From Erythrobacter ani (GTDB lineage Bacteria; Pseudomonadota; Alphaproteobacteria; Sphingomonadales; Sphingomonadaceae): DNA of 64,000 bases. Below are positions 1-64,000 of the stretch, in pieces; within the stretch, counting starts at the first letter, position 1, and each line of letters opens with the position of its first letter. The position numbers and the translations under genes were made by a program. The stretch covers positions 558,001-622,000 of the forward strand of contig NZ_JAGSPB010000002.1 in the NCBI RefSeq assembly GCF_019204025.1, in the 5' to 3' direction. Below the pieces are notes generated by a model that had not been told where the DNA came from, ran no database searches, and was given only the letters and a program-made list of their open reading frames with translations.

Positions 1-1409
1 GCATCGAACACCGGATGGGCATTCTCATTGGCACCGTTCACGAATGTATTCGTGAGCGAGAGCGTAAACGTGAGATCGTTGTTGGTCCCGGCGTCCACCT
101 CAGCCTGCACCTCAGGGTCGGAGACCCCCGCATCGCCGCGCACCGGACGGGTCACGCCATCGCACACGATGGAATCGAAACCGATGATCGCATTCAGCGT
201 GATCTGTTCATCGATGCGAATGCAGACATCTTCGTCCGTGTCGACATCGATGACGCCGTTGGTCAGCCCCAGCGCTGCACCGCCACGTGCACGGACGGCT
301 TGGCCGGAAGAGGACGATTGCTGAATGAAAGTGAAGTTGTTCACCTGCAGAGTCGACTGGGGAAGAGCATTGCCAGGCGTCCCGTCGGCAAGATCGTCAG
401 GAGAATCGAATTCGATCAGACTGTCGCCGGTGCCGGTCCGCTGCACCACCACCACTGTTTCCAGATTGGCCTGTGCTCCGCTGTCGACATCGAGAGAGTC
501 GTCCGAGGCGCCGATCACGGCGATATTGCGGGCATTGACCGAGCCGCCGAAGAATTCGAGGCCATCATCCGAGCTGTTGAACGACAGGAGGTTCTCGATG
601 ACCGTGCCCGATCCCGTCCCGCCTGTTGTAAGCGATTGAAGCTCGTTCGACTGCTGCAATTCGAAGCCGGAAAAACGGATCTGGTTGAACGTTATCGAGC
701 CCGAGCTGTCGGCGCTGTCGGTGCCGCCAAACGGCGTGGCGACGACCGTACCTTCGAGCTGCTGTTCGCATTGCGGGTTGGCAGTCGGGTTCGCCGCGGT
801 GTTGAAGGTTTGGTCGGCGCAGTCGGAAACCGGGGCGCGGCCCAGAAGGACGACACCGCCCCATTGTGCCTGACTGTTGTCGTTGCTCAGGCCGAGAACA
901 TTGTCGCGGCTGGTCCAGACAATCGGCATCGTTGCCGTGCCGTTGGCTTCGATCGCGTTGCCGCGGTTCACGACGAAGAACGATTCGGCCTGTGCGAAGA
1001 GGATCGCGCCCGGCTCGATCGAAACGGTCACATCGGTGCCTGTGCTGTTGAAACCCTGGTCGGTCCCGACATTCACGCGGCCGACGATCTCGTAAAGAAG
1101 ACCATTTACGAAAGGCAGATTGTCATCGACATCGAAAGTCGAGGGAAGCTGGCATACCCGGTATTCGCCGGTGGGGCCGCTGATAGTGCCGGCATCGGTT
1201 AGGCCGCCAGCGGTGTTGATCGTGGGGCAGCCCGCCGCTGGCGTGACGCCTCCGCCGGTCGTTGGCGTCGGAGTGGGCGCAGGCGCAGGAGTCGGATTTT
1301 CTATTATGATGTCACCGCTTGTTCCGGGCGAGACGATTTCATCCGCGCCGCAGCCAGCCAACGCAATCATGCTGGCACCAAGGATGAACGTATGTTGGAT
1401 CGTTTTCAC
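1..1409 (-). CDS. Outer-membrane-type lipoprotein, beta-helix-like (3' end beyond window)
   Basis: Reading the minus strand from a GTG at 1409 gives an open frame to the window edge (at least 469 residues). A short basic start and hydrophobic stretch end in a lipobox LAGC with the acylated Cys at about residue 20. A Pro/Thr-rich linker (about residues 34-50) follows, then repeated Asn/Ser/Thr-rich segments with G-x-D turns such as SSDDGLEFFGG, typical of right-handed parallel beta-helix proteins. GAGGGG lies about 10 bases before the GTG. The opposite strand also has long open frames, but only the minus frame gives a signal peptide and sensible composition. The role is unknown; similar lipoproteins in sphingomonads often accompany TonB-dependent receptors, and none is in this window. 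Confidence 0.8.
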   Translation of the reverse strand, partial: MKTIQHTFILGASMIALAGCGADEIVSPGTSGDIIIENPTPAPAPTPTPTTGGGVTPAAGCPTINTAGGLTDAGTISGPTGEYRVCQLPSTFDVDDNLPFVNGLLYEIVGRVNVGTDQGFNSTGTDVTVSIEPGAILFAQAESFFVVNRGNAIEANGTATMPIVWTSRDNVLGLSNDNSQAQWGGVVLLGRAPVSDCADQTFNTAANPTANPQCEQQLEGTVVATPFGGTDSADSSGSITFNQIRFSGFELQQSNELQSLTTGGTGSGTVIENLLSFNSSDDGLEFFGGSVNARNIAVIGASDDSLDVDSGAQANLETVVVVQRTGTGDSLIEFDSPDDLADGTPGNALPQSTLQVNNFTFIQQSSSSGQAVRARGGAALGLTNGVIDVDTDEDVCIRIDEQITLNAIIGFDSIVCDGVTRPVRGDAGVSDPEVQAEVDAGTNNDLTFTLSLTNTFVNGANENAHPVFD

Positions 1410-1735
1410 AGCGAGCGGTCCCCTCAAAAAACCGAGAATCGATGAACGCGGTTGCGTTCTCAGGGGCCGCGCTAGGGGCCGCGCATGACAGAATTTTTGC
1501 AGGATTACGGTACCGTGGCAAAACGCGACGAATTCTTGGTTTGCGACTCAAATGTGACAAGAATTTTCAGAATGCGTGGTTAGTGCGCCGTATTCTCGGA
1601 AATGCTGCCGTTAAAAAAGGTAGCGAGGTCATGGTCTTAGACCGAAAAATGGCTCAAAAATGACAATGTTTCAATTATGTTGCATTTTGATGAAATCTGT
1701 TTCACATTACTCGAACACGAGATGGGAGACATGGA
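1410..1735. other. Divergent intergenic region, lipoprotein / TPR gene
   Basis: These 326 bases separate two divergent genes and must hold both promoters. The right half is AT-rich (about 1600-1710). A single ATGACAG half-site (1485-1491; CTGTCAT on the minus strand) resembles one arm of a Pho box, but the second arm is not convincing. No RNA gene or small ORF with a good ribosome site was seen. Confidence 0.5.
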
Positions 1736-2134
1736 ATGACACTCACAGCTATCGCGCTCGCTATCGCAGCGGCCAACCCGGTCGTTGGTGCACCTGCGAC
1801 CTCGCAGCTGGGCGCTGAACCCGATGCAAAGCTGGGCGCAGCCTCGCTTTCCGAGGGCAAGGGCGTGGAAGCCATGCAAGTTCTGGAGAGTGAGCTCGAC
1901 GCGAACCCTCATGATCCGGCTGTGCTTATCAATCTCGGTATCGCTCATGCCCATCGCGGCGATGACGTCAAAGCGCGCGCTTTGTTTAAGGCTGCCTTGA
2001 CGACACCGGAACCGATCGAGCTGGAAACAGCAGACGGGGATCTGACGGATTCGCGCAGGCTCGCTCGCAAGGCGCTGCGCATGCTCGAAGCAGGGGATCT
2101 CCGCCTCTCGAGCCGGACTGCCCTGCGGCAATAA
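1736..2134 (+). CDS. Small exported TPR-repeat protein
   Basis: This gene encodes 132 residues. The N-terminus (to about residue 19) is a short hydrophobic signal-like segment ending near GAPA. Residues about 37-85 form one to two TPR-like helical hairpins, with a canonical A-x-x-L-x-N-L-G pattern (VLINLGIAHAHRGD) followed by a second helix ending FKAALTTP. The start ATG has GGGAGA six to ten bases upstream. It stands alone between the divergent lipoprotein and the secretion operon. It is probably a periplasmic scaffold, but no partner is indicated by the sequence. Confidence 0.75.
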   Translation: MTLTAIALAIAAANPVVGAPATSQLGAEPDAKLGAASLSEGKGVEAMQVLESELDANPHDPAVLINLGIAHAHRGDDVKARALFKAALTTPEPIELETADGDLTDSRRLARKALRMLEAGDLRLSSRTALRQ

Positions 2135-2141
2135 CAACTTC

Positions 2142-2199
2142 GTCCGCCGTTTTCGGGGCATTCCGTGCAAGCGGAGTGCCCCGAAACGTTTGGGCGGAC
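2142..2199. repeat. Long hairpin downstream of the TPR gene
   Basis: A nearly perfect 15-bp stem (2151-2165 with 2172-2186) encloses a 6-base loop. It is nested in an outer pair, GTCCGCC (2142-2148) with GGCGGAC (2193-2199). There is no T-run after it, so it is not a textbook intrinsic terminator. It may stabilise or end the TPR transcript, or be a REP-like palindrome. Confidence 0.6.
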
Positions 2200-2374
2200 T
2201 TGCGAACTTCGCTTCAGCGGCCAGCATGTGCTGTTAAGCGCACGTTTACCATTTCCGGGCCAAATGCTCGCTTTATGACCTGAGTGGTCTGGCGGCGGGG
2301 TGCCGAGGATGCTGGTGGCTATGCGCCGTTATCCATCGATCTGACCGAGCTTTGCCTCTCTTGATCACTTGGAA

Positions 2375-2392
2375 CTGTCACCCGTCTGTCAC
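2375..2392 (+). promoter_or_regulatory. Candidate Pho box (PhoB binding site) before the T4SS operon
   Basis: Two identical CTGTCAC heptamers lie exactly 11 bases apart (2375-2381 and 2386-2392). This is the arrangement of a Pho box, consensus CTGTCAT-N4-CTGTCAT. The TAGAAT hexamer at 2394-2399 could serve as a -10 but lies closer than in E. coli Pho promoters. The site is 37 bases upstream of the first gene of the secretion operon. The match is visible directly; control by PhoB is inferred. Confidence 0.55.
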
Positions 2393-2428
2393 TTAGAATA
2401 GCCAAAGGGGGGTGCTGGAGGGCTCAGG

Positions 2429-3055
2429 ATGATTCTTGCGAGAGCGAGCCAAATTTGCATTGCTGCATCGATCGCAGTGACTGCCGGCCAAGCGAAGGCC
2501 GATGTAATGGAAGTCGATGGAAACGGCGCCCGCTGGGTTGCCGGCAAACTCGCTTCCGAGCGGTCCGTGGCAATTCCTGAAGTGGTGACTATCGAGGCCG
2601 GCGCGGTCAACCTTCCCGACAGCATTGTTGCGGATCCCGTGCGGCACGCATCCCAGGTGCCTGCTCATTACGCGGGCACAATTCAGGAATTGGCGGAGCG
2701 GTTCGATTTGAGCGCGAGCCTGCTCGAAGCGCTCGTCTGGCAGGAAAGCCGCTGGCGCGAGGACGCCGTATCCCATGCCGGTGCGCGTGGTCTCGCGCAA
2801 TTGATGCCGGGCACCGCGGCCTATCTGGGTGTCGATGCCGCAGACCCTGTCCAGAATCTCGAAGGCGGAGCACGTTATCTCAGGGAGCAGCTCGACCGGT
2901 TCGATGGCGATCTGGAAAAAGCGCTTGCGGCGTACAATGCTGGCCCTGGCAGAGTCATCCGTGCGGGCGGCATCCCGAACATCCGCGAAACCAAACATTA
3001 CGTGGCGGCCATTATCGGCCGTCTTTCAGATCATTCGCGCCCGGATGCGCCATAG
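2429..3055 (+). CDS. Lytic transglycosylase, VirB1-like (SLT domain)
   Basis: This is a 208-aa protein. Residues 1-24 look like a signal peptide. The SLT fold occupies about residues 85-200: catalytic Glu106 in WQESRW, GLAQLMP at 121-127 and AAYNAGPG at 147-154. It should cleave the MurNAc-GlcNAc bond of peptidoglycan in the periplasm. As first gene of the VirB operon it most likely opens the wall for the secretion channel. The start ATG has GGAGGG seven bases upstream. A general housekeeping transglycosylase is possible but less likely in this position. Confidence 0.9.
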   Translation: MILARASQICIAASIAVTAGQAKADVMEVDGNGARWVAGKLASERSVAIPEVVTIEAGAVNLPDSIVADPVRHASQVPAHYAGTIQELAERFDLSASLLEALVWQESRWREDAVSHAGARGLAQLMPGTAAYLGVDAADPVQNLEGGARYLREQLDRFDGDLEKALAAYNAGPGRVIRAGGIPNIRETKHYVAAIIGRLSDHSRPDAP

Positions 3056-3097
3056 TGCGGACCGAAGCGTGGCGACATGTACGGAAATGGGGACTTG

Positions 3098-3409
3098 ATG
3101 AATTCGATTGTTAGCTTGCCAGCCCGCGCGGCTGTTTGGTTTTTGGCCTTCGCGATGCCGACTGCCGCTTTTGCGCAAGGCGCCGATCCCGCCGGTTCGG
3201 GGCCGATCAACAATGCGTTGCTTTGGCTCCAAGGGACATTGCTTGGCACGGTGGCCACGACCGTCGCAGTTATGGCTGTAGCGGCCATCGGCTTCATGAT
3301 GCTTACCGGGCGCATGAACTGGCGTTTCGGTGCGACGGTCATCGTTGGCGTCTTCATTCTGTTTGGTGCCACAACCATCGTGGCCGGCATCCAGTCGGCG
3401 GCGGGATAG
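3098..3409 (+). CDS. virB2: VirB2/TrbC-type major pilin subunit of T4SS
   Basis: The predicted protein is 103 aa. A signal peptide ends at AFAQ (about residue 26). Two membrane helices follow (about 45-67 and 75-97), separated by a short basic loop TGRMNWRFG, which is the VirB2/TrbC hairpin. ATG 3098 was chosen over the in-frame ATG at 3077 because GGGGA sits five bases before it and it gives a normal signal peptide. The gene lies 42 bases after the transglycosylase and 9 before virB3. It should supply the pilus or channel-lining subunit. Confidence 0.88.
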   Translation: MNSIVSLPARAAVWFLAFAMPTAAFAQGADPAGSGPINNALLWLQGTLLGTVATTVAVMAVAAIGFMMLTGRMNWRFGATVIVGVFILFGATTIVAGIQSAAG

Positions 3410-3418
3410 CGAACCGTT

Positions 3419-3703
3419 ATGAGCGATCTTTCCCGTCATCCGGTCCACCGCGCGCTGACCCGTCCGCAGATGTTTGCGGGCGTGACGATGAACTTCTTCA
3501 TCATCAATCTGATGGTGACAACGATCGCGTTCCTCATCCTGAAGAGTTGGTGGATACTGCCCGTGCCTGCCGTCATGCATGCGATCGGCTATTTCGCTTC
3601 GATTAGAGAGCCACGGATTTTCGACCTCTGGATTACCAAGGTTTCGAAATGTCCCCGGGTGCCGAATTACAAACGTTGGGGCTGTAACAGCTACACCCCC
3701 TAA
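3419..3703 (+). CDS. virB3: VirB3-like inner-membrane T4SS protein
   Basis: This is a 94-aa protein of typical VirB3 length. The N-terminus is followed by the family signature ALTRPQMFAGV and two closely spaced hydrophobic segments (about 20-40 and 43-60), then a basic C-terminal tail. VirB3 proteins associate with VirB4 and are needed for pilus assembly; virB4 follows here after 41 bases. There is no fusion to VirB4, unlike in some T4SS. Identification rests on the signature, the size and the position. Confidence 0.85.
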   Translation: MSDLSRHPVHRALTRPQMFAGVTMNFFIINLMVTTIAFLILKSWWILPVPAVMHAIGYFASIREPRIFDLWITKVSKCPRVPNYKRWGCNSYTP

Positions 3704-3744
3704 TTTTTAGTGACCAATGGCCACCCGAAGGAGGGCCGTTCGAG

Positions 3745-6192
3745 ATGAAGAAATGGATCGGACCAGCATCGTGGAGCGCCAAGGAGGCGCGTGCCGGCGA
3801 TCGTCTGCCGTATGCGCGGCTGATTGACGAGAGCACCGTTTTGCTGCGCGATGGATCGGTGATGACCGCGATCCAGGTTCCCGGCCTTCTGTTCGAGACC
3901 GAGGATTCCGACGCGTTGAGCGCGCATGCAGCAACGCGAGAAGTGATGCTGCGATCAACGCTCGATGCGCGCTTCGTGCTGTATCACCACGTAATAAGGC
4001 GCCGCGTCGAAGTGGAATTGGACGCCGAATTCGACGATCCGCTTTCCCGGCATATCGATGATCGCTGGAAAGAACGGCTTGCTGGCGGATCGCTCTTCAT
4101 CAACGACCAGTTCGTGACGCTCATCCGGAGACCCGCGCGGGGCAAGGCGGGCCTTCCCGAACGGGTGGGCAAGTTCTGGCAGCGCAGGAGCACAGAAGAG
4201 CCGCAGGCTGACCCGAAGGATCTACGCAGCCTGAAAGCGGCGGCGACAGGACTTGTCGCGTCCCTTTCCGCATACGGGGCAAGCGTGCTTTCCGATTATG
4301 CGAGCCATGGCGGCGGGACCAATTCCGAGATGCTCGAATTGCTATCGGCGATCTATAATGGCGAGATGCGGCCGGTGCGCCGCCCGCACGAAGAAACCGA
4401 TATCGGCCACATGCTGCCCTATCGCCGCGCCAGCTTCGGCTTGGACGCCATGGAACTGCGCGGTTCGGGTGAGCCCGAGTTCTCCGCGATCCTCGGCTTG
4501 AAAGACTATCCCGAAGCAACGTCTCCCGGACTGCTCGATCCTTTGCTGCGCCTTCCTTACGAAATGATCGTGACGGAAAGTTATGCGCCGAATGAGCGCA
4601 CCACGGCGCGCGAGCGGATCGATCTGGCGTTGCGTCGGTCGCGTTCAGTGGACGAGGAAGCCGCGGCAGAGCGCGCTGACATGATGGCCGCACGCGATGC
4701 GCTCGGAAACGGAGCGGTCGGCTTTGGCGATCATCATCTCACCGTGCTTGTTCGCGAAGGAACGCTCAACCAGTTGGACGACGCCACGGCGGCATGCGCA
4801 GCCGCGCTTGCCGATACGGGCGCCATCGCCGTTCGCGAAGACACCAATCTCGAGCCGTCATTCTGGGCGCAATTCCCCGGGAACGAAGAGTATATCGTGC
4901 GCCGGGCGCTGATCTCATCAGCCAATATGGCGAGCTTCGGTAGCTTCCACGGCTTTGCATTGGGGCAGGCTGGCGGCAACCATTGGGGCGATGCCGTTAC
5001 ATTGCTCGAGACGACCAGCGCGACGCCGTTCTTTTTCAATTTCCACCACGGTGATCTCGGCAATTTCTCGGTCATCGGCCCCTCGGGATCGGGCAAGACG
5101 GTCGTGATGAATTTCCTCGCCGCGCAGGCTCAGAAATTCAAACCGCGCACAATTCTGTTCGACAAGGATCGCGGCGGCGAGCTTTTCATCCGCGGGATTG
5201 GCGGTCGTTACGACCGTATCTGCCCGGGCGAGCCGACCGGTTTCAACCCGCTCGCGCTGCCCAATACCCCTGCCAACAAGGCTTTTCTGCGCGATTGGCT
5301 TGGGGTCCTCCTGAAAGCAGAGGGACCTGAGGAATTCGCGCTCATCAACTCGGCAGTCGATGCCGCTTATCAGAACGATGCAAGGCTGCGCCGCCTTCGT
5401 CATTTCAAGGAATTGCTGGCAGGCGCGAAGCGTCCCGAGCCTGGTGATCTCGCCGACAGGCTGGGCGCGTGGATCGGCCGCGCCGCCGGCGATAGCGGCG
5501 AACATGCATGGCTGTTCGACAACGAACACGACGCACTGGATCTGGACCAGCGCGTTCTCGGGTTCGACATGACCGCTCTGCTCGAAAACCCGCGCCTGCG
5601 TACGCCGGTAATGATGTACCTGTTCCACCGAATTGACGAGCGTCTGGATGGAAAGCCGACGATGATCCTGATCGACGAGGGTTGGAAAGCGCTCGACGAT
5701 GAGGTCTTCGCGGCGCGTATTCGCGACTGGCTCAAGACCTTGCGGAAGCGCAACGCCCTGGTCGGGTTTGCGACGCAATCAGCCAAGGATGCGCTGGAAA
5801 GCCGAATTTCTACGGCATTGGTCGAACAGACGGCGACGATGATCTTCATGCCCAATAGCCGTGCGCGGCCTGAGGATTACTGCGATGGCTTCGGCCTGAC
5901 CGATCACGAATTCGCGCTAATCCGCAGTCTGCCCGCGCACTCCCGTTGCTTCCTTGTGCGTCAACCCGACGCGAGCGTGGTTGTGCGGCTGGACCTTTCG
6001 GGCGCACCCGAAGTGCTGACAGTTCTTTCCGGGCGCGAAGCGTCGGTTCGCAGGCTCGATCTGCTGCGCGAAGCGGTCGGCGATGATCCATCGCAGTGGT
6101 ACCCGGCGCTTACCGGCTCCGCATGGCCCGATGGCTCGGGCGAAGTCGACGAGCACGGCGTTCCCTTGCCGTTCTGGCAGGCTGCGGAATGA
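3745..6192 (+). CDS. virB4: VirB4-family T4SS ATPase
   Basis: At 815 aa this is the energising ATPase and inner-membrane platform of the type IV system. The N-terminal CagE/TrbE-like region spans about residues 1-420. The C-terminal RecA-like domain has Walker A GPSGSGKT at 445-452 and Walker B MILIDE near 640-645, followed by the family's GFATQSAKDAL motif. GGAGGG lies nine bases before the ATG. Its stop overlaps the start of virB6 (ATGA). All motifs are intact, so the system is likely functional. It is the most confidently recognised gene of the locus. Confidence 0.97.
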   Translation: MKKWIGPASWSAKEARAGDRLPYARLIDESTVLLRDGSVMTAIQVPGLLFETEDSDALSAHAATREVMLRSTLDARFVLYHHVIRRRVEVELDAEFDDPLSRHIDDRWKERLAGGSLFINDQFVTLIRRPARGKAGLPERVGKFWQRRSTEEPQADPKDLRSLKAAATGLVASLSAYGASVLSDYASHGGGTNSEMLELLSAIYNGEMRPVRRPHEETDIGHMLPYRRASFGLDAMELRGSGEPEFSAILGLKDYPEATSPGLLDPLLRLPYEMIVTESYAPNERTTARERIDLALRRSRSVDEEAAAERADMMAARDALGNGAVGFGDHHLTVLVREGTLNQLDDATAACAAALADTGAIAVREDTNLEPSFWAQFPGNEEYIVRRALISSANMASFGSFHGFALGQAGGNHWGDAVTLLETTSATPFFFNFHHGDLGNFSVIGPSGSGKTVVMNFLAAQAQKFKPRTILFDKDRGGELFIRGIGGRYDRICPGEPTGFNPLALPNTPANKAFLRDWLGVLLKAEGPEEFALINSAVDAAYQNDARLRRLRHFKELLAGAKRPEPGDLADRLGAWIGRAAGDSGEHAWLFDNEHDALDLDQRVLGFDMTALLENPRLRTPVMMYLFHRIDERLDGKPTMILIDEGWKALDDEVFAARIRDWLKTLRKRNALVGFATQSAKDALESRISTALVEQTATMIFMPNSRARPEDYCDGFGLTDHEFALIRSLPAHSRCFLVRQPDASVVVRLDLSGAPEVLTVLSGREASVRRLDLLREAVGDDPSQWYPALTGSAWPDGSGEVDEHGVPLPFWQAAE

Positions 6193-7382
6193 CCACCACA
6201 TGCGATCTTGCCGCGCAGGACATGGGGACCGGTGTCGCAGCGGCGCTGGCCGCTGTCGATTGCATCGCATCACAGGTCAGCGAGCAGGCATTTAGCAGAT
6301 TGTTCGGCAGCGACGGCCAATTGGCGCTCGCCCTGACATTGATGCTGGTGCTGTATGTTGCGTTTTTCGGCATCAGCCTGATGCTCGGCCGATCGAACCT
6401 TTCGATCCGCGCACTTGTGCCAAAATTAATGACCCTCGGCCTGGTTCTTACGTTCGCCACCAGTTTCGCTGCGTTTTCATCGGTTTTCTACAATCTGTTC
6501 ATTGGCGGACCGGATCAGATTGCAGGTATACTGACCGATACAAGCGGATCGGCGACAGCGACCTTCGCGCAGAAGCTAGATATCGTTTTCATCGCCGTGC
6601 AGGAAGCGAGCGGAAACTCGACAGATATCAGCGCTTTCTCTCCTGAAGGCATGATGTGGCTAGGCGCGATGCTGCTACTCTTGGGAACGGTCGGGCTGCT
6701 CGTGACCGCGCGCATCGGCCTCGCCTTGCTGCTCGCGGTTGGCCCGATTTTTGTCGTGCTTGCATTATTCAATGGCACACGCGGGCTGTTTACCGGTTGG
6801 CTGAAAGGCGTGACGATGCTGGCGCTGACGCCTCTCTTCGCGGTCCTTGGCGGATCGATCATGCTGGAAATGGCGGTCCCGATCCTTGCCACACTCGTCG
6901 CGATGCCCGGTCAAATCGATCAACAGGCCGCCATGGCGTTTTTCCTCGTCGGTGCCGTCCACATGGCTCTGATGCTGATGGCGCTTAAGGTTTCCAGCAC
7001 CATGGTATCGAATTGGCAGGTGTTCGGGCTTGCGCCGGCAAAAGAGTATCGCGCTGAAAGCGCGCGTTCGCTTCAAGCGCCGGCCATTGCGGCTCCGATA
7101 CAGCCCACAGTTGTTCAAGCGCAATCGATTGGCGCGCCAACGGGTCGTGCCCGAACGGATGTGGCGACCCAGGCTACTGTTACTGCGGCAAACGATGTCG
7201 GCGGAGCTCGTCCCGCGAATGTCCGGGAAACCAAAGTATTCGCGACCTCATCCGGCAGCGGCCAGTCGGCACCTTTGACACCTGCCGGTTCACGCACACG
7301 CGGAATCGGCAATCGCTTCCGCTCGCCTTCGCAGCGCGATGGAAACGCGCAAACCGCGAGAAAAACGGAGAATATGGAATGA
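6189..7382 (+). CDS. virB6: VirB6/TrbL-type polytopic T4SS protein
   Basis: Starting from the ATG that overlaps the virB4 stop, this encodes 397 aa. About six hydrophobic segments lie between residues 35 and 285, with a large periplasmic loop in the first half, as in VirB6/TrbL. The last ~100 residues are Ala/Pro/Thr-rich and look disordered. An upstream in-frame extension is open but would run through the coding end of virB4 and lacks a ribosome site. VirB6 forms the inner-membrane part of the channel. The tail is longer and simpler in composition than in the Agrobacterium protein. Confidence 0.88.
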   Translation: MTTTCDLAAQDMGTGVAAALAAVDCIASQVSEQAFSRLFGSDGQLALALTLMLVLYVAFFGISLMLGRSNLSIRALVPKLMTLGLVLTFATSFAAFSSVFYNLFIGGPDQIAGILTDTSGSATATFAQKLDIVFIAVQEASGNSTDISAFSPEGMMWLGAMLLLLGTVGLLVTARIGLALLLAVGPIFVVLALFNGTRGLFTGWLKGVTMLALTPLFAVLGGSIMLEMAVPILATLVAMPGQIDQQAAMAFFLVGAVHMALMLMALKVSSTMVSNWQVFGLAPAKEYRAESARSLQAPAIAAPIQPTVVQAQSIGAPTGRARTDVATQATVTAANDVGGARPANVRETKVFATSSGSGQSAPLTPAGSRTRGIGNRFRSPSQRDGNAQTARKTENME

Positions 7383-8188
7383 CCCGCGCCGACCTCTTTC
7401 GGCTTTCCTTGTTATGCGCGGCATCGCTCGCCACCGCGAGCCCGGCATTGGCGCAGGACGACCGGCTACAGACGCTCGTCTACGACGAGGCGGCTGTGGT
7501 GGAAATCAATGGCCGCGTTAAAGTCCAGACCACGATCAAGTTCGCTCCCGATGAGGCGATTGAAAACGTCGCCATCGGCGATAGCCAGGCGTGGCAGGTT
7601 CAGCCCAACAAGGCGCAGTCATTGCTGTTCGTGAAGCCGCTCGCGCCGAACGCCAAGACCAACATGACGGTGGTCACCAGCAAGCGCACATACCTTTTCG
7701 ATCTTGTCGCGCGCCCACGCAACGCGCCGCTCTATGTTCTGCAGTTCCGCTACCCGAAACTTGAGCAGGCCGCCGAAGAAGCGCGTCTCGCAGCCGAGGC
7801 AGAGGCCGCGCGCGCTGCGGCTAATCCGACAGAGCTGGCGGCGGCTACCGATCCTTATGCGGTGGCAGATCCGGCAGACCTCAATTTCGCATGGGCATCC
7901 GAAGGTGATCGCGATCTGATCCCTGTGCGTGCCTACGACAATGGCGAGGCACTGTTTCTGACATGGCCGGAGGGCACCCCCATCCCTGCCATCCTCGTGA
8001 CCAATCACGATGGCGAGGAGGGGCCGGTTAATTTCACGGTCCGCGGCGAGACCGTGGTACTCGACACGGTGCCGCAGCGGATCATCCTGCGCTCAGGCGG
8101 CGATGCAGCCACCTTGACGAACAACGGCCCTGTTCGCACGAGCGCGCGGCCTGCGGGGCTCGTGCCGGAACGGGTGACGGGATTATGA
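7379..8188 (+). CDS. virB9: VirB9/TrbG-type T4SS outer-membrane-complex protein
   Basis: This is a 269-aa protein. A signal peptide ends in ALAQ (about residue 26). The N-terminal beta domain follows (IAIGDS-like pattern: NVAIGDSQAW), then an Ala/Glu-rich linker (about 125-160) and the C-terminal VirB9 domain with NFAWASEGD and the final FTVRGET region. It should form the core-complex ring with VirB10. It overlaps virB6 by four bases. No VirB7 lipoprotein, the usual partner, is encoded beside it, and the slot normally held by virB8, before virB9, is empty. Confidence 0.93.
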   Translation: MTRADLFRLSLLCAASLATASPALAQDDRLQTLVYDEAAVVEINGRVKVQTTIKFAPDEAIENVAIGDSQAWQVQPNKAQSLLFVKPLAPNAKTNMTVVTSKRTYLFDLVARPRNAPLYVLQFRYPKLEQAAEEARLAAEAEAARAAANPTELAAATDPYAVADPADLNFAWASEGDRDLIPVRAYDNGEALFLTWPEGTPIPAILVTNHDGEEGPVNFTVRGETVVLDTVPQRIILRSGGDAATLTNNGPVRTSARPAGLVPERVTGL

Positions 8189-8225
8189 TGACGACAGATA
8201 GAGACACCGAAATGGAGACGAAGTG

Positions 8226-9359
8226 ATGCGTTTGGCAATGCGACTTCCGCCCAAGGCACGCAGCAGCGAAGGCGTAAGCGGCGTCGACCCGCGCGAGAAC
8301 GAATCTGCAGAGATCATCGACCTCGCCAGCCGAAATGGCTTTCCGGCGATTGTCGATCGCAAGGCGAAGTCCGATGGGTTCGGGCTGGCAGCGGGCGTTG
8401 CAATCGTCGGCCTGCTGGGCGCAACCACTTTTTGGGCGATGCAATCGGCGCAAATTCCGGACCAGCAACCCGTTGTGACAGCTGACCCTGCTCCATCTCC
8501 TCAGACGGTCGCGCCCGTGCGGGTCGCACCCGTTGTCGCTCCGCAGGAAATGACGCCGCGCCCCGATCCTGCGCCCGCACCGATCCTTGCCAATGATCCG
8601 AATGCGACGCGGGTGGCTGCGACGAACCCCTATGCCAGCCCCACCATGATCTACGATGCCAGCACGGCTGCCCAAGGTGCGCAGCTGTTAGAAGCTCCAG
8701 CGGCCGTCTCCAGCACCGGTGTCCCAAGCACGGGCGACAGCGGCGCCGAGGGCGCAGCTGCGGCTTTTGCGAGCCGCATCGGCGGGGTTGGCGGCGCGCC
8801 TGCGCAAGCGCGCGCGATGACCAATCCTTCGACGACGGTCACCCAAGGCACCTTGATCCCGGCAATCCTCGAGACCGCGATCAACACCGATGTGCCCGGC
8901 TATGTCCGGGCGGTGGTCAGCCAGGACGTTCGCAGTTTCGACGGGACCAAGGTTTTGGTGCCGCGGTCTTCGCGATTGATCGGGCAATATCAGTCGGGCG
9001 TGCAAAACGGCCAGAAACGCGCTTACGTCATCTGGCAGCGGCTCATCAGGCCGGACGGCGCATCGATTGACATCGCGTCGCCTGCTGTCGCGTTCGACGG
9101 GACAACCGGGCTTGCAGGCGAAGTCGACAACCATTTCTTCCGCCGGTTTGGATCGGCTATGCTGCTTTCTGTCATTGGCGGACTTTCCGCGATCGGGACC
9201 GGCGGCGCGTCGGTCGTCCTGGGCGGAGCGGGGCAAGGTGCCGCGAGCATTGCAGCACAGCAAGACGGACAGATCGGTCCCACGATCCGTGTGCGCATGG
9301 GCGAACCGATCCGCGTATTTACCGCGCGCGATCTCGATTTCACTCCGGTCACGCAGTAA
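8226..9359 (+). CDS. virB10: VirB10/TrbI-type T4SS core protein
   Basis: This 377-aa protein spans the envelope. A cytoplasmic N-terminus precedes one membrane helix (about 55-75). A Pro/Ala-rich periplasmic stretch (about 80-120) leads to the C-terminal TrbI domain, with LIPAILETAINTDVPG, the antenna-like hydrophobic segment near 305-340 and a final VFTARDLDF. ATG 8226 is preferred to the adjacent GTG 8223 because GGAGA lies eight bases upstream. VirB10 bridges the inner and outer membranes and gates the channel. Confidence 0.95.
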   Translation: MRLAMRLPPKARSSEGVSGVDPRENESAEIIDLASRNGFPAIVDRKAKSDGFGLAAGVAIVGLLGATTFWAMQSAQIPDQQPVVTADPAPSPQTVAPVRVAPVVAPQEMTPRPDPAPAPILANDPNATRVAATNPYASPTMIYDASTAAQGAQLLEAPAAVSSTGVPSTGDSGAEGAAAAFASRIGGVGGAPAQARAMTNPSTTVTQGTLIPAILETAINTDVPGYVRAVVSQDVRSFDGTKVLVPRSSRLIGQYQSGVQNGQKRAYVIWQRLIRPDGASIDIASPAVAFDGTTGLAGEVDNHFFRRFGSAMLLSVIGGLSAIGTGGASVVLGGAGQGAASIAAQQDGQIGPTIRVRMGEPIRVFTARDLDFTPVTQ

Positions 9360-9383
9360 CGTGACTGCCTGAGTACAAAGCTG

Positions 9384-10412
9384 ATGACCGCTGATATCCA
9401 TCCTCTCTCTTCCGCCGCGAACGGGGGCAATTCCGATTCGATCGGGAACGAGTCTGGAGGCGAACACAGCGTCTACCTTGAATCCTATCTAGAGCCGTTC
9501 CGTCGCTGGCTGGACCGCGACACAGTCACGGAGATCATGGTCAATCGACCGGGCGAGGTCTGGGTGGAAGACGCCGCCGATCCGGGTATCAAACGGATAA
9601 TCACCCCGGAAATCGATGACCGCCTAATACAGCGACTTGCGGAGCAGGTCGCCCGCGTGTCCCATCAGGGCATCAACCGCGAACACCCTCTGCTGGGTGC
9701 AACACTGCCCGATGGCGCGCGTATCCAGTTCTGCGGTCCTCCCGCAAGCCGGAAACACTGGGTCATGGCGATCCGGCGTCATCGGCGGCTCGATCTTCCG
9801 CTGGATGCGTATGACAGCGGCCCGCTCACGGGAGAAGCCAAGATCGTCATGCCGGACGCGCAGGCGGAACCGATTGTCTATCTGCGTGAGGCGATCCGAA
9901 ATCGTCGGACAATCCTGATTTCGGGTGGGACCAGCACGGGCAAGACAACCTTCCTGAATGCCATGCTCGGCGAAATCCCTCGGCATGAGCGGGTCGTCCT
10001 GGTCGAGGATACGCCTGAGCTGAAATCCCCGGGCGAAAACTCGGTTGGACTTGTCGCGGTAAAGGGGGAACTCGGCGAAGCGAAAGTTACGGCGAACGAG
10101 CTGCTGCAGGCAGCGCTCAGGCTGCGTCCCGACCGAATTGTCCTTGGCGAACTTCGCGGAGCGGAAAGCGTATCGTTCCTGCGGGCCATCAACACCGGAC
10201 ATCCGGGAAGCTTTTCGACGATCCACGCAAACTCGCTTCGCGGTGCGCTCGAACAATTGTCGCTGATGGTTATGCAGACCGGCATCGGGCTCAGTCGCTC
10301 GGATACGATTGCGTATTCAGCCAGCGTAATCGATGTGATCGTCCAGCTGGGCCGCGATGCGAACGGCAAACGCGGCATTACGCAGATTGCAGACAGCCAG
10401 TCGCTGGTCTGA
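9384..10412 (+). CDS. virB11: VirB11-family hexameric T4SS ATPase
   Basis: This is a 342-aa traffic ATPase. Walker A GGTSTGKT is at residues 181-188, the Asp box region VVLVEDTPEL follows, then Walker B with LRLRPDRIVLGELRG and the His box GHPGSFSTIHAN. All motifs of the secretion ATPase family are intact. It starts 24 bases after virB10 and is the last gene of the operon. It acts at the cytoplasmic face with VirB4. No VirD4 coupling protein follows; the next gene is ppk1, 142 bases on. Confidence 0.96.
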   Translation: MTADIHPLSSAANGGNSDSIGNESGGEHSVYLESYLEPFRRWLDRDTVTEIMVNRPGEVWVEDAADPGIKRIITPEIDDRLIQRLAEQVARVSHQGINREHPLLGATLPDGARIQFCGPPASRKHWVMAIRRHRRLDLPLDAYDSGPLTGEAKIVMPDAQAEPIVYLREAIRNRRTILISGGTSTGKTTFLNAMLGEIPRHERVVLVEDTPELKSPGENSVGLVAVKGELGEAKVTANELLQAALRLRPDRIVLGELRGAESVSFLRAINTGHPGSFSTIHANSLRGALEQLSLMVMQTGIGLSRSDTIAYSASVIDVIVQLGRDANGKRGITQIADSQSLV

Positions 10413-10554
10413 AGCCGGCAACCTTCAATCCTTCTGATCGTTGAGTTTCTTGTGACAAGGCGGGCTTGGTGATTTACACCGCACGCGTGTCGGAATCTGA
10501 GCCTTTGGGGCGCAGTGCGAGATGACCCGGTGATAAGGACGCACCAACAGAGCG

Positions 10555-12762
10555 ATGAGCAGCACGCCGATTATAGATTACCCTGCGAAACACGGTTCGG
10601 GTGCATCTGCGCCTCCCATCCAACCGGATGCGAGTGCCCAGCAGGAGAACCCATATTTCAATCGCGAACTGTCATGGCTGTCATTTAACGAGCGGGTCTT
10701 GGCCGAAGCTTGCAACGGCCAATATCCCTTGCTCGAAAGATTGCGGTTCCTTTCGATTTCCGGAAGCAATCTCGATGAATTCATGATGATCCGCGTGGCC
10801 GGGCTGGTGGGCCAGGCGCAGCGCGGAATAGACAAACCTTCCATCGACGGGCGAACACCGACCCAACAACTTTCTGCCATTCGTGAGAAGCTGGCCATGC
10901 TGTCGACGTGGCAGCAGGACATCTGGCGTCATCTTCACCAGCGCCTTGCCGAAGCGGACATCCATGTCGCCGATGAACAGCGGGTCGATCCGGCGGCACA
11001 CGAATGGCTGAAATCATTCTTCCTTGAAGAAATCCTGCCGGTCATCACGCCCCAGGCGCTTGACCCGGCACACCCATTCCCCTTCGTTCAGAACGAGGGC
11101 ATGGGGCTGCTTTTTACACTGACACGCGACGCCGATCAGGACCAGATCATAGAAATGATCCTGATCCCCAGCGCACTGCCCCGGTTTGTCCGTGTACCCA
11201 ATGGACCGGGCGATAATGGCGAGGCGATCTACATCTCTATCGCCAGCCTCATCCAGCGCTATGCCAGTAAACTCTTCCCCGGATTCACAATCGAAGGCGA
11301 CGGACTGTTCCGCGTCCTGCGCGACAGCGATATTGAAATCGAAGAAGAGGCAGAAGACCTCGTACGGACCTTCCGCAGCGCGATACAGCGCCGCAGGCGA
11401 GGGCAGGTTATCCAGCTCGAGCTGGAAGACGACTTCGATCCGAAGGCCGAGGCCATTCTGCTCGAACAATTGGGCGTCCATGAGGCGGCGGTCATCAAGA
11501 CCGATGGAATGATCGGGATTGACGGCCTGGCCGAGATCGTCAACGAAGACCGGCCTGACCTCAAATTCGATGCATATTCACCGCGTTACCCCGAGCGCAT
11601 CAGGGAACATGACGGTGACGCTTTCTCGGCCATCCGCGAAAAAGACATCATCATCCATCACCCCTATGAGAGTTTCGAAGTGGTGGTCGATTTCATCCGA
11701 CAAGCCGCCGAGGACCCCGATGTGGTCGCGATCAAGCAGACGCTGTACCGCGCGGGATCACAGTCGGCCGTCATCAACGCTTTGATCGACGCTGCGGAGC
11801 GCGGCAAATCGGTGACCGCCGTGGTCGAGCTGAAGGCGCGTTTCGACGAAGAGCAAAACCTTACTTGGGCGACTAAGCTCGAGAGGGCAGGTGTCCAGGT
11901 GATCTACGGCTTCACCGATTGGAAAACACACGCAAAGGTCGCGATGGTCGTCCGCCGCGAGGACGACGGTTTCCGGACCTATTGTCACTTCGGAACCGGG
12001 AACTATCACCCGTTGACGGCAAAAATTTATACTGATCTCTCATTTTTTACCGCGGACCCCAAGCTTTGCCGCGATGCCGCCAAGATGATGAATTTTGTTA
12101 CCGGCTACGTCGAACCCGACGCGCTTGAGCTGATATCGATCGCCCCGCTGAACCTTCGAGAGGAGCTTTATCGGCGGATCGATACAGAGATCGCCAATGC
12201 CGCGAAAGGTAAGCCTGCTGGTATCTGGATGAAGTGCAATCAGATCACCGATCAGGGAATGATCGACCGGCTCTATGCAGCGAGCGATGCGGGCGTCAGG
12301 GTAGAGCTTGTCGTACGCGGCATTTGCTGTCTGCGTCCCGGTGTTCCGGGTGTGAGCGAGAACATCCGGGTCAAATCGATCATCGGCCGGTTCCTAGAGC
12401 ATAGCCGGATCTATGCCTTCGCCAACGGTCGGCCCATGCCCGGACCCAACGCTGCTGTGTTCATCTCGTCCGCAGACCTTATGGGCCGCAATCTGGACCG
12501 GCGTGTGGAAAGCCTCATTCCAATACTCAATCGCACCGTTCACGATCAGGTGCTCCAGCAGGTGTTGCTGGCAAATATGCTGGACACCGACCAAAGCTGG
12601 TGGCTCCATTCCGACGGCAGCTATTCGCGAGTGGAAACCGACGGCAAGCCTTTTAATTGCCACCGGTATTTCATGACCAACCCATCCCTTTCCGGTCGCG
12701 GAGGCGCGCTCGAAGCAGGCGCGGTGCCGAAACTGTCGCTGCGCAAAGGCCGTTCAGGATGA
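10555..12762 (+). CDS. ppk1: Polyphosphate kinase 1
   Basis: This 735-aa enzyme reversibly transfers the gamma phosphate of ATP to polyphosphate. PPK1 N, H and phospholipase-D-like domains are all present. The catalytic histidines are visible as KTHAKV (His459, equivalent to the autophosphorylated His of E. coli) and LEHSRIY (His616). FNRELSWLSFNERV near residue 30 is a strong family signature. The gene overlaps ppx by four bases, giving a make-and-degrade pair. It lies directly downstream of the Pho-box-associated secretion operon and may share its regulation. The 142-base gap before it contains no obvious second Pho box. Confidence 0.97.
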   Translation: MSSTPIIDYPAKHGSGASAPPIQPDASAQQENPYFNRELSWLSFNERVLAEACNGQYPLLERLRFLSISGSNLDEFMMIRVAGLVGQAQRGIDKPSIDGRTPTQQLSAIREKLAMLSTWQQDIWRHLHQRLAEADIHVADEQRVDPAAHEWLKSFFLEEILPVITPQALDPAHPFPFVQNEGMGLLFTLTRDADQDQIIEMILIPSALPRFVRVPNGPGDNGEAIYISIASLIQRYASKLFPGFTIEGDGLFRVLRDSDIEIEEEAEDLVRTFRSAIQRRRRGQVIQLELEDDFDPKAEAILLEQLGVHEAAVIKTDGMIGIDGLAEIVNEDRPDLKFDAYSPRYPERIREHDGDAFSAIREKDIIIHHPYESFEVVVDFIRQAAEDPDVVAIKQTLYRAGSQSAVINALIDAAERGKSVTAVVELKARFDEEQNLTWATKLERAGVQVIYGFTDWKTHAKVAMVVRREDDGFRTYCHFGTGNYHPLTAKIYTDLSFFTADPKLCRDAAKMMNFVTGYVEPDALELISIAPLNLREELYRRIDTEIANAAKGKPAGIWMKCNQITDQGMIDRLYAASDAGVRVELVVRGICCLRPGVPGVSENIRVKSIIGRFLEHSRIYAFANGRPMPGPNAAVFISSADLMGRNLDRRVESLIPILNRTVHDQVLQQVLLANMLDTDQSWWLHSDGSYSRVETDGKPFNCHRYFMTNPSLSGRGGALEAGAVPKLSLRKGRSG

Positions 12763-14342
12763 GCTACCAGAAGAAGCGGGCGGACCGCGACGGCACCTTC
12801 GCAGGCTACGTGCCGAAACGTGCCATTCTCGATATCGGATCGAACACCGTGCGACTGGTCATTTATGGCGGGACCATGCGCGCTCCGACCGTTTTGCTGA
12901 ACGAGAAGGTCACGGCCAAGCTGGGCCGAGATATCGCCAGCGAAGGGGTGCTTGCGAATGAGGCAGTGGAACTCGCGATGCGCGGACTTCGTCGGTTCGC
13001 GCTGTTGCTCGACGACCTCGGGATCGATGACGTCGAAACCGTCGCGACCGCGGCTGTACGCGACGCCAGCAATGGCGGTGAATTCGTCGCCGAGCTGCGC
13101 AAGCTCGGCTTTGATCCGCGAGTGATCTCGGGAGAGGAAGAGGCGTGTTTGAGCGCGAGCGGGGTGGCAGGAGCCTTTCCCGGTGCGACAGGAACAGTCG
13201 CGGATTTGGGCGGGGGAAGCCTCGAACTGATCGGAATAGAACAGGGCGTGCCCGGCAGTGCGATCTCACTCCCGCTAGGAACGCTGCGCCTGCCCGACTA
13301 CCGGGACGAGAAGTCTGGCGACTCCGTTATGCGCAAATCGCTCGAAAAAGTCCTCAAGAAGGGCGCGGCCGACTTTGGTGATGCCATCGGCAAAGAGCAG
13401 CCGCTTTATCTCGTGGGAGGAACCTGGCGCTGTATGGCCGTTTACGCGATGCAGGAAGAAGGGCACCCGCTCTCCGATCCCCACGGGTTCGAGCTAAACA
13501 GCAAACAAGCGCACAATCTGGCCAAGGCGCTTGCGGCGGAAACACCGGAAAGCCTGAAGGATCGCGACAGGATTTCATCGATGCGGGCGGAAAAACTGCC
13601 CGACGCGGCAATCCTCCTTCAAGCTCTCTTGTCCCGTATTGAACCGAGCGAGTTGGTTTTTTCCTCATGGGGCCTGCGTGAAGGTCTCCTTTACGACAGG
13701 CTTCCGGATCACAGCAAGAAACAGGATCCGCTTCTCGCTGGGGTCGGCGTCTTCGCGGCGCAGCGCGGCGCGCCGCCGACCTTGGCCGCGCAGATTGCCG
13801 GTTGGACCGTTGATGCGGCACCCGCTCGAAAGCATGGCAGCGAAAGGTTGCGCCTGGCCGCGACGATGCTCGCGCTGGCGTCGATGCAGATCGAGCCGAA
13901 TATCCGGCATCCGCAAGCGCTGGAATGGGCGCTTCACAAACGGTGGATCGCGGTATCGAGCGAAGAACGCGCCATGCTGGCGGCAGCGATCGCTGCCAAT
14001 GGCAACAATCTCGACCTTCCGGCGAACGTCGGCGAGCTGGCGAGTGAGGAAGCCCTTGAGGAGGCGATTTGCTGGGGACTGGCAGTGCGCATCGCACGGC
14101 GGCTGGGGGCGAATTCACGCCGGTCCTTGCAGGTCAGCCGCCTGATCGTGCGCGATGATGATCTCGTCCTGCGGCTCGAAGAAAGTCACGCGGCGCTTTG
14201 CGGACTTCCGACGGAGAAGGATATGAAGCTGCTGTCAGGTCGGCTGGGCCTTGATTGGACGGTCGAGATCGTGGCGGACGGTGAACTACACGCTGATACC
14301 GATGATCTGTCTGAGCTCGCAGCCCAGGCGCTTCAGTCCTGA
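12759..14342 (+). CDS. ppx: Exopolyphosphatase, Ppx/GppA family
   Basis: With the ATG that overlaps the ppk1 stop, the protein is 527 aa. It has the actin-like ATPase-fold signatures LDIGSNTVRL (about residues 24-33) and a second phosphate loop ADLGGGSLELI near 150. The C-terminal half is an HD-like helical domain, as in long Ppx proteins. It removes terminal phosphates from polyphosphate, or hydrolyses pppGpp. Coupling to ppk1 favours exopolyphosphatase. The 3' end overlaps the convergent transporter gene by ten bases. Confidence 0.95.
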   Translation: MSYQKKRADRDGTFAGYVPKRAILDIGSNTVRLVIYGGTMRAPTVLLNEKVTAKLGRDIASEGVLANEAVELAMRGLRRFALLLDDLGIDDVETVATAAVRDASNGGEFVAELRKLGFDPRVISGEEEACLSASGVAGAFPGATGTVADLGGGSLELIGIEQGVPGSAISLPLGTLRLPDYRDEKSGDSVMRKSLEKVLKKGAADFGDAIGKEQPLYLVGGTWRCMAVYAMQEEGHPLSDPHGFELNSKQAHNLAKALAAETPESLKDRDRISSMRAEKLPDAAILLQALLSRIEPSELVFSSWGLREGLLYDRLPDHSKKQDPLLAGVGVFAAQRGAPPTLAAQIAGWTVDAAPARKHGSERLRLAATMLALASMQIEPNIRHPQALEWALHKRWIAVSSEERAMLAAAIAANGNNLDLPANVGELASEEALEEAICWGLAVRIARRLGANSRRSLQVSRLIVRDDDLVLRLEESHAALCGLPTEKDMKLLSGRLGLDWTVEIVADGELHADTDDLSELAAQALQS

Positions 14343-15196
14343 TCGCGCCGCTCTTTTCCTGAGAATGGCGAAAAGTCGGTATCAGTGTCGAACAGATCGA
14401 TGCCTTCAGCTTTCTTCAGGCGATTGACTACCGCATAGGTCACTGGCGTGAGCGCTGCCTCCCAAAGGACCTTGAGCAACCAATTCGTCACCATCACCGT
14501 CACAACTGCCTCGGTCGTCCAGATCCCGTAAAAAGCGATCGGATAGAAGATGAGGCTGTCAACGCCCTGACCTACGACCGTCGATCCAATCGTCCGTGTC
14601 CACAAGGCCTTTCCCTTAGTCCAGACTTTCATCTTGGCCATCACGTACGAGTTCACAAACTCACCCGCCCAGAATGCCGTGATCGAGGCCAACACGATGC
14701 GCCACGTGCTTCCGAAAACCGATTCGTAGGTTTGCTGGCAGATGGATCCGGGTACGCTCTGCGTATTGCCTGCTATCTCCAAACTGTCGGAGGCTGAACA
14801 GGTCCACTGATCGAAGGCGGGCAAGCTCACGACGACATAACTCATGAAAGCGAGGAAGATCATCGCGGCAAAGCCAGTCCAGATGACGCGGCGCGCGCGT
14901 GCAAAGCCGTAAATTTCGGTCAGTATGTCGCCGATGACATAACCGAGCGGAAAGAACAGGATCCCTGCACCATAGATGAAGATTCCATCGGCGGCGGGCC
15001 ACCAGCCCGATGGCCACCAGTCCACCTCGACATAGGTCAGCTTGGCCGCGCCGATGATGTTGGAGAGCAAAAGGATCGCGACGAAAGCCGCCATCACGAA
15101 ATCATAATAGCGGAAAGCCACCGGCGCGCTGCTGGTTGCGACAATCCCGTCACTTGGATCGTCATCGAAAAATGCGGCTGGGTCAGGCTTATCCAT
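14333..15196 (-). CDS. Queuosine precursor transporter (YhhQ/VUT family)
   Basis: The predicted membrane protein is 287 aa with about six helices. Family features are FIYGAGILFFPLGYVIGDILTE in two pieces, near FPLGYVIGD, and the later AFWAGEFVNSYVMAK and GQGVDSLIFYP motifs of COG1738. Members import preQ0/preQ1 for queuosine synthesis in tRNA anticodons. The start MDKPDP (ATG 15196) is preferred over an upstream TTG at 15232; AGGG about ten bases upstream gives only a weak ribosome site. The gene is convergent with ppx. Its start faces the tRNA-Arg element. Confidence 0.85.
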   Translation of the reverse strand: MDKPDPAAFFDDDPSDGIVATSSAPVAFRYYDFVMAAFVAILLLSNIIGAAKLTYVEVDWWPSGWWPAADGIFIYGAGILFFPLGYVIGDILTEIYGFARARRVIWTGFAAMIFLAFMSYVVVSLPAFDQWTCSASDSLEIAGNTQSVPGSICQQTYESVFGSTWRIVLASITAFWAGEFVNSYVMAKMKVWTKGKALWTRTIGSTVVGQGVDSLIFYPIAFYGIWTTEAVVTVMVTNWLLKVLWEAALTPVTYAVVNRLKKAEGIDLFDTDTDFSPFSGKERRDQD

Positions 15197-15252
15197 AAGC
15201 CGCGGCCCTAGCGCGATTTGAAAGCCCGGCAAAGCGCGCTATTGGAGCATCG

Positions 15253-15295
15253 GCGCGCGCCCGTAGCTCATCTGGATAGAGCGCGAGACTTCTAA
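15253..15295 (+). repeat. attL: 5' half of tRNA-Arg, truncated
   Basis: This matches 18058-18100 exactly and includes tRNA positions 1 to the anticodon loop (15257-15295). It then diverges at GCTCACG. It is a tRNA remnant and not a functional gene. A promoter-like TTGAAA (15218-15223), 16-base gap, TATTGG (15240-15245) lies before it and probably served the original tRNA. Confidence 0.9.
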
Positions 15296-15346
15296 GCTCA
15301 CGAAGACTGACACAAGATATTGAAAAATATAGAGAAAAAGTTGGAG

Positions 15347-15365
15347 TGTGACCATATTGTGACCA
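15347..15365 (+). other. Arm-type repeats, left end of element
   Basis: TGTGACC occurs twice, at 15347-15353 and 15358-15364, 11 bases apart, about 50 bases inside the left att repeat. The same heptamer family recurs near the right end in the same orientation, so in a circular form the copies would flank the core site. This is the layout of arm-type sites of tyrosine integrases. Confidence 0.5.
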
Positions 15366-15595
15366 GCTCTAAGTCACTGATTCTAAAGGATAAATTTTAC
15401 CCTCGTAGAAAAATTGAGAGTTTCTGAAGTAGTTGTTGACAGTAGAACGCGTGTTTGACCGGCGCTCATTTGGTGGTCATTATACGTGAATTACTCGTTA
15501 GGCAGGATCGCACCGAGGGCTCGTGATTTATTCAAAACCGCTTCCCATGGTTTGTGCTGATCAATGTCACCAAGAAGCTAAGGACGACCTGTCGG

Positions 15596-15808
15596 ATGAA
15601 GCAACTTTACCGAAAGCAATGCGAGCACGAATTCGAAGCTCAGGAGACTGCGAAGAGTTTCAAGATGATGCCCGATGCCCATGCAACTGGTCCGGTGGAT
15701 GTGACTGTGTCCGACCATGACGGCAAGCACTGGGTCTACATCGCATTTGAAGGCGAATACGACGCTGAGGAACTATTTGCTGCGACGGGCTACCAGCGCG
15801 TCGACTAA
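15596..15808 (+). CDS. Hypothetical 70-aa protein on the element
   Basis: Using ATG 15596 (AGGA eleven bases upstream) this is a 70-aa acidic protein. An upstream in-frame ATG at 15554 would add 14 residues but has a poorer ribosome site. The first half is Lys/Glu-rich. The second half alternates hydrophobic and polar residues (VDVTVSDHDGKHWVYIAFEG), suggesting a beta hairpin, and ends in an acidic helix. I do not recognise a family. It lies 167 bases ahead of the PIN operon on the same strand and could be cargo or a regulator. Composition supports coding, but only moderately. Confidence 0.5.
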   Translation: MKQLYRKQCEHEFEAQETAKSFKMMPDAHATGPVDVTVSDHDGKHWVYIAFEGEYDAEELFAATGYQRVD

Positions 15809-15975
15809 AATGAGAAAGCACGGCACGATGGACGAGCGATCTGGCTTAATGCTCGGTACCGTCGTCGTTCGGATACAGACAGGGCTACCGTTTCTCTTCA
15901 GGGCATTGTCGGCAAGAGGTTGCTTTACAGGGACTCACTCGCCGCGTAGAATCTTGCAGGAGGTCCACCGGACGC

Positions 15976-16716
15976 ATGGCAAAAGCCACTGATATACCTA
16001 CAGATTTGACATTGGACATTGGAGGAGAAATCTCGCCCGATGACTTTGTTGCGGCTGTCAGGAATTTCTTTGGTTACGTCCGCGAGATTACGCAGGATCA
16101 GGCTGGAGACGGCGCGAAAATCGAATGGTCTGTTGTCGTCAAAGAAGGCAGCAACCTTATCGGCCTGGAACCGAGCGATGCTGCACCTGCATCTCGCTTG
16201 GCGATGATCTACAACAAAGCCAGTTATGGGATTGAGGCGCTCGAAAAGGGGGATGTCAGTGGTGCTGGCCTCTCCGAGAGAGCCGTCAATCACCTCAACA
16301 CACTGTCCGAAATCTCTAGTCGGACCACCAGCCAAGCAACCTATCGTGTGTGGGTCAGGAAAAATCCTAAAACTGTCGGGGCAAGTATCTCCAAGGCCAT
16401 CAAACAGTCTTGGGAGAGCGACTACTACGATGTCGGAACGATAGAGGGGCGTCTTGAGGCAATTCAAGACGCGAGCGGCGCGCTCAAAATAAGGGTGCAG
16501 GATTACCTATACCCCAAGCCGATCAGCTGCGTTGTGCCGGAGAAGATGATCGAGCAGGTGTTCGCTAGCTTCCGCAAGCGTGTCGAGATTACAGGTAAGG
16601 TGCACTACCGACGCGGCGGCACGCCCATCAGTATTGAAGCGTTTGAAATCGAGATTCTGCCCGAAGACGATGAACTGCCAACCGCCTCTGATGTTCGCGG
16701 GATCTTCGCAGCATGA
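15976..16716 (+). CDS. Unknown 246-aa protein paired with a PIN nuclease (antitoxin-like)
   Basis: This gene encodes 246 aa, with AGGAGGT eleven bases before the ATG. Residues 1-150 are mixed alpha/beta with no recognised domain. Residues 151-235 form a compact beta-rich module: GTIEGRLEAI (154-163), VQDYLYPKPISC, then VEITGKVHYRRGG (203-215) and FEIEILPED (223-231), ending DVRGIF. The module looks like a small barrel or OB-type fold. The stop overlaps the PIN gene start (ATGA), so the two are translationally coupled. A neutralising partner is inferred from this arrangement. The protein is much larger than classical VapB antitoxins and has no visible ribbon-helix-helix or AbrB motif. Confidence 0.75.
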   Translation: MAKATDIPTDLTLDIGGEISPDDFVAAVRNFFGYVREITQDQAGDGAKIEWSVVVKEGSNLIGLEPSDAAPASRLAMIYNKASYGIEALEKGDVSGAGLSERAVNHLNTLSEISSRTTSQATYRVWVRKNPKTVGASISKAIKQSWESDYYDVGTIEGRLEAIQDASGALKIRVQDYLYPKPISCVVPEKMIEQVFASFRKRVEITGKVHYRRGGTPISIEAFEIEILPEDDELPTASDVRGIFAA

Positions 16717-17195
16717 GCGTGGAGCGCATCTATTGGGATAGCGATTGTTTTGTCGCTTGGTTCAATGACGAAACCGAGAAGGCTGAGTGCTGCGACGGTG
16801 TGATCCAGCGTGCGGAAAGGGGTGAGGTGCTAATAGTCACCTCCACACTAACATTGGCTGAAGTGCTTTGGATGCGCGGCCAGAAAAAGCTGAGCCCTGA
16901 CAAAGCCGAGAAGGTGCAGAAGTTCTTTCGGCGTTCGTATATCAGGCTCTATAACGTCACTCGGAAAGTCGCTGAAAGCGCCCAGACGCTTGTTTGGGAA
17001 AATAGCATAAAACCGAAGGACGCGATCCATGTGGCCACCGCCTTAAATCTCATTGTGTCTGCTTTGGAGACTTTCGACGAAGGGTTGCTCAAGAAGAGCG
17101 GCAAAGTGGGGGAGCCCCTACTGAAAATCCGCAAGCCCGAAGCGGCAAGGCAAAGGAGGTTTGATCTTGGCAAAAAAGACAAAGACTCAAGCTGA
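16713..17195 (+). CDS. PIN-domain ribonuclease (VapC-like toxin)
   Basis: The 160-aa protein shows the PIN acidic tetrad: Asp9/Asp11 in YWDSDCF, Glu50 in TLAEVLW, Asp103 in KPKDAIHVATA and Asp122 in TFDEGL. Members are Mg-dependent RNases, often tRNA- or rRNA-cleaving toxins. The C-terminal ~25 residues are Lys/Arg-rich. It overlaps the upstream 246-aa gene by four bases and is followed by two more overlapping small genes. This four-gene linkage on a tRNA-borne element suggests a toxin-antitoxin or defence role. The RNA target cannot be read from the sequence. Confidence 0.88.
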   Translation: MSVERIYWDSDCFVAWFNDETEKAECCDGVIQRAERGEVLIVTSTLTLAEVLWMRGQKKLSPDKAEKVQKFFRRSYIRLYNVTRKVAESAQTLVWENSIKPKDAIHVATALNLIVSALETFDEGLLKKSGKVGEPLLKIRKPEAARQRRFDLGKKDKDSS

Positions 17196-17298
17196 CAAGT
17201 TCAAAGAAGCCGCCCGCGAACTCGAATGTGACGAGGACGAGGGCCGCTGGGACGAGCGGCTAAAGAAGGTCGCGAAGGGGAAGTCTGGTGCTGACTGA
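17167..17298 (+). CDS. 43-aa highly charged protein overlapping the PIN gene
   Basis: A TTG start at 17167 has a strong AAGGAGG seven to eight bases upstream. The frame gives 43 residues, MAKKTKTQADKFKEAARE followed by an acidic centre (CDEDEGRWDERL) and a Lys-rich end. It overlaps the last 29 bases of the PIN gene. From memory, similar short proteins with the pattern F-x-E-A-A-R-E-L-x-C-D-E-D-E are common in alphaproteobacterial accessory regions. It is probably helical, and its function is unknown. Confidence 0.65.
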   Translation: MAKKTKTQADKFKEAARELECDEDEGRWDERLKKVAKGKSGAD

Positions 17299-17500
17299 TG
17301 CAGCCTTTTGGGGAAGCGTTGTCATTGCCATGTCTGTCATCTGGACAGGCCGAGCAATTCAGGCCTCGCTAGAGGCTAGCAAACGCGAAGAACGCATACG
17401 GCACCAAGACTTGCTAAAGGCAATTGGTAGGCTGCACGAGCAGATCCAATTTAATCAGAATAGCATTGAGCGTTTGCCTAAGCGGATCAATCGCTCCTAG
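17288..17500 (+). CDS. 70-aa membrane-anchored coiled-coil protein
   Basis: A GTG start at 17288 overlaps the preceding small gene by 11 bases. Residues about 7-25 form one transmembrane helix. The rest (about 30-65) is a charged, coiled-coil-like helix, ending in basic residues. It is the last gene of the four-gene operon. A short membrane protein behind a nuclease pair could be an effector or an anchor. This role is inferred, and the sequence matches no family I recognise. Confidence 0.55.
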   Translation: MLTDAAFWGSVVIAMSVIWTGRAIQASLEASKREERIRHQDLLKAIGRLHEQIQFNQNSIERLPKRINRS

Positions 17501-17782
17501 CGGGCGTGTTTGCAAACGATATAATCACCAACGCAAAAGGGCCGACCCGAGGGCCGGCCCCTGGATTAACCCAGCGCGAGGCGCTGCGTATCTCCGTCTT
17601 GGAAAACAGGGAATCGCGTGTCCTCGCGCCAACCGCAAGGAAAATGCGAAATGGTTCGTCTTTCGGCATATTGCCGTTTCGTTACGTAAGCATTGAACAC
17701 GTGCGCGCGCACTGGTGTTCACGATAGTGTGATGCCCTAATCGCCTGGTGGCGGCTTCGACGCTTCCTTCCTCAACCACCTT

Positions 17783-17807
17783 GGCCCTGCTTCGGCGGGG
17801 CCTTTTT
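17783..17807 (+). terminator. Intrinsic terminator with TTCG loop
   Basis: GGCCCTGC (17783-17790) pairs with GCGGGGCC (17795-17802) around a TTCG tetraloop, and TTTTT follows directly. It would end the PIN operon transcript, 283 bases after the last gene. Confidence 0.85.
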
Positions 17808-17943
17808 ATTGCGCAGCGCGCATTGAAGTTGTGAGTGCGTCCTTCGAATAAATACCGCGCAGCGGTCGCATAAACGCAGGATGAAAGTACTTTGCGAAAG
17901 CCTCGAGGTGACTTCTGTCTGTGTCTGGATGCCAAAGATTCCG

Positions 17944-17983
17944 TGTGACTGAATTTGTGACCACATTGTGCCGCACTGTGCCA
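17944..17983 (+). other. Arm-type repeats, right end of element
   Basis: Four TGTGMCN heptamers start at 17944, 17956, 17967 and 17977, that is 10 to 12 bases (one helical turn) apart. The 15-base stretch at 17956-17970 matches 15347-15361 at the left end with one difference. All copies share one orientation. Confidence 0.5.
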
Positions 17984-18011
17984 TTTGTTTCCGCTGCGTT
18001 CCGTTTGGCGA

Positions 18012-18040
18012 TTGACCCGCAAATGCCAAGAAAGTACGGA
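18012..18040 (+). promoter_or_regulatory. Promoter-like pair before the restored tRNA-Arg
   Basis: TTGACC (18012-18017) and TACGGA (18035-18040) are 17 bases apart, with the tRNA starting 22 bases later. This lies inside the element, so the restored tRNA appears to be expressed from element DNA. Confidence 0.45.
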
Positions 18041-18057
18041 ATCCCGCGTGTTTCCAA

Positions 18058-18100
18058 GCGCGCGCCCGTAGCTCATCTGGATAGAGCGCGAGACTTCTAA
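18058..18100 (+). repeat. attR: right copy of the 43-bp direct repeat
   Basis: Identical to 15253-15295. It continues without a break into the 3' half of tRNA-Arg, so the tRNA gene stays whole at this end. Confidence 0.9.
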
Positions 18101-18138
18101 TCTTGAGGCAGCAGGTTCGAGTCCTGCCGGGCGCGCCA
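18062..18138 (+). tRNA. tRNA-Arg (anticodon TCT)
   Basis: 77 nt with CCA encoded. The acceptor GCGCCCG pairs with CGGGCGC, the D stem is GCTC/GAGC, and the anticodon stem CGAGA/TCTTG carries loop CTTCTAA with anticodon TCT. The T stem is GCAGG/CCTGC around TTCGAGT. Its 5' half is duplicated at 15257-15295, marking an integration site. Confidence 0.97.
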
Positions 18139-18262
18139 CCACACCTCATCGCGGTAGAGCCACGTCTCGCGGATGCGCTTCCCGCAATGCGTCCTTGAGT
18201 CGTGCCAGGTTCAGGTCCTCTTCTTCACCCTCCGTTTCCCCGCATAGTAAAGGAGATGTCGA

Positions 18263-18607
18263 ATGGAGAACCTTTCCAAATTCACCCTTGGCATGGCGGC
18301 GCTGATCGTACCTGCGACAGCAATTGCGCATCCCATCATCGTCGAGCGCGATCGCGGTCTGCCAATCGCTCCGAACAATGATAGCAATTCGTATTGGCTC
18401 GATTACAAGACCGACATCAGCGAGGCGAAACGCGAACTCGCGAGCGATCTGCGCCGCGCAACCGATCGCGAGGATCGCCGCGAGGCGCACGAGGAATACC
18501 GGCGCGAAATCGCCGATGCGCGCTATGACTATCGCAAGGAAATGTGGGAGCGGGGGTACCGCGTAGCCGATTTTCGCGAGGACCGCTTTCGTGTGTCGCG
18601 TCGCTAA
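18263..18607 (+). CDS. Small exported Arg/Glu-rich protein
   Basis: This is a 114-aa protein with AAAGGAGA about seven bases before the ATG. A signal peptide ends near AIAHP (about residue 22). The mature part is a charged helix (about 55-110) with repeated E-x-R and D-R-E-D-R-R-E clusters. No known domain is visible. Small periplasmic proteins of this composition are common in sphingomonads. The gene stands alone just after tRNA-Arg and converges with the NUDIX gene, leaving a six-base gap. Confidence 0.75.
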   Translation: MENLSKFTLGMAALIVPATAIAHPIIVERDRGLPIAPNNDSNSYWLDYKTDISEAKRELASDLRRATDREDRREAHEEYRREIADARYDYRKEMWERGYRVADFREDRFRVSRR

Positions 18608-18613
18608 CGGGGA

Positions 18614-19402
18614 TCAGCCCCGCGCGACTGTTTCAAGCAGTTCCGAAGTCACCGGATAGCCCGCGTCTTCGAGTATCGTGAGCATGGGCGGATCGTTGCT
18701 GTCATCGACCCGCGGGATGATTGTTTTCACCGGTATGGCCTCAGCCTGAGCGCGAGCTTCCTCGAAATTGGCGAAGAGTGCCAGACGCTCGAGATTTCGC
18801 CTGGTGGGAAAGATGAGCTTGATCTCCCCGCGCTCCGCTGCATCGAGCGCGCCCTGTGCGCTGACCCAGAACAACCGTGTGTTTTCCGAGTTGTCGATTG
18901 ACACGTCGACCGCTCCGGTCCCCAGATCGGCCAGATAAAAGCGCGTGTCATACACGCGGGAAATGTTCTCGTTCTTGGGAAACCAGCGCGCGAACGGGAT
19001 GATCTGCGAGAAATCGAGCGTCCAATCGAATGCGTCCAGTACAGGCGCGAGCGCTCCGCCCGATTCCAGCATCACGCGGGCTTTCTCCGCCGTGTCGGCG
19101 GAGATCTTGCCCGAGAGGCCCAGAGCAAGGCCGGTTTCCTCGAGTGTTTCACGGATAGCGGCAATCTGATGAGCCATCTCGTCCAGCGTCATTGCATCAC
19201 CAAACTGGCCTGAGACGTTCGCTGCGAGGTCGAAATCGGCAGGATCGACGCGCCCGCCAGGGAACACGGCCATGCCCCCCGCAAAGGCCATATTTCGGGA
19301 CCGCACCGTCATAAGCAACTCGGGCGGCCCGCCTTCAGTGGCCTTGCGGAAAATGACAATCGTGGCGGCTGGGATGCCTTCGGTACCTGAAGAATCTGAC
19401 AT
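18614..19402 (-). CDS. NUDIX hydrolase (NUDT7/19-like)
   Basis: From ATG 19402 the protein is 262 aa. The NUDIX helix is visible as RETLEETGLAL, with Arg84-Glu85 and Glu88-Glu89-Gly91. The preceding VFPGGRVDPADF matches the long NUDT7/NUDT19 type often acting on CoA derivatives. An upstream in-frame start would add 12 residues. It hydrolyses nucleoside diphosphate-linked substrates; the actual substrate cannot be read here. It is monocistronic and convergent with the small exported protein gene. Confidence 0.88.
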   Translation of the reverse strand: MSDSSGTEGIPAATIVIFRKATEGGPPELLMTVRSRNMAFAGGMAVFPGGRVDPADFDLAANVSGQFGDAMTLDEMAHQIAAIRETLEETGLALGLSGKISADTAEKARVMLESGGALAPVLDAFDWTLDFSQIIPFARWFPKNENISRVYDTRFYLADLGTGAVDVSIDNSENTRLFWVSAQGALDAAERGEIKLIFPTRRNLERLALFANFEEARAQAEAIPVKTIIPRVDDSNDPPMLTILEDAGYPVTSELLETVARG

Positions 19403-19640
19403 GGCTTGCGTGATGGCTTGTCCGCGCACGCTTGCCAAGGGTGGCGGTGCTTGGGCTGGCTTTCAAGTGTGTCGGAAAAGTTTACAAAAAGCGGAGGTTT
19501 GATTTCCTGTTAACTATGTAAGCATCTGAATTTACTAGGCCCAACGCGTTTGGCACGGCAGATGCATCTGGTTGGGTAGCCCAAGTGGTCTTCGAAACGA
19601 GATCGACCTTTTCTGGTCTCTAGGTCAGATCTCCCCTATC
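19403..19640. other. Intergenic region with inverted repeat, possible small RNA
   Basis: No gene is seen. An inverted repeat (19599-19608 with 19622-19632) lies just before the strong hairpin at 19647-19676. The pair could form a structured plus-strand transcript ending at that terminator, but no clear promoter was found. It also holds the promoter region of the NUDIX gene. Confidence 0.3.
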
Positions 19641-19680
19641 AAAAAAGAACCGCCTTGCTTTGGTCAGCAAGGCGGTTTCT
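19640..19680 (-). terminator. Intrinsic terminator of the leuC-grxD gene row (bidirectional)
   Basis: A perfect 12-bp stem (19647-19658 with 19665-19676) encloses a 6-base loop. On the minus strand it is followed by TCTTTTTTG, and on the plus strand by TCTTTT. It lies 30 bases past the grxD stop. Confidence 0.9.
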
Positions 19681-19710
19681 TTTGGTCCGAAAAAACTGGC
19701 CGTAAGCGTT

Positions 19711-20043
19711 TCAGCTTTCGGCCTTGGCGACTCCATGATCGTCTAGCATCTGTTTCAGCTCGCCCGCTTCGAACATTTCCATCATGATGTCGCTGCCACC
19801 GACAAACTCGCCCTTCACGTAAAGCTGCGGGATTGTGGGCCAATCGGAATACGCCTTGATACCTTGGCGTATTTCCATGTCCTGCAGCACGTCGACACTT
19901 TCATAGGCGACTCCGCAATGATCGAGGATCGCCACGGCGCGGCTCGAAAAACCGCACTGCGGGAACAGCGGCGTGCCCTTCATGAAGAGGACGACATCGT
20001 TGTCGCCGACGAGGGTGGAAATCCGGGTATTTGTATCAGCCAT
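19711..20043 (-). CDS. grxD: Monothiol glutaredoxin GrxD (CGFS type)
   Basis: At 110 aa it has the active-site CGFS (Cys30-Ser33) after KGTPLFPQ, plus the WPTIPQLYVKGEFVGGSDI glutathione-binding region. CGFS glutaredoxins carry a bridging [2Fe-2S] cluster with glutathione and deliver clusters. They form heterocomplexes with BolA proteins, and the bolA gene sits just upstream (40 bases). It is the last gene of a long minus-strand row and is followed by a strong terminator. Confidence 0.97.
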   Translation of the reverse strand: MADTNTRISTLVGDNDVVLFMKGTPLFPQCGFSSRAVAILDHCGVAYESVDVLQDMEIRQGIKAYSDWPTIPQLYVKGEFVGGSDIMMEMFEAGELKQMLDDHGVAKAES

Positions 20044-20082
20044 GATAGGAAGCGGCCTCTGGTTTGGGTGTCTCTCGTGAGA

Positions 20083-20316
20083 TTACGTGGGGACCACGGT
20101 CGTCACTTGCAAGGCGTGCAGCTCTCCGCCCATCCGGCCGCCGAGTGCCGCATAAACCAGCTTGTGCTGCTGCACGCGGTTCTTGCCAGCGAATTGCGGC
20201 GCCTCGACCGTGACGGCCCAATGGTCATCGTCGCCTGCGAGGTCGGTCAATTCGACCTTTGCGCCGGGTAGCGCTGCAGCAATTGCTGTTTCGATCGCGG
20301 AACGGGACATCGGCAT
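20083..20316 (-). CDS. bolA: BolA family protein
   Basis: This is a 77-aa protein of the BolA/IbaG class. It has the characteristic class II KH-like fold pattern: an N-terminal helix, the DDHWAVTVEAPQF strand and then RVQQHKLVYAALGG with the conserved His. BolA proteins bind CGFS glutaredoxins through this conserved His. Its place between DUF1476 and grxD supports a role in iron-sulphur trafficking. ATG 20316 is used; an internal ATG two codons later is an equal alternative. Confidence 0.94.
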   Translation of the reverse strand: MPMSRSAIETAIAAALPGAKVELTDLAGDDDHWAVTVEAPQFAGKNRVQQHKLVYAALGGRMGGELHALQVTTVVPT

Positions 20317-20320
20317 GATG

Positions 20321-20644
20321 TCAGCTGTCGCTCATCAATTGGCGCTTGGCCTCGATGGTCATTTCTTCGAGCTTGAGCCGGATATCGGCCTCGCTGACAT
20401 CAGTTTCCGCTGCGGTAAGATCGCCAAGCAATTTGCGAATGACGTCTTCGTCACCTGCTTCTTCGAAATCGGCCTGCACCACGGCTTTCTTGTAAGCGTC
20501 GGTTTCTTCCTGCGTAAGGTTCATCAGGCCTGCAGCCCACTCGCCGAGCAGGCGGTTGCGGCGTGCGGCAAGTTTGAAAGCGGTTTCTTCGTCCATCGCG
20601 AATTTCGCTTCTTCAGCGCGTTCGCGATCTTTAAAATCTGTCAT
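20321..20644 (-). CDS. DUF1476 protein, F1-ATPase inhibitor zeta-like
   Basis: This 107-aa protein is all helical and highly charged. It carries the family hallmark near the start (FKDRERAEEAKFAMDEE) and RRNRLLGEWAAG. In Paracoccus the homologue is the zeta subunit that inhibits F1F0-ATP synthase through its N-terminus. The family is nearly restricted to Alphaproteobacteria, which helps place the host. It ends five bases before bolA, so the two are probably co-transcribed. Confidence 0.93.
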   Translation of the reverse strand: MTDFKDRERAEEAKFAMDEETAFKLAARRNRLLGEWAAGLMNLTQEETDAYKKAVVQADFEEAGDEDVIRKLLGDLTAAETDVSEADIRLKLEEMTIEAKRQLMSDS

Positions 20645-20719
20645 TGCAATCCCTCCGGAAAATGATCTCTTCTGAAATAGGTGCGGGCGCCGGGCCTCAC
20701 AAGCGTTACGCGCCCTAAC

Positions 20720-21718
20720 TTATGGCATCGTGACGACAAGCTTCCCGACCGCCTCACGGTTTTCAAGCTTCGCGATGGCATCGCCCGCGCGTTCGAGCGG
20801 GAACGTCTCTGAAATGAGCGGATCGATTTTGCTGGCTTTCATTAGCTCGAAAAGCTCTTCGACCTGCGCGACAAATTTCGCTGGTTCGCGCTGAGTAAAC
20901 GCACCCCAGAACACGCCGCAGATATCGCACGATTTGAGCAATGTGAGGTTGAGCGGCATCTTGGCGATACCTGCAGGGAAGCCAACGACCAGGAAGCGGC
21001 CCTCCCACGCGATCGACCGCAGCGCGGGTTCGGAATATTGTCCACCGACAATGTCATAAACGATGTCAGCGCCTTCTGGCCCGCATGCCGCCTTGAACGC
21101 GTTGGCGAGCTCTTTCGAGGCGGCCTTGTCCATTTCTTCACGCGGATAGATGACGACTTCGTCCGCGCCTGCATTTTTCGCGACCTTACCCTTGGCTTCG
21201 CTTGAGACCGCTGCGACAACCCGCGCACCGAAGGCTTTGGCCAGCTCGACCGCGGACAGGCCGACGCCCCCTGCTGCGCCCAGTACGAGCACTGTATCGC
21301 CTTCGCTGATGCGCCCGCGATCCTTCAGTCCATGGATTGTCGTACCGTAGGTCATCAGCAGCGACGCGGCTTTCTCGAATGAAACATCAGCGGGGATAGG
21401 GAACATCCGCCCTGCTGGTACGACGATCTTCTCCGAAAGACCGCCATTACCGATGACGGCCAGCACGCGGTCACCGATCGAGTAACCTTCCACCCCTTCG
21501 CCGATCGCTTCGATCACGCCGGCAAGCTCTCCGCCGGGCGCAAACGGTCGCTGCGGCTTGAACTGGTACATGTCGCGGATGATAAGCGTGTCAGGGTAAT
21601 TGATCGCGCAGGCTTTCACCGCGACCAGCACTTCGCCCTTGCCAGGGGAAGGCGTGTCGACCTCATCGAGTTTCAGCGTTTCCGGGCCGCCGGTTTCGTG
21701 GCTGCGCATCGTCTTCAT
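20720..21718 (-). CDS. NADPH:quinone oxidoreductase family protein (zinc-free MDR)
   Basis: The 332-aa protein belongs to the medium-chain dehydrogenase/reductase superfamily. The GroES-like N-terminal half has INYPDTLIIRDMYQ, and the Rossmann half has VLVLGAAGGVGLSAVELAKA near residues 145-165. Structural zinc cysteines are absent, as in the quinone oxidoreductase branch. It probably reduces quinones or enones with NADPH. It starts 13 bases after the leuD stop, so it is likely in the same transcript. The substrate is not determined. Confidence 0.9.
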   Translation of the reverse strand: MKTMRSHETGGPETLKLDEVDTPSPGKGEVLVAVKACAINYPDTLIIRDMYQFKPQRPFAPGGELAGVIEAIGEGVEGYSIGDRVLAVIGNGGLSEKIVVPAGRMFPIPADVSFEKAASLLMTYGTTIHGLKDRGRISEGDTVLVLGAAGGVGLSAVELAKAFGARVVAAVSSEAKGKVAKNAGADEVVIYPREEMDKAASKELANAFKAACGPEGADIVYDIVGGQYSEPALRSIAWEGRFLVVGFPAGIAKMPLNLTLLKSCDICGVFWGAFTQREPAKFVAQVEELFELMKASKIDPLISETFPLERAGDAIAKLENREAVGKLVVTMP

Positions 21719-21731
21719 GTCGATTTCTCCA

Positions 21732-22331
21732 TTAAATCGCGGTGCCTTTGGTGAGCCAGTCCCGCGATCCTGCGCGAGACTGCTCGAAATCGCCTATCGC
21801 TGCCTGGCGCTCAAGCGTTATCGCGACCTCATCGAGACCATTTAGCAGGCAGTGTTTACGGAAGGGATCGATCTCGAATGAGAATCGGTCCTGAAACGGA
21901 GTGGTGACTGTCTGTGTTTCGAGGTCGACATTGATCTCGTGGCCGTCGCGCGCGACTTCGAGGAGACGATCGATCGCCTCCTGCGGCAGCACAACTGGCA
22001 ATATGCCATTCTTCACCGCATTTCCTGAAAAGATATCGGAATAGGACGGAGCCAGAACCGCACGGATTCCGAGATCGAGGATCGCCCATGCGGCATGCTC
22101 CCGGCTCGATCCACAGCCGAAATTGTCGCCCGCGATCAGGATCGGTGCCCCTTGGTTCGCGGGATCGTCGAAAACGTTGCCTGGTTCCGCGCGAATGGAC
22201 TCAAAAGCGCCTTCGCCAAGCCCGTCGCGCGTGATTGTCTTGAGCCATTTTGCAGGAATGATGATGTCGGTGTCGACATTCTTTGCGCCGAACGGAATGG
22301 CGCGGCCTTCGACGTTGGTCAGTTTCTGCAT
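21732..22331 (-). CDS. leuD: 3-isopropylmalate dehydratase small subunit
   Basis: At 199 aa it has the LeuD swivel-domain motifs [14 protein letters not shown] near residues 19-32 and [10 protein letters not shown] near 71-80. With LeuC it isomerises 2-isopropylmalate to 3-isopropylmalate in leucine synthesis. Its start overlaps the stop of the metallo-beta-lactamase gene by one base (TAATG). leuC is on the same strand 1.5 kb upstream, separated by three unrelated genes, so the subunits may still share a transcript. Confidence 0.97.
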
Positions 22332-23176
22332 TATTTTGCCGAGGCTGGAAAAGCGGGGAGACGATCGAGATGCCGCGCATCGTGCTGGATGATGATCATC
22401 GCGTCGAGTGACTTGGCGATGGCATCGAAACGCTCGAACGAGGCGAGGGTATCAGCGCGATCCGTGTTGAATTCGGGCACTCCGCGATTGGTGACCTGCT
22501 CCTCGAAATGGTAGAGGTCCCCGGTCAGCAGGACGTCCCCCATCTGCGGCATCCGCACGAGCAAGCTTGAATGACCGGGAGTATGGCCTGGGGTCGCTTT
22601 CATGATTACGGATCCGTCGCCGAAGACATCGTGATCATGCGCAATGGCTGTCACATTGGAGCTTGTCTCGTCCAGCCAAGGTGCAAAGGGCCGCGGGTCG
22701 ATAAGTTGGTTGGGAATGATGGCGGCCTTGACCGCGTCCCAATCCTGCGCGCCGATCAACAATGTCGATCCCGTAAAGTCGGGAAGCTGGCTTACGTGGT
22801 CGAAGTGATAATGGCTGACACCCGCAAAGGTTATGTCGTCCGTGGAAACTCCGATGTCACCGAGCTGGTCGACTATGGAGCGTTCGACCGAGAGGGTGAA
22901 GGCACCCTGGGTAAAGCTTGTTCTGACCAGGTCTTTCGAGAGACCAGCGTCCCAGAGCATGTATTCATCGCCGTTACGTATGAGATAACAGCTGACGATC
23001 AGCGTTCTCGGCTCGCCATCGTAAAGGTGTGCATCAGAGAACGATGCTGCGTCGCTAAGATCAATTTTCCCGCAATCGAGCCGCCACATTTCGATATCGG
23101 TTTGCTCGGACGGTATTTGCGCCCAGAGCGAAGACGTCAAAGAGGCTGCCAGCAGCGCCGCAAGCATGGCTTTCAT
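22331..23176 (-). CDS. Exported metallo-beta-lactamase-fold hydrolase (AHL-lactonase-like)
   Basis: The 281-aa protein has a signal peptide (about residues 1-19, ending LWA). The zinc motif HYHFDH is at 122-127, with later ligands in [11 protein letters not shown], the TGDLYHFEE Asp, and a C-terminal IIQHDARH. This arrangement matches the N-acyl-homoserine lactonase branch (AiiA/AttM relatives). Unlike those it appears to be exported to the periplasm. Quorum quenching is possible, but lactonases of other specificities share the fold. It sits between leuC and leuD, coupled to leuD by a TAATG overlap. Confidence 0.85.
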
Positions 23177-23207
23177 TTCGTAATCTCCCCCAGATCAGAG
23201 TACCGGG

Positions 23208-23375
23208 TCAGTCGGTTTCCGGCGGCTCGCCAGAGGGGACCGTGCCGGATTTTTCGGCGTCAGCCGATTTCTGCTTGAAGCGCTTGCCAGCGTAAAGCAG
23301 CGCTGCGGCAATGGCCGCCGATCCGATCGTGGCTGCCGCACCTATGGCGGCTTTGGACTTCTTGTCTTTCGTCAT
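23208..23375 (-). CDS. Small single-helix membrane protein (55 aa)
   Basis: This short gene reads MTKDKKSKAAIGAAA, then one membrane helix (about residues 10-29, rich in Ala/Ile/Gly), a KRFKQK stop-transfer cluster and an acidic, Pro-rich tail ending PPETD. The composition is coding-like, and the gene fits tightly between the GFA and lactonase genes on the same strand. No ribosome site stands out. No family is recognised. Confidence 0.6.
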   Translation of the reverse strand: MTKDKKSKAAIGAAATIGSAAIAAALLYAGKRFKQKSADAEKSGTVPSGEPPETD

Positions 23376-23433
23376 GCCACCACAATGCGCTCGGCCTTGC
23401 GGGGTTGCAAGAGAAGTCTGCCACCAGGATCAA

Positions 23434-23841
23434 TCAAGCGATCACGACATCCTTGCCGATAATGCCTGATGGCCTTCTCTCCCGAGGCGACGAGCGGCCA
23501 TCCCAGCCGATCCCGTCCATGAAACGTGCTTCGATCCCGGTCAGATCTTCCGGCTGAAAGAGCCGCATGTTTGCGCCCATACGGTCGTTACCATTAGACG
23601 CGGTCGGTTGCCAATGAGTGGTCGCTCCGCATGTACCGCAAAAATGCGCTTCCACGCTGGGGTTTTCGACATCGGATCGGGTGAATACGTGGGTCAATCC
23701 TGTCACAGCGACTGCGGCTTTCGGATAATAGCTCCAAATCGCGCCGAGCTTGCGGCACAAAGAGCAGTCGCAGAATGTCACACTGGTCGGGCGCTGCGGC
23801 AGTGTGATCGCAATCGCTCCGCATGGGCACACGGCACGCAT
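23434..23841 (-). CDS. GFA/CENP-V family zinc protein
   Basis: The 135-aa protein carries the two zinc-binding cysteine sets of the glutathione-dependent formaldehyde-activating fold: Cys5/Cys7 (CPCG), Cys24/26/29 (CDCSLC) and Cys68/Cys71 (FCGTCGATTHW). Many members have no proven enzymatic role, and a formaldehyde function should not be assumed. The start overlaps the leuC stop by one base (TAATG), so the two are translationally coupled, which is an unusual partner for leuC. Confidence 0.9.
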   Translation of the reverse strand: MRAVCPCGAIAITLPQRPTSVTFCDCSLCRKLGAIWSYYPKAAVAVTGLTHVFTRSDVENPSVEAHFCGTCGATTHWQPTASNGNDRMGANMRLFQPEDLTGIEARFMDGIGWDGRSSPRERRPSGIIGKDVVIA

Positions 23842-25271
23842 TAAGTCATTTCCCTCACATCAGTAAGTCTACCCATGACAGCCGCCGCCGCGGCCATGGC
23901 CGGGGACACCAAATGCGTCCGCGCGCCCGGTCCCTGACGACCGACGAAGTTGCGGTTCGATGTCGATGCACACCGTTCGCCCGGCGGAACCTTGTCCGGG
24001 TTCATGCCGAGGCATGCAGAGCATCCCGGTTCGCGCCATTCAAAACCGGCGTCGATGAAGATGCGATCAAGCCCCTCCTCTTCGGCCTGCCTTTTCACCA
24101 GTCCCGATCCCGGCACAACGATGGCCCAGCGCACATTGTCTGCTTTCTTGCGTCCCTTGAGCACAGTCGCCGCGGCGCGCAAATCTTCGATCCGGCTGTT
24201 CGTGCACGATCCAATGAAGATGTTCTCGACCGGAATTTCCGTCATCTTGGTTCCGGGATTGAGGCCCATATAGTCGAGGCTTTTCCGTGCGGCGGCACGC
24301 TTGCTTTCATCTGCAAAGCTATCGGGGGAGGGCACGTCGCCGCCGATCGCAACCACGTCCTCCGGGCTGGTGCCCCAAGTGACGGTCGGCTCTACGCTGG
24401 CTGCGTCGATCACAACCGATTTATCGAACGCGGCACCCTGATCGGAATGGAGCGTGCGCCAATACGCAACCGCTTGATCCCATTCCGCTCCTTTTGGCGC
24501 CATGGGCTTGCCCTCGAGATATTCGAAAACCGTCTCGTCCGGAGCGATCAACCCGGCTCGCGCTCCGGCCTCGATGCTCATGTTGCAAACTGTTAGGCGT
24601 TGCTCGACGGTCATATTCTCGAAGACAGAACCTCGATATTCGATGACATGGCCTGAACCGCCCGCAGCGCCGATCACCCCGATGATGTTCATGATGAGGT
24701 CTTTGGCGGTCACGCCGTAGGAAAGTTCGCCTTCGACCCGCACCTCCATCGATTTAGACCTCTGCAACAGAAGGGTTTGCGTCGCGAGAACGTGCTCAAC
24801 TTCACTTGTACCAATACCGAAAGCCAGCGCACCAAGGCCGCCATGGCTTGCAGTGTGAGAGTCTCCGCAAACGATCGTCGTGCCGGGCAAGGAGAATCCC
24901 TGCTCCGGTCCCACGACATGGACGATGCCCTGTTGAGCATCGGCATCACCAATATACCGAATGCCGAAATCAGGTGCGTTTCTTTCGAGCGCTTCGAGCT
25001 GCGCGGCGCTCTGCGGGTCTGCGATTGGCACCTTCCCGCCGCTGGCATCGCGGCGCGCCGTTGTCGGTAGATTGTGATCGGGCACGGCGAGGGTCAGCTC
25101 CGGTCGCCTGACCGGCCGACCCGCGATCCTCAACGCCTCGAACGCCTGCGGGCTCGTGACTTCGTGTACGAGATGACGATCGATATAGATGATCGCCGTG
25201 CCATCATCACGGGTCTCGACGACATGATCGTCCCAGATTTTCTCGTAGAGGGTGCGCGGTTTGCTCGCCAT
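23841..25271 (-). CDS. leuC: 3-isopropylmalate dehydratase large subunit
   Basis: The 476-aa aconitase-family protein begins with [12 protein letters not shown]. It has [10 protein letters not shown] and the three [4Fe-4S] ligands in FIGSCTNSR and PGCSACLG. It works with LeuD in leucine synthesis. It is the first gene of a minus-strand row that continues through leuD towards grxD. The 122 bases between it and the divergent thioesterase gene hold its promoter; no leader peptide rich in Leu codons was noticed. Confidence 0.97.
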
Positions 25272-25393
25272 TCGTCGTTTCCAATGTGTTGATTGCCGGG
25301 ATTAGCGGCGATTGCGCAACACTGGCAAGCTGCTGATGAAGCGGTTTGCATTTCGTCATGGAAATGAAAGCATTGTAGGTCTAACTAACATTC

Positions 25394-25807
25394 ATGTCAG
25401 CAATGCGGACCGCCTTACCATTTGCCTTTCCGATCAAAGTCCTGCCCGAGGACATTGATTTCATGGGTCACGTGAACAATGCGCGATACCTTAATTGGGT
25501 GCAGGATGCGGTCCTCGCGCACTGGAACAAGCTCGCCCCGGCAGAGGATGTCGCATCGAAAGCGTGGGTCGCGCTCAAGCACGAGATCACCTACCGCAAG
25601 CCCGCTTTCCTCGAAGACGACGTCACCGCAAGTACGGTGCTGGAGCATTTCAAAGGCGCCCGTGCATTTTACCATACGGTCATCCGCCGCGGCGAAGATG
25701 TTTTGGCGGAGGTAAAATCGAGTTGGTGCTGCATCGATGCAGAGACGCTGCGCCCGGCGCGGATCGGTGAACACATGCGCGAGTTTTTCTTCTCCGACGA
25801 AGACTGA
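25394..25807 (+). CDS. Acyl-CoA thioesterase, 4HBT hotdog family
   Basis: The 137-aa hotdog-fold protein has the 4-hydroxybenzoyl-CoA thioesterase signature DFMGHVNNARYLNW, with the catalytic Asp at residue 22 and GHVNN at 25-29. YbgC/FadM-like proteins of this length hydrolyse short or medium acyl-CoAs. It stands divergent from leuC and 92 bases ahead of crtW. No functional link to either is apparent. Confidence 0.9.
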   Translation: MSAMRTALPFAFPIKVLPEDIDFMGHVNNARYLNWVQDAVLAHWNKLAPAEDVASKAWVALKHEITYRKPAFLEDDVTASTVLEHFKGARAFYHTVIRRGEDVLAEVKSSWCCIDAETLRPARIGEHMREFFFSDED

Positions 25808-25899
25808 GCTGCAACATCGCTTCGGCGCTTCGCAATTTGCAGCGCTGTTTTAAATCTCTATACGCACCCTAATGAGCCGGCCGCGCGTATTTATCTGAG

Positions 25900-26685
25900 A
25901 TGCATCAGCGTTTCTCCCTTCCGGGCCGCACCATGCAGAGTGCGATTGGCCTCCTGCTTGCCGGACTGATTGCGGGCGGATGGCTTGGCATCCATGCCTA
26001 TGGGATGTTCGTTTTCGAGCTGACTTGGGCGAACCTGCCATTCGCGCTCGTGCTTGCGCTGGTTCAGGTATGGCTGTCCGTCGGCGTCTTCATCGTCTGT
26101 CACGATGCCATGCATGGCAGCCTGGTGCCAAATCGGTCACGCGTGAATGCAGTGATCGGGACCGTGTTACTGTTTCTTTATGCCGGTTTTGCATGGCGCA
26201 AGCTTCGCGATGCGCATTTCGCTCATCACCGGCTCGCCGGGAAGACCGGTGATCCGGACTTCGACGAGAATAATCCAACCAGCTTCCTTCGTTGGTACGG
26301 GACCTTCTTCAAGCGCTATTTCGGCTGGCAGTCGCTTGTCTTCGTGCACATGGTTGTCGGCATCTATTGGCTGGTGATCGGAATCCCGATGGTGCAGATC
26401 GTCTTGCTTTACGGGGCGCCAGCGCTGCTATCTTCTTTGCAATTGTTCTATTTCGGCACTTTTCGCCCGCATCGGCATACGCTTGAGCAGAATGATGGCG
26501 AATTCGCGGACAACCATAATACGCGCAGCGATGAATTCGGGACTGTGACCAGTCTCGCAACCTGCTTCCATTTCGGCTATCATCTCGAGCACCACCGGCG
26601 TCCGGACGTACCCTGGTGGGCGCTCCCGGGTGCTCGCCGCGCCGGTATTGGGCTCGAAAGGCCAAGAAAGGAGATCGCGGCGTGA
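25900..26685 (+). CDS. crtW: Beta-carotene 4-ketolase
   Basis: The 261-aa membrane di-iron oxygenase shows the CrtW histidine boxes: HDAMH (68-72), HFAHH (106-110) and a C-terminal HLEHH, plus GDPDFDENNP after the second box. It introduces 4-keto groups into beta-ionone rings (canthaxanthin, astaxanthin). The stop overlaps the GTG of crtZ, so both are made together. The combination predicts ketolated and hydroxylated carotenoids, typical of orange marine Erythrobacteraceae. The remaining crt genes are not in the window. Confidence 0.95.
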   Translation: MHQRFSLPGRTMQSAIGLLLAGLIAGGWLGIHAYGMFVFELTWANLPFALVLALVQVWLSVGVFIVCHDAMHGSLVPNRSRVNAVIGTVLLFLYAGFAWRKLRDAHFAHHRLAGKTGDPDFDENNPTSFLRWYGTFFKRYFGWQSLVFVHMVVGIYWLVIGIPMVQIVLLYGAPALLSSLQLFYFGTFRPHRHTLEQNDGEFADNHNTRSDEFGTVTSLATCFHFGYHLEHHRRPDVPWWALPGARRAGIGLERPRKEIAA

Positions 26686-27182
26686 GCTGGCTCGAAGCAA
26701 TTGCAGTGACGCTTGCCGCGCTCGCCGGTATGGAATTGTTCGCATGGTACGCGCACAAATATATCATGCATGGCTGGGGCTGGGGATGGCACCGCGACCA
26801 TCATGAGCCGCATGACAGCATGTTCGAGAAAAACGACCTTTTTGCGGTCGTATTCGGCACGATCAACGCCGCAATGTATGTCTTCGGGGCGCTGTACTGG
26901 GACGCGCTGTGGTGGGCCGCGCTCGGCGTCAATCTGTACGGCGTGATCTACGCGTTCATCCACGACGGATTGGTGCACCAGCGCTTTTTCCGCTGGGTTC
27001 CCAAACGAGGATACGCGAAGCGGCTGGTGCAGGCCCACAAGCTTCACCATGCAACGATCGGCAAAGAGGGCGGGGTTAGTTTCGGCTTCGTCATCGCCCG
27101 CGACCCGCAAAAGCTGAAGGCCGAGCTGCGCATGCAAAAAGAATTGGGTCAGGCCGTGGTTCGCGAAAGTGCGGGTGCCTGA
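26682..27182 (+). CDS. crtZ: Beta-carotene 3-hydroxylase
   Basis: The GTG start at 26682 overlaps the crtW stop and is preceded by AAAGGAGA; the protein is 166 aa. CrtZ histidine motifs are HKYIMH (25-30), HRDHHEPH (37-44), HDGLVHQRF and HKLHHAT. It hydroxylates the 3 and 3' positions of beta-ionone rings. A longer upstream frame overlapping crtW is open but has no ribosome site. With crtW it completes an astaxanthin-type module. Confidence 0.95.
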   Translation: MSWLEAIAVTLAALAGMELFAWYAHKYIMHGWGWGWHRDHHEPHDSMFEKNDLFAVVFGTINAAMYVFGALYWDALWWAALGVNLYGVIYAFIHDGLVHQRFFRWVPKRGYAKRLVQAHKLHHATIGKEGGVSFGFVIARDPQKLKAELRMQKELGQAVVRESAGA

Positions 27183-27185
27183 CGC

Positions 27186-27533
27186 CTATTCGTTTCTGGT
27201 AGCGATCCAGCCCCCTGCGACGACCAGGATGGTGAGCGAAATCCAGACGTAAGGCTCGCCCAGAGTGAGCCACGTGAAAATCGCACCTACACTCATTGCA
27301 CCGATTGCTGCGAGCTTCGCCGGGCGCCTGATTGCCCTCCGTTCCCGCCAGTCGCGCAGTTGCGGTCCCCATGTGGGATGCTCGATGATCCGTCTCTCCC
27401 ATTCTGGGTTGCTGCGAGCGAAGCAGAAAACTGCAACGAGGAGAAAGGGGACTGTCGGCATGATCGGCAGCACAGCGCCGATCGCGGCCAGGCCCAGTGC
27501 GATGATGCCACCTGCCAGATAGAGCAGCCGCAT
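27186..27533 (-). CDS. DUF454 (YbaN-like) inner-membrane protein
   Basis: At 115 aa it has two N-terminal hydrophobic segments, the family motif GAVLPIMPTVPFLLVA and CFARSNPEWERRIIEHPTWG, then two more helices. E. coli YbaN is the reference; no biochemical function is known to me. It converges with crtZ with three bases between stops. It follows sufE on the same strand after a 12-base gap. Confidence 0.9.
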   Translation of the reverse strand: MRLLYLAGGIIALGLAAIGAVLPIMPTVPFLLVAVFCFARSNPEWERRIIEHPTWGPQLRDWRERRAIRRPAKLAAIGAMSVGAIFTWLTLGEPYVWISLTILVVAGGWIATRNE

Positions 27534-27545
27534 CCTCTTTACCCT

Positions 27546-27953
27546 TCAGGCCGCAGCCAGCCGGGCCGCGTGTTCCTTCACGAGGGCAATCATGTTCGGG
27601 ACGCCCTGCGTGCGGTTCGACGATAACTGGTTCTTCAAATCGAACGGCTCCAGCGCGCCGGTCACATCCATGCGGGCTACTTCGCCGGCGGACTTGTCCT
27701 GAACTGCTGCGATGACCAACGCGACGATACCTTTGGTGATGGCGGCGTTGCTGTCTGCGAGGAAGTGCAGCTTATCGGTTTGTTCGGTCGGATACACCCA
27801 GACGGCTGCGGAGCATCCGCGCACGAGGGTCGCATCGGTTTTCAGCGCTTCCGGCATATCTTCAAGCTCGCGCCCAAGCTCGATCAACAAGCGATAACGC
27901 TCATCACCTTCAAGGAATTCGTACTCTTCGAGAATGTCCGGCAAGGTCCGCAT
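27546..27953 (-). CDS. sufE: SufE-family sulphur acceptor protein
   Basis: The 135-aa protein has the SufE core with active-site Cys47 in VRGCSAAVW. The later NRTQGVPNMIALVK region also fits the family. SufE takes persulphide sulphur from the SufS desulphurase for iron-sulphur cluster assembly. The suf operon is not in this window, so the gene is stand-alone, probably co-transcribed with DUF454. A CsdE-type role is an alternative. Confidence 0.93.
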   Translation of the reverse strand: MRTLPDILEEYEFLEGDERYRLLIELGRELEDMPEALKTDATLVRGCSAAVWVYPTEQTDKLHFLADSNAAITKGIVALVIAAVQDKSAGEVARMDVTGALEPFDLKNQLSSNRTQGVPNMIALVKEHAARLAAA

Positions 27954-28008
27954 GGGCGCTATTTAGGAGCGCAAGCCCTTAAGTCCAACGGATATGACGC
28001 GTTGTTCG

Positions 28009-28266
28009 TTAAAGCTCCACACCGCTTGCGATCGCTTCGAGCTTCTTGATGCGCTCCTTTAGGTCGGCCATCTCTATCCGCGCTGCGCCGACCCCTGCGC
28101 CTCCCTCGATCTCGGATGTGTCGATGGTGCCGTGGGAACGACTTGGCCGCTCAAGCTCTTCGCGCTTGAATTCAAGCCAACCCTGCCATGCCCTGAGCAG
28201 GGCGAAAGCAACTACGCTGATGCCAACAAGACAGGTGGCTGCGATCACGAAAATCGGGTCCATCAT
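28009..28266 (-). CDS. PspB-like small membrane protein, copy 5
   Basis: This 85-aa protein is the last gene of the Psp operon. It has one N-terminal membrane helix (about residues 5-25), a basic linker, and a short C-terminal coiled coil, LKERIKKLEAIASG, which is a shortened form of the motif found in its upstream neighbours. It overlaps the preceding gene by four bases (ATGA). It probably arose by duplication of a PspB-type ancestor and lost the end of the motif. Function is unknown beyond presumed membrane-stress sensing. Confidence 0.8.
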   Translation of the reverse strand: MMDPIFVIAATCLVGISVVAFALLRAWQGWLEFKREELERPSRSHGTIDTSEIEGGAGVGAARIEMADLKERIKKLEAIASGVEL

Positions 28267-28604
28267 TCGCTCAAGTCCTCCGTCGTCTTCGAGGAACGCC
28301 GCGCAATATCTCCGCGCAGGCTTTCAATCTCACGGGCGATCCGCTGCGCCTTGCGCGCTTCGGAACTGTTTTCATCGGTCGCAATCCGCTCAAGCACTTG
28401 AACGCGCTCACGCAGTTCTGCGAGCTCAGCCGCATCGATCTCGTCCGGGGTCCGGGACGCAGCTTTTTCGTCAACGCGGTCCGATGGGGCGCCATCGAAG
28501 CGGCTCATCATCTGCCGGTTCTCCCGACGGAGCCGGTTGCTCCGACCGCGCTCGTAAATCCAAAGCACGACAAACACGATCAAGGCGATGGTGAGCCAAT
28601 TCAT
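28263..28604 (-). CDS. PspB-like small membrane protein, copy 4
   Basis: The protein is 113 aa. A membrane helix (about 4-18) is followed by an Arg-rich cluster (RGRSNRLRREN), a variable acidic spacer, and a coiled coil with the shared signature RVQVLERIATDEN, then EIESLRGDI. It overlaps both neighbours by four bases. Compared with the other copies it has a short insertion between the signature and the E-I-E-x-L-R end motif. Confidence 0.82.
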   Translation of the reverse strand: MNWLTIALIVFVVLWIYERGRSNRLRRENRQMMSRFDGAPSDRVDEKAASRTPDEIDAAELAELRERVQVLERIATDENSSEARKAQRIAREIESLRGDIARRSSKTTEDLSE

Positions 28605-28909
28605 TGCTGGCTGGTCTCCAGTTTGCCAGGTTCGGCCGCTTGGACGCGCAGCATATCGATTTCGTCGGAAAGCATCTGTCCGCGATCGGTTGCGATCCGC
28701 TCCAGCACACGCAGCCGGTCTTCGATCATGTCGGTCCGGTCGGCGATTTCGCTGACTTTGGGGCTATCGGAGCGATCTGCGGCGCTCATTCCGGCCTGCG
28801 AGCGCTTGTAGTCCAGCACCTTGGACACGATCCCGTTGATGCTCGCGCCAATTATGAGGACCATGATGATGATACTCGAAAAAATGATGACCAGATCGCT
28901 GTCCATCAC
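28601..28909 (-). CDS. PspB-like small membrane protein, copy 3
   Basis: This gene encodes 102 aa with a strongly hydrophobic N-terminal helix (about 6-28). The cytoplasmic part ends in RLRVLERIATDRGQMLSDE followed by IDMLRV, close to copies 1 and 2. The coiled coil spans about residues 58-90. It overlaps its neighbours by four bases on each side. The shared motif, size and topology argue for paralogy within the operon. Confidence 0.83.
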   Translation of the reverse strand: MMDSDLVIIFSSIIIMVLIIGASINGIVSKVLDYKRSQAGMSAADRSDSPKVSEIADRTDMIEDRLRVLERIATDRGQMLSDEIDMLRVQAAEPGKLETSQQ

Positions 28910-29271
28910 GCGCTCCCTTGGTCGGCGCGATGCTCGAGCGAGCGTTCGCGCAGCTGTTCGATCTCATTGCCGAGTTGATAACCGCCGTCGGTCACGATCC
29001 GCTCGACATTGGCCATCCGGTCTTTGAGCGACGAGAGCTCTGCTCTCAGTTCAGCGTTTTCCTGCGTCAGCAGCGTAACGCGCTGCTTCGCTTCGTGATC
29101 GGATGCCGGTTTGAGAGCCTGGCCCCAGGTTCCCTCTAGCGGATAACCGTGCTTGATCCTGAGTCGGGTCGTGTGGATCCAGCCAGCGACGGAAGCTGCC
29201 CCGATGGCCAGTGCGCCCCCCACGATCCAAGGCAGATGCGGGGCAAGATTGGCGGCAACGTCGATACTCAT
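28906..29271 (-). CDS. PspB-like small membrane protein, copy 2
   Basis: The 121-aa protein has a short periplasmic N-terminus, one membrane helix (about 13-32) and a longer cytoplasmic spacer. The coiled coil starts near residue 65, includes NVERIVTDGGYQLGNE, and ends IEQLRERS. It is the longest of the five copies. The four-base overlaps (ATGA) on both sides suggest fixed translation ratios. Confidence 0.83.
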   Translation of the reverse strand: MSIDVAANLAPHLPWIVGGALAIGAASVAGWIHTTRLRIKHGYPLEGTWGQALKPASDHEAKQRVTLLTQENAELRAELSSLKDRMANVERIVTDGGYQLGNEIEQLRERSLEHRADQGSA

Positions 29272-29567
29272 GCTTTTTCCTTGTCGTTGAGGTTGAGCGG
29301 GATCCCGGCGTCACGGGATTCGACCTTCACGGTGTCACGCAGCGCTTCGATCTGGGTGGCGATGTCATAGCCGCGATCCGTCACGATGCGTTCGAGCACC
29401 TTCACTCGGTCCTCAAGCTCCTGGACCCGGCTGGCATATTGCGCTGCCTTCTCTCCCGTGGCTTCGGCTGTCGCAGCCAGCTTCTTTTCTTCAAGCTTGC
29501 CGCGCTGGACGAGCCAGATGATCCCCAGAACCATCGCAAAGGGCGCAAATCCCACCAACCATTCCAT
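29268..29567 (-). CDS. PspB-like small membrane protein, copy 1
   Basis: This 99-aa protein follows pspC after 31 bases. The N-terminal membrane helix is about residues 5-21. The coiled coil (about 45-85) contains RVKVLERIVTDRGYDIATQ and IEALRDTV, the clearest form of the repeat motif. PspB of the same operon has the related DTVERLVASDD at the same place, supporting common origin. It overlaps copy 2 by four bases. Confidence 0.84.
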   Translation of the reverse strand: MEWLVGFAPFAMVLGIIWLVQRGKLEEKKLAATAEATGEKAAQYASRVQELEDRVKVLERIVTDRGYDIATQIEALRDTVKVESRDAGIPLNLNDKEKA

Positions 29568-29598
29568 GACGTTTCGTCCTCCCTATGAACCAGAGCGC

Positions 29599-29973
29599 TT
29601 AGCGCAGGCGTTCGATCTCTGCCGTCAGCCGCGGATTGCTGCTGACATAGTGCGTTTCGACAGCGGCCAATCGGCGGTCGATATCCCGAAAATTGGCGCG
29701 GATTTCGCGGGCAGTGCGCGTCGGGCTTTGGCGGACGCGCTGCCAGTATTTTTGCTCACCCTCGTCACGATAAAGATGCGGGGGTTTCTTGTTCATCAGA
29801 ATACCCGCAGCAATGTAGGCGAGGATCGGCCATCCGAGTCCAATAGTGAGAGCCACAAGCCCAAGCCGTATCCACAGAGCATTGATCCCGGTATATTCTG
29901 AGATGCCTGCGCAGACGCCCATCAACTTGCCGTTCGACTTGTCGCGATAAATGGTGGTGCGGGGCGAATTCAT
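29599..29973 (-). CDS. pspC: Phage shock protein C
   Basis: The 124-aa protein has the PspC domain at its N-terminus: a basic start (YRDKSNGKLMGVCAGISEY) and a membrane helix about residues 33-60. The C-terminal half is a cytoplasmic coiled coil ending IERLR. PspC senses envelope stress with PspB and binds PspA. It overlaps pspB by four bases. The family core is intact. Confidence 0.95.
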   Translation of the reverse strand: MNSPRTTIYRDKSNGKLMGVCAGISEYTGINALWIRLGLVALTIGLGWPILAYIAAGILMNKKPPHLYRDEGEQKYWQRVRQSPTRTAREIRANFRDIDRRLAAVETHYVSSNPRLTAEIERLR

Positions 29974-30275
29974 ACCTTGGATCCTTTCTTTTCGGCGATG
30001 AGCTGTTCAAGCTCGCGGAGCTGTTGGTTGTCGGTCTCCTGGTCGGCCATCAGGCGCTTCACCGGGGAGAATGACGGGTCGTCCGAGGCCACGAGGCGTT
30101 CGACTGTGTCCATCCGTTCGTCGAGGCGCTTGGCGAGGTTGTAGAGTTCTTCCAGCAAGACTTCGTCGTCGCTGGTGATCGTCGCTGCGGTCTTCCACTT
30201 GGTCATGTAGTGCATGACCATCCAGGGAAGCGCGATCACGACCATGAAAATGAGAAGTACGACTTCGAATGGCAT
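29970..30275 (-). CDS. pspB: Phage shock protein B
   Basis: At 101 aa it is longer than E. coli PspB (about 74). It has the usual N-terminal membrane helix (about 4-24), a Lys-Trp-Lys boundary, and a leucine-zipper coiled coil with AKRLDERMDTVERL. The C-terminal ~35 residues extend the coil. It starts three bases after the pspA stop and overlaps pspC by four. It is the likely ancestor type of the five small downstream genes. Confidence 0.92.
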   Translation of the reverse strand: MPFEVVLLIFMVVIALPWMVMHYMTKWKTAATITSDDEVLLEELYNLAKRLDERMDTVERLVASDDPSFSPVKRLMADQETDNQQLRELEQLIAEKKGSKV

Positions 30276-30278
30276 GAT

Positions 30279-30965
30279 TTATTCCCCCTTCTCGGCGTGG
30301 TCCTTGCCCAACGCCTTTTTCATTTCTGCAAGTTCATCGTCGATCGCATCTGCGCCTTCCAGCGCGGCGATTTCATCCGAAAGTGAAGGCTGACCTTCCT
30401 CTGCGATCGAAAGCGCGTCCGCCCGTCCCTCGGCGTAATCGACACGGCGTTCGAGCTGGTCGAAACGCGAGAGCGCTTCGTCGGTGCGTTCCGTGCTCAT
30501 CAGAGTGCGCAGCTTGACGCGGTTCTCGGCGCTTTCAAGCCGCGCCGCGATGGCGGTCTGGCGACTACGCGCTTCGCGCAGGCGGTGCTGCAGCTTTTGA
30601 ATATCGTCTTCGTAAGCGCGCAATGCATCATCAAGAACAGCGATTTCGGCTTTAAGCTGGTCGGCCATGCTGACGGCCTTTTTCTTTTCAACCAAGGCAG
30701 CGCGGGCCAGGTCTTCGCGATCTTTCGACAGCGCGAGCTGGGCTTTTTCTCCCCAATCGGCCTGAAGCCGGTCAAGCTTCACGACATGGCGGTGCATTTC
30801 TTTCTGATCAGCAATCGTACGTGCCGCACTTGCCCGCACCTCGACCAGGGTTTCCTCCATTTCGAGGATAATCATCCGGATCATCTTCGACGGATCGTCC
30901 GCCTTGTCGAGCATGTCGTTGAAATTGGCCGCAACGATGTCGCGGGTGCGGCTGAAAATACCCAT
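30279..30965 (-). CDS. pspA: Phage shock protein A (PspA/IM30)
   Basis: From ATG 30965 (GGAG eight to ten bases upstream) the protein is 228 aa, the normal PspA length. It starts MGIFSRTRDIVAANFND with the amphipathic helix and is coiled coil to the end. PspA coats damaged membrane and, by family precedent, inhibits PspF. The frame is open upstream for 96 more codons, and a GTG at 31241 could start a version with a 92-residue disordered N-terminal extension. Without a good ribosome site there, the short form is preferred. Confidence 0.95.
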   Translation of the reverse strand: MGIFSRTRDIVAANFNDMLDKADDPSKMIRMIILEMEETLVEVRASAARTIADQKEMHRHVVKLDRLQADWGEKAQLALSKDREDLARAALVEKKKAVSMADQLKAEIAVLDDALRAYEDDIQKLQHRLREARSRQTAIAARLESAENRVKLRTLMSTERTDEALSRFDQLERRVDYAEGRADALSIAEEGQPSLSDEIAALEGADAIDDELAEMKKALGKDHAEKGE

Positions 30966-31249
30966 GAAGGCTACTCCATCTAGGAACGGGTTGGTGGCGC
31001 TCTGCTTCGAATCGGTGTCGCGCTTGCGCTCATGAGATTGCGTCGGGGTGGGGCTGCGACGCAAGGCCTCGATTTCGGCGTCAAGACGAGACAAATTGCC
31101 CTGGCGTTGAAGAGAGCCGGTGGAACGGGCCGAAGCGAGGCTGCTTTTTCGCGCGCTGGCAGAGCTGTCTGCGCGCGAAGCAGGCTTTGCGGGGGACTTT
31201 TCCCGCTCCGGCCCGAAGGCGTTGGTTTCGTTCTTGCTCACCCGAACTC

Positions 31250-31435
31250 TCAAGCGATCTCGACCAGCATGACCGTGGCGGCATGCGGGTGAGCAAACAT
31301 GTCGGTTTGCGCGCTGTTCGCGTCAAATTGCGAGGTGAATACGACCATGACGGTCATCGCTGCGATGCTTGCGATCGAAGCGTGACCAAGCTTGCTGGTC
31401 CAAAATCTCTTCGCAAAGAACATGTTCTTGTACAT
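31250..31435 (-). CDS. 61-aa membrane/exported protein at the head of the psp operon
   Basis: ATG 31435 has GGGAG nine bases upstream and lies about 57 bases after the predicted sigma-54 transcription start. The protein has a basic N-terminus (KNMFFAKRFWTSKLGH), a hydrophobic segment (about 20-35), then a polar C-terminus with FAHPHA. It could be a small membrane protein or a cleaved exported peptide. It is the first coding unit under psp control. No family is recognised. Its stop overlaps the possible upstream start of the extended pspA frame. Confidence 0.65.
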   Translation of the reverse strand: MYKNMFFAKRFWTSKLGHASIASIAAMTVMVVFTSQFDANSAQTDMFAHPHAATVMLVEIA

Positions 31436-31502
31436 CTGGCGATACTCCCGCTGCGGCGATTTTCGACCCTGTGCCGATTTCCGCCAATCTTGCCCAAGAT
31501 TA

Positions 31503-31519
31503 AGCAAGCGGTGTGCCAA
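31503..31519 (-). promoter_or_regulatory. Sigma-54 promoter of the psp operon
   Basis: On the minus strand the sequence reads TTGGCAC, five bases (ACCGC), TTGCT. The invariant GG (31517-31516) and GC (31505-31504) are exactly ten bases apart, as required for RpoN promoters. Start of transcription is expected near 31492. An inverted repeat GAAAT-N5-ATTTC (31526-31540) lies upstream and could be part of the PspF enhancer region. Confidence 0.88.
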
Positions 31520-31618
31520 ACTGCAGAAATCCCGAATTTCCAACGATATTTTCACTGTGAGCTAAGATCTTGATGGTACCTATTGCCAAACATTGGGAAA
31601 TCTCACTATAGATTGGTT

Positions 31619-32671
31619 ATGGAGCGGGATAATCAGTTCATTGGACAGTCTGGTGCCTTCCTCGATGCAGTGGAGCGTGCGTCGCGCGCTGCACCGATGA
31701 GCCGCCCTGTCCTCGTCATCGGCGAGCGCGGGACCGGGAAAGAGCTCATCGCCGAACGCCTGCATCGCCTATCCACCCGGTGGGATGAGCCGCTCGTCAC
31801 GATGAACTGTGCGGCTCTTCCCGAAACCTTGATAGAGGCCGAATTGTTCGGCCACGAAGCCGGCGCTTTCACTGGTGCTACCAAAGCCAGAGCGGGAAGG
31901 TTCGAAGAAGCCGACAGAGGCACTTTATTTCTCGATGAACTGGGCACTCTGTCGATGGGCGCGCAAGAACGTTTGCTGAGAGCCGTGGAGTATGGCGAGA
32001 TCACCCGCATCGGTGCGTCGAGGCCGATCCGGGTCGATGTGCGGATTGTGGCCGCCACGAATGACGACCTGCCCGCTTTGGCGGAAAGCGGCGAGTTTCG
32101 TGCCGACCTGCTTGATCGGCTCAGCTTCGAGGTGATTACGCTGCCCCCCCTGAGGGTGCGGGATGGGGATGTCGGAGTGCTGGCCGAATATTTCGCAAGG
32201 CGGATGGCGGCCGAACTCGATTGGCATTCCTGGCCCGGGTTTGCGCCGCATGTCATGACCAGCCTCGAAGAATATGCCTGGCCCGGCAATGTGCGCGAAT
32301 TGCGCAATGTTGTGGAGCGTGCGGTTTATCGTTGGGACGATCCGGAAAGTCCGATCGCGCATATGCAATTCGATCCGTTCGAAAGCCCTTGGAAACCGAA
32401 GGCTCCTCCTCATCGGTCGAGCGCCGCAGCAGCCCTGCCAGCTGGCGGAGTAGCCCAGTCGCAGGCGTCAGCCCACTCCGCCGCCGACACCTTCGACCAA
32501 ATCGACGATTTGCGCGCCGCCGTCGATGAGCATGAGCGGACGATTGTCGAGCATGCACTCGGCAAGCATCGCTGGAATCAGCGCCAGACAGCGAAGGCTC
32601 TGGGACTGAGCTACGACCAGCTTCGACACGCGATCAAGAAGCACGGATTGATGGAGGAAGGCGAAAGCTAG
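31619..32671 (+). CDS. pspF: PspF, sigma-54-dependent activator of the psp operon
   Basis: From ATG 31619 the protein is 350 aa. It has no receiver domain and begins directly with the AAA+ module: Walker A GERGTGKE (35-42), the sigma-54 contact loop GAFTGA (82-87) and Walker B LFLDELG. The C-terminus is a Fis-type helix-turn-helix with RQTAKALGLSYDQLRHAI. It diverges from the psp operon, whose promoter is of the sigma-54 type. A TTG 12 codons upstream is an alternative start. PspA is expected to hold it inactive until membrane stress. Confidence 0.95.
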   Translation: MERDNQFIGQSGAFLDAVERASRAAPMSRPVLVIGERGTGKELIAERLHRLSTRWDEPLVTMNCAALPETLIEAELFGHEAGAFTGATKARAGRFEEADRGTLFLDELGTLSMGAQERLLRAVEYGEITRIGASRPIRVDVRIVAATNDDLPALAESGEFRADLLDRLSFEVITLPPLRVRDGDVGVLAEYFARRMAAELDWHSWPGFAPHVMTSLEEYAWPGNVRELRNVVERAVYRWDDPESPIAHMQFDPFESPWKPKAPPHRSSAAAALPAGGVAQSQASAHSAADTFDQIDDLRAAVDEHERTIVEHALGKHRWNQRQTAKALGLSYDQLRHAIKKHGLMEEGES

Positions 32672-32817
32672 CTGCCTTTCCGACCCGCGATCTCGAGCGC
32701 CGAATAGGGCTTGCCATTCCATGAGCTCGGTACTATTTCACCGTCATCCCAACATTGTCGTTGCAAGGTTTGGATGCTGGCGCCGCAAGGGGCCGGCACC
32801 GATCGGCATTGGCACAT
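32668..32817 (-). CDS. Possible 49-aa Cys/Trp-containing protein
   Basis: The minus-strand frame begins MCQCRSVPAPCG and continues with LQRQCWDDGEIVPSSWNG before ending KGS. Its stop overlaps the 3' end of pspF by four bases. Codon use is plausible, and the four cysteines hint at metal binding. The frame is also open further upstream, and no ribosome site stands out. It may be spurious, or the C-terminal end of a decayed gene. Confidence 0.3.
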   Translation of the reverse strand: MCQCRSVPAPCGASIQTLQRQCWDDGEIVPSSWNGKPYSALEIAGRKGS

Positions 32818-32840
32818 GCGTAGGTCGTAACGGAGACTTG

Positions 32841-33413
32841 ATGAGCGACATCGAACGCCTGACACAATTGATCGAACCCGAAGCGGAAGCTCTGGGTTTC
32901 GAACTTGTGCGCGTGAAGATGGTGCCATCGGAAGCCGGTGATGGCGGAGATGCCTTGCAGATCATGGCGGAGGACCCGGCAACGGGCCAGCTCGTGATCG
33001 AACAGTGCGCTGCGTTATCGCGCCGCGTCTCAGACATGATGGACGCCCATGAAGAGGCCGGTGATACGCTGATCGAAGGGGCGTATCATCTCGAAGTGTC
33101 ATCCCCGGGCATTGACCGCCCCCTTACGCGTGAAAAGGATTTCACCGATTGGGCAGGGCACGAAGCTCGCATCGTCATGGCCAAAGGCTGGTCGGGCGAC
33201 GATAAGGGGCAGCGCGTGTTCAAGGGTGAACTGAACGGCATCGAATCCGGTATGGTCCGGTTGACCGATGCAAAGAACGGCGTGGTTGAATTGCCGCGCG
33301 AACAGATACACACGGCGAAGCTTGTCCTTACAGACGCGCTCATCGCCGCCACCAAGCCGCTGGATACCAGCGGTGCCGACGAAATCGAAGAAGAAGAAAA
33401 GGCAGACGATTGA
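32841..33413 (+). CDS. rimP: Ribosome maturation factor RimP
   Basis: The protein is 190 aa, using ATG 32841 with CGGAGA just upstream. RimP motifs are IEPEAEALGFELVRVKM, CAALSRRVSDMMD and the strongly conserved YHLEVSSPGIDRPL. It assists 30S subunit maturation. The acidic C-terminal tail is common in the group. It overlaps the nusA start by one base and heads the nusA-infB-rbfA cluster. Confidence 0.95.
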   Translation: MSDIERLTQLIEPEAEALGFELVRVKMVPSEAGDGGDALQIMAEDPATGQLVIEQCAALSRRVSDMMDAHEEAGDTLIEGAYHLEVSSPGIDRPLTREKDFTDWAGHEARIVMAKGWSGDDKGQRVFKGELNGIESGMVRLTDAKNGVVELPREQIHTAKLVLTDALIAATKPLDTSGADEIEEEEKADD

Positions 33414-35056
33414 TGGCCAGTGCCATTTCCGCCAACAAGGCAGAACTCCTAGCGATTGCAAACTCGGTCGCTTCCGAAAAGATGATCGACAAATCGATCG
33501 TCATCGAAGCGATGGAAGAGGCGATCCAGAAAAGCGCGCGTAACCGTTATGGCGCGGAAAACGATATCCGCGCGAAACTCGATCCGCAGACCGGCGATCT
33601 GACGCTGTGGCGTGTGGTCGAGGTTGTCGAGGAAGTCGAGGATTACTTCAAGCAAGTCGATCTGAAACAGGCGGCCAAACTGAAGGATGACGCCAAGGTC
33701 GGTGATTTCCTGGTCGATCCTCTGCCACCGGTCGACCTGGGCCGCATTGATGCGCAGAGCGCAAAGCAGGTGATTTTTCAGAAGGTCCGCGATGCCGAGC
33801 GCGAACGTCAGTTCGAAGAGTTCAAGGACCGCGCGAACGAAGTCATCACCGGCGTCATCAAGTCGGTTGAATTTGGTCACGTGATCGTCAACCTCGGCCG
33901 CGCAGAAGGTGTCATTCGCCGTGACCAGCAGATCCCGCGCGAAGCAGCGCGCGTTGGTGAACGTGTCCGTGCGCTCATCACCAAGGTCGAGCGCAACAAT
34001 CGCGGCCCCCAGATTTTCCTGAGCCGCGCTGCGCCCGATTTCATGCGCAAGCTTTTCGCTCAGGAAGTACCGGAAATTTACGACGGCATTATCGAGATCA
34101 AGGCCGCTGCACGAGACCCGGGCAGCCGCGCCAAGATTGGCGTCATCAGCCACGATAGCTCGATCGATCCGGTCGGTGCCTGCGTCGGCATGAAGGGCAG
34201 CCGCGTTCAGGCTGTTGTGCAGGAATTGCAGGGCGAAAAGATCGACATCATTCCGTGGTCGGAAGATACGGCGACTTTCGTCGTGAACGCACTGCAGCCG
34301 GCAACGGTCGCCCGTGTCGTCCTCGACGAGGAAGAGGGGCGCATCGAAGTCGTCGTGCCCGATGATCAACTTTCTCTGGCCATTGGTCGCCGCGGTCAGA
34401 ACGTGCGCCTCGCCAGCCAGCTCACCGGTCACCAGATCGATATCATGACCGAGGAAGAGGCATCGGAAAAACGCTCGAAGGAATTCGCAGAGCGCTCGAA
34501 GATGTTCGAAGAAGAACTCGACGTCGACGAGACCCTTTCGCAGCTGTTGGTCGCCGAAGGCTTCGCTATGCTCGAAGAGGTCGCCTATGTCGACAAGGCG
34601 GAGCTCGCCGCGATTGAAGGCTTCGATGAAGATCTTGCCGAAGAGCTTCAGAGCCGCGCGATCGAAGCGCTTGAGCGTCAGGAAGAGGTGCATCGTGTTG
34701 CCCGCCGCGAGCTCGGCGTTGAAGACGACCTTGCCGAGATCCCGCATCTTTCCGAAGCGATGCTTGTCACGCTGGGCAAGGCCGGGATCAAGACACTGGA
34801 CGACCTTGCCGATCTCGCGACCGACGAACTGATTGCCAAAAAGCGCGAAGCACCGCGTCGCCGCAACAATGCGGACGGCCCGCCAATGCGTCGCCCGCAG
34901 CGCGAACAGGACAAGGGCGGCGTCCTTGGCGAATTCGGCCTTTCGGAAGAGCAGGGCAACGAAATCATCATGGCTGCACGCGCACACTGGTTTGAAGACG
35001 AAGACGTCTCCGAGCCCGACATTCAGGAGGCCGCCGATGCGGACTCCACCCAATGA
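33413..35056 (+). CDS. nusA: Transcription termination/antitermination factor NusA
   Basis: The 547-aa protein has the N-terminal RNA polymerase-binding domain, an S1 domain (about residues 135-200), KH domains with VGACVGMKGSRVQAV and AIGRRGQNVRLA, and C-terminal helix-hairpin-helix repeats (about 360-480). The final 80 residues are charged and poorly conserved. Its start overlaps the rimP stop (TGATG), and the last 20 bases overlap the next gene. This is the standard order of the cluster. Confidence 0.97.
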   Translation: MASAISANKAELLAIANSVASEKMIDKSIVIEAMEEAIQKSARNRYGAENDIRAKLDPQTGDLTLWRVVEVVEEVEDYFKQVDLKQAAKLKDDAKVGDFLVDPLPPVDLGRIDAQSAKQVIFQKVRDAERERQFEEFKDRANEVITGVIKSVEFGHVIVNLGRAEGVIRRDQQIPREAARVGERVRALITKVERNNRGPQIFLSRAAPDFMRKLFAQEVPEIYDGIIEIKAAARDPGSRAKIGVISHDSSIDPVGACVGMKGSRVQAVVQELQGEKIDIIPWSEDTATFVVNALQPATVARVVLDEEEGRIEVVVPDDQLSLAIGRRGQNVRLASQLTGHQIDIMTEEEASEKRSKEFAERSKMFEEELDVDETLSQLLVAEGFAMLEEVAYVDKAELAAIEGFDEDLAEELQSRAIEALERQEEVHRVARRELGVEDDLAEIPHLSEAMLVTLGKAGIKTLDDLADLATDELIAKKREAPRRRNNADGPPMRRPQREQDKGGVLGEFGLSEEQGNEIIMAARAHWFEDEDVSEPDIQEAADADSTQ

Positions 35057-35843
35057 GCGCGTAAGTTCAGACATCGCTGAAACTCCCCGCACTCGGGAAG
35101 CCGACAACGCTTCCGGGAGCGAAAGGCGCTGCATCCTTTCAGGAGACAGCCATCCGCGCGATGCGCTCGTACGGTTGGCCATTTCTCCGGATGGACTGGT
35201 CCTGCCCGATCCAGGTGCGAAGGCGCCGGGTCGCGGCGCGTGGATCGTCCCTGACCGCGACGCACTTGAAGCCGCTATGGCCGATGGCCATTTCAAACGG
35301 GCGCTGATGCGCGCATTCAAAGGTGGTCCGGAAGGTGTTACGCTTTCCTACTCTAACGATTTGCCTCAGCAGGTCGAAATGGCTTTGACCCGGCACCTCA
35401 CCGATCGTCTTGGGCTCGAGCTGCGTGCGGGCAACGCCGTCCTCGGCTCCAGCCGAATCGAGGAACAGGCGCGGCAAGGGCGGCTGGGACTGCTGCTCCA
35501 TGCCAGCGACTGCAGCGCTGATGGACGCAAGAAACTGGACCAGGCGTGGCGCGTCGGGGCGGAAATCGAAGGATCAGGTGAGCGCGGACAGGTCTTGCCA
35601 CTGGACCGCGATACGCTGTCTGTGGCATTGGGCCGCGAGAATGTCGTCCATTTGGGCATTTCAGGGCGACCCGGCGATGCCAGCGCGCCAAATCAGAAAC
35701 GCGCGGCTTCGCGTGTAGCGCAGGCGGCAGCGCGCCTTACGAGCTTTGTAAGCGGCTTTTCAGCCTCTTGTGACCGGCCAATCAATGGTGAAGCGGGCGT
35801 GAAGCTCGCTGAAAAACGCGGCGACGACAGAATTAATACGTGA
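35037..35843 (+). CDS. YlxR (DUF448)/L7Ae-like RNA-binding protein
   Basis: ATG 35037 has CAGGAGG seven bases upstream and lies within the nusA end; the protein is 268 aa. Residues about 25-100 form the DUF448/YlxR domain (RRCILSGDSHPRDALVRLA, then GRGAWIVPDRD). Residues about 135-230 resemble an L7Ae-type RNA-binding fold. This two-domain form between nusA and infB is usual in Alphaproteobacteria. It probably binds RNA or the ribosome. The C-terminal tail is variable. Confidence 0.88.
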   Translation: MRTPPNERVSSDIAETPRTREADNASGSERRCILSGDSHPRDALVRLAISPDGLVLPDPGAKAPGRGAWIVPDRDALEAAMADGHFKRALMRAFKGGPEGVTLSYSNDLPQQVEMALTRHLTDRLGLELRAGNAVLGSSRIEEQARQGRLGLLLHASDCSADGRKKLDQAWRVGAEIEGSGERGQVLPLDRDTLSVALGRENVVHLGISGRPGDASAPNQKRAASRVAQAAARLTSFVSGFSASCDRPINGEAGVKLAEKRGDDRINT

Positions 35844-35860
35844 AGGACAATTGAGCTAGA

Positions 35861-38407
35861 ATGAGCGACGATACAGAAAAACGCACCCGTAAACCGCTGG
35901 GCCTTAAAAGGGCGGTCGATGCTGGCGAGGTCAAGCAGACCTTTAGCCACGGCCGTACCAATAAGGTTGCGGTTGAGGTCAAGCGCCGCCGCAAGCTCTT
36001 GAAGCCTGGTGAGACGCCTGCGCCCGAGCCCGCAGCTGAGCCAACGCCAGCACCGGCGCCTGAGCCCGCACCGGCTCCGGCGGCGAAGAAGTCTGCGCCA
36101 GCCAAGCCTGCCAAGAAAGCGCCTGCGGGGGAAACACCGCAGGAACGCGTAAAGCGTCTCCAGCGCGAAGCCGAAGAGCAGCGTCTCGATCAGCTTGCTC
36201 AGGATCGCAAGCGCGAGGAAGAGCAGGTTCGCCAGCGGGATGAGAAAGAAGCCCAGCAGCGCGAAGACAATCGCAAAGCCGAGGAAGAGGCTGAAAAGCA
36301 GGCTGCCGAAGAGGCCAAGGCGAACGCAGAGGCCGAGAAGCAGGCCGAGACCGCAAAAGCGGATGCAAGCGTCGAAGCTGAGCCGAGCGCGTCGCCTGCT
36401 GCTCGCAAGTTTACGCCAGTCGCGCGTCCCGAGCCGAAGCGTCCGGAAAAGAAGAAGAAGGAAGACAAGCGCGCTGCCAAGGACACGGGAGGCGGCGGCA
36501 AGGACAAGCGACGCTCAGGCAAGCTCACCGTTACGAAGGCGCTTAACGAGGATGAAGGCCGCCGGGCCCGCAGTCTCGCGGCGCTCAAGCGTGCGCGTGA
36601 AAAAGAGCGCCGGGCCCAGGGTGGTCCGGCCAAGCCGCGCGAAAAGCAGGTTCGCGACGTGGTCGTGCCGGAGGCCATCACCGTTGGCGAACTGGCCAAG
36701 CGGATGGGCGAGAAGGGTGCCGACCTCGTGAAAGAGCTATTCAACCTCGACATGATGGTTACGGTCAATCAGACGATCGACCAGGAAACCGCAGAACTGC
36801 TGGTCGAACAATTCGGTCACAATATCGAGAAGGTTTCCGAAGCCGATATCGACATCGCGACCGACGAGGATGTCGATCCAGAAGAAACGCTCAAACCGCG
36901 TCCGCCGGTCGTCACGATCATGGGTCACGTCGATCACGGCAAAACCAGCCTTCTCGATGCGCTGCGCGGCACGGATGTGACCAAGGGCGAAGCCGGCGGC
37001 ATCACTCAGCATATCGGTAGCTACCAGATCACGACGAAGGATAAGGCAAAGATTACCTTCCTCGACACGCCGGGCCACGCGGCATTCTCCGAAATGCGTC
37101 AGCGCGGTGCAAACGTGACCGACATCGTTGTGCTGGTCGTGGCCGGTGACGACGGCATCATGCCGCAGACGATCGAGGCCATCAATCATACCAAGGCGGC
37201 GAATGTTCCGATGATCGTCGCCATCAACAAGATGGACAAGCCGGAAGCGGACGCAAACAACATTCGCAGCCGGCTGCTTGAACATGAAGTGATCGTCGAA
37301 GAGATGTCGGGCGATGTCCAGGACGTGGAAATTTCCGCTACCAAGGGCACCGGTCTCGATGAGTTGCTCGAGAAAATTCAGCTCCAGGCTGAATTGCTGG
37401 AGCTGAAAGCCCGTCCTGATCGGGAAGCTGATGCGACCGTGATCGAAGCGCAGCTTGACAAGGGCCGCGGCCCCGTCGCGACCGTCCTCATTACGCGCGG
37501 CACCCTTAAGCGCGGCGACACCTTCGTGGTCGGCACGGAAAGCGGCCGTGTCCGCGCGATCGTCAACGATCAGGGCAAGCAGATCAAGGAAGCCGGCCCC
37601 TCGATGCCGGTCGAGGTCCTCGGTCTTGGCGGGGTGCCATCGGCGGGCGATCAGCTGACCGTGGTTGAAAACGAACAGCGCGCCCGTGAAGTCGCGGAGT
37701 ATCGCCGTGAGAAGGCGACCGAACAACGCACCGCACTGGCTCCGACTAGCTTCGATACGATGTTCAACAACCTCGCATCGGATGTGATCGAATGGCCGGT
37801 TCTCGTGAAGGCTGACGTGCAGGGCTCTGTCGAGGCTATCGTCAACTCGCTGCACAACATCTCGACCGACGATATCAAGGTTCGCGTTCTTCACGCGGGC
37901 GTCGGCGCGATTACGGAAAGCGATGTAACGCTTGCCGCTGCATCCAATGCGCCGATCATCGGTTTCAACGTGCGGCCGAATGCCAAGGCACGCGAGCTGG
38001 TGAAACGCGACGGTGTGCGGATGATGTATTACGACGTCATCTATCACCTGACCGAAGAAGTCGCGAAGGAAATGGCCGGTGAGCTGGGTCCGGAGCGGAT
38101 CGAAACCGTTGTCGGACGTGCGCAGGTCAAGGAAGTCTTCAAGTCCGGCAAACGCGACAAGGCTGCAGGCCTTCTGGTGGAAGATGGTGTCATTCGCAAA
38201 GGTCTGTTTGCGCGTCTCACGCGTGACGACGTCATCGTTTCGGCAACCACGATCGCCTCACTGCGGCGTTTCAAGGACGATGTGGACGAAGTCCGCTCGG
38301 GCCTCGAATGCGGTGTCGTGCTGGAAGACACGAACGACATCAAGCCGGGCGACCAGCTTGAAGTCTTCGAAGTCGAAGAGCGCGAGCGGACTATCGAGGT
38401 CTCGTAA
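35861..38407 (+). CDS. infB: Translation initiation factor IF-2
   Basis: This 848-aa GTPase has a long Ala/Glu/Lys-rich disordered N-terminus (to about 270) and the IF2_N domain. The G domain follows: GHVDHGKT at 355-362, DTPGHAAF, NKMDK and SATKG. It ends in domains II to IV that bind initiator tRNA. The start ATG follows ylxR after 17 bases. All GTPase motifs are intact. Confidence 0.98.
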   Translation: MSDDTEKRTRKPLGLKRAVDAGEVKQTFSHGRTNKVAVEVKRRRKLLKPGETPAPEPAAEPTPAPAPEPAPAPAAKKSAPAKPAKKAPAGETPQERVKRLQREAEEQRLDQLAQDRKREEEQVRQRDEKEAQQREDNRKAEEEAEKQAAEEAKANAEAEKQAETAKADASVEAEPSASPAARKFTPVARPEPKRPEKKKKEDKRAAKDTGGGGKDKRRSGKLTVTKALNEDEGRRARSLAALKRAREKERRAQGGPAKPREKQVRDVVVPEAITVGELAKRMGEKGADLVKELFNLDMMVTVNQTIDQETAELLVEQFGHNIEKVSEADIDIATDEDVDPEETLKPRPPVVTIMGHVDHGKTSLLDALRGTDVTKGEAGGITQHIGSYQITTKDKAKITFLDTPGHAAFSEMRQRGANVTDIVVLVVAGDDGIMPQTIEAINHTKAANVPMIVAINKMDKPEADANNIRSRLLEHEVIVEEMSGDVQDVEISATKGTGLDELLEKIQLQAELLELKARPDREADATVIEAQLDKGRGPVATVLITRGTLKRGDTFVVGTESGRVRAIVNDQGKQIKEAGPSMPVEVLGLGGVPSAGDQLTVVENEQRAREVAEYRREKATEQRTALAPTSFDTMFNNLASDVIEWPVLVKADVQGSVEAIVNSLHNISTDDIKVRVLHAGVGAITESDVTLAAASNAPIIGFNVRPNAKARELVKRDGVRMMYYDVIYHLTEEVAKEMAGELGPERIETVVGRAQVKEVFKSGKRDKAAGLLVEDGVIRKGLFARLTRDDVIVSATTIASLRRFKDDVDEVRSGLECGVVLEDTNDIKPGDQLEVFEVEERERTIEVS

Positions 38408-38418
38408 AGGTCAGGCCA

Positions 38419-38844
38419 GTGGGTAAGGTGTACGAGAGTCAGCGTTCGCCGTCGGCCGAGCTGATGGGTAGTGAATTCGTATCCTTCGATGCCGAACTCG
38501 GCGAATTGACGACGCGGTTTACGCCCCCTGCGAGCTTCGCCTCACCGCGCGGCGCGGTGCAGGGCGGGCTGATTGCCGGGTTTCTTGACGAAGTAATGGG
38601 CGGCGCGCTGCTGGCTGTGACTGAGAACGCGGGTGACGGGGTGCGCCTCCCCCTCAATCTCGATATGAATCTGATTTTTATGAGGATGGTTCCATTGAGC
38701 CCCCTGATCGCCAAAGGTCGCGTAGTGAAACGCGGCAATCGCGTCGCATTTCTGGAAGGCGAGTTGTACAGCGAGGATGGCAGCATGCTGGCTCGCGCGA
38801 CCTCTACCGCGCTTCCAACTCGGTTGCCTGGACAAGACGCATGA
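38419..38844 (+). CDS. PaaI-type hotdog thioesterase, first of a tandem pair
   Basis: At 141 aa it has the PaaI hotdog core (RGAVQGGLIAGFLDEVMGG), with the final strands ending [11 protein letters not shown]. The His of the classical HGG motif is replaced by Gln (VQGG), as in its tandem neighbour. The start is a GTG 11 bases after the infB stop, preceded by AAAGG. It overlaps the next gene by four bases. The substrate is unknown; activity could be altered by the substitution. Confidence 0.82.
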   Translation: MGKVYESQRSPSAELMGSEFVSFDAELGELTTRFTPPASFASPRGAVQGGLIAGFLDEVMGGALLAVTENAGDGVRLPLNLDMNLIFMRMVPLSPLIAKGRVVKRGNRVAFLEGELYSEDGSMLARATSTALPTRLPGQDA

Positions 38845-39290
38845 AGCCAAACGCGCCCTTTGTAAGTCCGGCGGATGAATCTCTATCGGGTTCACCGCAT
38901 TCCGTATTGCTCGGTTCCGAATTTGTCTCCTTCGACGAAGCCACGCAGACTGCGACGATGCGCTTCAACGTAAAAAAGGAAGTGACGACGTGGCGGGGCG
39001 GTGTGCAGGGCGGCCTTGTCGCGGGCTATCTGGATGATGTTATGGGCTATGCCTTCGTCGCGGCGACAGGTGGAGAGATGGCGCCCCTGAATCTTGAGCT
39101 GTCGATGACGCTGATCCGGCTGATACCTGAAGGTCCGCTGATTGGAAAAGGCAGGGTCGTAAAGGCTGGTCGGCGGGTCGTTTTCCTTGAAGGAGAATTG
39201 CTGGCCGAAGATGGCACCGTCATGGCCCGCGCCACGTCCACCGCGCTCCCCACTCCGCGCCCCTCGCCAACAGAAACCGGTATGGGCTGA
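38841..39290 (+). CDS. PaaI-type hotdog thioesterase, second of a tandem pair
   Basis: The 149-aa protein is clearly paralogous to the upstream gene. Shared features are GSEFVSFDE near the start, [19 protein letters not shown] in the core, and [13 protein letters not shown] at the end. It also lacks the catalytic-loop His. Both genes are coupled (ATGA), and the second overlaps rbfA by one base. The pair sits where infB is normally followed directly by rbfA. Confidence 0.84.
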
Positions 39291-39703
39291 TGGCTCGTAA
39301 AGATCCTTTTACCGCTGAGCAGCAATCGGTCCGCGTACTCAAGGTTGGCGAGCGCGTGCGGCATATCCTCTCCGAGCTCTTGGCGCGGCAGGAAGTCCAC
39401 GACGATGTGGTCAGCGCAGCGAATATCGCGGTGACGGAAGTTCGCATGACCCCCGATCTCCGCAACGCGACGGCCTATGTCAAACCGTTACTGGGGGCAG
39501 GCGAGGACGATGTCGTCCACGCGCTGCGGCAAAATACCGCGTTTCTTCAGCGAGAGGTTGCAAAACGGCTTGGCCTGAAATTCGCGCCCAAACTCAAATT
39601 CCGGAAAGATGAGAGTTTCGCAGAGGCAGACCGGATCGAGGAATTGCTGCGCGATCCTAAAGTTGCGCGCGATCTCGATGCGGACGACCAGCCGGAAACT
39701 TAG
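39290..39703 (+). CDS. rbfA: Ribosome-binding factor A
   Basis: At 137 aa it has the KH-like RbfA fold: [19 protein letters not shown] at the start, then [17 protein letters not shown] and the C-terminal [19 protein letters not shown]. It helps 16S rRNA 5' maturation and 30S assembly. It is followed by a convergent gene overlapping by four bases. truB, its usual neighbour, is 11.6 kb away. Confidence 0.96.
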
Positions 39704-40275
39704 GCCGGCATCATCCTGGCGCTCATGACGATATCGACCTTGTTGCCAACGATCAGCCGATAGCTTTTCATTCCGTATTCCCGCCGATCGATCGTGGTGG
39801 TCGCCGTGAACTTTACCGGTGCACCGGCGGGAGAGGTAACCGGATCGGTTTCGAAGGTGACGTCGAGCACCTGAGGTTTTGTCACGCCCCGCGCAGTCAG
39901 TTCACCGGCCAGAGTTCCCTCGGTCGCGGATTCCAGCTTGAGCGATTTGCCAACGAACCGGACGGTCGGGTATTTCTCGACCCAGAAGAATTTTTCCCCG
40001 CGAAGCCGTTTCAGGGTCGTCTCATCGGGAGCCTCCAGTGCGGTCGCATCGAAGGTCACGTCGATCACCGCCTGCTCAGGCGCACCCGGCACGATCCTGA
40101 CGTCGCCTGACATCTTCGGAAACTTCATCGACTTGCTGGACAGCCCGAAAAACGGAACTTTTGCAGTCACTTCACTCGCCGTCGCGTCGAGCGTGTACTG
40201 GCGCGGCGCGCTCGCATTGGCGAGCACGGCGAGCGCCAGCAGGGGGGCGACAAACAGGCGGCGTTTCAACATCAT
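39700..40275 (-). CDS. YceI-family periplasmic lipid-binding protein
   Basis: The 191-aa protein has a signal peptide ending near ANASA (about residue 24). The lipocalin-like YceI fold is marked by [40 protein letters not shown] and TARGVTKP. YceI proteins bind isoprenoid-type lipids such as polyprenols or ubiquinone precursors. It overlaps the end of rbfA on the other strand. An ATG one codon later is an alternative start. Confidence 0.92.
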
Positions 40276-40347
40276 TGGGCTCCTAGTACTCTTGAGTACG
40301 GCCAGGGAGGTCCAAAAGTTTCACTTCCGCCCGTCAATTACCGCGCA

Positions 40348-41973
40348 TCATCCCGATCTTGGCAAAGAGTATCCGACAGGCGCATCGGGCCCTAGCGGAA
40401 TACCGAGATAGAACCAGACTACGATCAACAGCGTGCCTGAAGCCAAGAGCCAGACCGAGTACGGCACCATCATCGCGGTAAGGCTGCCGAGACCGAAATC
40501 CTTCTGCCAGCGCTGCGCGAAAACGAGGATCAGCGGAAAGTACACCATCAGCGGCGTGATGATATTGGTCGCGCTGTCGCCGACACGGTACGCCGCGGTC
40601 GCGCCCTCTGGACTAATCCCGAGAAGCATCAGCATTGGCACAAGTATCGGGGCAAGCAGAGCCCACTTGGCACTGGCAGAACCCACGAACAGGTTCAGCA
40701 GACCGGCAAATAGCACCATCAGACCCAATACGAGCGGTAGTGGCAGCCCGGTCGACCTGATGGCGTCTGCGCCATGAACCGCCGATATCAGGCCGAGGTT
40801 CGACCATCCGAACATCGCCACGAAGTGCGCTGCTGCGAAAGCAAGGACGAGGTAGTACCCCATGTCCTTCATCGATTCCGACATCATGCCGACGAGATCG
40901 CGGTGGTTCTTGATCGTCCCTGTCGCCCTTCCATAGGCCCACCCCGCGAGCAGAAAGAGCAGGAAGAAGCCTGCGACCAGCGACCGGTAAAGCGGGGCAA
41001 GCTGTGTGTGGATCGAACAGTCGCTGACCCCTTCGCATGCAGGTTCATTGATTAGCGGCGTACCGGGAGCGAACACCATGAGCACCCACAACCCTACAAC
41101 GAAGAGAGCGGCAAGTCCTGCATGGCGCAATCCTTTCCCTGCGAGCTCTCCGTCATGTGCCGTAGGATCTGGGCTCTGATCTTCGCTCGCGCCGGCTGTC
41201 GCTCCACCCTTCCATGGGCCGAGGCGCGGTTCGATAACCTTGTCGGTGACGTACCAGATGATCGGTAGGAAGACGATCGTCATGACACTGATGAAATACC
41301 AATTGCCTGCGATATTGGCGGTCCATGCGGGGTCCAGCGCGCTAGAGGCGACAGCCTCTTCGGTGATTCCAAAAAGAAGCGCGTCGAGCTGACCAGGGGA
41401 GATGTTGGCCGAAAAACCGCCCGAGACGCCCGCAAATGCGGCCGCAATCCCGGCAAGCGGGTGACGCCCTGCAGCTGCGAAAAGGATGCCTGCGAGCGGG
41501 ATGAGCACCACATATCCCGCGTCAGCGGCGTGGTTGCCGATCATCGCAACGAGCGCCACAACCGGCGTCAGAAGCGCTTTGGGAGCGCTCTTGACGGCGC
41601 TCGCCATTCCTGCGGCGAAGAAGCCGGAACGCTCGGCCACGCCCGCACCAAGCATGACGACGAGGACGTAACCCAAAGGGTGAAAGTGCGTAAACGTTTT
41701 GGGCATATCCACCCACAGCCGCTGGATGTTTTCTGCCGATAGCAAGCTGACGGCCTCGATCTGAAGCGGTGCCCCGCTGGCCTCGTCGAGAGTGGTCGGA
41801 TGTAGGGCCGAAACGCCCAGGACCGCGCAGATGATCGAAATCACCACGAGCGCTATGATCAGATAGAAGAACAGGAAAACGGGATCCGGCAGCTTGTTGC
41901 CGCTTCTTTCGATCCAGCCGAGTACCCCGGTCATGCCTTCGTGCTTATTCTCAGCCGGAGCTGCGCTTGCCAT
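40348..41973 (-). CDS. AbgT-family transporter
   Basis: The 541-aa polytopic membrane protein has about 11-13 helices. It matches the AbgT family: WIERSGNKLPDPVFLF at the start, PAGYVVLIPLAG-like (DAGYVVLIPLAGI), WSNLG and GSASAKWALLAPI. Members import p-aminobenzoyl-glutamate or export sulphonamides and other antimetabolites (YdaH/MtrF); which applies here cannot be told. A large loop (about 255-285) is hydrophilic. CGAGGA lies about eight bases before the ATG. Confidence 0.9.
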   Translation of the reverse strand: MASAAPAENKHEGMTGVLGWIERSGNKLPDPVFLFFYLIIALVVISIICAVLGVSALHPTTLDEASGAPLQIEAVSLLSAENIQRLWVDMPKTFTHFHPLGYVLVVMLGAGVAERSGFFAAGMASAVKSAPKALLTPVVALVAMIGNHAADAGYVVLIPLAGILFAAAGRHPLAGIAAAFAGVSGGFSANISPGQLDALLFGITEEAVASSALDPAWTANIAGNWYFISVMTIVFLPIIWYVTDKVIEPRLGPWKGGATAGASEDQSPDPTAHDGELAGKGLRHAGLAALFVVGLWVLMVFAPGTPLINEPACEGVSDCSIHTQLAPLYRSLVAGFFLLFLLAGWAYGRATGTIKNHRDLVGMMSESMKDMGYYLVLAFAAAHFVAMFGWSNLGLISAVHGADAIRSTGLPLPLVLGLMVLFAGLLNLFVGSASAKWALLAPILVPMLMLLGISPEGATAAYRVGDSATNIITPLMVYFPLILVFAQRWQKDFGLGSLTAMMVPYSVWLLASGTLLIVVWFYLGIPLGPDAPVGYSLPRSG

Positions 41974-42124
41974 GTATCTGTCCTCGTTACTTGGTCAGCT
42001 TTTCATCGCGGTAGCATTGCGCGGCGTGCCTGTCTGCCTTCTGAATGGCGGGACATGTTGATGGCTTGGGGACACTGCTTGCCCGGTGCTTGCCCAAGTA
42101 AGGCTGCGGTGTAATCACGCCGGT

Positions 42125-42697
42125 ATGGCGAAGCTTTATTTTTACTATTCCAGCATGAATGCGGGCAAATCGACCACCCTGCTGCAAGCCGATTTCAATT
42201 ATCGCGAGCGCGGCATGAAAACGATGCTCTGGACCGCAGAGCTCGACACTCGGTCCGAAGGGATGGTCCGTAGCCGCATTGGTCTCGAAGCCGAGGCGCA
42301 GCTTTATTCGCTGACGACAGATTTATGGTCGGCCATCACTGCAGCGCATGAAAAGACGCCGCTCGATTGCGTCCTCATCGACGAGGCTCAATTCCTGGCG
42401 AAGGAGCAGGTATGGCAGCTCGCCCGTCTCGCCGATGAATCCGGCATTCCCGTGCTCTGCTACGGTATCAGAACCGATTTCCAAGGCGAGCTTTTTCCCG
42501 GGTCTGCCGCTCTGCTCGGAATTGCGGACGCGCTCGTCGAGCTCAAGGCTGTCTGCCATTGCGGACGCAAAGCCAGCATGAATCTGCGTGTCGATCAGCA
42601 GGGCAAACCGGTTGCTGAAGGCGCACAGACCGAAATCGGCGGCAATGATCGCTACCTGGCGCTTTGCCGCAAACATTTTAGTGAGGCGTTGGCATGA
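42125..42697 (+). CDS. tdk: Thymidine kinase (type II)
   Basis: From ATG 42125 the protein is 190 aa. It has the P-loop YSSMNAGKST (about 8-17), the DCVLIDEAQFL Walker B, and the zinc-site cysteines in VCHCGRKAS plus the C-terminal CRKHF. It phosphorylates thymidine in the salvage pathway. It overlaps the GNAT gene by four bases. An upstream in-frame extension is open but lacks a ribosome site. Confidence 0.96.
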   Translation: MAKLYFYYSSMNAGKSTTLLQADFNYRERGMKTMLWTAELDTRSEGMVRSRIGLEAEAQLYSLTTDLWSAITAAHEKTPLDCVLIDEAQFLAKEQVWQLARLADESGIPVLCYGIRTDFQGELFPGSAALLGIADALVELKAVCHCGRKASMNLRVDQQGKPVAEGAQTEIGGNDRYLALCRKHFSEALA

Positions 42698-43245
42698 TGA
42701 AACCGGATCGTTCTTCCCTATCGAAGGTCCTTGAGAGCGCAAACGTCCGGATTGAGCCCTTCGCCGCGCATCACGTCGAACCGCTCAGAACCGCCTGCGC
42801 CGAGGACCAGGAGATATGGAAGATATACCCGGTCAACATGATCGGCGAGGATTTCGACAAGGCCATGGCCGCTTTCCACTCGCTGGAGAACTGGGTCCGA
42901 TTTGCGCTCGTTGACCTTAAACAGGATCGTCTGGTCGGCACGAGCAACTACATCAATCCCGACGCATTTGGCGTCGTCGAAATAGGTGGGACTTACATAG
43001 CTCCATCCGTCCGGGGCACCGGTTTCAACAAGGTGATGAAGACACTGATGATCGACCACGCCTATGCCTGCGGCTTCACCAAGATCGAGTTCCGAGTGGA
43101 CACACGGAACGAACGTTCGATGGCCGCAGTCCTTAAGCTTGGCACGAAGCAGGAAGGGGTTCTGCGCCAGAACCGGGTCACATGGACCGGTTATCGGCGT
43201 GACACGGCAGTTTTCGGCTTGTTGCAGAACGAATGGGCTGGTTGA
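42694..43245 (+). CDS. GNAT-family N-acetyltransferase (RimJ/RimL type)
   Basis: The 183-aa protein shows the acetyl-CoA binding region GGTYIAPSVRGTGFNKVMKTL (about 98-118, read in two parts) and the RimJ/RimL-like ending IEFRVDTRNERSMAAVLKLG. It likely acetylates protein N-termini, amino acids or small amines. It is coupled to tdk. The substrate is not predictable. Confidence 0.9.
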   Translation: MMKPDRSSLSKVLESANVRIEPFAAHHVEPLRTACAEDQEIWKIYPVNMIGEDFDKAMAAFHSLENWVRFALVDLKQDRLVGTSNYINPDAFGVVEIGGTYIAPSVRGTGFNKVMKTLMIDHAYACGFTKIEFRVDTRNERSMAAVLKLGTKQEGVLRQNRVTWTGYRRDTAVFGLLQNEWAG

Positions 43246-43273
43246 GCGCGCTCGTGGTCCCTACTTAACTGTC

Positions 43274-43990
43274 ATGCTGCAAACACTCATACTGGCACTG
43301 GTGCTGATCCCGTGTCTCGTCATTGCCATTGTGTTTCACGAGGTCGCGCACGGATACGTGGCGAAGCTGCTCGGAGATAACACCGCCAGCGAGCAGGGAC
43401 GACTCACGCTGAACCCTCTTCCGCATGTCGATCCTATTGGGACATTGCTTGTACCCGGAATGCTGGCGCTGTTCGGCGGGCCGGTGTTCGGCTGGGCAAA
43501 GCCAGTACCGGTCAACCAGAGGCGGCTCGACAATCCGCGTTACGGGATGATGGCGGTCGCTGCGGCCGGGCCCGGGATCAATTTCGTGATAGCGTTCATC
43601 GCGGCCGTAATTTTCGGACTATTCGCCCCTGATGGGGTGGCATTCGGCACGAGCGAAACCTCGTCGATGATTCTTGTCGACGCAGCTGGCGATTTCCGGC
43701 CGCTCACCACGATGCTGTTTTATTCGATGCTCATCAACGTGTTCCTGGGGTTGTTCAACCTGCTGCCGATTCCTCCATTCGACGGATCGCACATCGTCGG
43801 AGGGTTGCTGCCTCGCTCGCTCGCGGGCCAGTGGCAGAAACTACAGCAAGTCGGGATGGTTCTGCTGCTCGCGCTGATCGCCGCCAGCTGGGCGTTCGGG
43901 ACAGGCTGGATTTCGCAATTCATCATGCCGCCTGTGGAATGGGCGATGAGTCACTATTTGGCGGTTGCCGAGTTCGTATCGGGAAATTAG
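43274..43990 (+). CDS. Site-2-protease-like M50 membrane metalloprotease
   Basis: From ATG 43274 the protein is 238 aa with about six hydrophobic segments. The zinc motif HEVAH is at residues 22-26 in the first helix, followed by GRLTLNPLPHVDPIGT and the third ligand region LLPIPPFDGSHIV. It belongs to the minimal S2P/SREBP-type proteases without a PDZ domain. Members cleave membrane proteins within the bilayer. The gene ends four bases into the convergent galK end. Confidence 0.9.
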   Translation: MLQTLILALVLIPCLVIAIVFHEVAHGYVAKLLGDNTASEQGRLTLNPLPHVDPIGTLLVPGMLALFGGPVFGWAKPVPVNQRRLDNPRYGMMAVAAAGPGINFVIAFIAAVIFGLFAPDGVAFGTSETSSMILVDAAGDFRPLTTMLFYSMLINVFLGLFNLLPIPPFDGSHIVGGLLPRSLAGQWQKLQQVGMVLLLALIAASWAFGTGWISQFIMPPVEWAMSHYLAVAEFVSGN

Positions 43991-45036
43991 CCGCCGCTCA
44001 CCTGGTCGATGAAACGTGCCTGTCCGTGACTTGCGAGTAATGCATCCAGCCATGCGGCGCGCTCTTCTTTAGCGACGCAAGCCACATTGCAGCCGCCGAA
44101 TCCGCCACCGGTAAGGCGCGCGCCGATGGCGCCAAGCTTGACCGCACTTTCCACCAGCGCATCGATTTCGGGCAGCGACATTTCAAACAGGTCGCGCATG
44201 GAGGCGTGACTTTCGTTCATCGTCTCACCGAAAGCCGCGATGTTGCGTCCATCCAGCGCGGCGATGGCTGCGTGCACCCGGGCATTTTCGGTCACACAGT
44301 GCAGCGCCCGCTTTTTCGGAGTGTCATCGAGATGAGCGGCTTCGACCGTACCGACATCGAGCAGGCACAGATCCTCCGTCCCGAAATACCGTTTTGCCGC
44401 GTCGCATTCCTCTTTGCGCGCAGCATAGCGACCATCAGACAGCTTGCGCGTCAGGCCTGAGTGAACGACAACCATGTCGTGTGTTTTCGGCAATGTTATC
44501 AGGCCATATTCGAGCCGTTTGGTATCGAGCGCCATGGCAGTTCCGGGTGACGCCAGCGCCACTGCCATCTGGTCCATGATCCCGCAGGGTACGCCCATGT
44601 ATTGATTTTCGACGTGCCTTGCGGCGACAGCGAGGTCGACGTCGCTCGGGCCACCCGCATTGAGAGCCCTTGCCGCCTTCAATACCGCAACAATCAGAGC
44701 TGCCGACGATGACAGTCCCGATCCTTCGGGGATCGTCGAGAGCACATCGAGCGTTGCGCCGCCTTCGATCAGTCCCAGCGCATTTGCTTCCCGAACAGCG
44801 CCGACAACGGGATCAGCCCATTCACCGACCGCATCGTCGGCAAGGTCCCGGATTGCGGGTGCACCGTAATTGTTCGAACTGACAGCAACCGAACTGTCGT
44901 CGCGCGGCGAAAGTGTCACTTGGAGGCCGACTGCAAGCGCCGCAGGGAGTACCATTCCGCCGTTATAATCCGTGTGTTCACCGATTATGTTTACGCGGCC
45001 GGGGGCGCGGGCGGTGACGGTCTGGCTGTCGATCAT
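43987..45036 (-). CDS. galK: Galactokinase
   Basis: The 349-aa GHMP kinase has PGRVNIIGEHTDYNGG (about 12-27), the ATP loop PEGSGLSSSAA and the C-terminal GGGFGGCNVA. It phosphorylates alpha-D-galactose to galactose-1-phosphate. It is the last gene of a four-gene minus-strand operon with galT, glpD and an alpha-galactosidase, each overlapping by four bases. No galE or galM is in the window. Confidence 0.97.
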   Translation of the reverse strand: MIDSQTVTARAPGRVNIIGEHTDYNGGMVLPAALAVGLQVTLSPRDDSSVAVSSNNYGAPAIRDLADDAVGEWADPVVGAVREANALGLIEGGATLDVLSTIPEGSGLSSSAALIVAVLKAARALNAGGPSDVDLAVAARHVENQYMGVPCGIMDQMAVALASPGTAMALDTKRLEYGLITLPKTHDMVVVHSGLTRKLSDGRYAARKEECDAAKRYFGTEDLCLLDVGTVEAAHLDDTPKKRALHCVTENARVHAAIAALDGRNIAAFGETMNESHASMRDLFEMSLPEIDALVESAVKLGAIGARLTGGGFGGCNVACVAKEERAAWLDALLASHGQARFIDQVSGG

Positions 45037-46112
45037 AAATTCCTCAGCGCAAGCGCCGCCGCCTCTGGCATCACATCGACTGTAAACGTGCCGCTATGCT
45101 GTTCTACGGAGGCGAGATATTTCATCCGTCCGGGCGCGCGGAGAAGAGGATAGAACTGGACGGTGAAATGATAGTTCGCCGATCCGCCAGCTGGCGCGGC
45201 GTGGAATGCCATCATGGTTGCGGCGGGTTGTTCAAACAACGCATCGTACCGGCGCGTGATTTCGCCGAGCCACTCGGCCAGCGCTTCCAGCTCTTCGTCG
45301 CTGCAATCCCATGGTCCCTCGCGACGGATGCGCGGGGCAAGCCACACCTCGTAAGGAAAGCGGGCAAAGCGCGGGACGAACGCCGCCACCCCTCCGGACT
45401 GACCTATTCCGTAATCCGGCATCGCGGCTGTGATTTCGCTCGCAAGATCATATCCTTTGGCGAAGGTATCTGCGGCGCGCTGCTGGACCAGAGGCACACG
45501 CTCAAAGCCGTAAATCTGCCCATGAGGGTGGTGCAGCGTCACGCCGACTTCATCGCCCCGGTTCTCGAACGGAAGCACGTATCCGCAGCCATCCGCAAAC
45601 AGCGTTTCGTAACGATCTATCAGGGCTCCGATCAGGACCTGCCTCCGGTCGGCGCCGATCGTATGCAGGCTCCCGCTCGGCTCAGGGCCGTAAACGACGA
45701 CGTCACATGCACCTTTGGCGGGTTCGGTCGCGATTCCATCGAGGTTTGCCGCGTCGGATGCGGACGGGTGAAACGCTGCAAACTTGTTCTCGAAAATTGC
45801 GAGTTCGAAATCCTCGAACGGTATCTCGGTCAATGGGCCGCCGGGCAAGGTGGGGGCCAGCGGATCTTCAGCAGCGGATGGTTTGAAAGTGCGGTTCTGG
45901 CGGTGCGCGGCGTAGACATTCCACTCATCGCGCAGTGGGTGATGGCGGATTTCGCCGCCTTGCGCGATGTCGTTCGTATCTTCTGGCTGAAGAGGGAGCG
46001 CATGGCGCGCGCGGCCGTAAAGCTGGAGCATTCGCCCATCGGATTTGCGGTGATCTCGGCGGAAGATTTCCTTCCCGCCTACAGTACGCTTCAAGCAAAC
46101 GGGCGAAGTCAT
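45033..46112 (-). CDS. galT: Galactose-1-phosphate uridylyltransferase
   Basis: From the ATG overlapping the glpD stop the protein is 359 aa. It has the catalytic histidine triad motif HPHGQIYGF, plus the N-terminal LRDEWNVYAAHRQNR and GGSANYHFTVQFYP near the C-terminus. It swaps UMP between UDP-glucose and galactose-1-phosphate in the Leloir pathway. Upstream in-frame codons exist, but they lie in the glpD coding end. Confidence 0.96.
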   Translation of the reverse strand: MTSPVCLKRTVGGKEIFRRDHRKSDGRMLQLYGRARHALPLQPEDTNDIAQGGEIRHHPLRDEWNVYAAHRQNRTFKPSAAEDPLAPTLPGGPLTEIPFEDFELAIFENKFAAFHPSASDAANLDGIATEPAKGACDVVVYGPEPSGSLHTIGADRRQVLIGALIDRYETLFADGCGYVLPFENRGDEVGVTLHHPHGQIYGFERVPLVQQRAADTFAKGYDLASEITAAMPDYGIGQSGGVAAFVPRFARFPYEVWLAPRIRREGPWDCSDEELEALAEWLGEITRRYDALFEQPAATMMAFHAAPAGGSANYHFTVQFYPLLRAPGRMKYLASVEQHSGTFTVDVMPEAAALALRNL

Positions 46113-47614
46113 GCCTCGACCTTCAAATGCGCGAACCATTCGCGGACCCGCGCCTGCGCGCCCTCATCCAGGTGGAGGCGGAGCTTGCTGCGACGCCAGA
46201 GGACATCCTCGGCCGTGCGCGCGAATTCGTGCTTCGCGAGGTAGTCGAGTTCGCGTGCGTAGAGGTCACCGCCCATATGGGGGCCGAGATCGTTGATCCC
46301 TTTCGCATTGCCGATCATCGCGGCAATACGCGTTCCGTATGCGCGGGTCATGCGCTGGAGTGCGCTCTGCGGCAGCCAAGGATAGCGCTGCCCAGTCTTC
46401 GCGACAAATTCATCGAACCGCTCGGGGTCGATATCGCCGCCGGGCAAATCCTTCGAGGCGGTCCAAGACGATCCTGGAACGTTCAATTTTTCGAGCGCGT
46501 GTTCGGCGAGTTTGCGATATGTTGTGATCTTCCCGCCGAATATCGAAAGGAGCGCGGGCGCGCGGTCGTCCGCACCGCGATCGAGTTCAAAGACGTAATC
46601 CCTTGTGACTGTCGAATTCGAGCTGGACTTGTCGTCGTAAAGCGGTCTGACCCCGGCATAGCTTGCCACCGCCTGGTCCGGTGCAATGTCGACCCGCAGA
46701 TATTCATTCGCCGCGTCGCAAATATATGCCGCCTCTTCAGCTGAGATATCGATCCCGGTCGGATCGCCCTCGAAACCTTGATCGGTCGTGCCGACCAGAG
46801 TGAAATCGCGCTCGTAAGGGATCGCGAAGATGATCCGGTCGTCCTTGTTCTGGAATATGTAGCAATGATCGCCTTCGAACAGGCGCGGAAAGATCAGGTG
46901 GCTGCCTTTGACTAGGCGCAAGTTTTCGTGATCCGCCCCGGGCGCGGCGCGGTCTAGCACCTTGTCGACCCATGGCCCGGCTGCGTTTACGACCGTCCGG
47001 GCCAAGACAGTTTCTTCCCCAGAATCGCCGCGCAGGGTCGCAGTCCAGGCTTTCGCACCGCGTTCCAAGCGGGTGCATTCGGTTCGGGTCCGGATTCCCG
47101 CCCCTTTTTCAGCAGCATCGACGCAGTTGAGCACCACGAGCCGTGAATCCTCGACCCAGCAATCGGAATATTCGAAACCCTTGGTTAGTCGGTCTTCGAG
47201 GATATGCGCATGTGGCTCCTCGCGCAGGTCGATTGTTAGGGTAGGCGGGAGCAACTTTCGCCCGCCAAGATGGTCGTACATGAACAGGCCAAGCCGGAGC
47301 ATCCAGCTGGGACGCAGGCCCTTATCGTGCGGGAGAACAAACCTCATCGGCCAGATGATATGCGGCGCGATATTGAGCAGCCGTTCGCGCTCGATCAGGC
47401 TCTCTCGCACCAGCCGAAATTCGAGGTGCTCAAGGTATCGCAGACCGCCGTGAACCAGCTTGGTCGAGGCGCTGGATGTGTGGCTCGCGAGATCGTCTTT
47501 TTCTACAAGCAGAACCTTCAGGCCGCGACCGGCCGCGTCGCGTGCGATACCTGCGCCATTGATGCCTCCGCCAACAACCAGCAGATCGTACATGTCCGTT
47601 TCGCTGTCGATCAT
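46109..47614 (-). CDS. glpD: Aerobic glycerol-3-phosphate dehydrogenase
   Basis: The protein is 501 aa, the same as E. coli GlpD. The FAD dinucleotide fold VVGGGINGAGIARDAAGRG is at the N-terminus; SSASTKLVHGGLRYLEHLE and the C-terminal helical domain (about 380-500) are typical. It oxidises glycerol-3-phosphate to dihydroxyacetone phosphate and passes electrons to quinone. It sits inside a galactoside operon, coupled by ATGA overlaps to both the alpha-galactosidase and galT. This suggests the operon's substrate releases glycerol as well as galactose. Confidence 0.96.
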   Translation of the reverse strand: MIDSETDMYDLLVVGGGINGAGIARDAAGRGLKVLLVEKDDLASHTSSASTKLVHGGLRYLEHLEFRLVRESLIERERLLNIAPHIIWPMRFVLPHDKGLRPSWMLRLGLFMYDHLGGRKLLPPTLTIDLREEPHAHILEDRLTKGFEYSDCWVEDSRLVVLNCVDAAEKGAGIRTRTECTRLERGAKAWTATLRGDSGEETVLARTVVNAAGPWVDKVLDRAAPGADHENLRLVKGSHLIFPRLFEGDHCYIFQNKDDRIIFAIPYERDFTLVGTTDQGFEGDPTGIDISAEEAAYICDAANEYLRVDIAPDQAVASYAGVRPLYDDKSSSNSTVTRDYVFELDRGADDRAPALLSIFGGKITTYRKLAEHALEKLNVPGSSWTASKDLPGGDIDPERFDEFVAKTGQRYPWLPQSALQRMTRAYGTRIAAMIGNAKGINDLGPHMGGDLYARELDYLAKHEFARTAEDVLWRRSKLRLHLDEGAQARVREWFAHLKVEA

Positions 47615-49779
47615 TCGCGGGCTTCCAAGTGGTAAATCAGGCACGTATCGGGGAAGGTGAGCGGCGGCTGCATACCATGGTTCATCAGGGCTGCACCCGA
47701 AAAAGCATGGCCATCGCGGACAAGATCGGCGGCATCGACAATCGAAGGCGCGCTGATCGAGGGATTGTGCTGCGGCCAGACGAGCCGGACACAGTATCGC
47801 TTCGTCTCGTCGAGGCCGAGGAACACGATCCGCTTCGGCAGGGTCGCCAATTCCGTGTCTAGAACTGCATAGGAATAGAGCGCCTCACTGCGATCGCGCG
47901 ATACGCACCCGATGAGGTTGGTGCCATCCGGTGAAGGGAGGCGATAAAACTTGCCTTCGTGGATCAGGCTGCGGTGCTTCTTGTGGAGCGCGATGCCTGC
48001 TCGCAGCACTCCGAGATCGATCTCGCTTTCCGCGCGCAGATCAAGCTCCACACCCATATGACCCAACATGGCGCTGCCTACGCGGAAGGCCATGTCGAAC
48101 CGCCTGCCGGTGATATGACACCTGCGTGGTCCGACGTGATTGCCGAGCACCCAAAGCGGGAAGAAATGGCTGGCACCACGCATGATTTCGTGCCGTTTGC
48201 GAGCGTCGTTATTGTCCGAAGTCCAGACACGGTCGGCGCGGCGCATGATCCCAAAATCCGCCCGGGCGCCGCCCGATGAGCAGCTCTCGATCTCCAGTCT
48301 CGGATGGGCAGCGCGCAAATCTTCGATCAGCGCATATACTGCGCAAGTTTGCTTATGCGTCGCCGCCTTACCGCCGCTACCGGGGAAGTGCGTGTCGCGG
48401 TTCATATCCCATTTGATGTAGTCGATTTTGTATTCGCGAACGAGCGCATCGATTCGCTCGAAAAGATGGTCGCGGACTTCTGATCGGGTCAGGTCCAGGG
48501 TCAGCTGGTTTCTCGACGGGATAGGCTCCACACCGTCCACCCCAAGTACCCAGTCGGGATGAGCTCGAAACAGGTCGCTATCCGGATTGACCATTTCGGG
48601 TTCGAACCACAGCCCGAATTCCATGCCAAGTTCCTTGACGCGGTGGACCACGGGATGCAGGCCATCCGGATACACGTCCTTGGACACCCACCAATCGCCA
48701 AGCCCGGCGCGGTCGTTGCGGCGCGCGCCGAACCAGCCATCGTCCAGTACGAACCGTTCTGCTCCAATACTCGCAGCACGCTCGGCCAGATCGATCAGCG
48801 CCTGCACATCGTGGTTGAAATAGACCGCTTCCCAGGTGTTGTAATGGACCGGTCGCGGCTTCGACGTGATCCGCCGATCGGCGATGGTATCGGTGAGGTG
48901 CGCGTGAAACGACTGGCTCACGCCGTTCAGTCCTTCGTCCGACCAGGCAGCGAGCAGGTCCGGTGTGCGATAGCTCTCGCCTCGCGCCAGTCGGATCTCC
49001 CCTGGAAGAAGCAATTCACCCGCTTGTACATGCGCCTGATTGTCGGCCGAATGTTCAATCCTCAGGCGGTGGTTGCCGCTCCACGCGAGATGAAAACCCA
49101 TGGCCGGCCCTGAAGTTTCTGTCGTCTCTGACGCTGCAAGAATGCCGCCGGGAAAGGCGTGGTGACTCGTCCGTCCCGATCTGGTCTCGCGGACGATGCT
49201 ACCGTAGAAAGCGGGAATTTCCTCCGTCGCAAATTCGCCTGCCCATTTCCCGGTGAAACTGATGAAACGCGAGAGTCGTGGGTCGAACGGCAGACACATA
49301 GCTGCTGACCATTCAATATCGAGGTCGTCGTCATTCAGGTTTTGGATTGTAGTTGCCGACGCGAGCATCCCCGTACCGGGCTCAATCGCAAGAGCATGGA
49401 GTACCGCTATCCCGCTCCGGCGATCTTCGCAGCGGATCGTTGTCGCTGCCGCTCCGGTCTTTTCGATCCCCACAACACGCAGGTCGATAGCCCAATCACG
49501 TCCCGCGCGATGTGCGAGCAGCCCCGGTGCCCCCGAAACGCCTGTTCCTATCTCGTTGAGGAGGGATCCGCGCAGCGGTATCGAAGCGCTTCCCGGCGCA
49601 TGCTGGCGCGTTGTAAGCAAAGCCAGTTCCGCGGCGCCCGTTTCGGGGATATCGGGTCCCGCGTAGAGCATAACGGGGCGCTCGCCGGCTTCCGCTTCGA
49701 TAGCGACCAGCGTGCCGCCAGCGCGCAATTCGACACAGTTGGGGAGGGCAGATGCAGACCGGGTCATTTCCCATCGCAA
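47611..49779 (-). CDS. Alpha-galactosidase, glycoside hydrolase family 36
   Basis: The protein is 722 aa. The start is a TTG at 49779, chosen because AAGGAG lies seven bases upstream; the next ATG (49767) is too far from it. GH36 catalytic residues are visible: the nucleophile Asp458 in YIKWDMN and the acid/base Asp522 in WTSDNND, with CSSGGARAD between. No signal peptide is seen, so it acts in the cytoplasm on imported alpha-galactosides. As first gene of galK-galT-glpD it likely produces galactose plus a glycerol-type aglycone. Confidence 0.95.
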   Translation of the reverse strand: MRWEMTRSASALPNCVELRAGGTLVAIEAEAGERPVMLYAGPDIPETGAAELALLTTRQHAPGSASIPLRGSLLNEIGTGVSGAPGLLAHRAGRDWAIDLRVVGIEKTGAAATTIRCEDRRSGIAVLHALAIEPGTGMLASATTIQNLNDDDLDIEWSAAMCLPFDPRLSRFISFTGKWAGEFATEEIPAFYGSIVRETRSGRTSHHAFPGGILAASETTETSGPAMGFHLAWSGNHRLRIEHSADNQAHVQAGELLLPGEIRLARGESYRTPDLLAAWSDEGLNGVSQSFHAHLTDTIADRRITSKPRPVHYNTWEAVYFNHDVQALIDLAERAASIGAERFVLDDGWFGARRNDRAGLGDWWVSKDVYPDGLHPVVHRVKELGMEFGLWFEPEMVNPDSDLFRAHPDWVLGVDGVEPIPSRNQLTLDLTRSEVRDHLFERIDALVREYKIDYIKWDMNRDTHFPGSGGKAATHKQTCAVYALIEDLRAAHPRLEIESCSSGGARADFGIMRRADRVWTSDNNDARKRHEIMRGASHFFPLWVLGNHVGPRRCHITGRRFDMAFRVGSAMLGHMGVELDLRAESEIDLGVLRAGIALHKKHRSLIHEGKFYRLPSPDGTNLIGCVSRDRSEALYSYAVLDTELATLPKRIVFLGLDETKRYCVRLVWPQHNPSISAPSIVDAADLVRDGHAFSGAALMNHGMQPPLTFPDTCLIYHLEARE

Positions 49780-49847
49780 TGCGGCACTCCTTCGGTTAGG
49801 ACAACGAAAATCCGCCTGAAGATGCGGGTTCGGGTGAGAGGGTTTTC

Positions 49848-51305
49848 ATGAGCACAGTCCAAGTTGCGGTTTTCATTGCGATCACCGCCCTCATCGCTTT
49901 TGTGACCTACATGCACTGCCGGGGAAAGCGCGGAACTGGTCCTCAGGATGAGCGGGATTATTTCCTCGCGAACGGGTCGCTGCCGTGGTTTTTCGTGGCA
50001 GGTTCGATCACGTTGACTAACCTTTCGACGGATCAACTCGTCAGCATGAACGGCAACCAGATGCTGCTGGTCGCGTGGTGGGAATTCGCCGCAGTGGTCG
50101 GCCTGTTCATTCTCGCTTACGTGTTCCTGCCGGTCTACTACCGCGAGCAATGCACCACCACGACTGAGTTGCTGCAGAAAAAGTTCGGCGACAAGCATAT
50201 CCGCGCGCTCATTTCGGTGCTGTTTCTGGCAGGCAATCTGTTCATCTTCCTGCCTGCCATACTTTATGGCGGCTCCCGCTTCTTCCTTTCGATGCTGGGG
50301 CTCGATGGCGGCATCGAAAACCTCATGATCTCTTCGGTGCTCCTTGCCAGTATCGGTGCCGCCTATGCGATTTTCGGTGGTCTGCGCGCGGTCGCGGTAT
50401 CTGACACATATTCCGGTGTGCTCGTTTTGGGGCTCGCGATCCTCGTTGCCTATCTCGCCCTCGTCGCCATCGACTTCGATTTGAGCGGTATCCCGGCCGA
50501 GCGGCTGACGCTCATCGGTGACAATGACAGCGACATTCCTTGGCACACATTACTGACTGGCATGATTTTCATCCAGACGTTCTACTGGTCAACCAATCAG
50601 ACGATTACGCAGCGCGCGATGGCATCGCCCACTATTCGCGAGGCGCAAAAGGGCGTGCTGGCAGCTGCGGGCATTCGCCTGCTCATCGTGCCTCTCATCG
50701 TCGTGGTTCCTGGGATCGTTTCCTACAAGCTGTTCGGCGATGTCCCCTCTGATGGCGCTTACGGCATGATTGTGGCCGAAGTTCTCCCGCTGTGGCTGTC
50801 CGGTGCGTTTGCGGCTGCGATCGTCGCAGCCATCCTTACCAGTTTCAATTCGATCCTGAACGCTTCGGCCGCGCTTTATGTCTGCGACATTCATGAAGCC
50901 TATGTGCGCGAGGATGTGACGCGGGTTGGGCGGCTGGGGGCAATCGTTTCGGTGGTGATGAGCGTGCTGGCGCTCGGATTGGTTCCGTTTTTTGCCACGC
51001 AGGAAAGCCTGATCAACACGGTGCAGCAGCTCTACGGCCTCTTGTCGATGCCCATCCTCAGCGCCTTCGTCGTCGGATTGTGCTTCCGGAATGTCGAGGC
51101 GCGCGCCGCCATGATCGGTGTCGTGCTTGGCGTGGCCTTCTACGCATATTGGAGCATGATCTGGCAGCCGGCGCACTACATTCATGGAATGGCTGTAACG
51201 CTGATCTTCGCCGTGCTCGTTTCTCTGCTCGCGAACCGGATTGTCTTTCGCCGAAGCGCAGAGCTGGCGATAGGGCAGGGCGATCCTCAGCCGCTCGGGA
51301 CATGA
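49848..51305 (+). CDS. Sodium:solute symporter, SGLT/SSS family (sugar or galactoside uptake)
   Basis: The 485-aa membrane protein has about 13 helices and SSS family motifs: DYFLANGSLPWFFVAGS, TNLSTDQLVSMNGNQ and NQTITQRAMAS. These resemble the sugar branch (vSGLT-like) with the Na2-site Ser/Thr region. It is divergent from the alpha-galactosidase operon, with only 68 bases between, so they probably share control. It likely imports the galactoside. Its stop overlaps the truB start (ATGA), which is unusual. Confidence 0.93.
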   Translation: MSTVQVAVFIAITALIAFVTYMHCRGKRGTGPQDERDYFLANGSLPWFFVAGSITLTNLSTDQLVSMNGNQMLLVAWWEFAAVVGLFILAYVFLPVYYREQCTTTTELLQKKFGDKHIRALISVLFLAGNLFIFLPAILYGGSRFFLSMLGLDGGIENLMISSVLLASIGAAYAIFGGLRAVAVSDTYSGVLVLGLAILVAYLALVAIDFDLSGIPAERLTLIGDNDSDIPWHTLLTGMIFIQTFYWSTNQTITQRAMASPTIREAQKGVLAAAGIRLLIVPLIVVVPGIVSYKLFGDVPSDGAYGMIVAEVLPLWLSGAFAAAIVAAILTSFNSILNASAALYVCDIHEAYVREDVTRVGRLGAIVSVVMSVLALGLVPFFATQESLINTVQQLYGLLSMPILSAFVVGLCFRNVEARAAMIGVVLGVAFYAYWSMIWQPAHYIHGMAVTLIFAVLVSLLANRIVFRRSAELAIGQGDPQPLGT

Positions 51306-52312
51306 GCGATCGAAAGCCGCCTCCGCATGGATGGCTAATCCTGGACAAGCCGCGCGGGCTGGGATCGACGCAGGCTGTCGCAGCGGTGAAGCGCAACCTG
51401 CGCGAAGGGGGCTATGCCAAAACCAAAGTTGGGCATGGCGGCACGCTCGATCCGCTTGCAGAGGGTGTTTTACCTATCGCACTGGGAGAGGCGACGAAGC
51501 TTGCCGGGCGGATGCTGGATGCCAGCAAGATTTACGAATTCACGATCCAGTTCGGTGAAGAGACCGACACGCTCGATGCAGAGGGCAAGGTCGTTCAGCG
51601 ATCAAACCGAATTCCTCCCATGGCCGCAATCGCTGCTGTGCTCGGCCATTTCACCGGAGAAATGGAGCAAGTTCCGCCAGCCTATTCCGCGCTCAAGGTC
51701 GATGGACAGCGCGCATATGATCTCGCGCGCAAGGGAGAAGAAGTTGCGCTTAAAAGCAGGAATGTCTTGATCCATTCGCTCGAACTTGCCTCGGGTTATT
51801 CGGACGATGCAGACGCCCGGCAGTTGGGTTCGGCTTTTGCTGATACCGAAGGGCGGCCCGATCCTTACGATCCCACCGCGCCGCTCGTCGTCGCATCGAG
51901 CGTAACGTTGATAGCCCACGTTTCCAAGGGCACTTATGTCCGGTCCCTCGCGCGGGATATCGCCCGGGCCCTTGGAACATGCGGCCACGTTACCTATCTA
52001 TGTCGGGTCAAGGCCGGCCCTTTCGTGCAAGACCAGGCGATTTCACTGGACAAACTCAACGAAATCGGTACTGGCGCGCCATTGAACGACCTCCTCCTGC
52101 CGCTCGAGGCAGGGCTGGACGACATCCCGGCCCTTATTCTCGATCAGACTAGCGCGCAGGCGGTCCGCCAGGGCCGGGTCCTGTCTGAACTGCCCCAACC
52201 ATCCGGGCTTTACTGTGCGATGCTGGACAATGTTCCGGTGGCGCTGGTGGAAATCATGGATGGCACGGCCAAGGTCGTGAGGGGTTTTAACCTTCCCGAT
52301 GTCGCTGAGTAA
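51302..52312 (+). CDS. truB: tRNA pseudouridine(55) synthase
   Basis: At 336 aa it has the TruB catalytic loop [13 protein letters not shown] with Asp50. The [11 protein letters not shown] start and the later [15 protein letters not shown] and [14 protein letters not shown] motifs are also present. It makes pseudouridine 55 in the T loop. Its ATG overlaps the symporter stop. It resumes the conserved cluster with rpsO and pnp. Confidence 0.96.
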
Positions 52313-52325
52313 GAAAGAGAATACC

Positions 52326-52595
52326 ATGTCGGTAACAACCGAAGAAAAAGCCAAGATCATCAAGGACCACGCCCAAGGCAAAGGCGACACCGGAAGCCCG
52401 GAAGTACAGGTAGCCATCCTGACCCAGCGCATCCGCAACCTGACCGATCACTTTAAGGGCAACCATAAAGACAACCATTCGCGCCGCGGCCTTCTCATGA
52501 TGGTCAACAAGCGCCGTAACCTGCTCGCCTATCTCAAGAAGAAAGACGTCGAGCGGTACAACGCGCTGATCCAGAAGCTGGGTCTGCGTAAATAA
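52326..52595 (+). CDS. rpsO: Ribosomal protein S15
   Basis: The protein is 89 aa from ATG 52326, the standard S15 length. It includes [17 protein letters not shown] and [14 protein letters not shown]. It binds 16S rRNA at the central domain. It is followed by an intrinsic terminator and then pnp, the order found in most bacteria. Confidence 0.98.
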
Positions 52596-52610
52596 GAGTC
52601 TCGTGATCAA

Positions 52611-52635
52611 GGCGGCTCCAACGGGCCGCCTTTTT
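52611..52635 (+). terminator. Intrinsic terminator after rpsO
   Basis: GGCGGC (52611-52616) pairs with GCCGCC (52625-52630) across an 8-base loop, with TTTTT directly after. Read-through to pnp is possible; otherwise the promoter for pnp must lie in 52636-52760. Confidence 0.88.
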
Positions 52636-52768
52636 CGCATTTGGGCTTACGAACATCCGGTTCGCAAGCCTTGGGGCAGATAGAAGCTCCGCACCGGACC
52701 GAGCCGGCACACTCGGAAAAAGTAGGCCCCGCACTGCAATGTGGCAGGCGGGTTCAAAAGGAAAATAC

Positions 52769-55072
52769 ATGTTCGACAAGAAAACCGTATCGCTGGAGTG
52801 GGGCGGAAAAACCCTCACCCTCGAAACCGGACAGATCGCCCGTCAAGCAGACGGCGCCGTTCTGGCCACCTATGGCGAAACCGTGGTGCTGTGCGCAGTC
52901 ACCGCTGCCAAGTCCGTGAAGGAAGGGCAGGACTTCTTCCCGCTCACCGTTCACTATCAGGAAAAATTCTCTGCAGCCGGCCGTATCCCGGGCGGTTTCT
53001 TCAAGCGTGAGGGCCGCGCGACCGAGAAGGAAACGCTGACCAGCCGCCTTATCGATCGGCCTTGCCGTCCGCTCTTCCCTGAGGGGTTCTACAACGAAAT
53101 CAACGTGATCTGTCAGGTTCTCTCTTATGACGGCGAGACCGAGCCCGATATCGTTGCCATGATCGCCGCTTCGGCTGCGCTCACCATTTCCGGCCTGCCG
53201 TTCATGGGCCCGATCGGCGCAGCGCGTGTCGGATTCTCCAATGATGGCGAATACGTCCTCAACCCGACCGTCGCCGACGCTCTGGGCGAAGACGGCAATC
53301 TCGACCTCGTCGTTGCAGCGACCCAGGACGCTGTGATGATGGTCGAATCCGAAGCGAAGGAACTGACCGAAGAGCAGATGCTCGGCGCTGTCATGTTCGC
53401 GCATGAGGAAAGCCGCAAGGTCATCGGTGCGATCATCGATCTCGCCGAACAGGCTGCCAAGGATCCGTGGGAACTCGATCCGGTCGAAGACAAGACGGCT
53501 GCTCTCGAAGAGCTGCGTGGTGTCATCGGTAACGATCTGGCCGCTGCCTACAAGATCACCGACAAGTCGGCCCGTCAGGATGCCGTGAACGCCGCCCGTG
53601 AAAAGGCGCGGACACACTATGCCGACCTCGCAGAGAGCGATCCGGCGGAATATATGGGCCGCCTCAAGCTCGTGAAGAAGCTGGAAAGCGACATAGTGCG
53701 TAAGGCGATCCTCAAGGACGGTCAGCGTATCGACGGCCGCAAGACCGACGAAGTCCGCCCGATCGAGGCGATGGTCGGTCTGCTTCCCCGCACGCACGGT
53801 TCGGCGCTGTTCACCCGCGGTGAGACGCAGGCGATCTGTACCACCACGCTGGGCACGAAAGATGCCGAGCAGATGATCGATGGCCTGGAAGGTCTCAGCT
53901 ACAGCAACTTCATGCTGCACTATAACTTCCCGCCCTATTCGGTCGGCGAAGTGGGCCGCTTCGGTTTCACCAGCCGCCGCGAAACCGGCCACGGCAAGCT
54001 CGCCTTCCGCGCGCTCCGTCCGGTCCTGCCAACGGTTGAAGACTTCCCGTACACCATCCGCGTTCTGTCGGACATCACCGAGTCCAACGGCTCGTCCTCG
54101 ATGGCAACGGTTTGTGGTGGCTCGCTCTCGATGATGGATGCAGGCGTTCCGCTGACGCGTCCGGTTTCGGGTATCGCCATGGGCCTCATCCTGGAAGGTG
54201 AAGAGTTCACCGTGCTGTCCGACATTCTGGGTGACGAAGATCACCTCGGCGACATGGACTTCAAGGTGGCCGGTTCTGAAGAAGGCATCACCAGCCTCCA
54301 GATGGACATCAAGGTTGCGGGCATCACGCAGGAAATCATGACTCAGGCGCTGGAGCAGGCGAAAGCCGGTCGTGCGCACATTCTGGGCAAGATGACAGAA
54401 GCACTCAGCAGCTCGCGCGGCGAAGTCAGCAAGCACGCACCGCGTATCGAAACGATGCAGATCGACAAGTCGAAGATCCGCGACGTTATCGGCACGGGCG
54501 GCAAGGTGATCCGTGAGATCGTCGCTGAAACCGGCGCCAAGGTCGATATCGACGACGAAGGTGTGATCAAGATCAGCTCTTCGAACGCTGATGAAATCGC
54601 AGCCGCTCGCAAGTGGATCGAAGGCATTACCGAAGAGGCTGAGGTGGGCAAGATCTACGAAGGCAAGGTCGTCAACATCGTCGATTTCGGCGCATTTGTG
54701 AACTTCATGGGCGGCAAGGACGGTCTCGTCCATGTGTCCGAGATGAAGAACGAGCGCGTAGAGAAACCAACCGACGTCGTTTCCGAAGGACAGGAAGTTA
54801 AGGTCAAGGTTCTCGAAATCGACCAACGCGGCAAAGTCCGCCTGTCGATGCGTGTCGTCGATCAGGAAACCGGTGAAGAGCTGGAAGACACCCGTCCACC
54901 ACGCGAGCCGCGCGGTGACAAGGGTGGCCGTGGCGGTGATCGCCGTGGACCGCGCGGTGGCGGCGGTGGCCGTGGTCGCGGTGGAGACCGCGGAGGCCGC
55001 GGACGTGACGGCGGCGGCGACAAGGGCGGTAACGACGGCCCGGCAGCCATGCCCGACTTCCTGAAAGACTAA
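52769..55072 (+). CDS. pnp: Polyribonucleotide nucleotidyltransferase (PNPase)
   Basis: The protein is 767 aa from ATG 52769 (AAAAGGA upstream). It has two RNase PH domains, a KH domain ([17 protein letters not shown], about 570-586) and an S1 domain ([15 protein letters not shown]). The last ~55 residues are an RGG-rich basic tail ([12 protein letters not shown]). It is the phosphorolytic 3'-5' exonuclease of the degradosome. A terminator follows. Confidence 0.98.
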
Positions 55073-55094
55073 AGCTTTCGGTACAGACAGAAAA

Positions 55095-55128
55095 GGGCCA
55101 CACGGAGCGATCCGGGTGGCCCTTTTTT
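55095..55128 (+). terminator. Intrinsic terminator after pnp
   Basis: GGGCCAC (55095-55101) pairs with GTGGCCC (55116-55122), with an inner CGG/CCG pair, and TTTTTT follows. It ends the truB-rpsO-pnp unit. Confidence 0.9.
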
Positions 55129-55201
55129 GCACCCGGGTGCGTCTACCGGCCCTTTTGCTCATGCTGATCCGATCCGGTTCTATTTCGAAAGGTCAGACAC
55201 T

Positions 55202-56251
55202 TTGGCCCAATCTCCTTTAGCTCAGCCATTCCACTTTGCAGGCCATACGGTCGAACCGGGCACCAGCGCTACGATTGACGTTCCCGTTAGCCGCCTTTCC
55301 ACGGCCACGGAAATTTCGATGCGGGTGCGTGTGATCCACGGAAGGAAACCTGGCCCGGTAATGTTCATCAGCGGCAGCGTGCATGGCGATGAGATCATCG
55401 GTGTGGAAATATGTAGGCGGGTGATCAACGCTGTCTCGGCAAAGCGACTTGCAGGGACATTGCTGTGTGTCCCTATCGTTAATGCCTATGGCTTCGTTCA
55501 GCACCAACGGTATCTGCCCGATCGCCGCGATCTCAACCGCTGCTTTCCCGGCTCGCCCAAAGGCTCGCTCGCGGCGCAACTGGCGCACCATTTTACCGAA
55601 CAGATCATCGCGCGCAGCACCATCGGTATCGATCTGCATTCAGCCGGGCTGCACCGCGAAAACCTTCCGCAAATCCGCATCAGTGAAGGCCGGACGAGAG
55701 CGGCCGAACTGGCGGAAATCTTCGCCGCTCCCGCAATCATCGTATCGAACCTGCGCGATGGATCCTTGCGCCAGACGGCAGCGGATCATGATTGCGACGT
55801 GTTGCTCTTGGAAGCCGGTGAGGCATTGCGGTTCGACGAGCTCAGCATGCGCGTCGGTGTGCAGGGCATTCTGCGCGTCATGGCGCATCTCGGGATGAAT
55901 GTCCGGCTGCCGCGCAAGGTAGGGGCCAGGCCCATCCGCAGTCACCGCACGAGCTGGTTACGCGCGCCCGCCGGGGGCATATTCCGTGCCACCAAAACCA
56001 ACGGCGCGGCGGTCCAAAAAGGCGAGACCATCGGTTTTCTTGCGGATCCTTTCGGTGACGTGGACGAGCCTGTAGAGGCGCACATTTCGGGTGTGATTAT
56101 CGGGCGTAGCAATTTGCCAGTGGTCAATCAGGGCGATGCATTGATGCACATTGCCGAGGTGGACCGCCACGCAACGGCAGAAGACCGTCTGAACGATATT
56201 GAAGACGCGGCCTTTGCCGATGGACTGTTCGATGAAGACGAAATCGTTTAG
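55202..56251 (+). CDS. Succinylglutamate desuccinylase/aspartoacylase family deacylase
   Basis: A TTG at 55202 (AAAGG about ten bases upstream) gives 349 aa. Earlier in-frame codons run into the pnp terminator. The zinc motif is VHGDEIIG with His61 and Glu64; the third ligand is in GIDLHSAG, and the C-terminal half has a barrel-like domain (about 270-325) with APAGGIFRATKTNG. M14-type relatives remove acyl groups from amino acids; others work with RimK-like ligases. It is ten bases upstream of the spermidine-synthase-like gene and probably shares its transcript. Confidence 0.85.
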   Translation: MAQSPLAQPFHFAGHTVEPGTSATIDVPVSRLSTATEISMRVRVIHGRKPGPVMFISGSVHGDEIIGVEICRRVINAVSAKRLAGTLLCVPIVNAYGFVQHQRYLPDRRDLNRCFPGSPKGSLAAQLAHHFTEQIIARSTIGIDLHSAGLHRENLPQIRISEGRTRAAELAEIFAAPAIIVSNLRDGSLRQTAADHDCDVLLLEAGEALRFDELSMRVGVQGILRVMAHLGMNVRLPRKVGARPIRSHRTSWLRAPAGGIFRATKTNGAAVQKGETIGFLADPFGDVDEPVEAHISGVIIGRSNLPVVNQGDALMHIAEVDRHATAEDRLNDIEDAAFADGLFDEDEIV

Positions 56252-56260
56252 CGGCCAGCC

Positions 56261-56941
56261 ATGCTAAAACGCGAACTCATCGATTCCACCACAATAGACG
56301 ACGGCGAAATGCTGGAGCTGTACAGCCACGGGCGCGACTTCATGATCGTGCTGGGACGCAACGAGCTGATGAGCACTCGCATGCAGTTTTCGGAGGAGCA
56401 GCTCGCCGAGCTTACGCTGCAGCGGTTGGGCAAACAGACCCCGCGAATCCTGATCGGCGGTTACGGCATGGGATTTACTTTGCGCAAGGCGCTGTCTCTG
56501 CTGGGTCAGCGCGCGGATGTCGTCGTCGCGGAGATTTCTCACAGCATAATCGAATGGGCCGAAGGGCCAATGGTCGAGCTCACAGGAGAGGCTCTGTCCG
56601 ATCCACGGCTAGACCTCAAGATCTGCGATGTCGGCGCGCTGATAGACGATGCGAACGACGGTACTTGCGACAAGTATGACGCGATCCTGATGGACGTAGA
56701 CAACGGACCTGACGGCCTCGTACGCGACCAGAACAACCGCCTTTATTCGCGCACAGGTCTTGCCAAGGCGCGGGAAGCGCTAAAGCCGGGGGGAGTGCTG
56801 TCGATCTGGTCGGCCGCGCCCGATCACAAGTTCACTCAGCGCCTGATCGGAGCAGGCTTCGATGTCGAAATGCGCGAAGTACGGGCGCGGCCGAACAACA
56901 AGGGCCCCCGGCACACCATCTGGTTCTCTCAGCGTAAATGA
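56261..56941 (+). CDS. Spermidine-synthase-like SAM-binding protein
   Basis: At 226 aa it has the class I methyltransferase-type fold: motif I LIGGYGMGFTLRKAL (about 64-78) and the acidic ADVVVAEIS strand end. It also contains MDVDNGPDGLV, placed where spermidine synthases bind the amine. It is shorter than SpeE and lacks its N-terminal strand domain. It may be a SAM-dependent transferase of unknown substrate. The coupling with an M14 deacylase gene is notable. Confidence 0.8.
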   Translation: MLKRELIDSTTIDDGEMLELYSHGRDFMIVLGRNELMSTRMQFSEEQLAELTLQRLGKQTPRILIGGYGMGFTLRKALSLLGQRADVVVAEISHSIIEWAEGPMVELTGEALSDPRLDLKICDVGALIDDANDGTCDKYDAILMDVDNGPDGLVRDQNNRLYSRTGLAKAREALKPGGVLSIWSAAPDHKFTQRLIGAGFDVEMREVRARPNNKGPRHTIWFSQRK

Positions 56942-56961
56942 TTTCAGGCGGAACGCCGCGT

Positions 56962-57891
56962 CTAGAAGCCGTAAATCAGTGTGACCCGGCTAAGCGTGTC
57001 GGTCCGCACCGCGCCCGCCGGTGGATCGGTATCGTGTTCGAGCGTGTAGGATAGCCGCACTTGAAATGCGTCGGAGATGCCGGCCTGTATCCCAGTCTCC
57101 GAAATGTAAGTGCTTGATCCGCTTTGAACGAACGCACTGGCATTCTGTGTGAACGCGACCTTCTTGGCGATCTGCCAATCGAAATCCGCTTCGGCCAGTG
57201 CCGCAAGATTGCTTTCGGTTTCGCCGCCGATCCTCTCCGTCCGGCGCCAGGCAGGGCCCGCTTTCAGCGATAGCGACGCGGTCTCGGTGGCTATAACATC
57301 GTAACCGAGACCGCCCGATACCGAATAGCGAGCCGAGAAGCCCTGGAAGCGATCGCGCTCATATTGCGCGAGTGCATAGGCAAAGAGGCGTTCCGAAATT
57401 TTGTAATTGGGCTCGTACCGGGCGACGAACTGCTCACGGGTTGTAACTCCGTTCGAGCGTTGAAAGTCCGCCCGTCCGGAGAGCTTGTGACGCCAGTCGA
57501 TGCCCTCTCGGGTCAAGGCAAGGCCTGCGGTCACACCCGTATTGGACGAATTGCCTGTAGAACGAAATGCGCCGAGTTCCCCTTCGCCGGACCAGTTCTG
57601 GAACAGGCCAGCATTGCGGATTGCCTGCTCGTTTGCAGTTTCCTCGGCTGCAACCTCGAGCGCCAGCTGCGCTTCGTAGTCCATCAGGATCGCGTCGAAT
57701 TCCGCGGTGTCGTCTGGATTGGTTTCGCGCGCGATTTCGATAATGGCGCGGATCTTGGTCTCGTCGCCAGACTCCAGCGCTGCATCGATCATTGCCTGGA
57801 CCGGGTCGGGGATATCGGCAAGTCCGGCCGTCGGGGCAGTGATTGCGACGGCGCCCGCAAGCGCAGGGATCAGGCCGAGTTGTCTAGGCAT
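56962..57891 (-). CDS. DUF481 outer-membrane beta-barrel protein
   Basis: The protein is 309 aa from ATG 57891, with AAAAGGGG in the end of the upstream gene as ribosome site. A signal peptide ends near GLADI (about residue 26). A helical spacer (about 30-100) precedes the DUF481 barrel with repeated aromatic/basic strands and the terminal Phe (LIYGF) for BAM insertion. YdiY-like salt-induced proteins are the closest named relatives. Function is unknown. Confidence 0.88.
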   Translation of the reverse strand: MPRQLGLIPALAGAVAITAPTAGLADIPDPVQAMIDAALESGDETKIRAIIEIARETNPDDTAEFDAILMDYEAQLALEVAAEETANEQAIRNAGLFQNWSGEGELGAFRSTGNSSNTGVTAGLALTREGIDWRHKLSGRADFQRSNGVTTREQFVARYEPNYKISERLFAYALAQYERDRFQGFSARYSVSGGLGYDVIATETASLSLKAGPAWRRTERIGGETESNLAALAEADFDWQIAKKVAFTQNASAFVQSGSSTYISETGIQAGISDAFQVRLSYTLEHDTDPPAGAVRTDTLSRVTLIYGF

Positions 57892-57892
57892 C

Positions 57893-58417
57893 TTAGCCCC
57901 TTTTGATGCGCACAGCGCCCATGAAGTCCATCTTTCCGATTTGTACTCCCAGCATCCGGGCAATCGAATAGGCTGCGCTCGCATGGAAATAGAAGTTCGG
58001 CTGGCTGAAGCTCAGAAGGAAGTCTTCGACTGTGAAGTCCATCCTGCGATCTTTGAATTCAAACCGCATGTCGCGGCCCATCCAGCTTTCCATTTCCTCT
58101 TCGCCAATCGTTTCCATGACGGTGCGAGCATCTGAGATTTTCGCGCGCAATTCTATGAAGGTGGTTGGCGGCGGATTGAGGTCGGGACTGTACACCCCTT
58201 CGCGAACAGCTTCGATCGATCCTGCCGTGTGTTCGGCGACGCTTTTGATCTGGTAGCAGAAGGGGAGCATGTCATCGATCAGCTTGGCACCCAATATCGC
58301 GGACTGGTCGCATTCCTGCGCGGTGCACCACTGCTCTGTCACGTCAAGCAGGTGATCGGCAGTGCCCAACATCTGGATGGCACTTGGGACGTAGGCGGCT
58401 TGAAGCGAAAGGGGCAT
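57893..58417 (-). CDS. DUF1993 family protein
   Basis: The 174-aa protein belongs to the DinB-like DUF1993 family. It begins LSLQAAYVPSAIQML and has LIDDMLPFCYQIKSVAEH and SQPNFYFHASAAY, giving four helices with His residues placed as in DinB-type metal sites. No enzymatic function is established. It ends one base before the DUF481 start and so forms an operon with it. The gcrA terminator lies upstream. Confidence 0.88.
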   Translation of the reverse strand: MPLSLQAAYVPSAIQMLGTADHLLDVTEQWCTAQECDQSAILGAKLIDDMLPFCYQIKSVAEHTAGSIEAVREGVYSPDLNPPPTTFIELRAKISDARTVMETIGEEEMESWMGRDMRFEFKDRRMDFTVEDFLLSFSQPNFYFHASAAYSIARMLGVQIGKMDFMGAVRIKRG

Positions 58418-58458
58418 GATTATCTCCTATGCGAAGGCGATGTCAGAACTGTTCCAGC

Positions 58459-58490
58459 AAAAGGCCCGCCGGTCGAAACCGGCGGGCCTT
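58459..58490 (-). terminator. Intrinsic terminator of gcrA
   Basis: A perfect 13-bp stem (58461-58473 with 58478-58490) encloses a CGAA loop. On the minus strand it is followed by TTTTGC. It begins about 20 bases after the gcrA stop. Confidence 0.85.
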
Positions 58491-58509
58491 CAAAATTGCA
58501 ATGATCGGT

Positions 58510-59211
58510 TTAGCGTACGCGCGGTCCGCCAAACGGCAAAGGGGGTGGGGGGCGTCGGGCACCGCGGGGTAGCTGCGCCTGATAGGCCCGACCGCAATGC
58601 TCCACGCAATACGGAAATCCCGGGTTTACGGCCTCTCCGCAAAAGTGAAAATCGGGTTCGCCAGGGTGACCCATCGGCCACCGGCATACTTTGTCCGATA
58701 GATCGAGCAGGCTCGTCTTGTCGGCGATTTCCGGGCTCGGTTTGGCCGGAACAAGCCGACGGGGCGGGGCAGGTGGAATGGGCGGTTGCTGATCCCCTGG
58801 CCCTTGGCGCAGGAACCCGCCGGGACCGACCGATACGATTTTCGGGAGGTTTGGCGTCGGGTTAGGCACCGGTTGAGACGGTGATCCATCATTCTTGGGT
58901 GGTGCATCCGTGTTCGCATTTGCGGACGCGGCAGAGGTTGCCACCGGACGCGCAGCTGGCTTTGATGTCGTAGCCTTGGCCGACGGCGCCTTTTTCGCGG
59001 GAGCCGCAGTCTTGCTGGCCGCCTTCTTTGCAGCCTTTTTCTTTTCGTTGGCTTTTACCGGAGATGGTCGGGATTTCAGGCCCAGTCGGTGAGCCTTGCC
59101 AATCACGGCATTCCGGCTGACGCCGCCCAATTCTTCCGCGATTTGGCTGGCGGTCGATCCGCCTTCCCACATCTTTTTGAGCGTTCCGATCCGCTCGTCA
59201 GTCCAACTCAT
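58510..59211 (-). CDS. gcrA: Cell-cycle regulator GcrA
   Basis: The 233-aa protein has the N-terminal GcrA helix-turn-helix (SWTDERIGTLKKMWEGG, GVSRNAVIGKAHRLGL). A Lys/Ala/Pro-rich linker (about 45-150) follows, and then the C-terminal Cys/His region CRWPMGHPGEPDFHFCG. GcrA is an alphaproteobacterial sigma-70-associated activator of genes with GANTC methylation sites. It is longer than the Caulobacter protein (173 aa) because of the linker. It diverges from the ABC permease gene. Confidence 0.96.
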   Translation of the reverse strand: MSWTDERIGTLKKMWEGGSTASQIAEELGGVSRNAVIGKAHRLGLKSRPSPVKANEKKKAAKKAASKTAAPAKKAPSAKATTSKPAARPVATSAASANANTDAPPKNDGSPSQPVPNPTPNLPKIVSVGPGGFLRQGPGDQQPPIPPAPPRRLVPAKPSPEIADKTSLLDLSDKVCRWPMGHPGEPDFHFCGEAVNPGFPYCVEHCGRAYQAQLPRGARRPPPPLPFGGPRVR

Positions 59212-59287
59212 AGATGTCTATCCGTTCTTAATTCTGTTCAAGCGTCCGGCTTGTCAGTTTCAGGCCAAGGCCCTAGGCGGCGAAGCC

Positions 59288-60187
59288 ATGCAAAAGCAAG
59301 CTTCACAAGGTTCAACTGCAGGCTCCGTATCGGACGCCGCTCCCGAAGACGATGCAACCGGCGGGAGCATCCGGTTCCCCCCGCGCGGCCAGCCGGTCAT
59401 CACCGGGATCAATCGCACAGGCTTGTTCGCCCTCTATATGAAGGAGGTGCGCCGGTTTCTCAAGGTGCAGACGCAAACGATTTGGGCCCCGGCGGTTACG
59501 ACCTTGCTCTTTCTCGTCATTTTCACGGTCGCACTGGGCCGGGGGGGGCGCGAAGTGCTCGGCGTACCTTTTGCCAGTTTCGTCGCGCCTGGGCTGATCG
59601 TGATGGGCATGATGCAGAATGCCTTTGCCAATTCCTCGTTCTCGCTGCTTTCAGGAAAAATCCAGGGAACGATAATCGACTTGCTGATGCCACCGCTTTC
59701 GCCGGGTGAGTTAATGAGCGGCATCGTGCTTGCGGCCGTGACACGGGCTATCGCTGTCGGCTGCGCAGTCGCACTGGCGATGGTGCTTTGGCCCGATGTA
59801 AGCTTGGCGATCGAGCATGGCTGGGCGATCATCTGGTTTGGTCTAATGGGATCGGCAATGCTCGCTTTGCTGGGTCTTGGGACGTCGATTTGGGCTGAGA
59901 AATTCGATCACAATGCGGCGATCACCAATTTCATTATCGCGCCGCTTTCGCTGCTTTCGGGCACATTCTACGTGCTCGACAACCTTGCCCCCACGTTCCA
60001 AGCGGTAAGCCGCGCCAACCCGTTCTTCTACGTCATTTCGGGATTCAGGTACGGCTTTCTGGGAGAAAGCGACATCGGAAGCGCAAGCGATGTGATGATG
60101 GCCGCAATCGGCATCGGTGTCTTCAATATGCTGATCGCGGTCGCGGTCTATTTCGTGCTGCGATCGGGGTGGAAGCTGAAGAGCTGA
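59288..60187 (+). CDS. ABC-2 type transporter permease
   Basis: From ATG 59288 the protein is 299 aa with six hydrophobic helices in the ABC-2 membrane domain. The pattern includes FVAPGLIVMGMMQNAFANSS and LSGTFYVLDNLAPTFQAVS. Members (NodJ, DrrB, capsule and lipid exporters) need a separate ATPase, and none is next to it in this window. The N-terminal ~45 residues are polar and probably cytoplasmic. The substrate is unknown. Confidence 0.9.
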   Translation: MQKQASQGSTAGSVSDAAPEDDATGGSIRFPPRGQPVITGINRTGLFALYMKEVRRFLKVQTQTIWAPAVTTLLFLVIFTVALGRGGREVLGVPFASFVAPGLIVMGMMQNAFANSSFSLLSGKIQGTIIDLLMPPLSPGELMSGIVLAAVTRAIAVGCAVALAMVLWPDVSLAIEHGWAIIWFGLMGSAMLALLGLGTSIWAEKFDHNAAITNFIIAPLSLLSGTFYVLDNLAPTFQAVSRANPFFYVISGFRYGFLGESDIGSASDVMMAAIGIGVFNMLIAVAVYFVLRSGWKLKS

Positions 60188-60208
60188 GGGACCTTTTACA
60201 GTCGCCGA

Positions 60209-60589
60209 TCAATGTGTCAGCGAACGGCGCATCCTATAACGGCCGTCCTTGAACTGCTCAAAAAGCTCTGAAACAGTCGGATGATCCACCGGCCCGCGAA
60301 CAGCATCCGCTAAGAGGTTGCCTTGGCTAACATACGCAACGTAGCTCTCGTCATCGTTCTCGGCGAGGAGATGATAGAACGGTTGATCCCGCAGCGGACG
60401 AATGTCTTCGGGAATGGATTGATACCATTCTTCGCTGTTCGCAAATACCGGATCGATATCGAAGACGACCCCGCGGAAATCGAACATTCGGTGCCGAACG
60501 ACATCGCCGATGCCGAACCGCGTGCGCGTCTGCCTCGGCGCGTTGATCGTCCGGCCTGCCTGGGTGGAAAAGAACTCTGAGCGCTCCAT
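60209..60589 (-). CDS. hspQ: Heat shock protein HspQ
   Basis: The 126-aa protein has the HspQ/YccV hemimethylated-DNA-binding-like fold: FGIGDVVRHRMFDFRGVVFDIDP, then PFYHLLAENDDESYVAYVSQGNL. In enterics HspQ is a specificity-enhancing factor for Lon. It converges with the ABC permease gene. The first ~20 residues are variable. Confidence 0.94.
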   Translation of the reverse strand: MERSEFFSTQAGRTINAPRQTRTRFGIGDVVRHRMFDFRGVVFDIDPVFANSEEWYQSIPEDIRPLRDQPFYHLLAENDDESYVAYVSQGNLLADAVRGPVDHPTVSELFEQFKDGRYRMRRSLTH

Positions 60590-60774
60590 GATCTAGGGAA
60601 TATGGACCTTAGCAATCGCAAAACAAGCGGAATGCCCGGTGCCGCGCGAAGATATGCCCCATTTTTGTGACCCAAGAGGTCTTGGCAAGCTGAAATGCCT
60701 GCGCTAACGCGCGCGCTCCCTTCCATGAGTGGCCGCCGAATTGATACCGACCTGGCGGTCCGATCGAGGGACGC

Positions 60775-60864
60775 GGAGAGATGCCGGAGTGGTCGAACGG
60801 GGTAGTCTCGAAAACTACTGTGCCCTTACGGGTACCCAGGGTTCGAATCCCTGTCTCTCCGCCA
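60775..60864 (+). tRNA. tRNA-Ser (anticodon CGA)
   Basis: 90 nt with CCA encoded. The acceptor GGAGAGA pairs with TCTCTCC, the anticodon stem GTAGT/ACTAC has loop CTCGAAA (anticodon CGA), and a long variable arm (TGCCCTTACGGGTA) marks tRNA-Ser. The T loop is GTTCGAATC. No duplicated fragment was seen nearby, so no element is inserted here. Confidence 0.97.
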
Positions 60865-60914
60865 ACTTTCCAATCGCAGTCTGAATACGAGCCCTCAGCC
60901 TACCTGACGTGCAG

Positions 60915-61592
60915 TCAAGGATGAAGCACGATCTGATCGTCGATCGGGTCGTACCGGATGTCGATGCCTGCATCGCGCACTTGTTGAAAGGAAACGAGTT
61001 CGCTCGATGCGAGCTGCGATGGCATGCCAGAGTGCAATTCCGATTGTTCGAGCAGGCTTTTCAGTTCGTCACCGCGTACAAAGATGCGCGCGTTCTGATC
61101 GATCGTGACGGTCATCGATCCCAGATTTGTCCCTTGGTTGATCAAGGATTTTCGCACTTCGATAAGGTCGCCTCCCACAGGTCTTACGTCTGCAGCTGAC
61201 GCTGGTTGTTCGCCAAGGTCGAATGCGATTGACGCAAGTGAAGCATCGCCAATGGCTATCGGGGCACGAGCGCTTGCCTCGTTTTTAGCAGTGCGGGCGA
61301 GTGCAGGGTCGATTGCAGGTTGTGACGGCTTTGAGTTCTGACTGTCAGCTCCGTCAATCTGCGCCGTTCGTGCGCCGGCCCCGGATCGTGGCTCCGGCTC
61401 AAATTCTTTCGCAGATGCATTCTCGCTCAAGGGCGGCGCATCATTTGGCGAGACCAGCGATGGCACGGAATTCGACTGCTCGATCAAATACGGAAGCGAT
61501 GTCCCCGCGATCAGCGCTACGATGACTAGCGCCAAACAAGCGAACAGCACCTTGTCTTCTCTGACGCCGCTCTTGGCGCGTGTTTCCTCCAC
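60915..61592 (-). CDS. Membrane-anchored protein of unknown function (225 aa)
   Basis: This has a cytoplasmic N-terminus, one membrane helix (about 15-38) and a periplasmic part. A low-complexity Ser/Pro/Glu linker (about 45-115) leads to a C-terminal domain of about 95 residues containing NQGTNLGSMTVTIDQNARIF and DIRYDPIDDQIVLHP. The latter resembles a small beta domain. No family is recognised. It lies upstream of, and divergent from, the giant adhesin gene and could be functionally linked. Confidence 0.75.
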   Translation of the reverse strand: MEETRAKSGVREDKVLFACLALVIVALIAGTSLPYLIEQSNSVPSLVSPNDAPPLSENASAKEFEPEPRSGAGARTAQIDGADSQNSKPSQPAIDPALARTAKNEASARAPIAIGDASLASIAFDLGEQPASAADVRPVGGDLIEVRKSLINQGTNLGSMTVTIDQNARIFVRGDELKSLLEQSELHSGMPSQLASSELVSFQQVRDAGIDIRYDPIDDQIVLHP

Positions 61593-62065
61593 GAGACGAT
61601 CCCCCGAATTCCCGATGAGTCATTACAACTGCGAACTGTCACTCATAGCCCGATTTGTTTTCAAATCCTCAAACAAATCGAACTCTTTTCGCGCCGCCTA
61701 CCCGCAGATTGCTTGATTTTCAGGGCCTTAGATTCGCGTTCAGCGATTCGATGAGGGTGAGGCGATTCGGTGTCACGTTAACCAATTAATCTCTTTCTGG
61801 CAGTGCATTTTAGTAAGTTAAATTATATATTACATAGACTTAATTATAGTTCATCGGTTTGGTAAACGAGCTTGAAACCACTGCCAAAAGCTGGTCAAAT
61901 TGAATCAATGTTGCGGGGGGTTGTGCTTTTTCAGCGCTGAACCGCGCGAAAACAATAAATCGGGGCTGCGAGTACAGAGTTGCCAAGCGCAATTTGTTGC
62001 GTGAGGTTAGCTGCGCTTGCGCCCTAAAAAGTCGGCGAAATCCGACGAGCAAGGACGGCAAAGCG
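61593..62065. other. Long AT-rich divergent intergenic region before the adhesin
   Basis: These 473 bases separate two divergent genes. The centre (about 61770-61860) is strongly AT-rich and contains promoter-like sequences such as TATATT and TAATTAT. The size suggests extended regulation of the adhesin. No RNA gene or convincing small ORF was found; an 82-codon minus-strand frame (61840-62088) overlaps the adhesin start and is not supported. Confidence 0.5.
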
Positions 62066-64000
62066 ATGAAACTCGAAAACGACGCCAATCAGGACCGCAC
62101 GGAAGATTTCGTAACCGATTCCGTAAGCGAGCCGAGCGAGATTGTTTTGCCGGCCCAGGACAACATCATCACTTTGCCGCCTGGCGCGTCGCTTGAAGAT
62201 CTGTCGGTCGAGGGACGTGACCTCGTCATCACATTGGCCGACGGTTCGCGGATCGTCATTCCTGACGGGGCCGTGTTTGTGCCCCAGATCGTTGTCGAAG
62301 GCGTCGCCGTACCGCCTCAGACTGTCGCTCAACTTCTCACCGGCAACGAGCCTGAGCCTGCCGCCGGTGCCACCCAAAGTTCGGGTGGCAACTTCGCTGG
62401 CGACGAGGGTGAGATCCAGCCTGCATTCGATATCGGCGATCTACTGCCGTTCACCGAATTGGAATTCCCGGAAGATCCGGAAGAAGAAATTCTGCCTTTC
62501 GGTGACGATCAGCCGGAAGTCGTAATCGAAACCATCGACAATCCGATTGGCGTTCCGAACGCTGTCGCCACCGTCGGAGAAGACGGTTTGCCTGCTCGCG
62601 GCGACGAGCCGGAAGGTACCCAGGCCGAAACCGACAATGAAAGCACGAGCGGCACCATTGTCGTCGATGCGCTCGACGGCATTTCCGCAATTCTCATCAA
62701 TGGCATCGAGCTGACCGGTCCGGGCCAGGTGATCACCACGCCCCTGGGCGAGCTGACCATCACGGGCCTCGATCTGGTTTCGGGCGAAGTGACGTTCACG
62801 TACACGCTCTCCGACAACACGACCGATGCGGTGTCGGACGTCTTCCAGGTTACTGCGATCGACACCAACGACGATGCGGGCGAAGCGACCCTCACCATTA
62901 ACATTACCGATGATGGTCCCATCGCCGCCGATGATTTTAATATAGTACCGGCGGGCACTCACGATCCGATCACCGGCGATGTGCTGGTCAACGACGTATC
63001 AGGCGCTGACGGTTACGCTGAAAACGGCCCGGTTCAGGGATTCAGCAACGCGAATGGCACAGCCGAACCCGGCGAAACCCTGCAGGGTGAATACGGCACG
63101 CTGACGCTGAATGCGGATGGCAGCTACACCTATGTTCGCGACTTTAACACGCCGGGCGGGGTCGAAGATTCCTTCGAATATACGATCGTCGATCAGGACG
63201 GCAGCACCTCGACAGCAACGCTTCTGATCGAGATCGGCGATGCGCCAGGCGTCATCACCAGTGTTCCACGCACCGGCGCGGGAACTGTGGTTGAGGAAGG
63301 CGCGCTTGCGCCGCGCGGGGAAGAACCCGTCGGATCGGGCGAAATCGCCGACGGCATCGCGGACAACAACAGCGATCCCAACGAAAACACGGCCGGAGTA
63401 ATCGAGTTCTCATCGCCAGACGGACTTGGCTCCGTCACGCTGAATGGCGTCGAAATCACTCCGGGCACTCTGCCCCAGACTGTGATCGACGACGGCACAG
63501 GCACTCTTGTGGTGACCGACCTGACTTACGAACCCGTGACCGGCCTCGGCACGATCACGTACGACTATACTCTCGCCGATAACACGGACGGCGACGACAC
63601 CTCGGTTGAGATCGATATCGTCGTCACGGATCTGGATGGCGACGAGGCGGAAGACACTCTCGTAATCAGTATCATTGATGACGAACCGGAAGCTGTGGAT
63701 GACACGGAGGATCAGGTTGGCGAAGACAGCCCGATCACCGTCAGCGTTCTCGATAACGATGTTGTTGGCGCGGATGATGTCCAGAATGGCGACGTCGCCT
63801 TCGTCGACGGAACCCTCAGCGGCACAGGCACGCTCGTCAACAATGGTGACGGCACCTTCACCTACACGCCTGGGCCGGGCGAAGAGGGTGAGGTCACCTT
63901 CGATTATACGATCACCGATGGGGATGGAGACACTTCGACCGCGACAGTGACCTTGGAACTTGAGCCGGATTCCGTCCCGGAAATCGCTGCCGAAGGGGAT
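62066..64000 (+). CDS. Giant repeat-containing secreted adhesin, N-terminal part (3' end beyond window)
   Basis: The frame is open from ATG 62066 to the edge (645 codons). AAGGA lies 11 bases before the start. There is no signal peptide. The N-terminal ~100 residues contain LPPGASLEDLSVEGRDLVI and GAVFVPQIVVEG, the prefix seen in BapA/VCBS-type type I secretion substrates. From about residue 150 on, acidic Ig/cadherin-like repeats of ~100 aa appear, with junctions such as DDGPIAADDF and DDEPEAVDDT and many Asp-rich calcium-type loops. It is probably a type I secreted biofilm adhesin. The C-terminal secretion signal is outside the window. Confidence 0.88.
   Translation, partial: MKLENDANQDRTEDFVTDSVSEPSEIVLPAQDNIITLPPGASLEDLSVEGRDLVITLADGSRIVIPDGAVFVPQIVVEGVAVPPQTVAQLLTGNEPEPAAGATQSSGGNFAGDEGEIQPAFDIGDLLPFTELEFPEDPEEEILPFGDDQPEVVIETIDNPIGVPNAVATVGEDGLPARGDEPEGTQAETDNESTSGTIVVDALDGISAILINGIELTGPGQVITTPLGELTITGLDLVSGEVTFTYTLSDNTTDAVSDVFQVTAIDTNDDAGEATLTINITDDGPIAADDFNIVPAGTHDPITGDVLVNDVSGADGYAENGPVQGFSNANGTAEPGETLQGEYGTLTLNADGSYTYVRDFNTPGGVEDSFEYTIVDQDGSTSTATLLIEIGDAPGVITSVPRTGAGTVVEEGALAPRGEEPVGSGEIADGIADNNSDPNENTAGVIEFSSPDGLGSVTLNGVEITPGTLPQTVIDDGTGTLVVTDLTYEPVTGLGTITYDYTLADNTDGDDTSVEIDIVVTDLDGDEAEDTLVISIIDDEPEAVDDTEDQVGEDSPITVSVLDNDVVGADDVQNGDVAFVDGTLSGTGTLVNNGDGTFTYTPGPGEEGEVTFDYTITDGDGDTSTATVTLELEPDSVPEIAAEGD

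Follow-up and report, generated by a model that had tools for sequence, protein, structure and literature searches.

The psp operon and five additional genes

Within the window, a stretch of 64,000 nucleotides from Erythrobacter ani, lies a psp locus in which pspA, pspB and pspC are followed on the same strand by five further small open reading frames (ORF1 to ORF5, the array), with pspF in divergent orientation (Table 1). The Psp system is a model for the sensing and mending of damaged inner membranes by bacteria, and the way in which PspB and PspC pass their signal to PspA remains under debate. The array genes, labelled hypothetical proteins in one public record, begin 31 bases downstream of pspC, and neighbouring ORFs overlap by 4 bases, save ORF2 and ORF3, which overlap by 1 base if ORF3 starts at its ATG and by 4 if it starts at GTG. 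An earlier note on this DNA had described five genes from 29567 down to 28009 in a four-base-overlap series; the genes lie where it placed them, and the series is broken only at ORF2/ORF3, with the ATG start.

Table 1. Genes and promoter of the psp locus in the window
Feature	Position	Strand	Remarks
pspF, sigma54 activator, divergent	31583..32671	+	TIGR02974 487 bits, cut-off 443.6
sigma54 (-24/-12) promoter TGGCACACCGCTTGC	31504..31518	-	upstream of pspA; read from sequence
small membrane protein, 61 aa	31250..31435	-	conserved; between promoter and pspA
pspA	30279..30965	-	ATG 30965; TIGR02977 277.5 bits, cut-off 243
pspB	29970..30275	-	TIGR02976 88.1 bits, cut-off 51.7
pspC	29599..29973	-	TIGR02978 119.7 bits, cut-off 104
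ORF1 (class B), 99 aa	29268..29567	-	TM + tail LEDRVKVLERIVTDRGYDIATQIEALRD
ORF2 (class D), 121 aa	28906..29271	-	TM + HGYPLEGTWGQ segment + PspC-like tail
ORF3 (class E), 101 aa	28601..28906	-	alternative GTG start at 28909
ORF4 (class A), 113 aa	28263..28604	-	
ORF5 (class C), 85 aa	28009..28266	-	tail shortened to ARIEMADLKERIKKLEAIASGVEL; separate class

Gene spacing through pspABC and the array ranges from -4 to +31, and no minus-strand promoter or terminator matches were found inside the operon; together with the sigma54 site and the adjoining pspF, this places the five ORFs by sequence in the psp operon, as the earlier note had held. Across the Sphingomonadaceae, pspF scored over the cut-off in every genome searched and is nearly always found beside the array, and most loci of the window's clade carry the sigma54 element at the same relative position. 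In the Sphingomonas-like clade, the element was not found with the pattern used. Loss of pspF or rpoN is ruled out there, and since both genes are present in 35/35 genomes tested, the promoter of this clade probably deviates from the pattern. Other psp operons also contain extra small proteins, such as pspD and genes of the ZMO1062 type. ZMO1062 is induced with the psp operon (PMC8645129), and accounts of psp expression in Zymomonas deal with pspABC and ZMO1062. To judge by its locus number, ZMO1062 sits between pspF and pspA, as does the 61-aa ORF of the window (matches in about 40 relatives, E 1e-22 to 0.007), and is positionally no array member.

Each array ORF encodes one N-terminal hydrophobic helix followed by a predicted cytoplasmic coiled coil, the architecture already proposed for all five, and hydrophobicity and charge over about 297 array members agree with it, a net-positive stretch following the helix in most classes. 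AlphaFold monomers are of low confidence (pLDDT 66-72, pTM about 0.3) and show helices and no more, which is too little for comparing folds; that of ORF2 is in keeping with a single N-terminal membrane helix and a coiled coil. A sequence search found no solved structures of PspB or PspC.

The shared tail and its relation to PspC and PspB

ORFs 1-4 share a tail of about 35 residues, (L/V)ERI(V/A)TD...(E/Q)IxxLR, which opens with LERIVTD in ORF1, VERIVTD in ORF2 and LERIATD in both ORF3 and ORF4. The earlier note had given all four this signature with an EIxxLR end; the signature stands, and the end applies to ORFs 2-4, ORF1 having QIEALR. As it also stated, the fifth ORF has a reduced ending (LKERIKKLEAIASGVEL) and the window's PspB carries VERLVASDD. 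Against the whole genome, a profile of the tail hits four places, ORFs 1-4, at E <= 2e-13, the next match having E 0.04, and this search found no array copies elsewhere in the genome.

Unrelated small coiled-coil membrane proteins may resemble one another through shared composition and heptad pattern; coiled-coil repeats inflate similarity scores, and heptad-shuffled controls correct for this imperfectly. The Pfam matches of the array are indeed weak and interspersed with matches to other coiled-coil families, and ORF5 hardly stands out from background when compared with PspB and with the PspC of the family. Nevertheless, profile-profile comparisons of classes A, B, D, E and F (the orthologue classes described below) with each other give E 1e-12 to 1e-23, whereas reversed controls stay flat (E 4e-4 to 0.5), heptad-shuffled controls of the comparisons with PspC and PspB score lower, and the residues R, E, R, I, T, D, I, L and R are invariant or nearly so at fixed places across classes. 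Chance likeness is thereby ruled out for ORFs 1-4, and for the array as a whole we regard a set of unrelated proteins as very improbable. Homology within the array thus holds for ORFs 1-4, the kinship of ORF5, which retains the first half of the tail without the second, being weaker.

The array had been called PspB-like. ORFs 1-4 are related to PspB, and they miss its cut-offs, scoring 14-19 bits against 25.6 (PF06667) and 51.7 (TIGR02976), with ORF3 at E 0.0017 for PF06667; ORF5 has no match to either profile. The best-conserved link to full-length PspB is that of ORF1 (E 0.0016; E 2.4e-7 for its counterpart in the genus-mate G012). As classes, the array proteins match PspB at E 1e-3 to 1e-6 and PspC tails at E 1e-4 to 3e-9; classes A, B, D, E and F score 19-44, compared with means of 9-12 and a maximum of 20 for heptad-preserving shuffles, and each matches at least one PspC set at E 9e-7 or better, the end of the tail included (the Sphingomonadaceae PspC tail set holds 59 sequences). 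The homologue of the array tail is the C-terminal tail of PspC, residues 89-124, with which the ORF2 class aligns up to the last residue (hhalign, E 6e-8). By these comparisons, the array tail resembles the PspC cytoplasmic tail at least as well as it does PspB, and it is only with PspC that the tail aligns at full length.

PspB and the array proteins have in common an N-terminal membrane helix, a coiled coil (in the array predicted to be cytoplasmic) and the same operon, their similarity being weak and collinear. PspB differs in its (E)RILDxExPxWR tail and in the HYxTxWK stretch after the helix, whereas the array tail goes on with a PspC-type GYxLxxEIxxLR helix; compared with PspB sets, the consensus tails of classes A-F lack the PspB-type ERILDxExPxWR. 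In PspC, the tail RRLAxVEsxYVSSNPRLtAEIERLR (TIGR02978 residues 77-121) aligns with DRLANVERIVTDsGYhLxxEIexLR of the array, which has a different single membrane helix in place of the PspC domain (no match to PF04024 in ORFs 1-5). Solo modules of membrane helix and tail (L108-L124, L127; E 1e-7 to 1e-14), found in Gammaproteobacteria and some Alphaproteobacteria, differ from the array in having 1-2 copies per genome and no adjacent psp genes. Those of Gammaproteobacteria match full-length PspB (E 2e-10) and also the PspC tail (E 3e-6) and so connect the two. In one genome (G420), two adjacent array-like proteins resemble each other in the membrane helix and differ in the tail, which is of the PspC type in one and of the PspB type in the other.

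That known Psp systems have one PspB, as the earlier note supposed, is contradicted by Ravi et al. 2024 (PMC11237479), who record copies of PspB duplicated inside psp operons, with AOL22920.1 as their example, as well as fusions that join a divergent PspB to the C-terminus of PspC, where they recognise a PspB-like sequence. They give the duplicates one sentence, with no copy numbers, classes, tail motif, distribution or mechanism; beyond that line, we found no published description of the array itself.

Orthologue classes and their age

The array is present in every Sphingomonadaceae psp locus examined, in 1-8 copies (five in this window), and is nearly absent from other Alphaproteobacteria. 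Its members fall into six orthologue classes (A-F) whose order is conserved across the family; class-A-like proteins occur outside it too, and ORF2 has at least 379 relatives in GTDB contigs. On the tree, the classes need 7 label changes, compared with 84 when shuffled. Judged from these sequences, the classes are older than the Sphingomonadaceae radiation, and classes and tree together rule out a recent tandem duplication in this strain. Of the repeated duplication envisaged earlier, the relatedness of ORFs 1-4 stands, the events themselves being ancient.

The array is under purifying selection (dN/dS 0.24-0.45), which bears unequally on the two parts of the proteins. Among orthologues of most classes, identity is 0.32-0.42 in the membrane helix versus 0.59-0.87 in the tail (the PspB membrane helix reaches 0.63), and in class F 0.61 in the N-terminal region versus 0.56 in the tail. 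Since the helix is less conserved than the tail in most classes, the conserved function appears to lie in the tail. Between paralogues, the membrane regions have no detectable likeness (0.28 versus 0.27 when shuffled), and tail identity is 0.49 versus 0.31. One locus (L126) has a PspC without its tail and no pspB, and keeps two array proteins.

Class C, to which ORF5 belongs, forms one clade in the tree (100/100). It is only weakly linked to PspC or PspB (best E 2.6e-4), and profile comparison gave no link to Sphingomonadaceae PspC tails. In five genomes, it occurs outside the array, after a second pspA-pspC pair without pspB or pspF; because it is able to follow such a pair, the ORF5 class probably serves PspA-PspC as a dedicated partner.

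Possible roles of the array in the Psp response

In enterobacteria, the PspC tail acts as a switch, which, when on, frees PspF of PspA and brings PspA to the membrane. Binding of PspA by the tail is described for the on state (PMC5596341) and is lost in PspC zipper mutants (PMC3068692). Our preferred reading, tentative and put at a little under an even chance, is that the array provides extra membrane-anchored docking tails, which bind PspA and/or the tails of PspB and PspC and tune the recruitment of PspA. The PspC-like tails suggest an expanded docking step in the stress response, and the array would then represent an expansion of the cytoplasmic module of PspB/PspC, ancient and shared by the whole family, within a sigma54/PspF-controlled psp operon. 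Each protein would anchor a PspC-type tail, facing the cytoplasm, by its own single inner-membrane helix; such additional copies of the tail may form hetero-oligomers with PspB and PspC by way of the coiled coil, and may bind PspA or compete for it. Because the array is made with the operon itself, docking sites for PspA at the membrane would rise in number and variety once the response is on. A more elaborate version, which we consider doubtful, replaces the single PspB/PspC switch in Sphingomonadaceae by distinct membrane-anchored PspC-type tails that combine in different ways to grade PspA recruitment, with the ORF5 class as a hitherto unrecognised third partner of the PspA-PspC pair, able to run a separate locus without PspF. 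Solo copies of the module also lie far from psp in Gammaproteobacteria, so that the module need not act only with PspA.

The earlier note's proposal of a multi-sensor array, here taken to mean that differing membrane helices detect different membrane states or partners and report through the common tail, draws on the same division of the proteins: paralogues are unlike in their membrane regions and alike in their tails, the classes have been kept distinct for the age of the family, and in class F the N-terminal region is conserved alongside the tail. We consider it unlikely, since the membrane region evolves fast among orthologues of classes A, B, D and E (0.32-0.42, with 0.59-0.72 in the tail), contrary to a specific sensing surface, and since the class set differs between close relatives, so that no single sensor is essential. 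The array proteins may instead be structural effectors, scaffolds for PspA assemblies or membrane domains in repair with a small signalling role, to which the solo relatives away from psp genes and a report that PspB and PspC of Yersinia are also membrane-protecting effectors (PMC5596341) would lend themselves. Sequence alone cannot separate such scaffolds from docking tails; all arrays examined, however, lie in psp loci, nearly always beside pspF, and we hold this role to be improbable. The tails might also act as a brake, occupying PspA or the tails of PspB and PspC and blocking PspA capture, as a threshold or negative feedback. Encoding within the induced operon fits this, as do contacts between the PspB and PspC tails in Yersinia, which, as the title of Flores-Kim and Darwin 2016 has it, silence the response, but up to 8 copies in distinct conserved classes exceed the needs of a brake, which we judge likewise improbable.

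The hypothetical-protein labels mean that existing transcriptomes can be re-read for the array at once, and the deletions, splits and swaps that have arisen in nature (the 1-8 copies, the tailless PspC and the second pspA-pspC-ORF5 locus) provide natural experiments on tail function. In the Sphingomonadaceae, multiplication of the output tail of the Psp switch seems to have gone on for as long as the family has existed.

The psp operon and the small genes behind it

The series of five small genes that the earlier note had described after pspA-pspB-pspC is present (ORF1-ORF5 in transcription order, together the array), with overlaps of 1-4 bases between successive ORFs, and a sequence scan of 27100-31700 found no promoter- or terminator-like match on the minus strand. 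The closest ORF2 homologue among named relatives is from E. rubeus (93% identity). In one annotated public record the genes lying between pspC and sufE are labelled 'hypothetical protein', and our literature search found no published description of the array in sphingomonads; one sentence in Ravi et al. 2024 concerns PspB duplicates in operons and another PspB-like C termini of PspC (PMC11237479).

Features of the psp region in the window
Feature	Position	Strand	Remark
CrtW/CrtZ-like genes	25900-27182	+	carotenoid ketolase and hydroxylase lookalikes, judged by eye; convergent to psp/sufE cluster end
ORF5	28266-28009	-	class C
ORF4	28604-28263	-	class A
ORF3	28906-28601	-	class E
ORF2	29271-28906	-	class D
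ORF1	29567-29268	-	class B; begins 31 bases past pspC
pspC	29973-29599	-	above curated family cut-off
pspB	30275-29970	-	above curated family cut-off
pspA	30965-30279	-	above curated family cut-off
Open frame 5' of pspA ATG	30966-31253	-	~95 codons
61-aa membrane protein gene	31250-31435	-	between sigma54 site and pspA
Sigma54 -24/-12 element	31518-31504	-	TGGCAC-N5-TTGC
pspF	31583-32671	+	divergent from pspA-pspB-pspC

The small 61-aa protein is kept in ~40 relatives (pattern MYNRxFFxSKLGQAAIASIAAM...E(I/L)A), and its gene is positioned like ZMO1062 ('pspD') of Zymomonas, whose induction together with the psp genes is described in PMC8645129. Many relatives likewise have long open frames upstream of pspA; as the matches start only at MGIFSRTRD, this frame is probably GC-driven.

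Conserved tails on variable membrane helices

Each of ~297 array members from 61 loci has a single hydrophobic helix near its N terminus, as had been noted for the five, and most classes carry net positive charge behind it, from which cytoplasmic tails are predicted by the positive-inside rule. The previously noted signature (V/L)ERI(V/A)TD...EIxxLR also holds, with ORF1-4 sharing the consensus (E)DRvxVLERIVTDxGYxLxxEIexLR and ORF5 retaining only the first half, ending in LKERIKKLEAIASGVEL; across classes the E and one R never vary, with R, I, T, D, I, L and R nearly constant. The array proteins are under selection (dN/dS 0.24-0.45 across six classes, a rough range since dS is high). Paralogues within one genome are 49% identical in the tail (31% when shuffled) and 28% in the membrane region (27% when shuffled), and orthologues of classes A, B, D and E 59-72% and 32-42%, respectively; the PspB values are 65% and 63%. 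A conserved tail on a variable membrane region places the conserved function in the tail. An adjacent class-B-like pair elsewhere (L136, 4367-4897) has nearly identical tails and quite different helices, which looks like replacement of the anchor after duplication.

The proposal that the array consists of duplicated PspB-like proteins stands in part. ORF1-4 reach at most 19 bits with PspB models, under the cut-off, and ORF1-3 also match the PspC model in its C-terminal part, most strongly in the case of ORF2 (residues 77-121, E 0.004). In profile-profile comparisons on deep sets, rerun against reversed sequences and heptad-preserving shuffles as controls, classes A, B, D, E and F match one another at E 1e-12 to 1e-23, PspC tails at 1e-4 to 3e-9 and PspB at 1e-3 to 1e-6; the scores exceed the controls, the weakest PspB ones barely exceeding the best shuffle. 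Alignments extend to the tail end in PspC and mostly only through the first helix in PspB, and in class D PspC REIRANFRDIDRRLAAVETHYVSSNPRLTAEIERLR aligns without gaps to ORF2 AELRAELSSLKDRMANVERIVTDGGYQLGNEIEQLR. The kinship to PspB is nevertheless real: a genus-mate's class B protein matches TIGR02976 (PspB) at E 2.4e-7, and one solo relative from Gammaproteobacteria hits PspB at E 2e-10 as well as the PspC tail at E 3e-6. A fair description is a PspB-like architecture bearing a PspC-type tail. Another alphaproteobacterium (G420, locus L094) has an adjacent pair with similar helices, one bearing a PspC-type tail, IERYVTSPEFGLNRQFRDLER, and the other a PspB-type tail, LERILDAEAPGWRSR, so the tail behaves as an exchangeable module.

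A family-level expansion

Of 248 Sphingomonadales genomes, 235 yielded a PspA. Our sample comprised 61 psp loci of the Sphingomonadaceae (~40 genera), 20 loci of divergent genera and L126, and every locus among those listed has at least one array member (mode five, maximum eight). By reciprocal best hits the members fall into six classes whose order is conserved, B-F-D-E-A-C in the Erythrobacter-like clade and F-D-B-A-C in the Sphingomonas-like one. On a tree of 130 members, 7 changes of class are required, against a minimum of 6 and a mean of 84 after shuffling; the deep forks of this tree are weak. In other families of the order (20 loci) the operon is plain pspABC; the exceptions are a single additional class-A-like gene, seen in one family (three genomes), a single PspB-type copy in another, and now and then further PspC-domain genes. 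At L082, L084 and L090, in one other family of the order, a second short gene with a PspC domain and one class-A-like gene come after pspABC, an arrangement from which the array may have arisen. L094 is the only one of 17 loci in the wider class with more. Array-profile matches occur in 1 of 285 other Alphaproteobacteria, distant from its psp operon, and, one or two each, in 27 of 379 non-family genomes across the phylum, where none of those viewed in context adjoins psp genes. The array is so an expansion at family level of a module that is itself more widely but sparsely distributed.

Solo or paired small genes with a membrane helix and an LERIVTD tail lie far from psp in Alphaproteobacteria (L119-L124) and in other classes, probably Gammaproteobacteria (L108-L118, L127); no curated family covers those tested. 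L125 (3776-4165) joins a DUF6487-like, zinc-ribbon-type N terminus to the array C-terminal module, with no obvious membrane helix.

Links to PspA-PspC and possible roles

Class C is apparently absent from the array at the pspF locus in G175, G137, G167, G155 and G095, five genomes in which it instead follows an additional pspA-pspC pair that has neither pspB nor pspF (L129, L144-L147); this three-gene locus, pspA2-pspC2-classC, occurs in at least five family genomes, so the class of ORF5 has a link of its own to PspA-PspC. In G053 (L126, 2796-4397) pspA and a PspC without its C-terminal tail are followed by two array proteins, with no pspB at the locus and pspF on a separate contig (L148).

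Work in E. coli shows that PspB binds itself and PspC, and that mutants of the PspC zipper no longer bind PspA (PMC3068692). For the array, homology, linkage to psp, charge-based topology and selection are shown here; binding, the direction of its effect and any sensing are inferred. The array might comprise multiple sensors, as first proposed, which we consider unlikely; a structural effector role is more doubtful again, and a brake on the response marginally more so. The simplest account, held tentatively and ahead of these, is that the tails are extra binding sites for PspA. The array proteins carry a PspC-type tail on anchors of their own and, expressed from the same operon, would add docking sites for PspA as well as partners for hetero-oligomers once the response is on.
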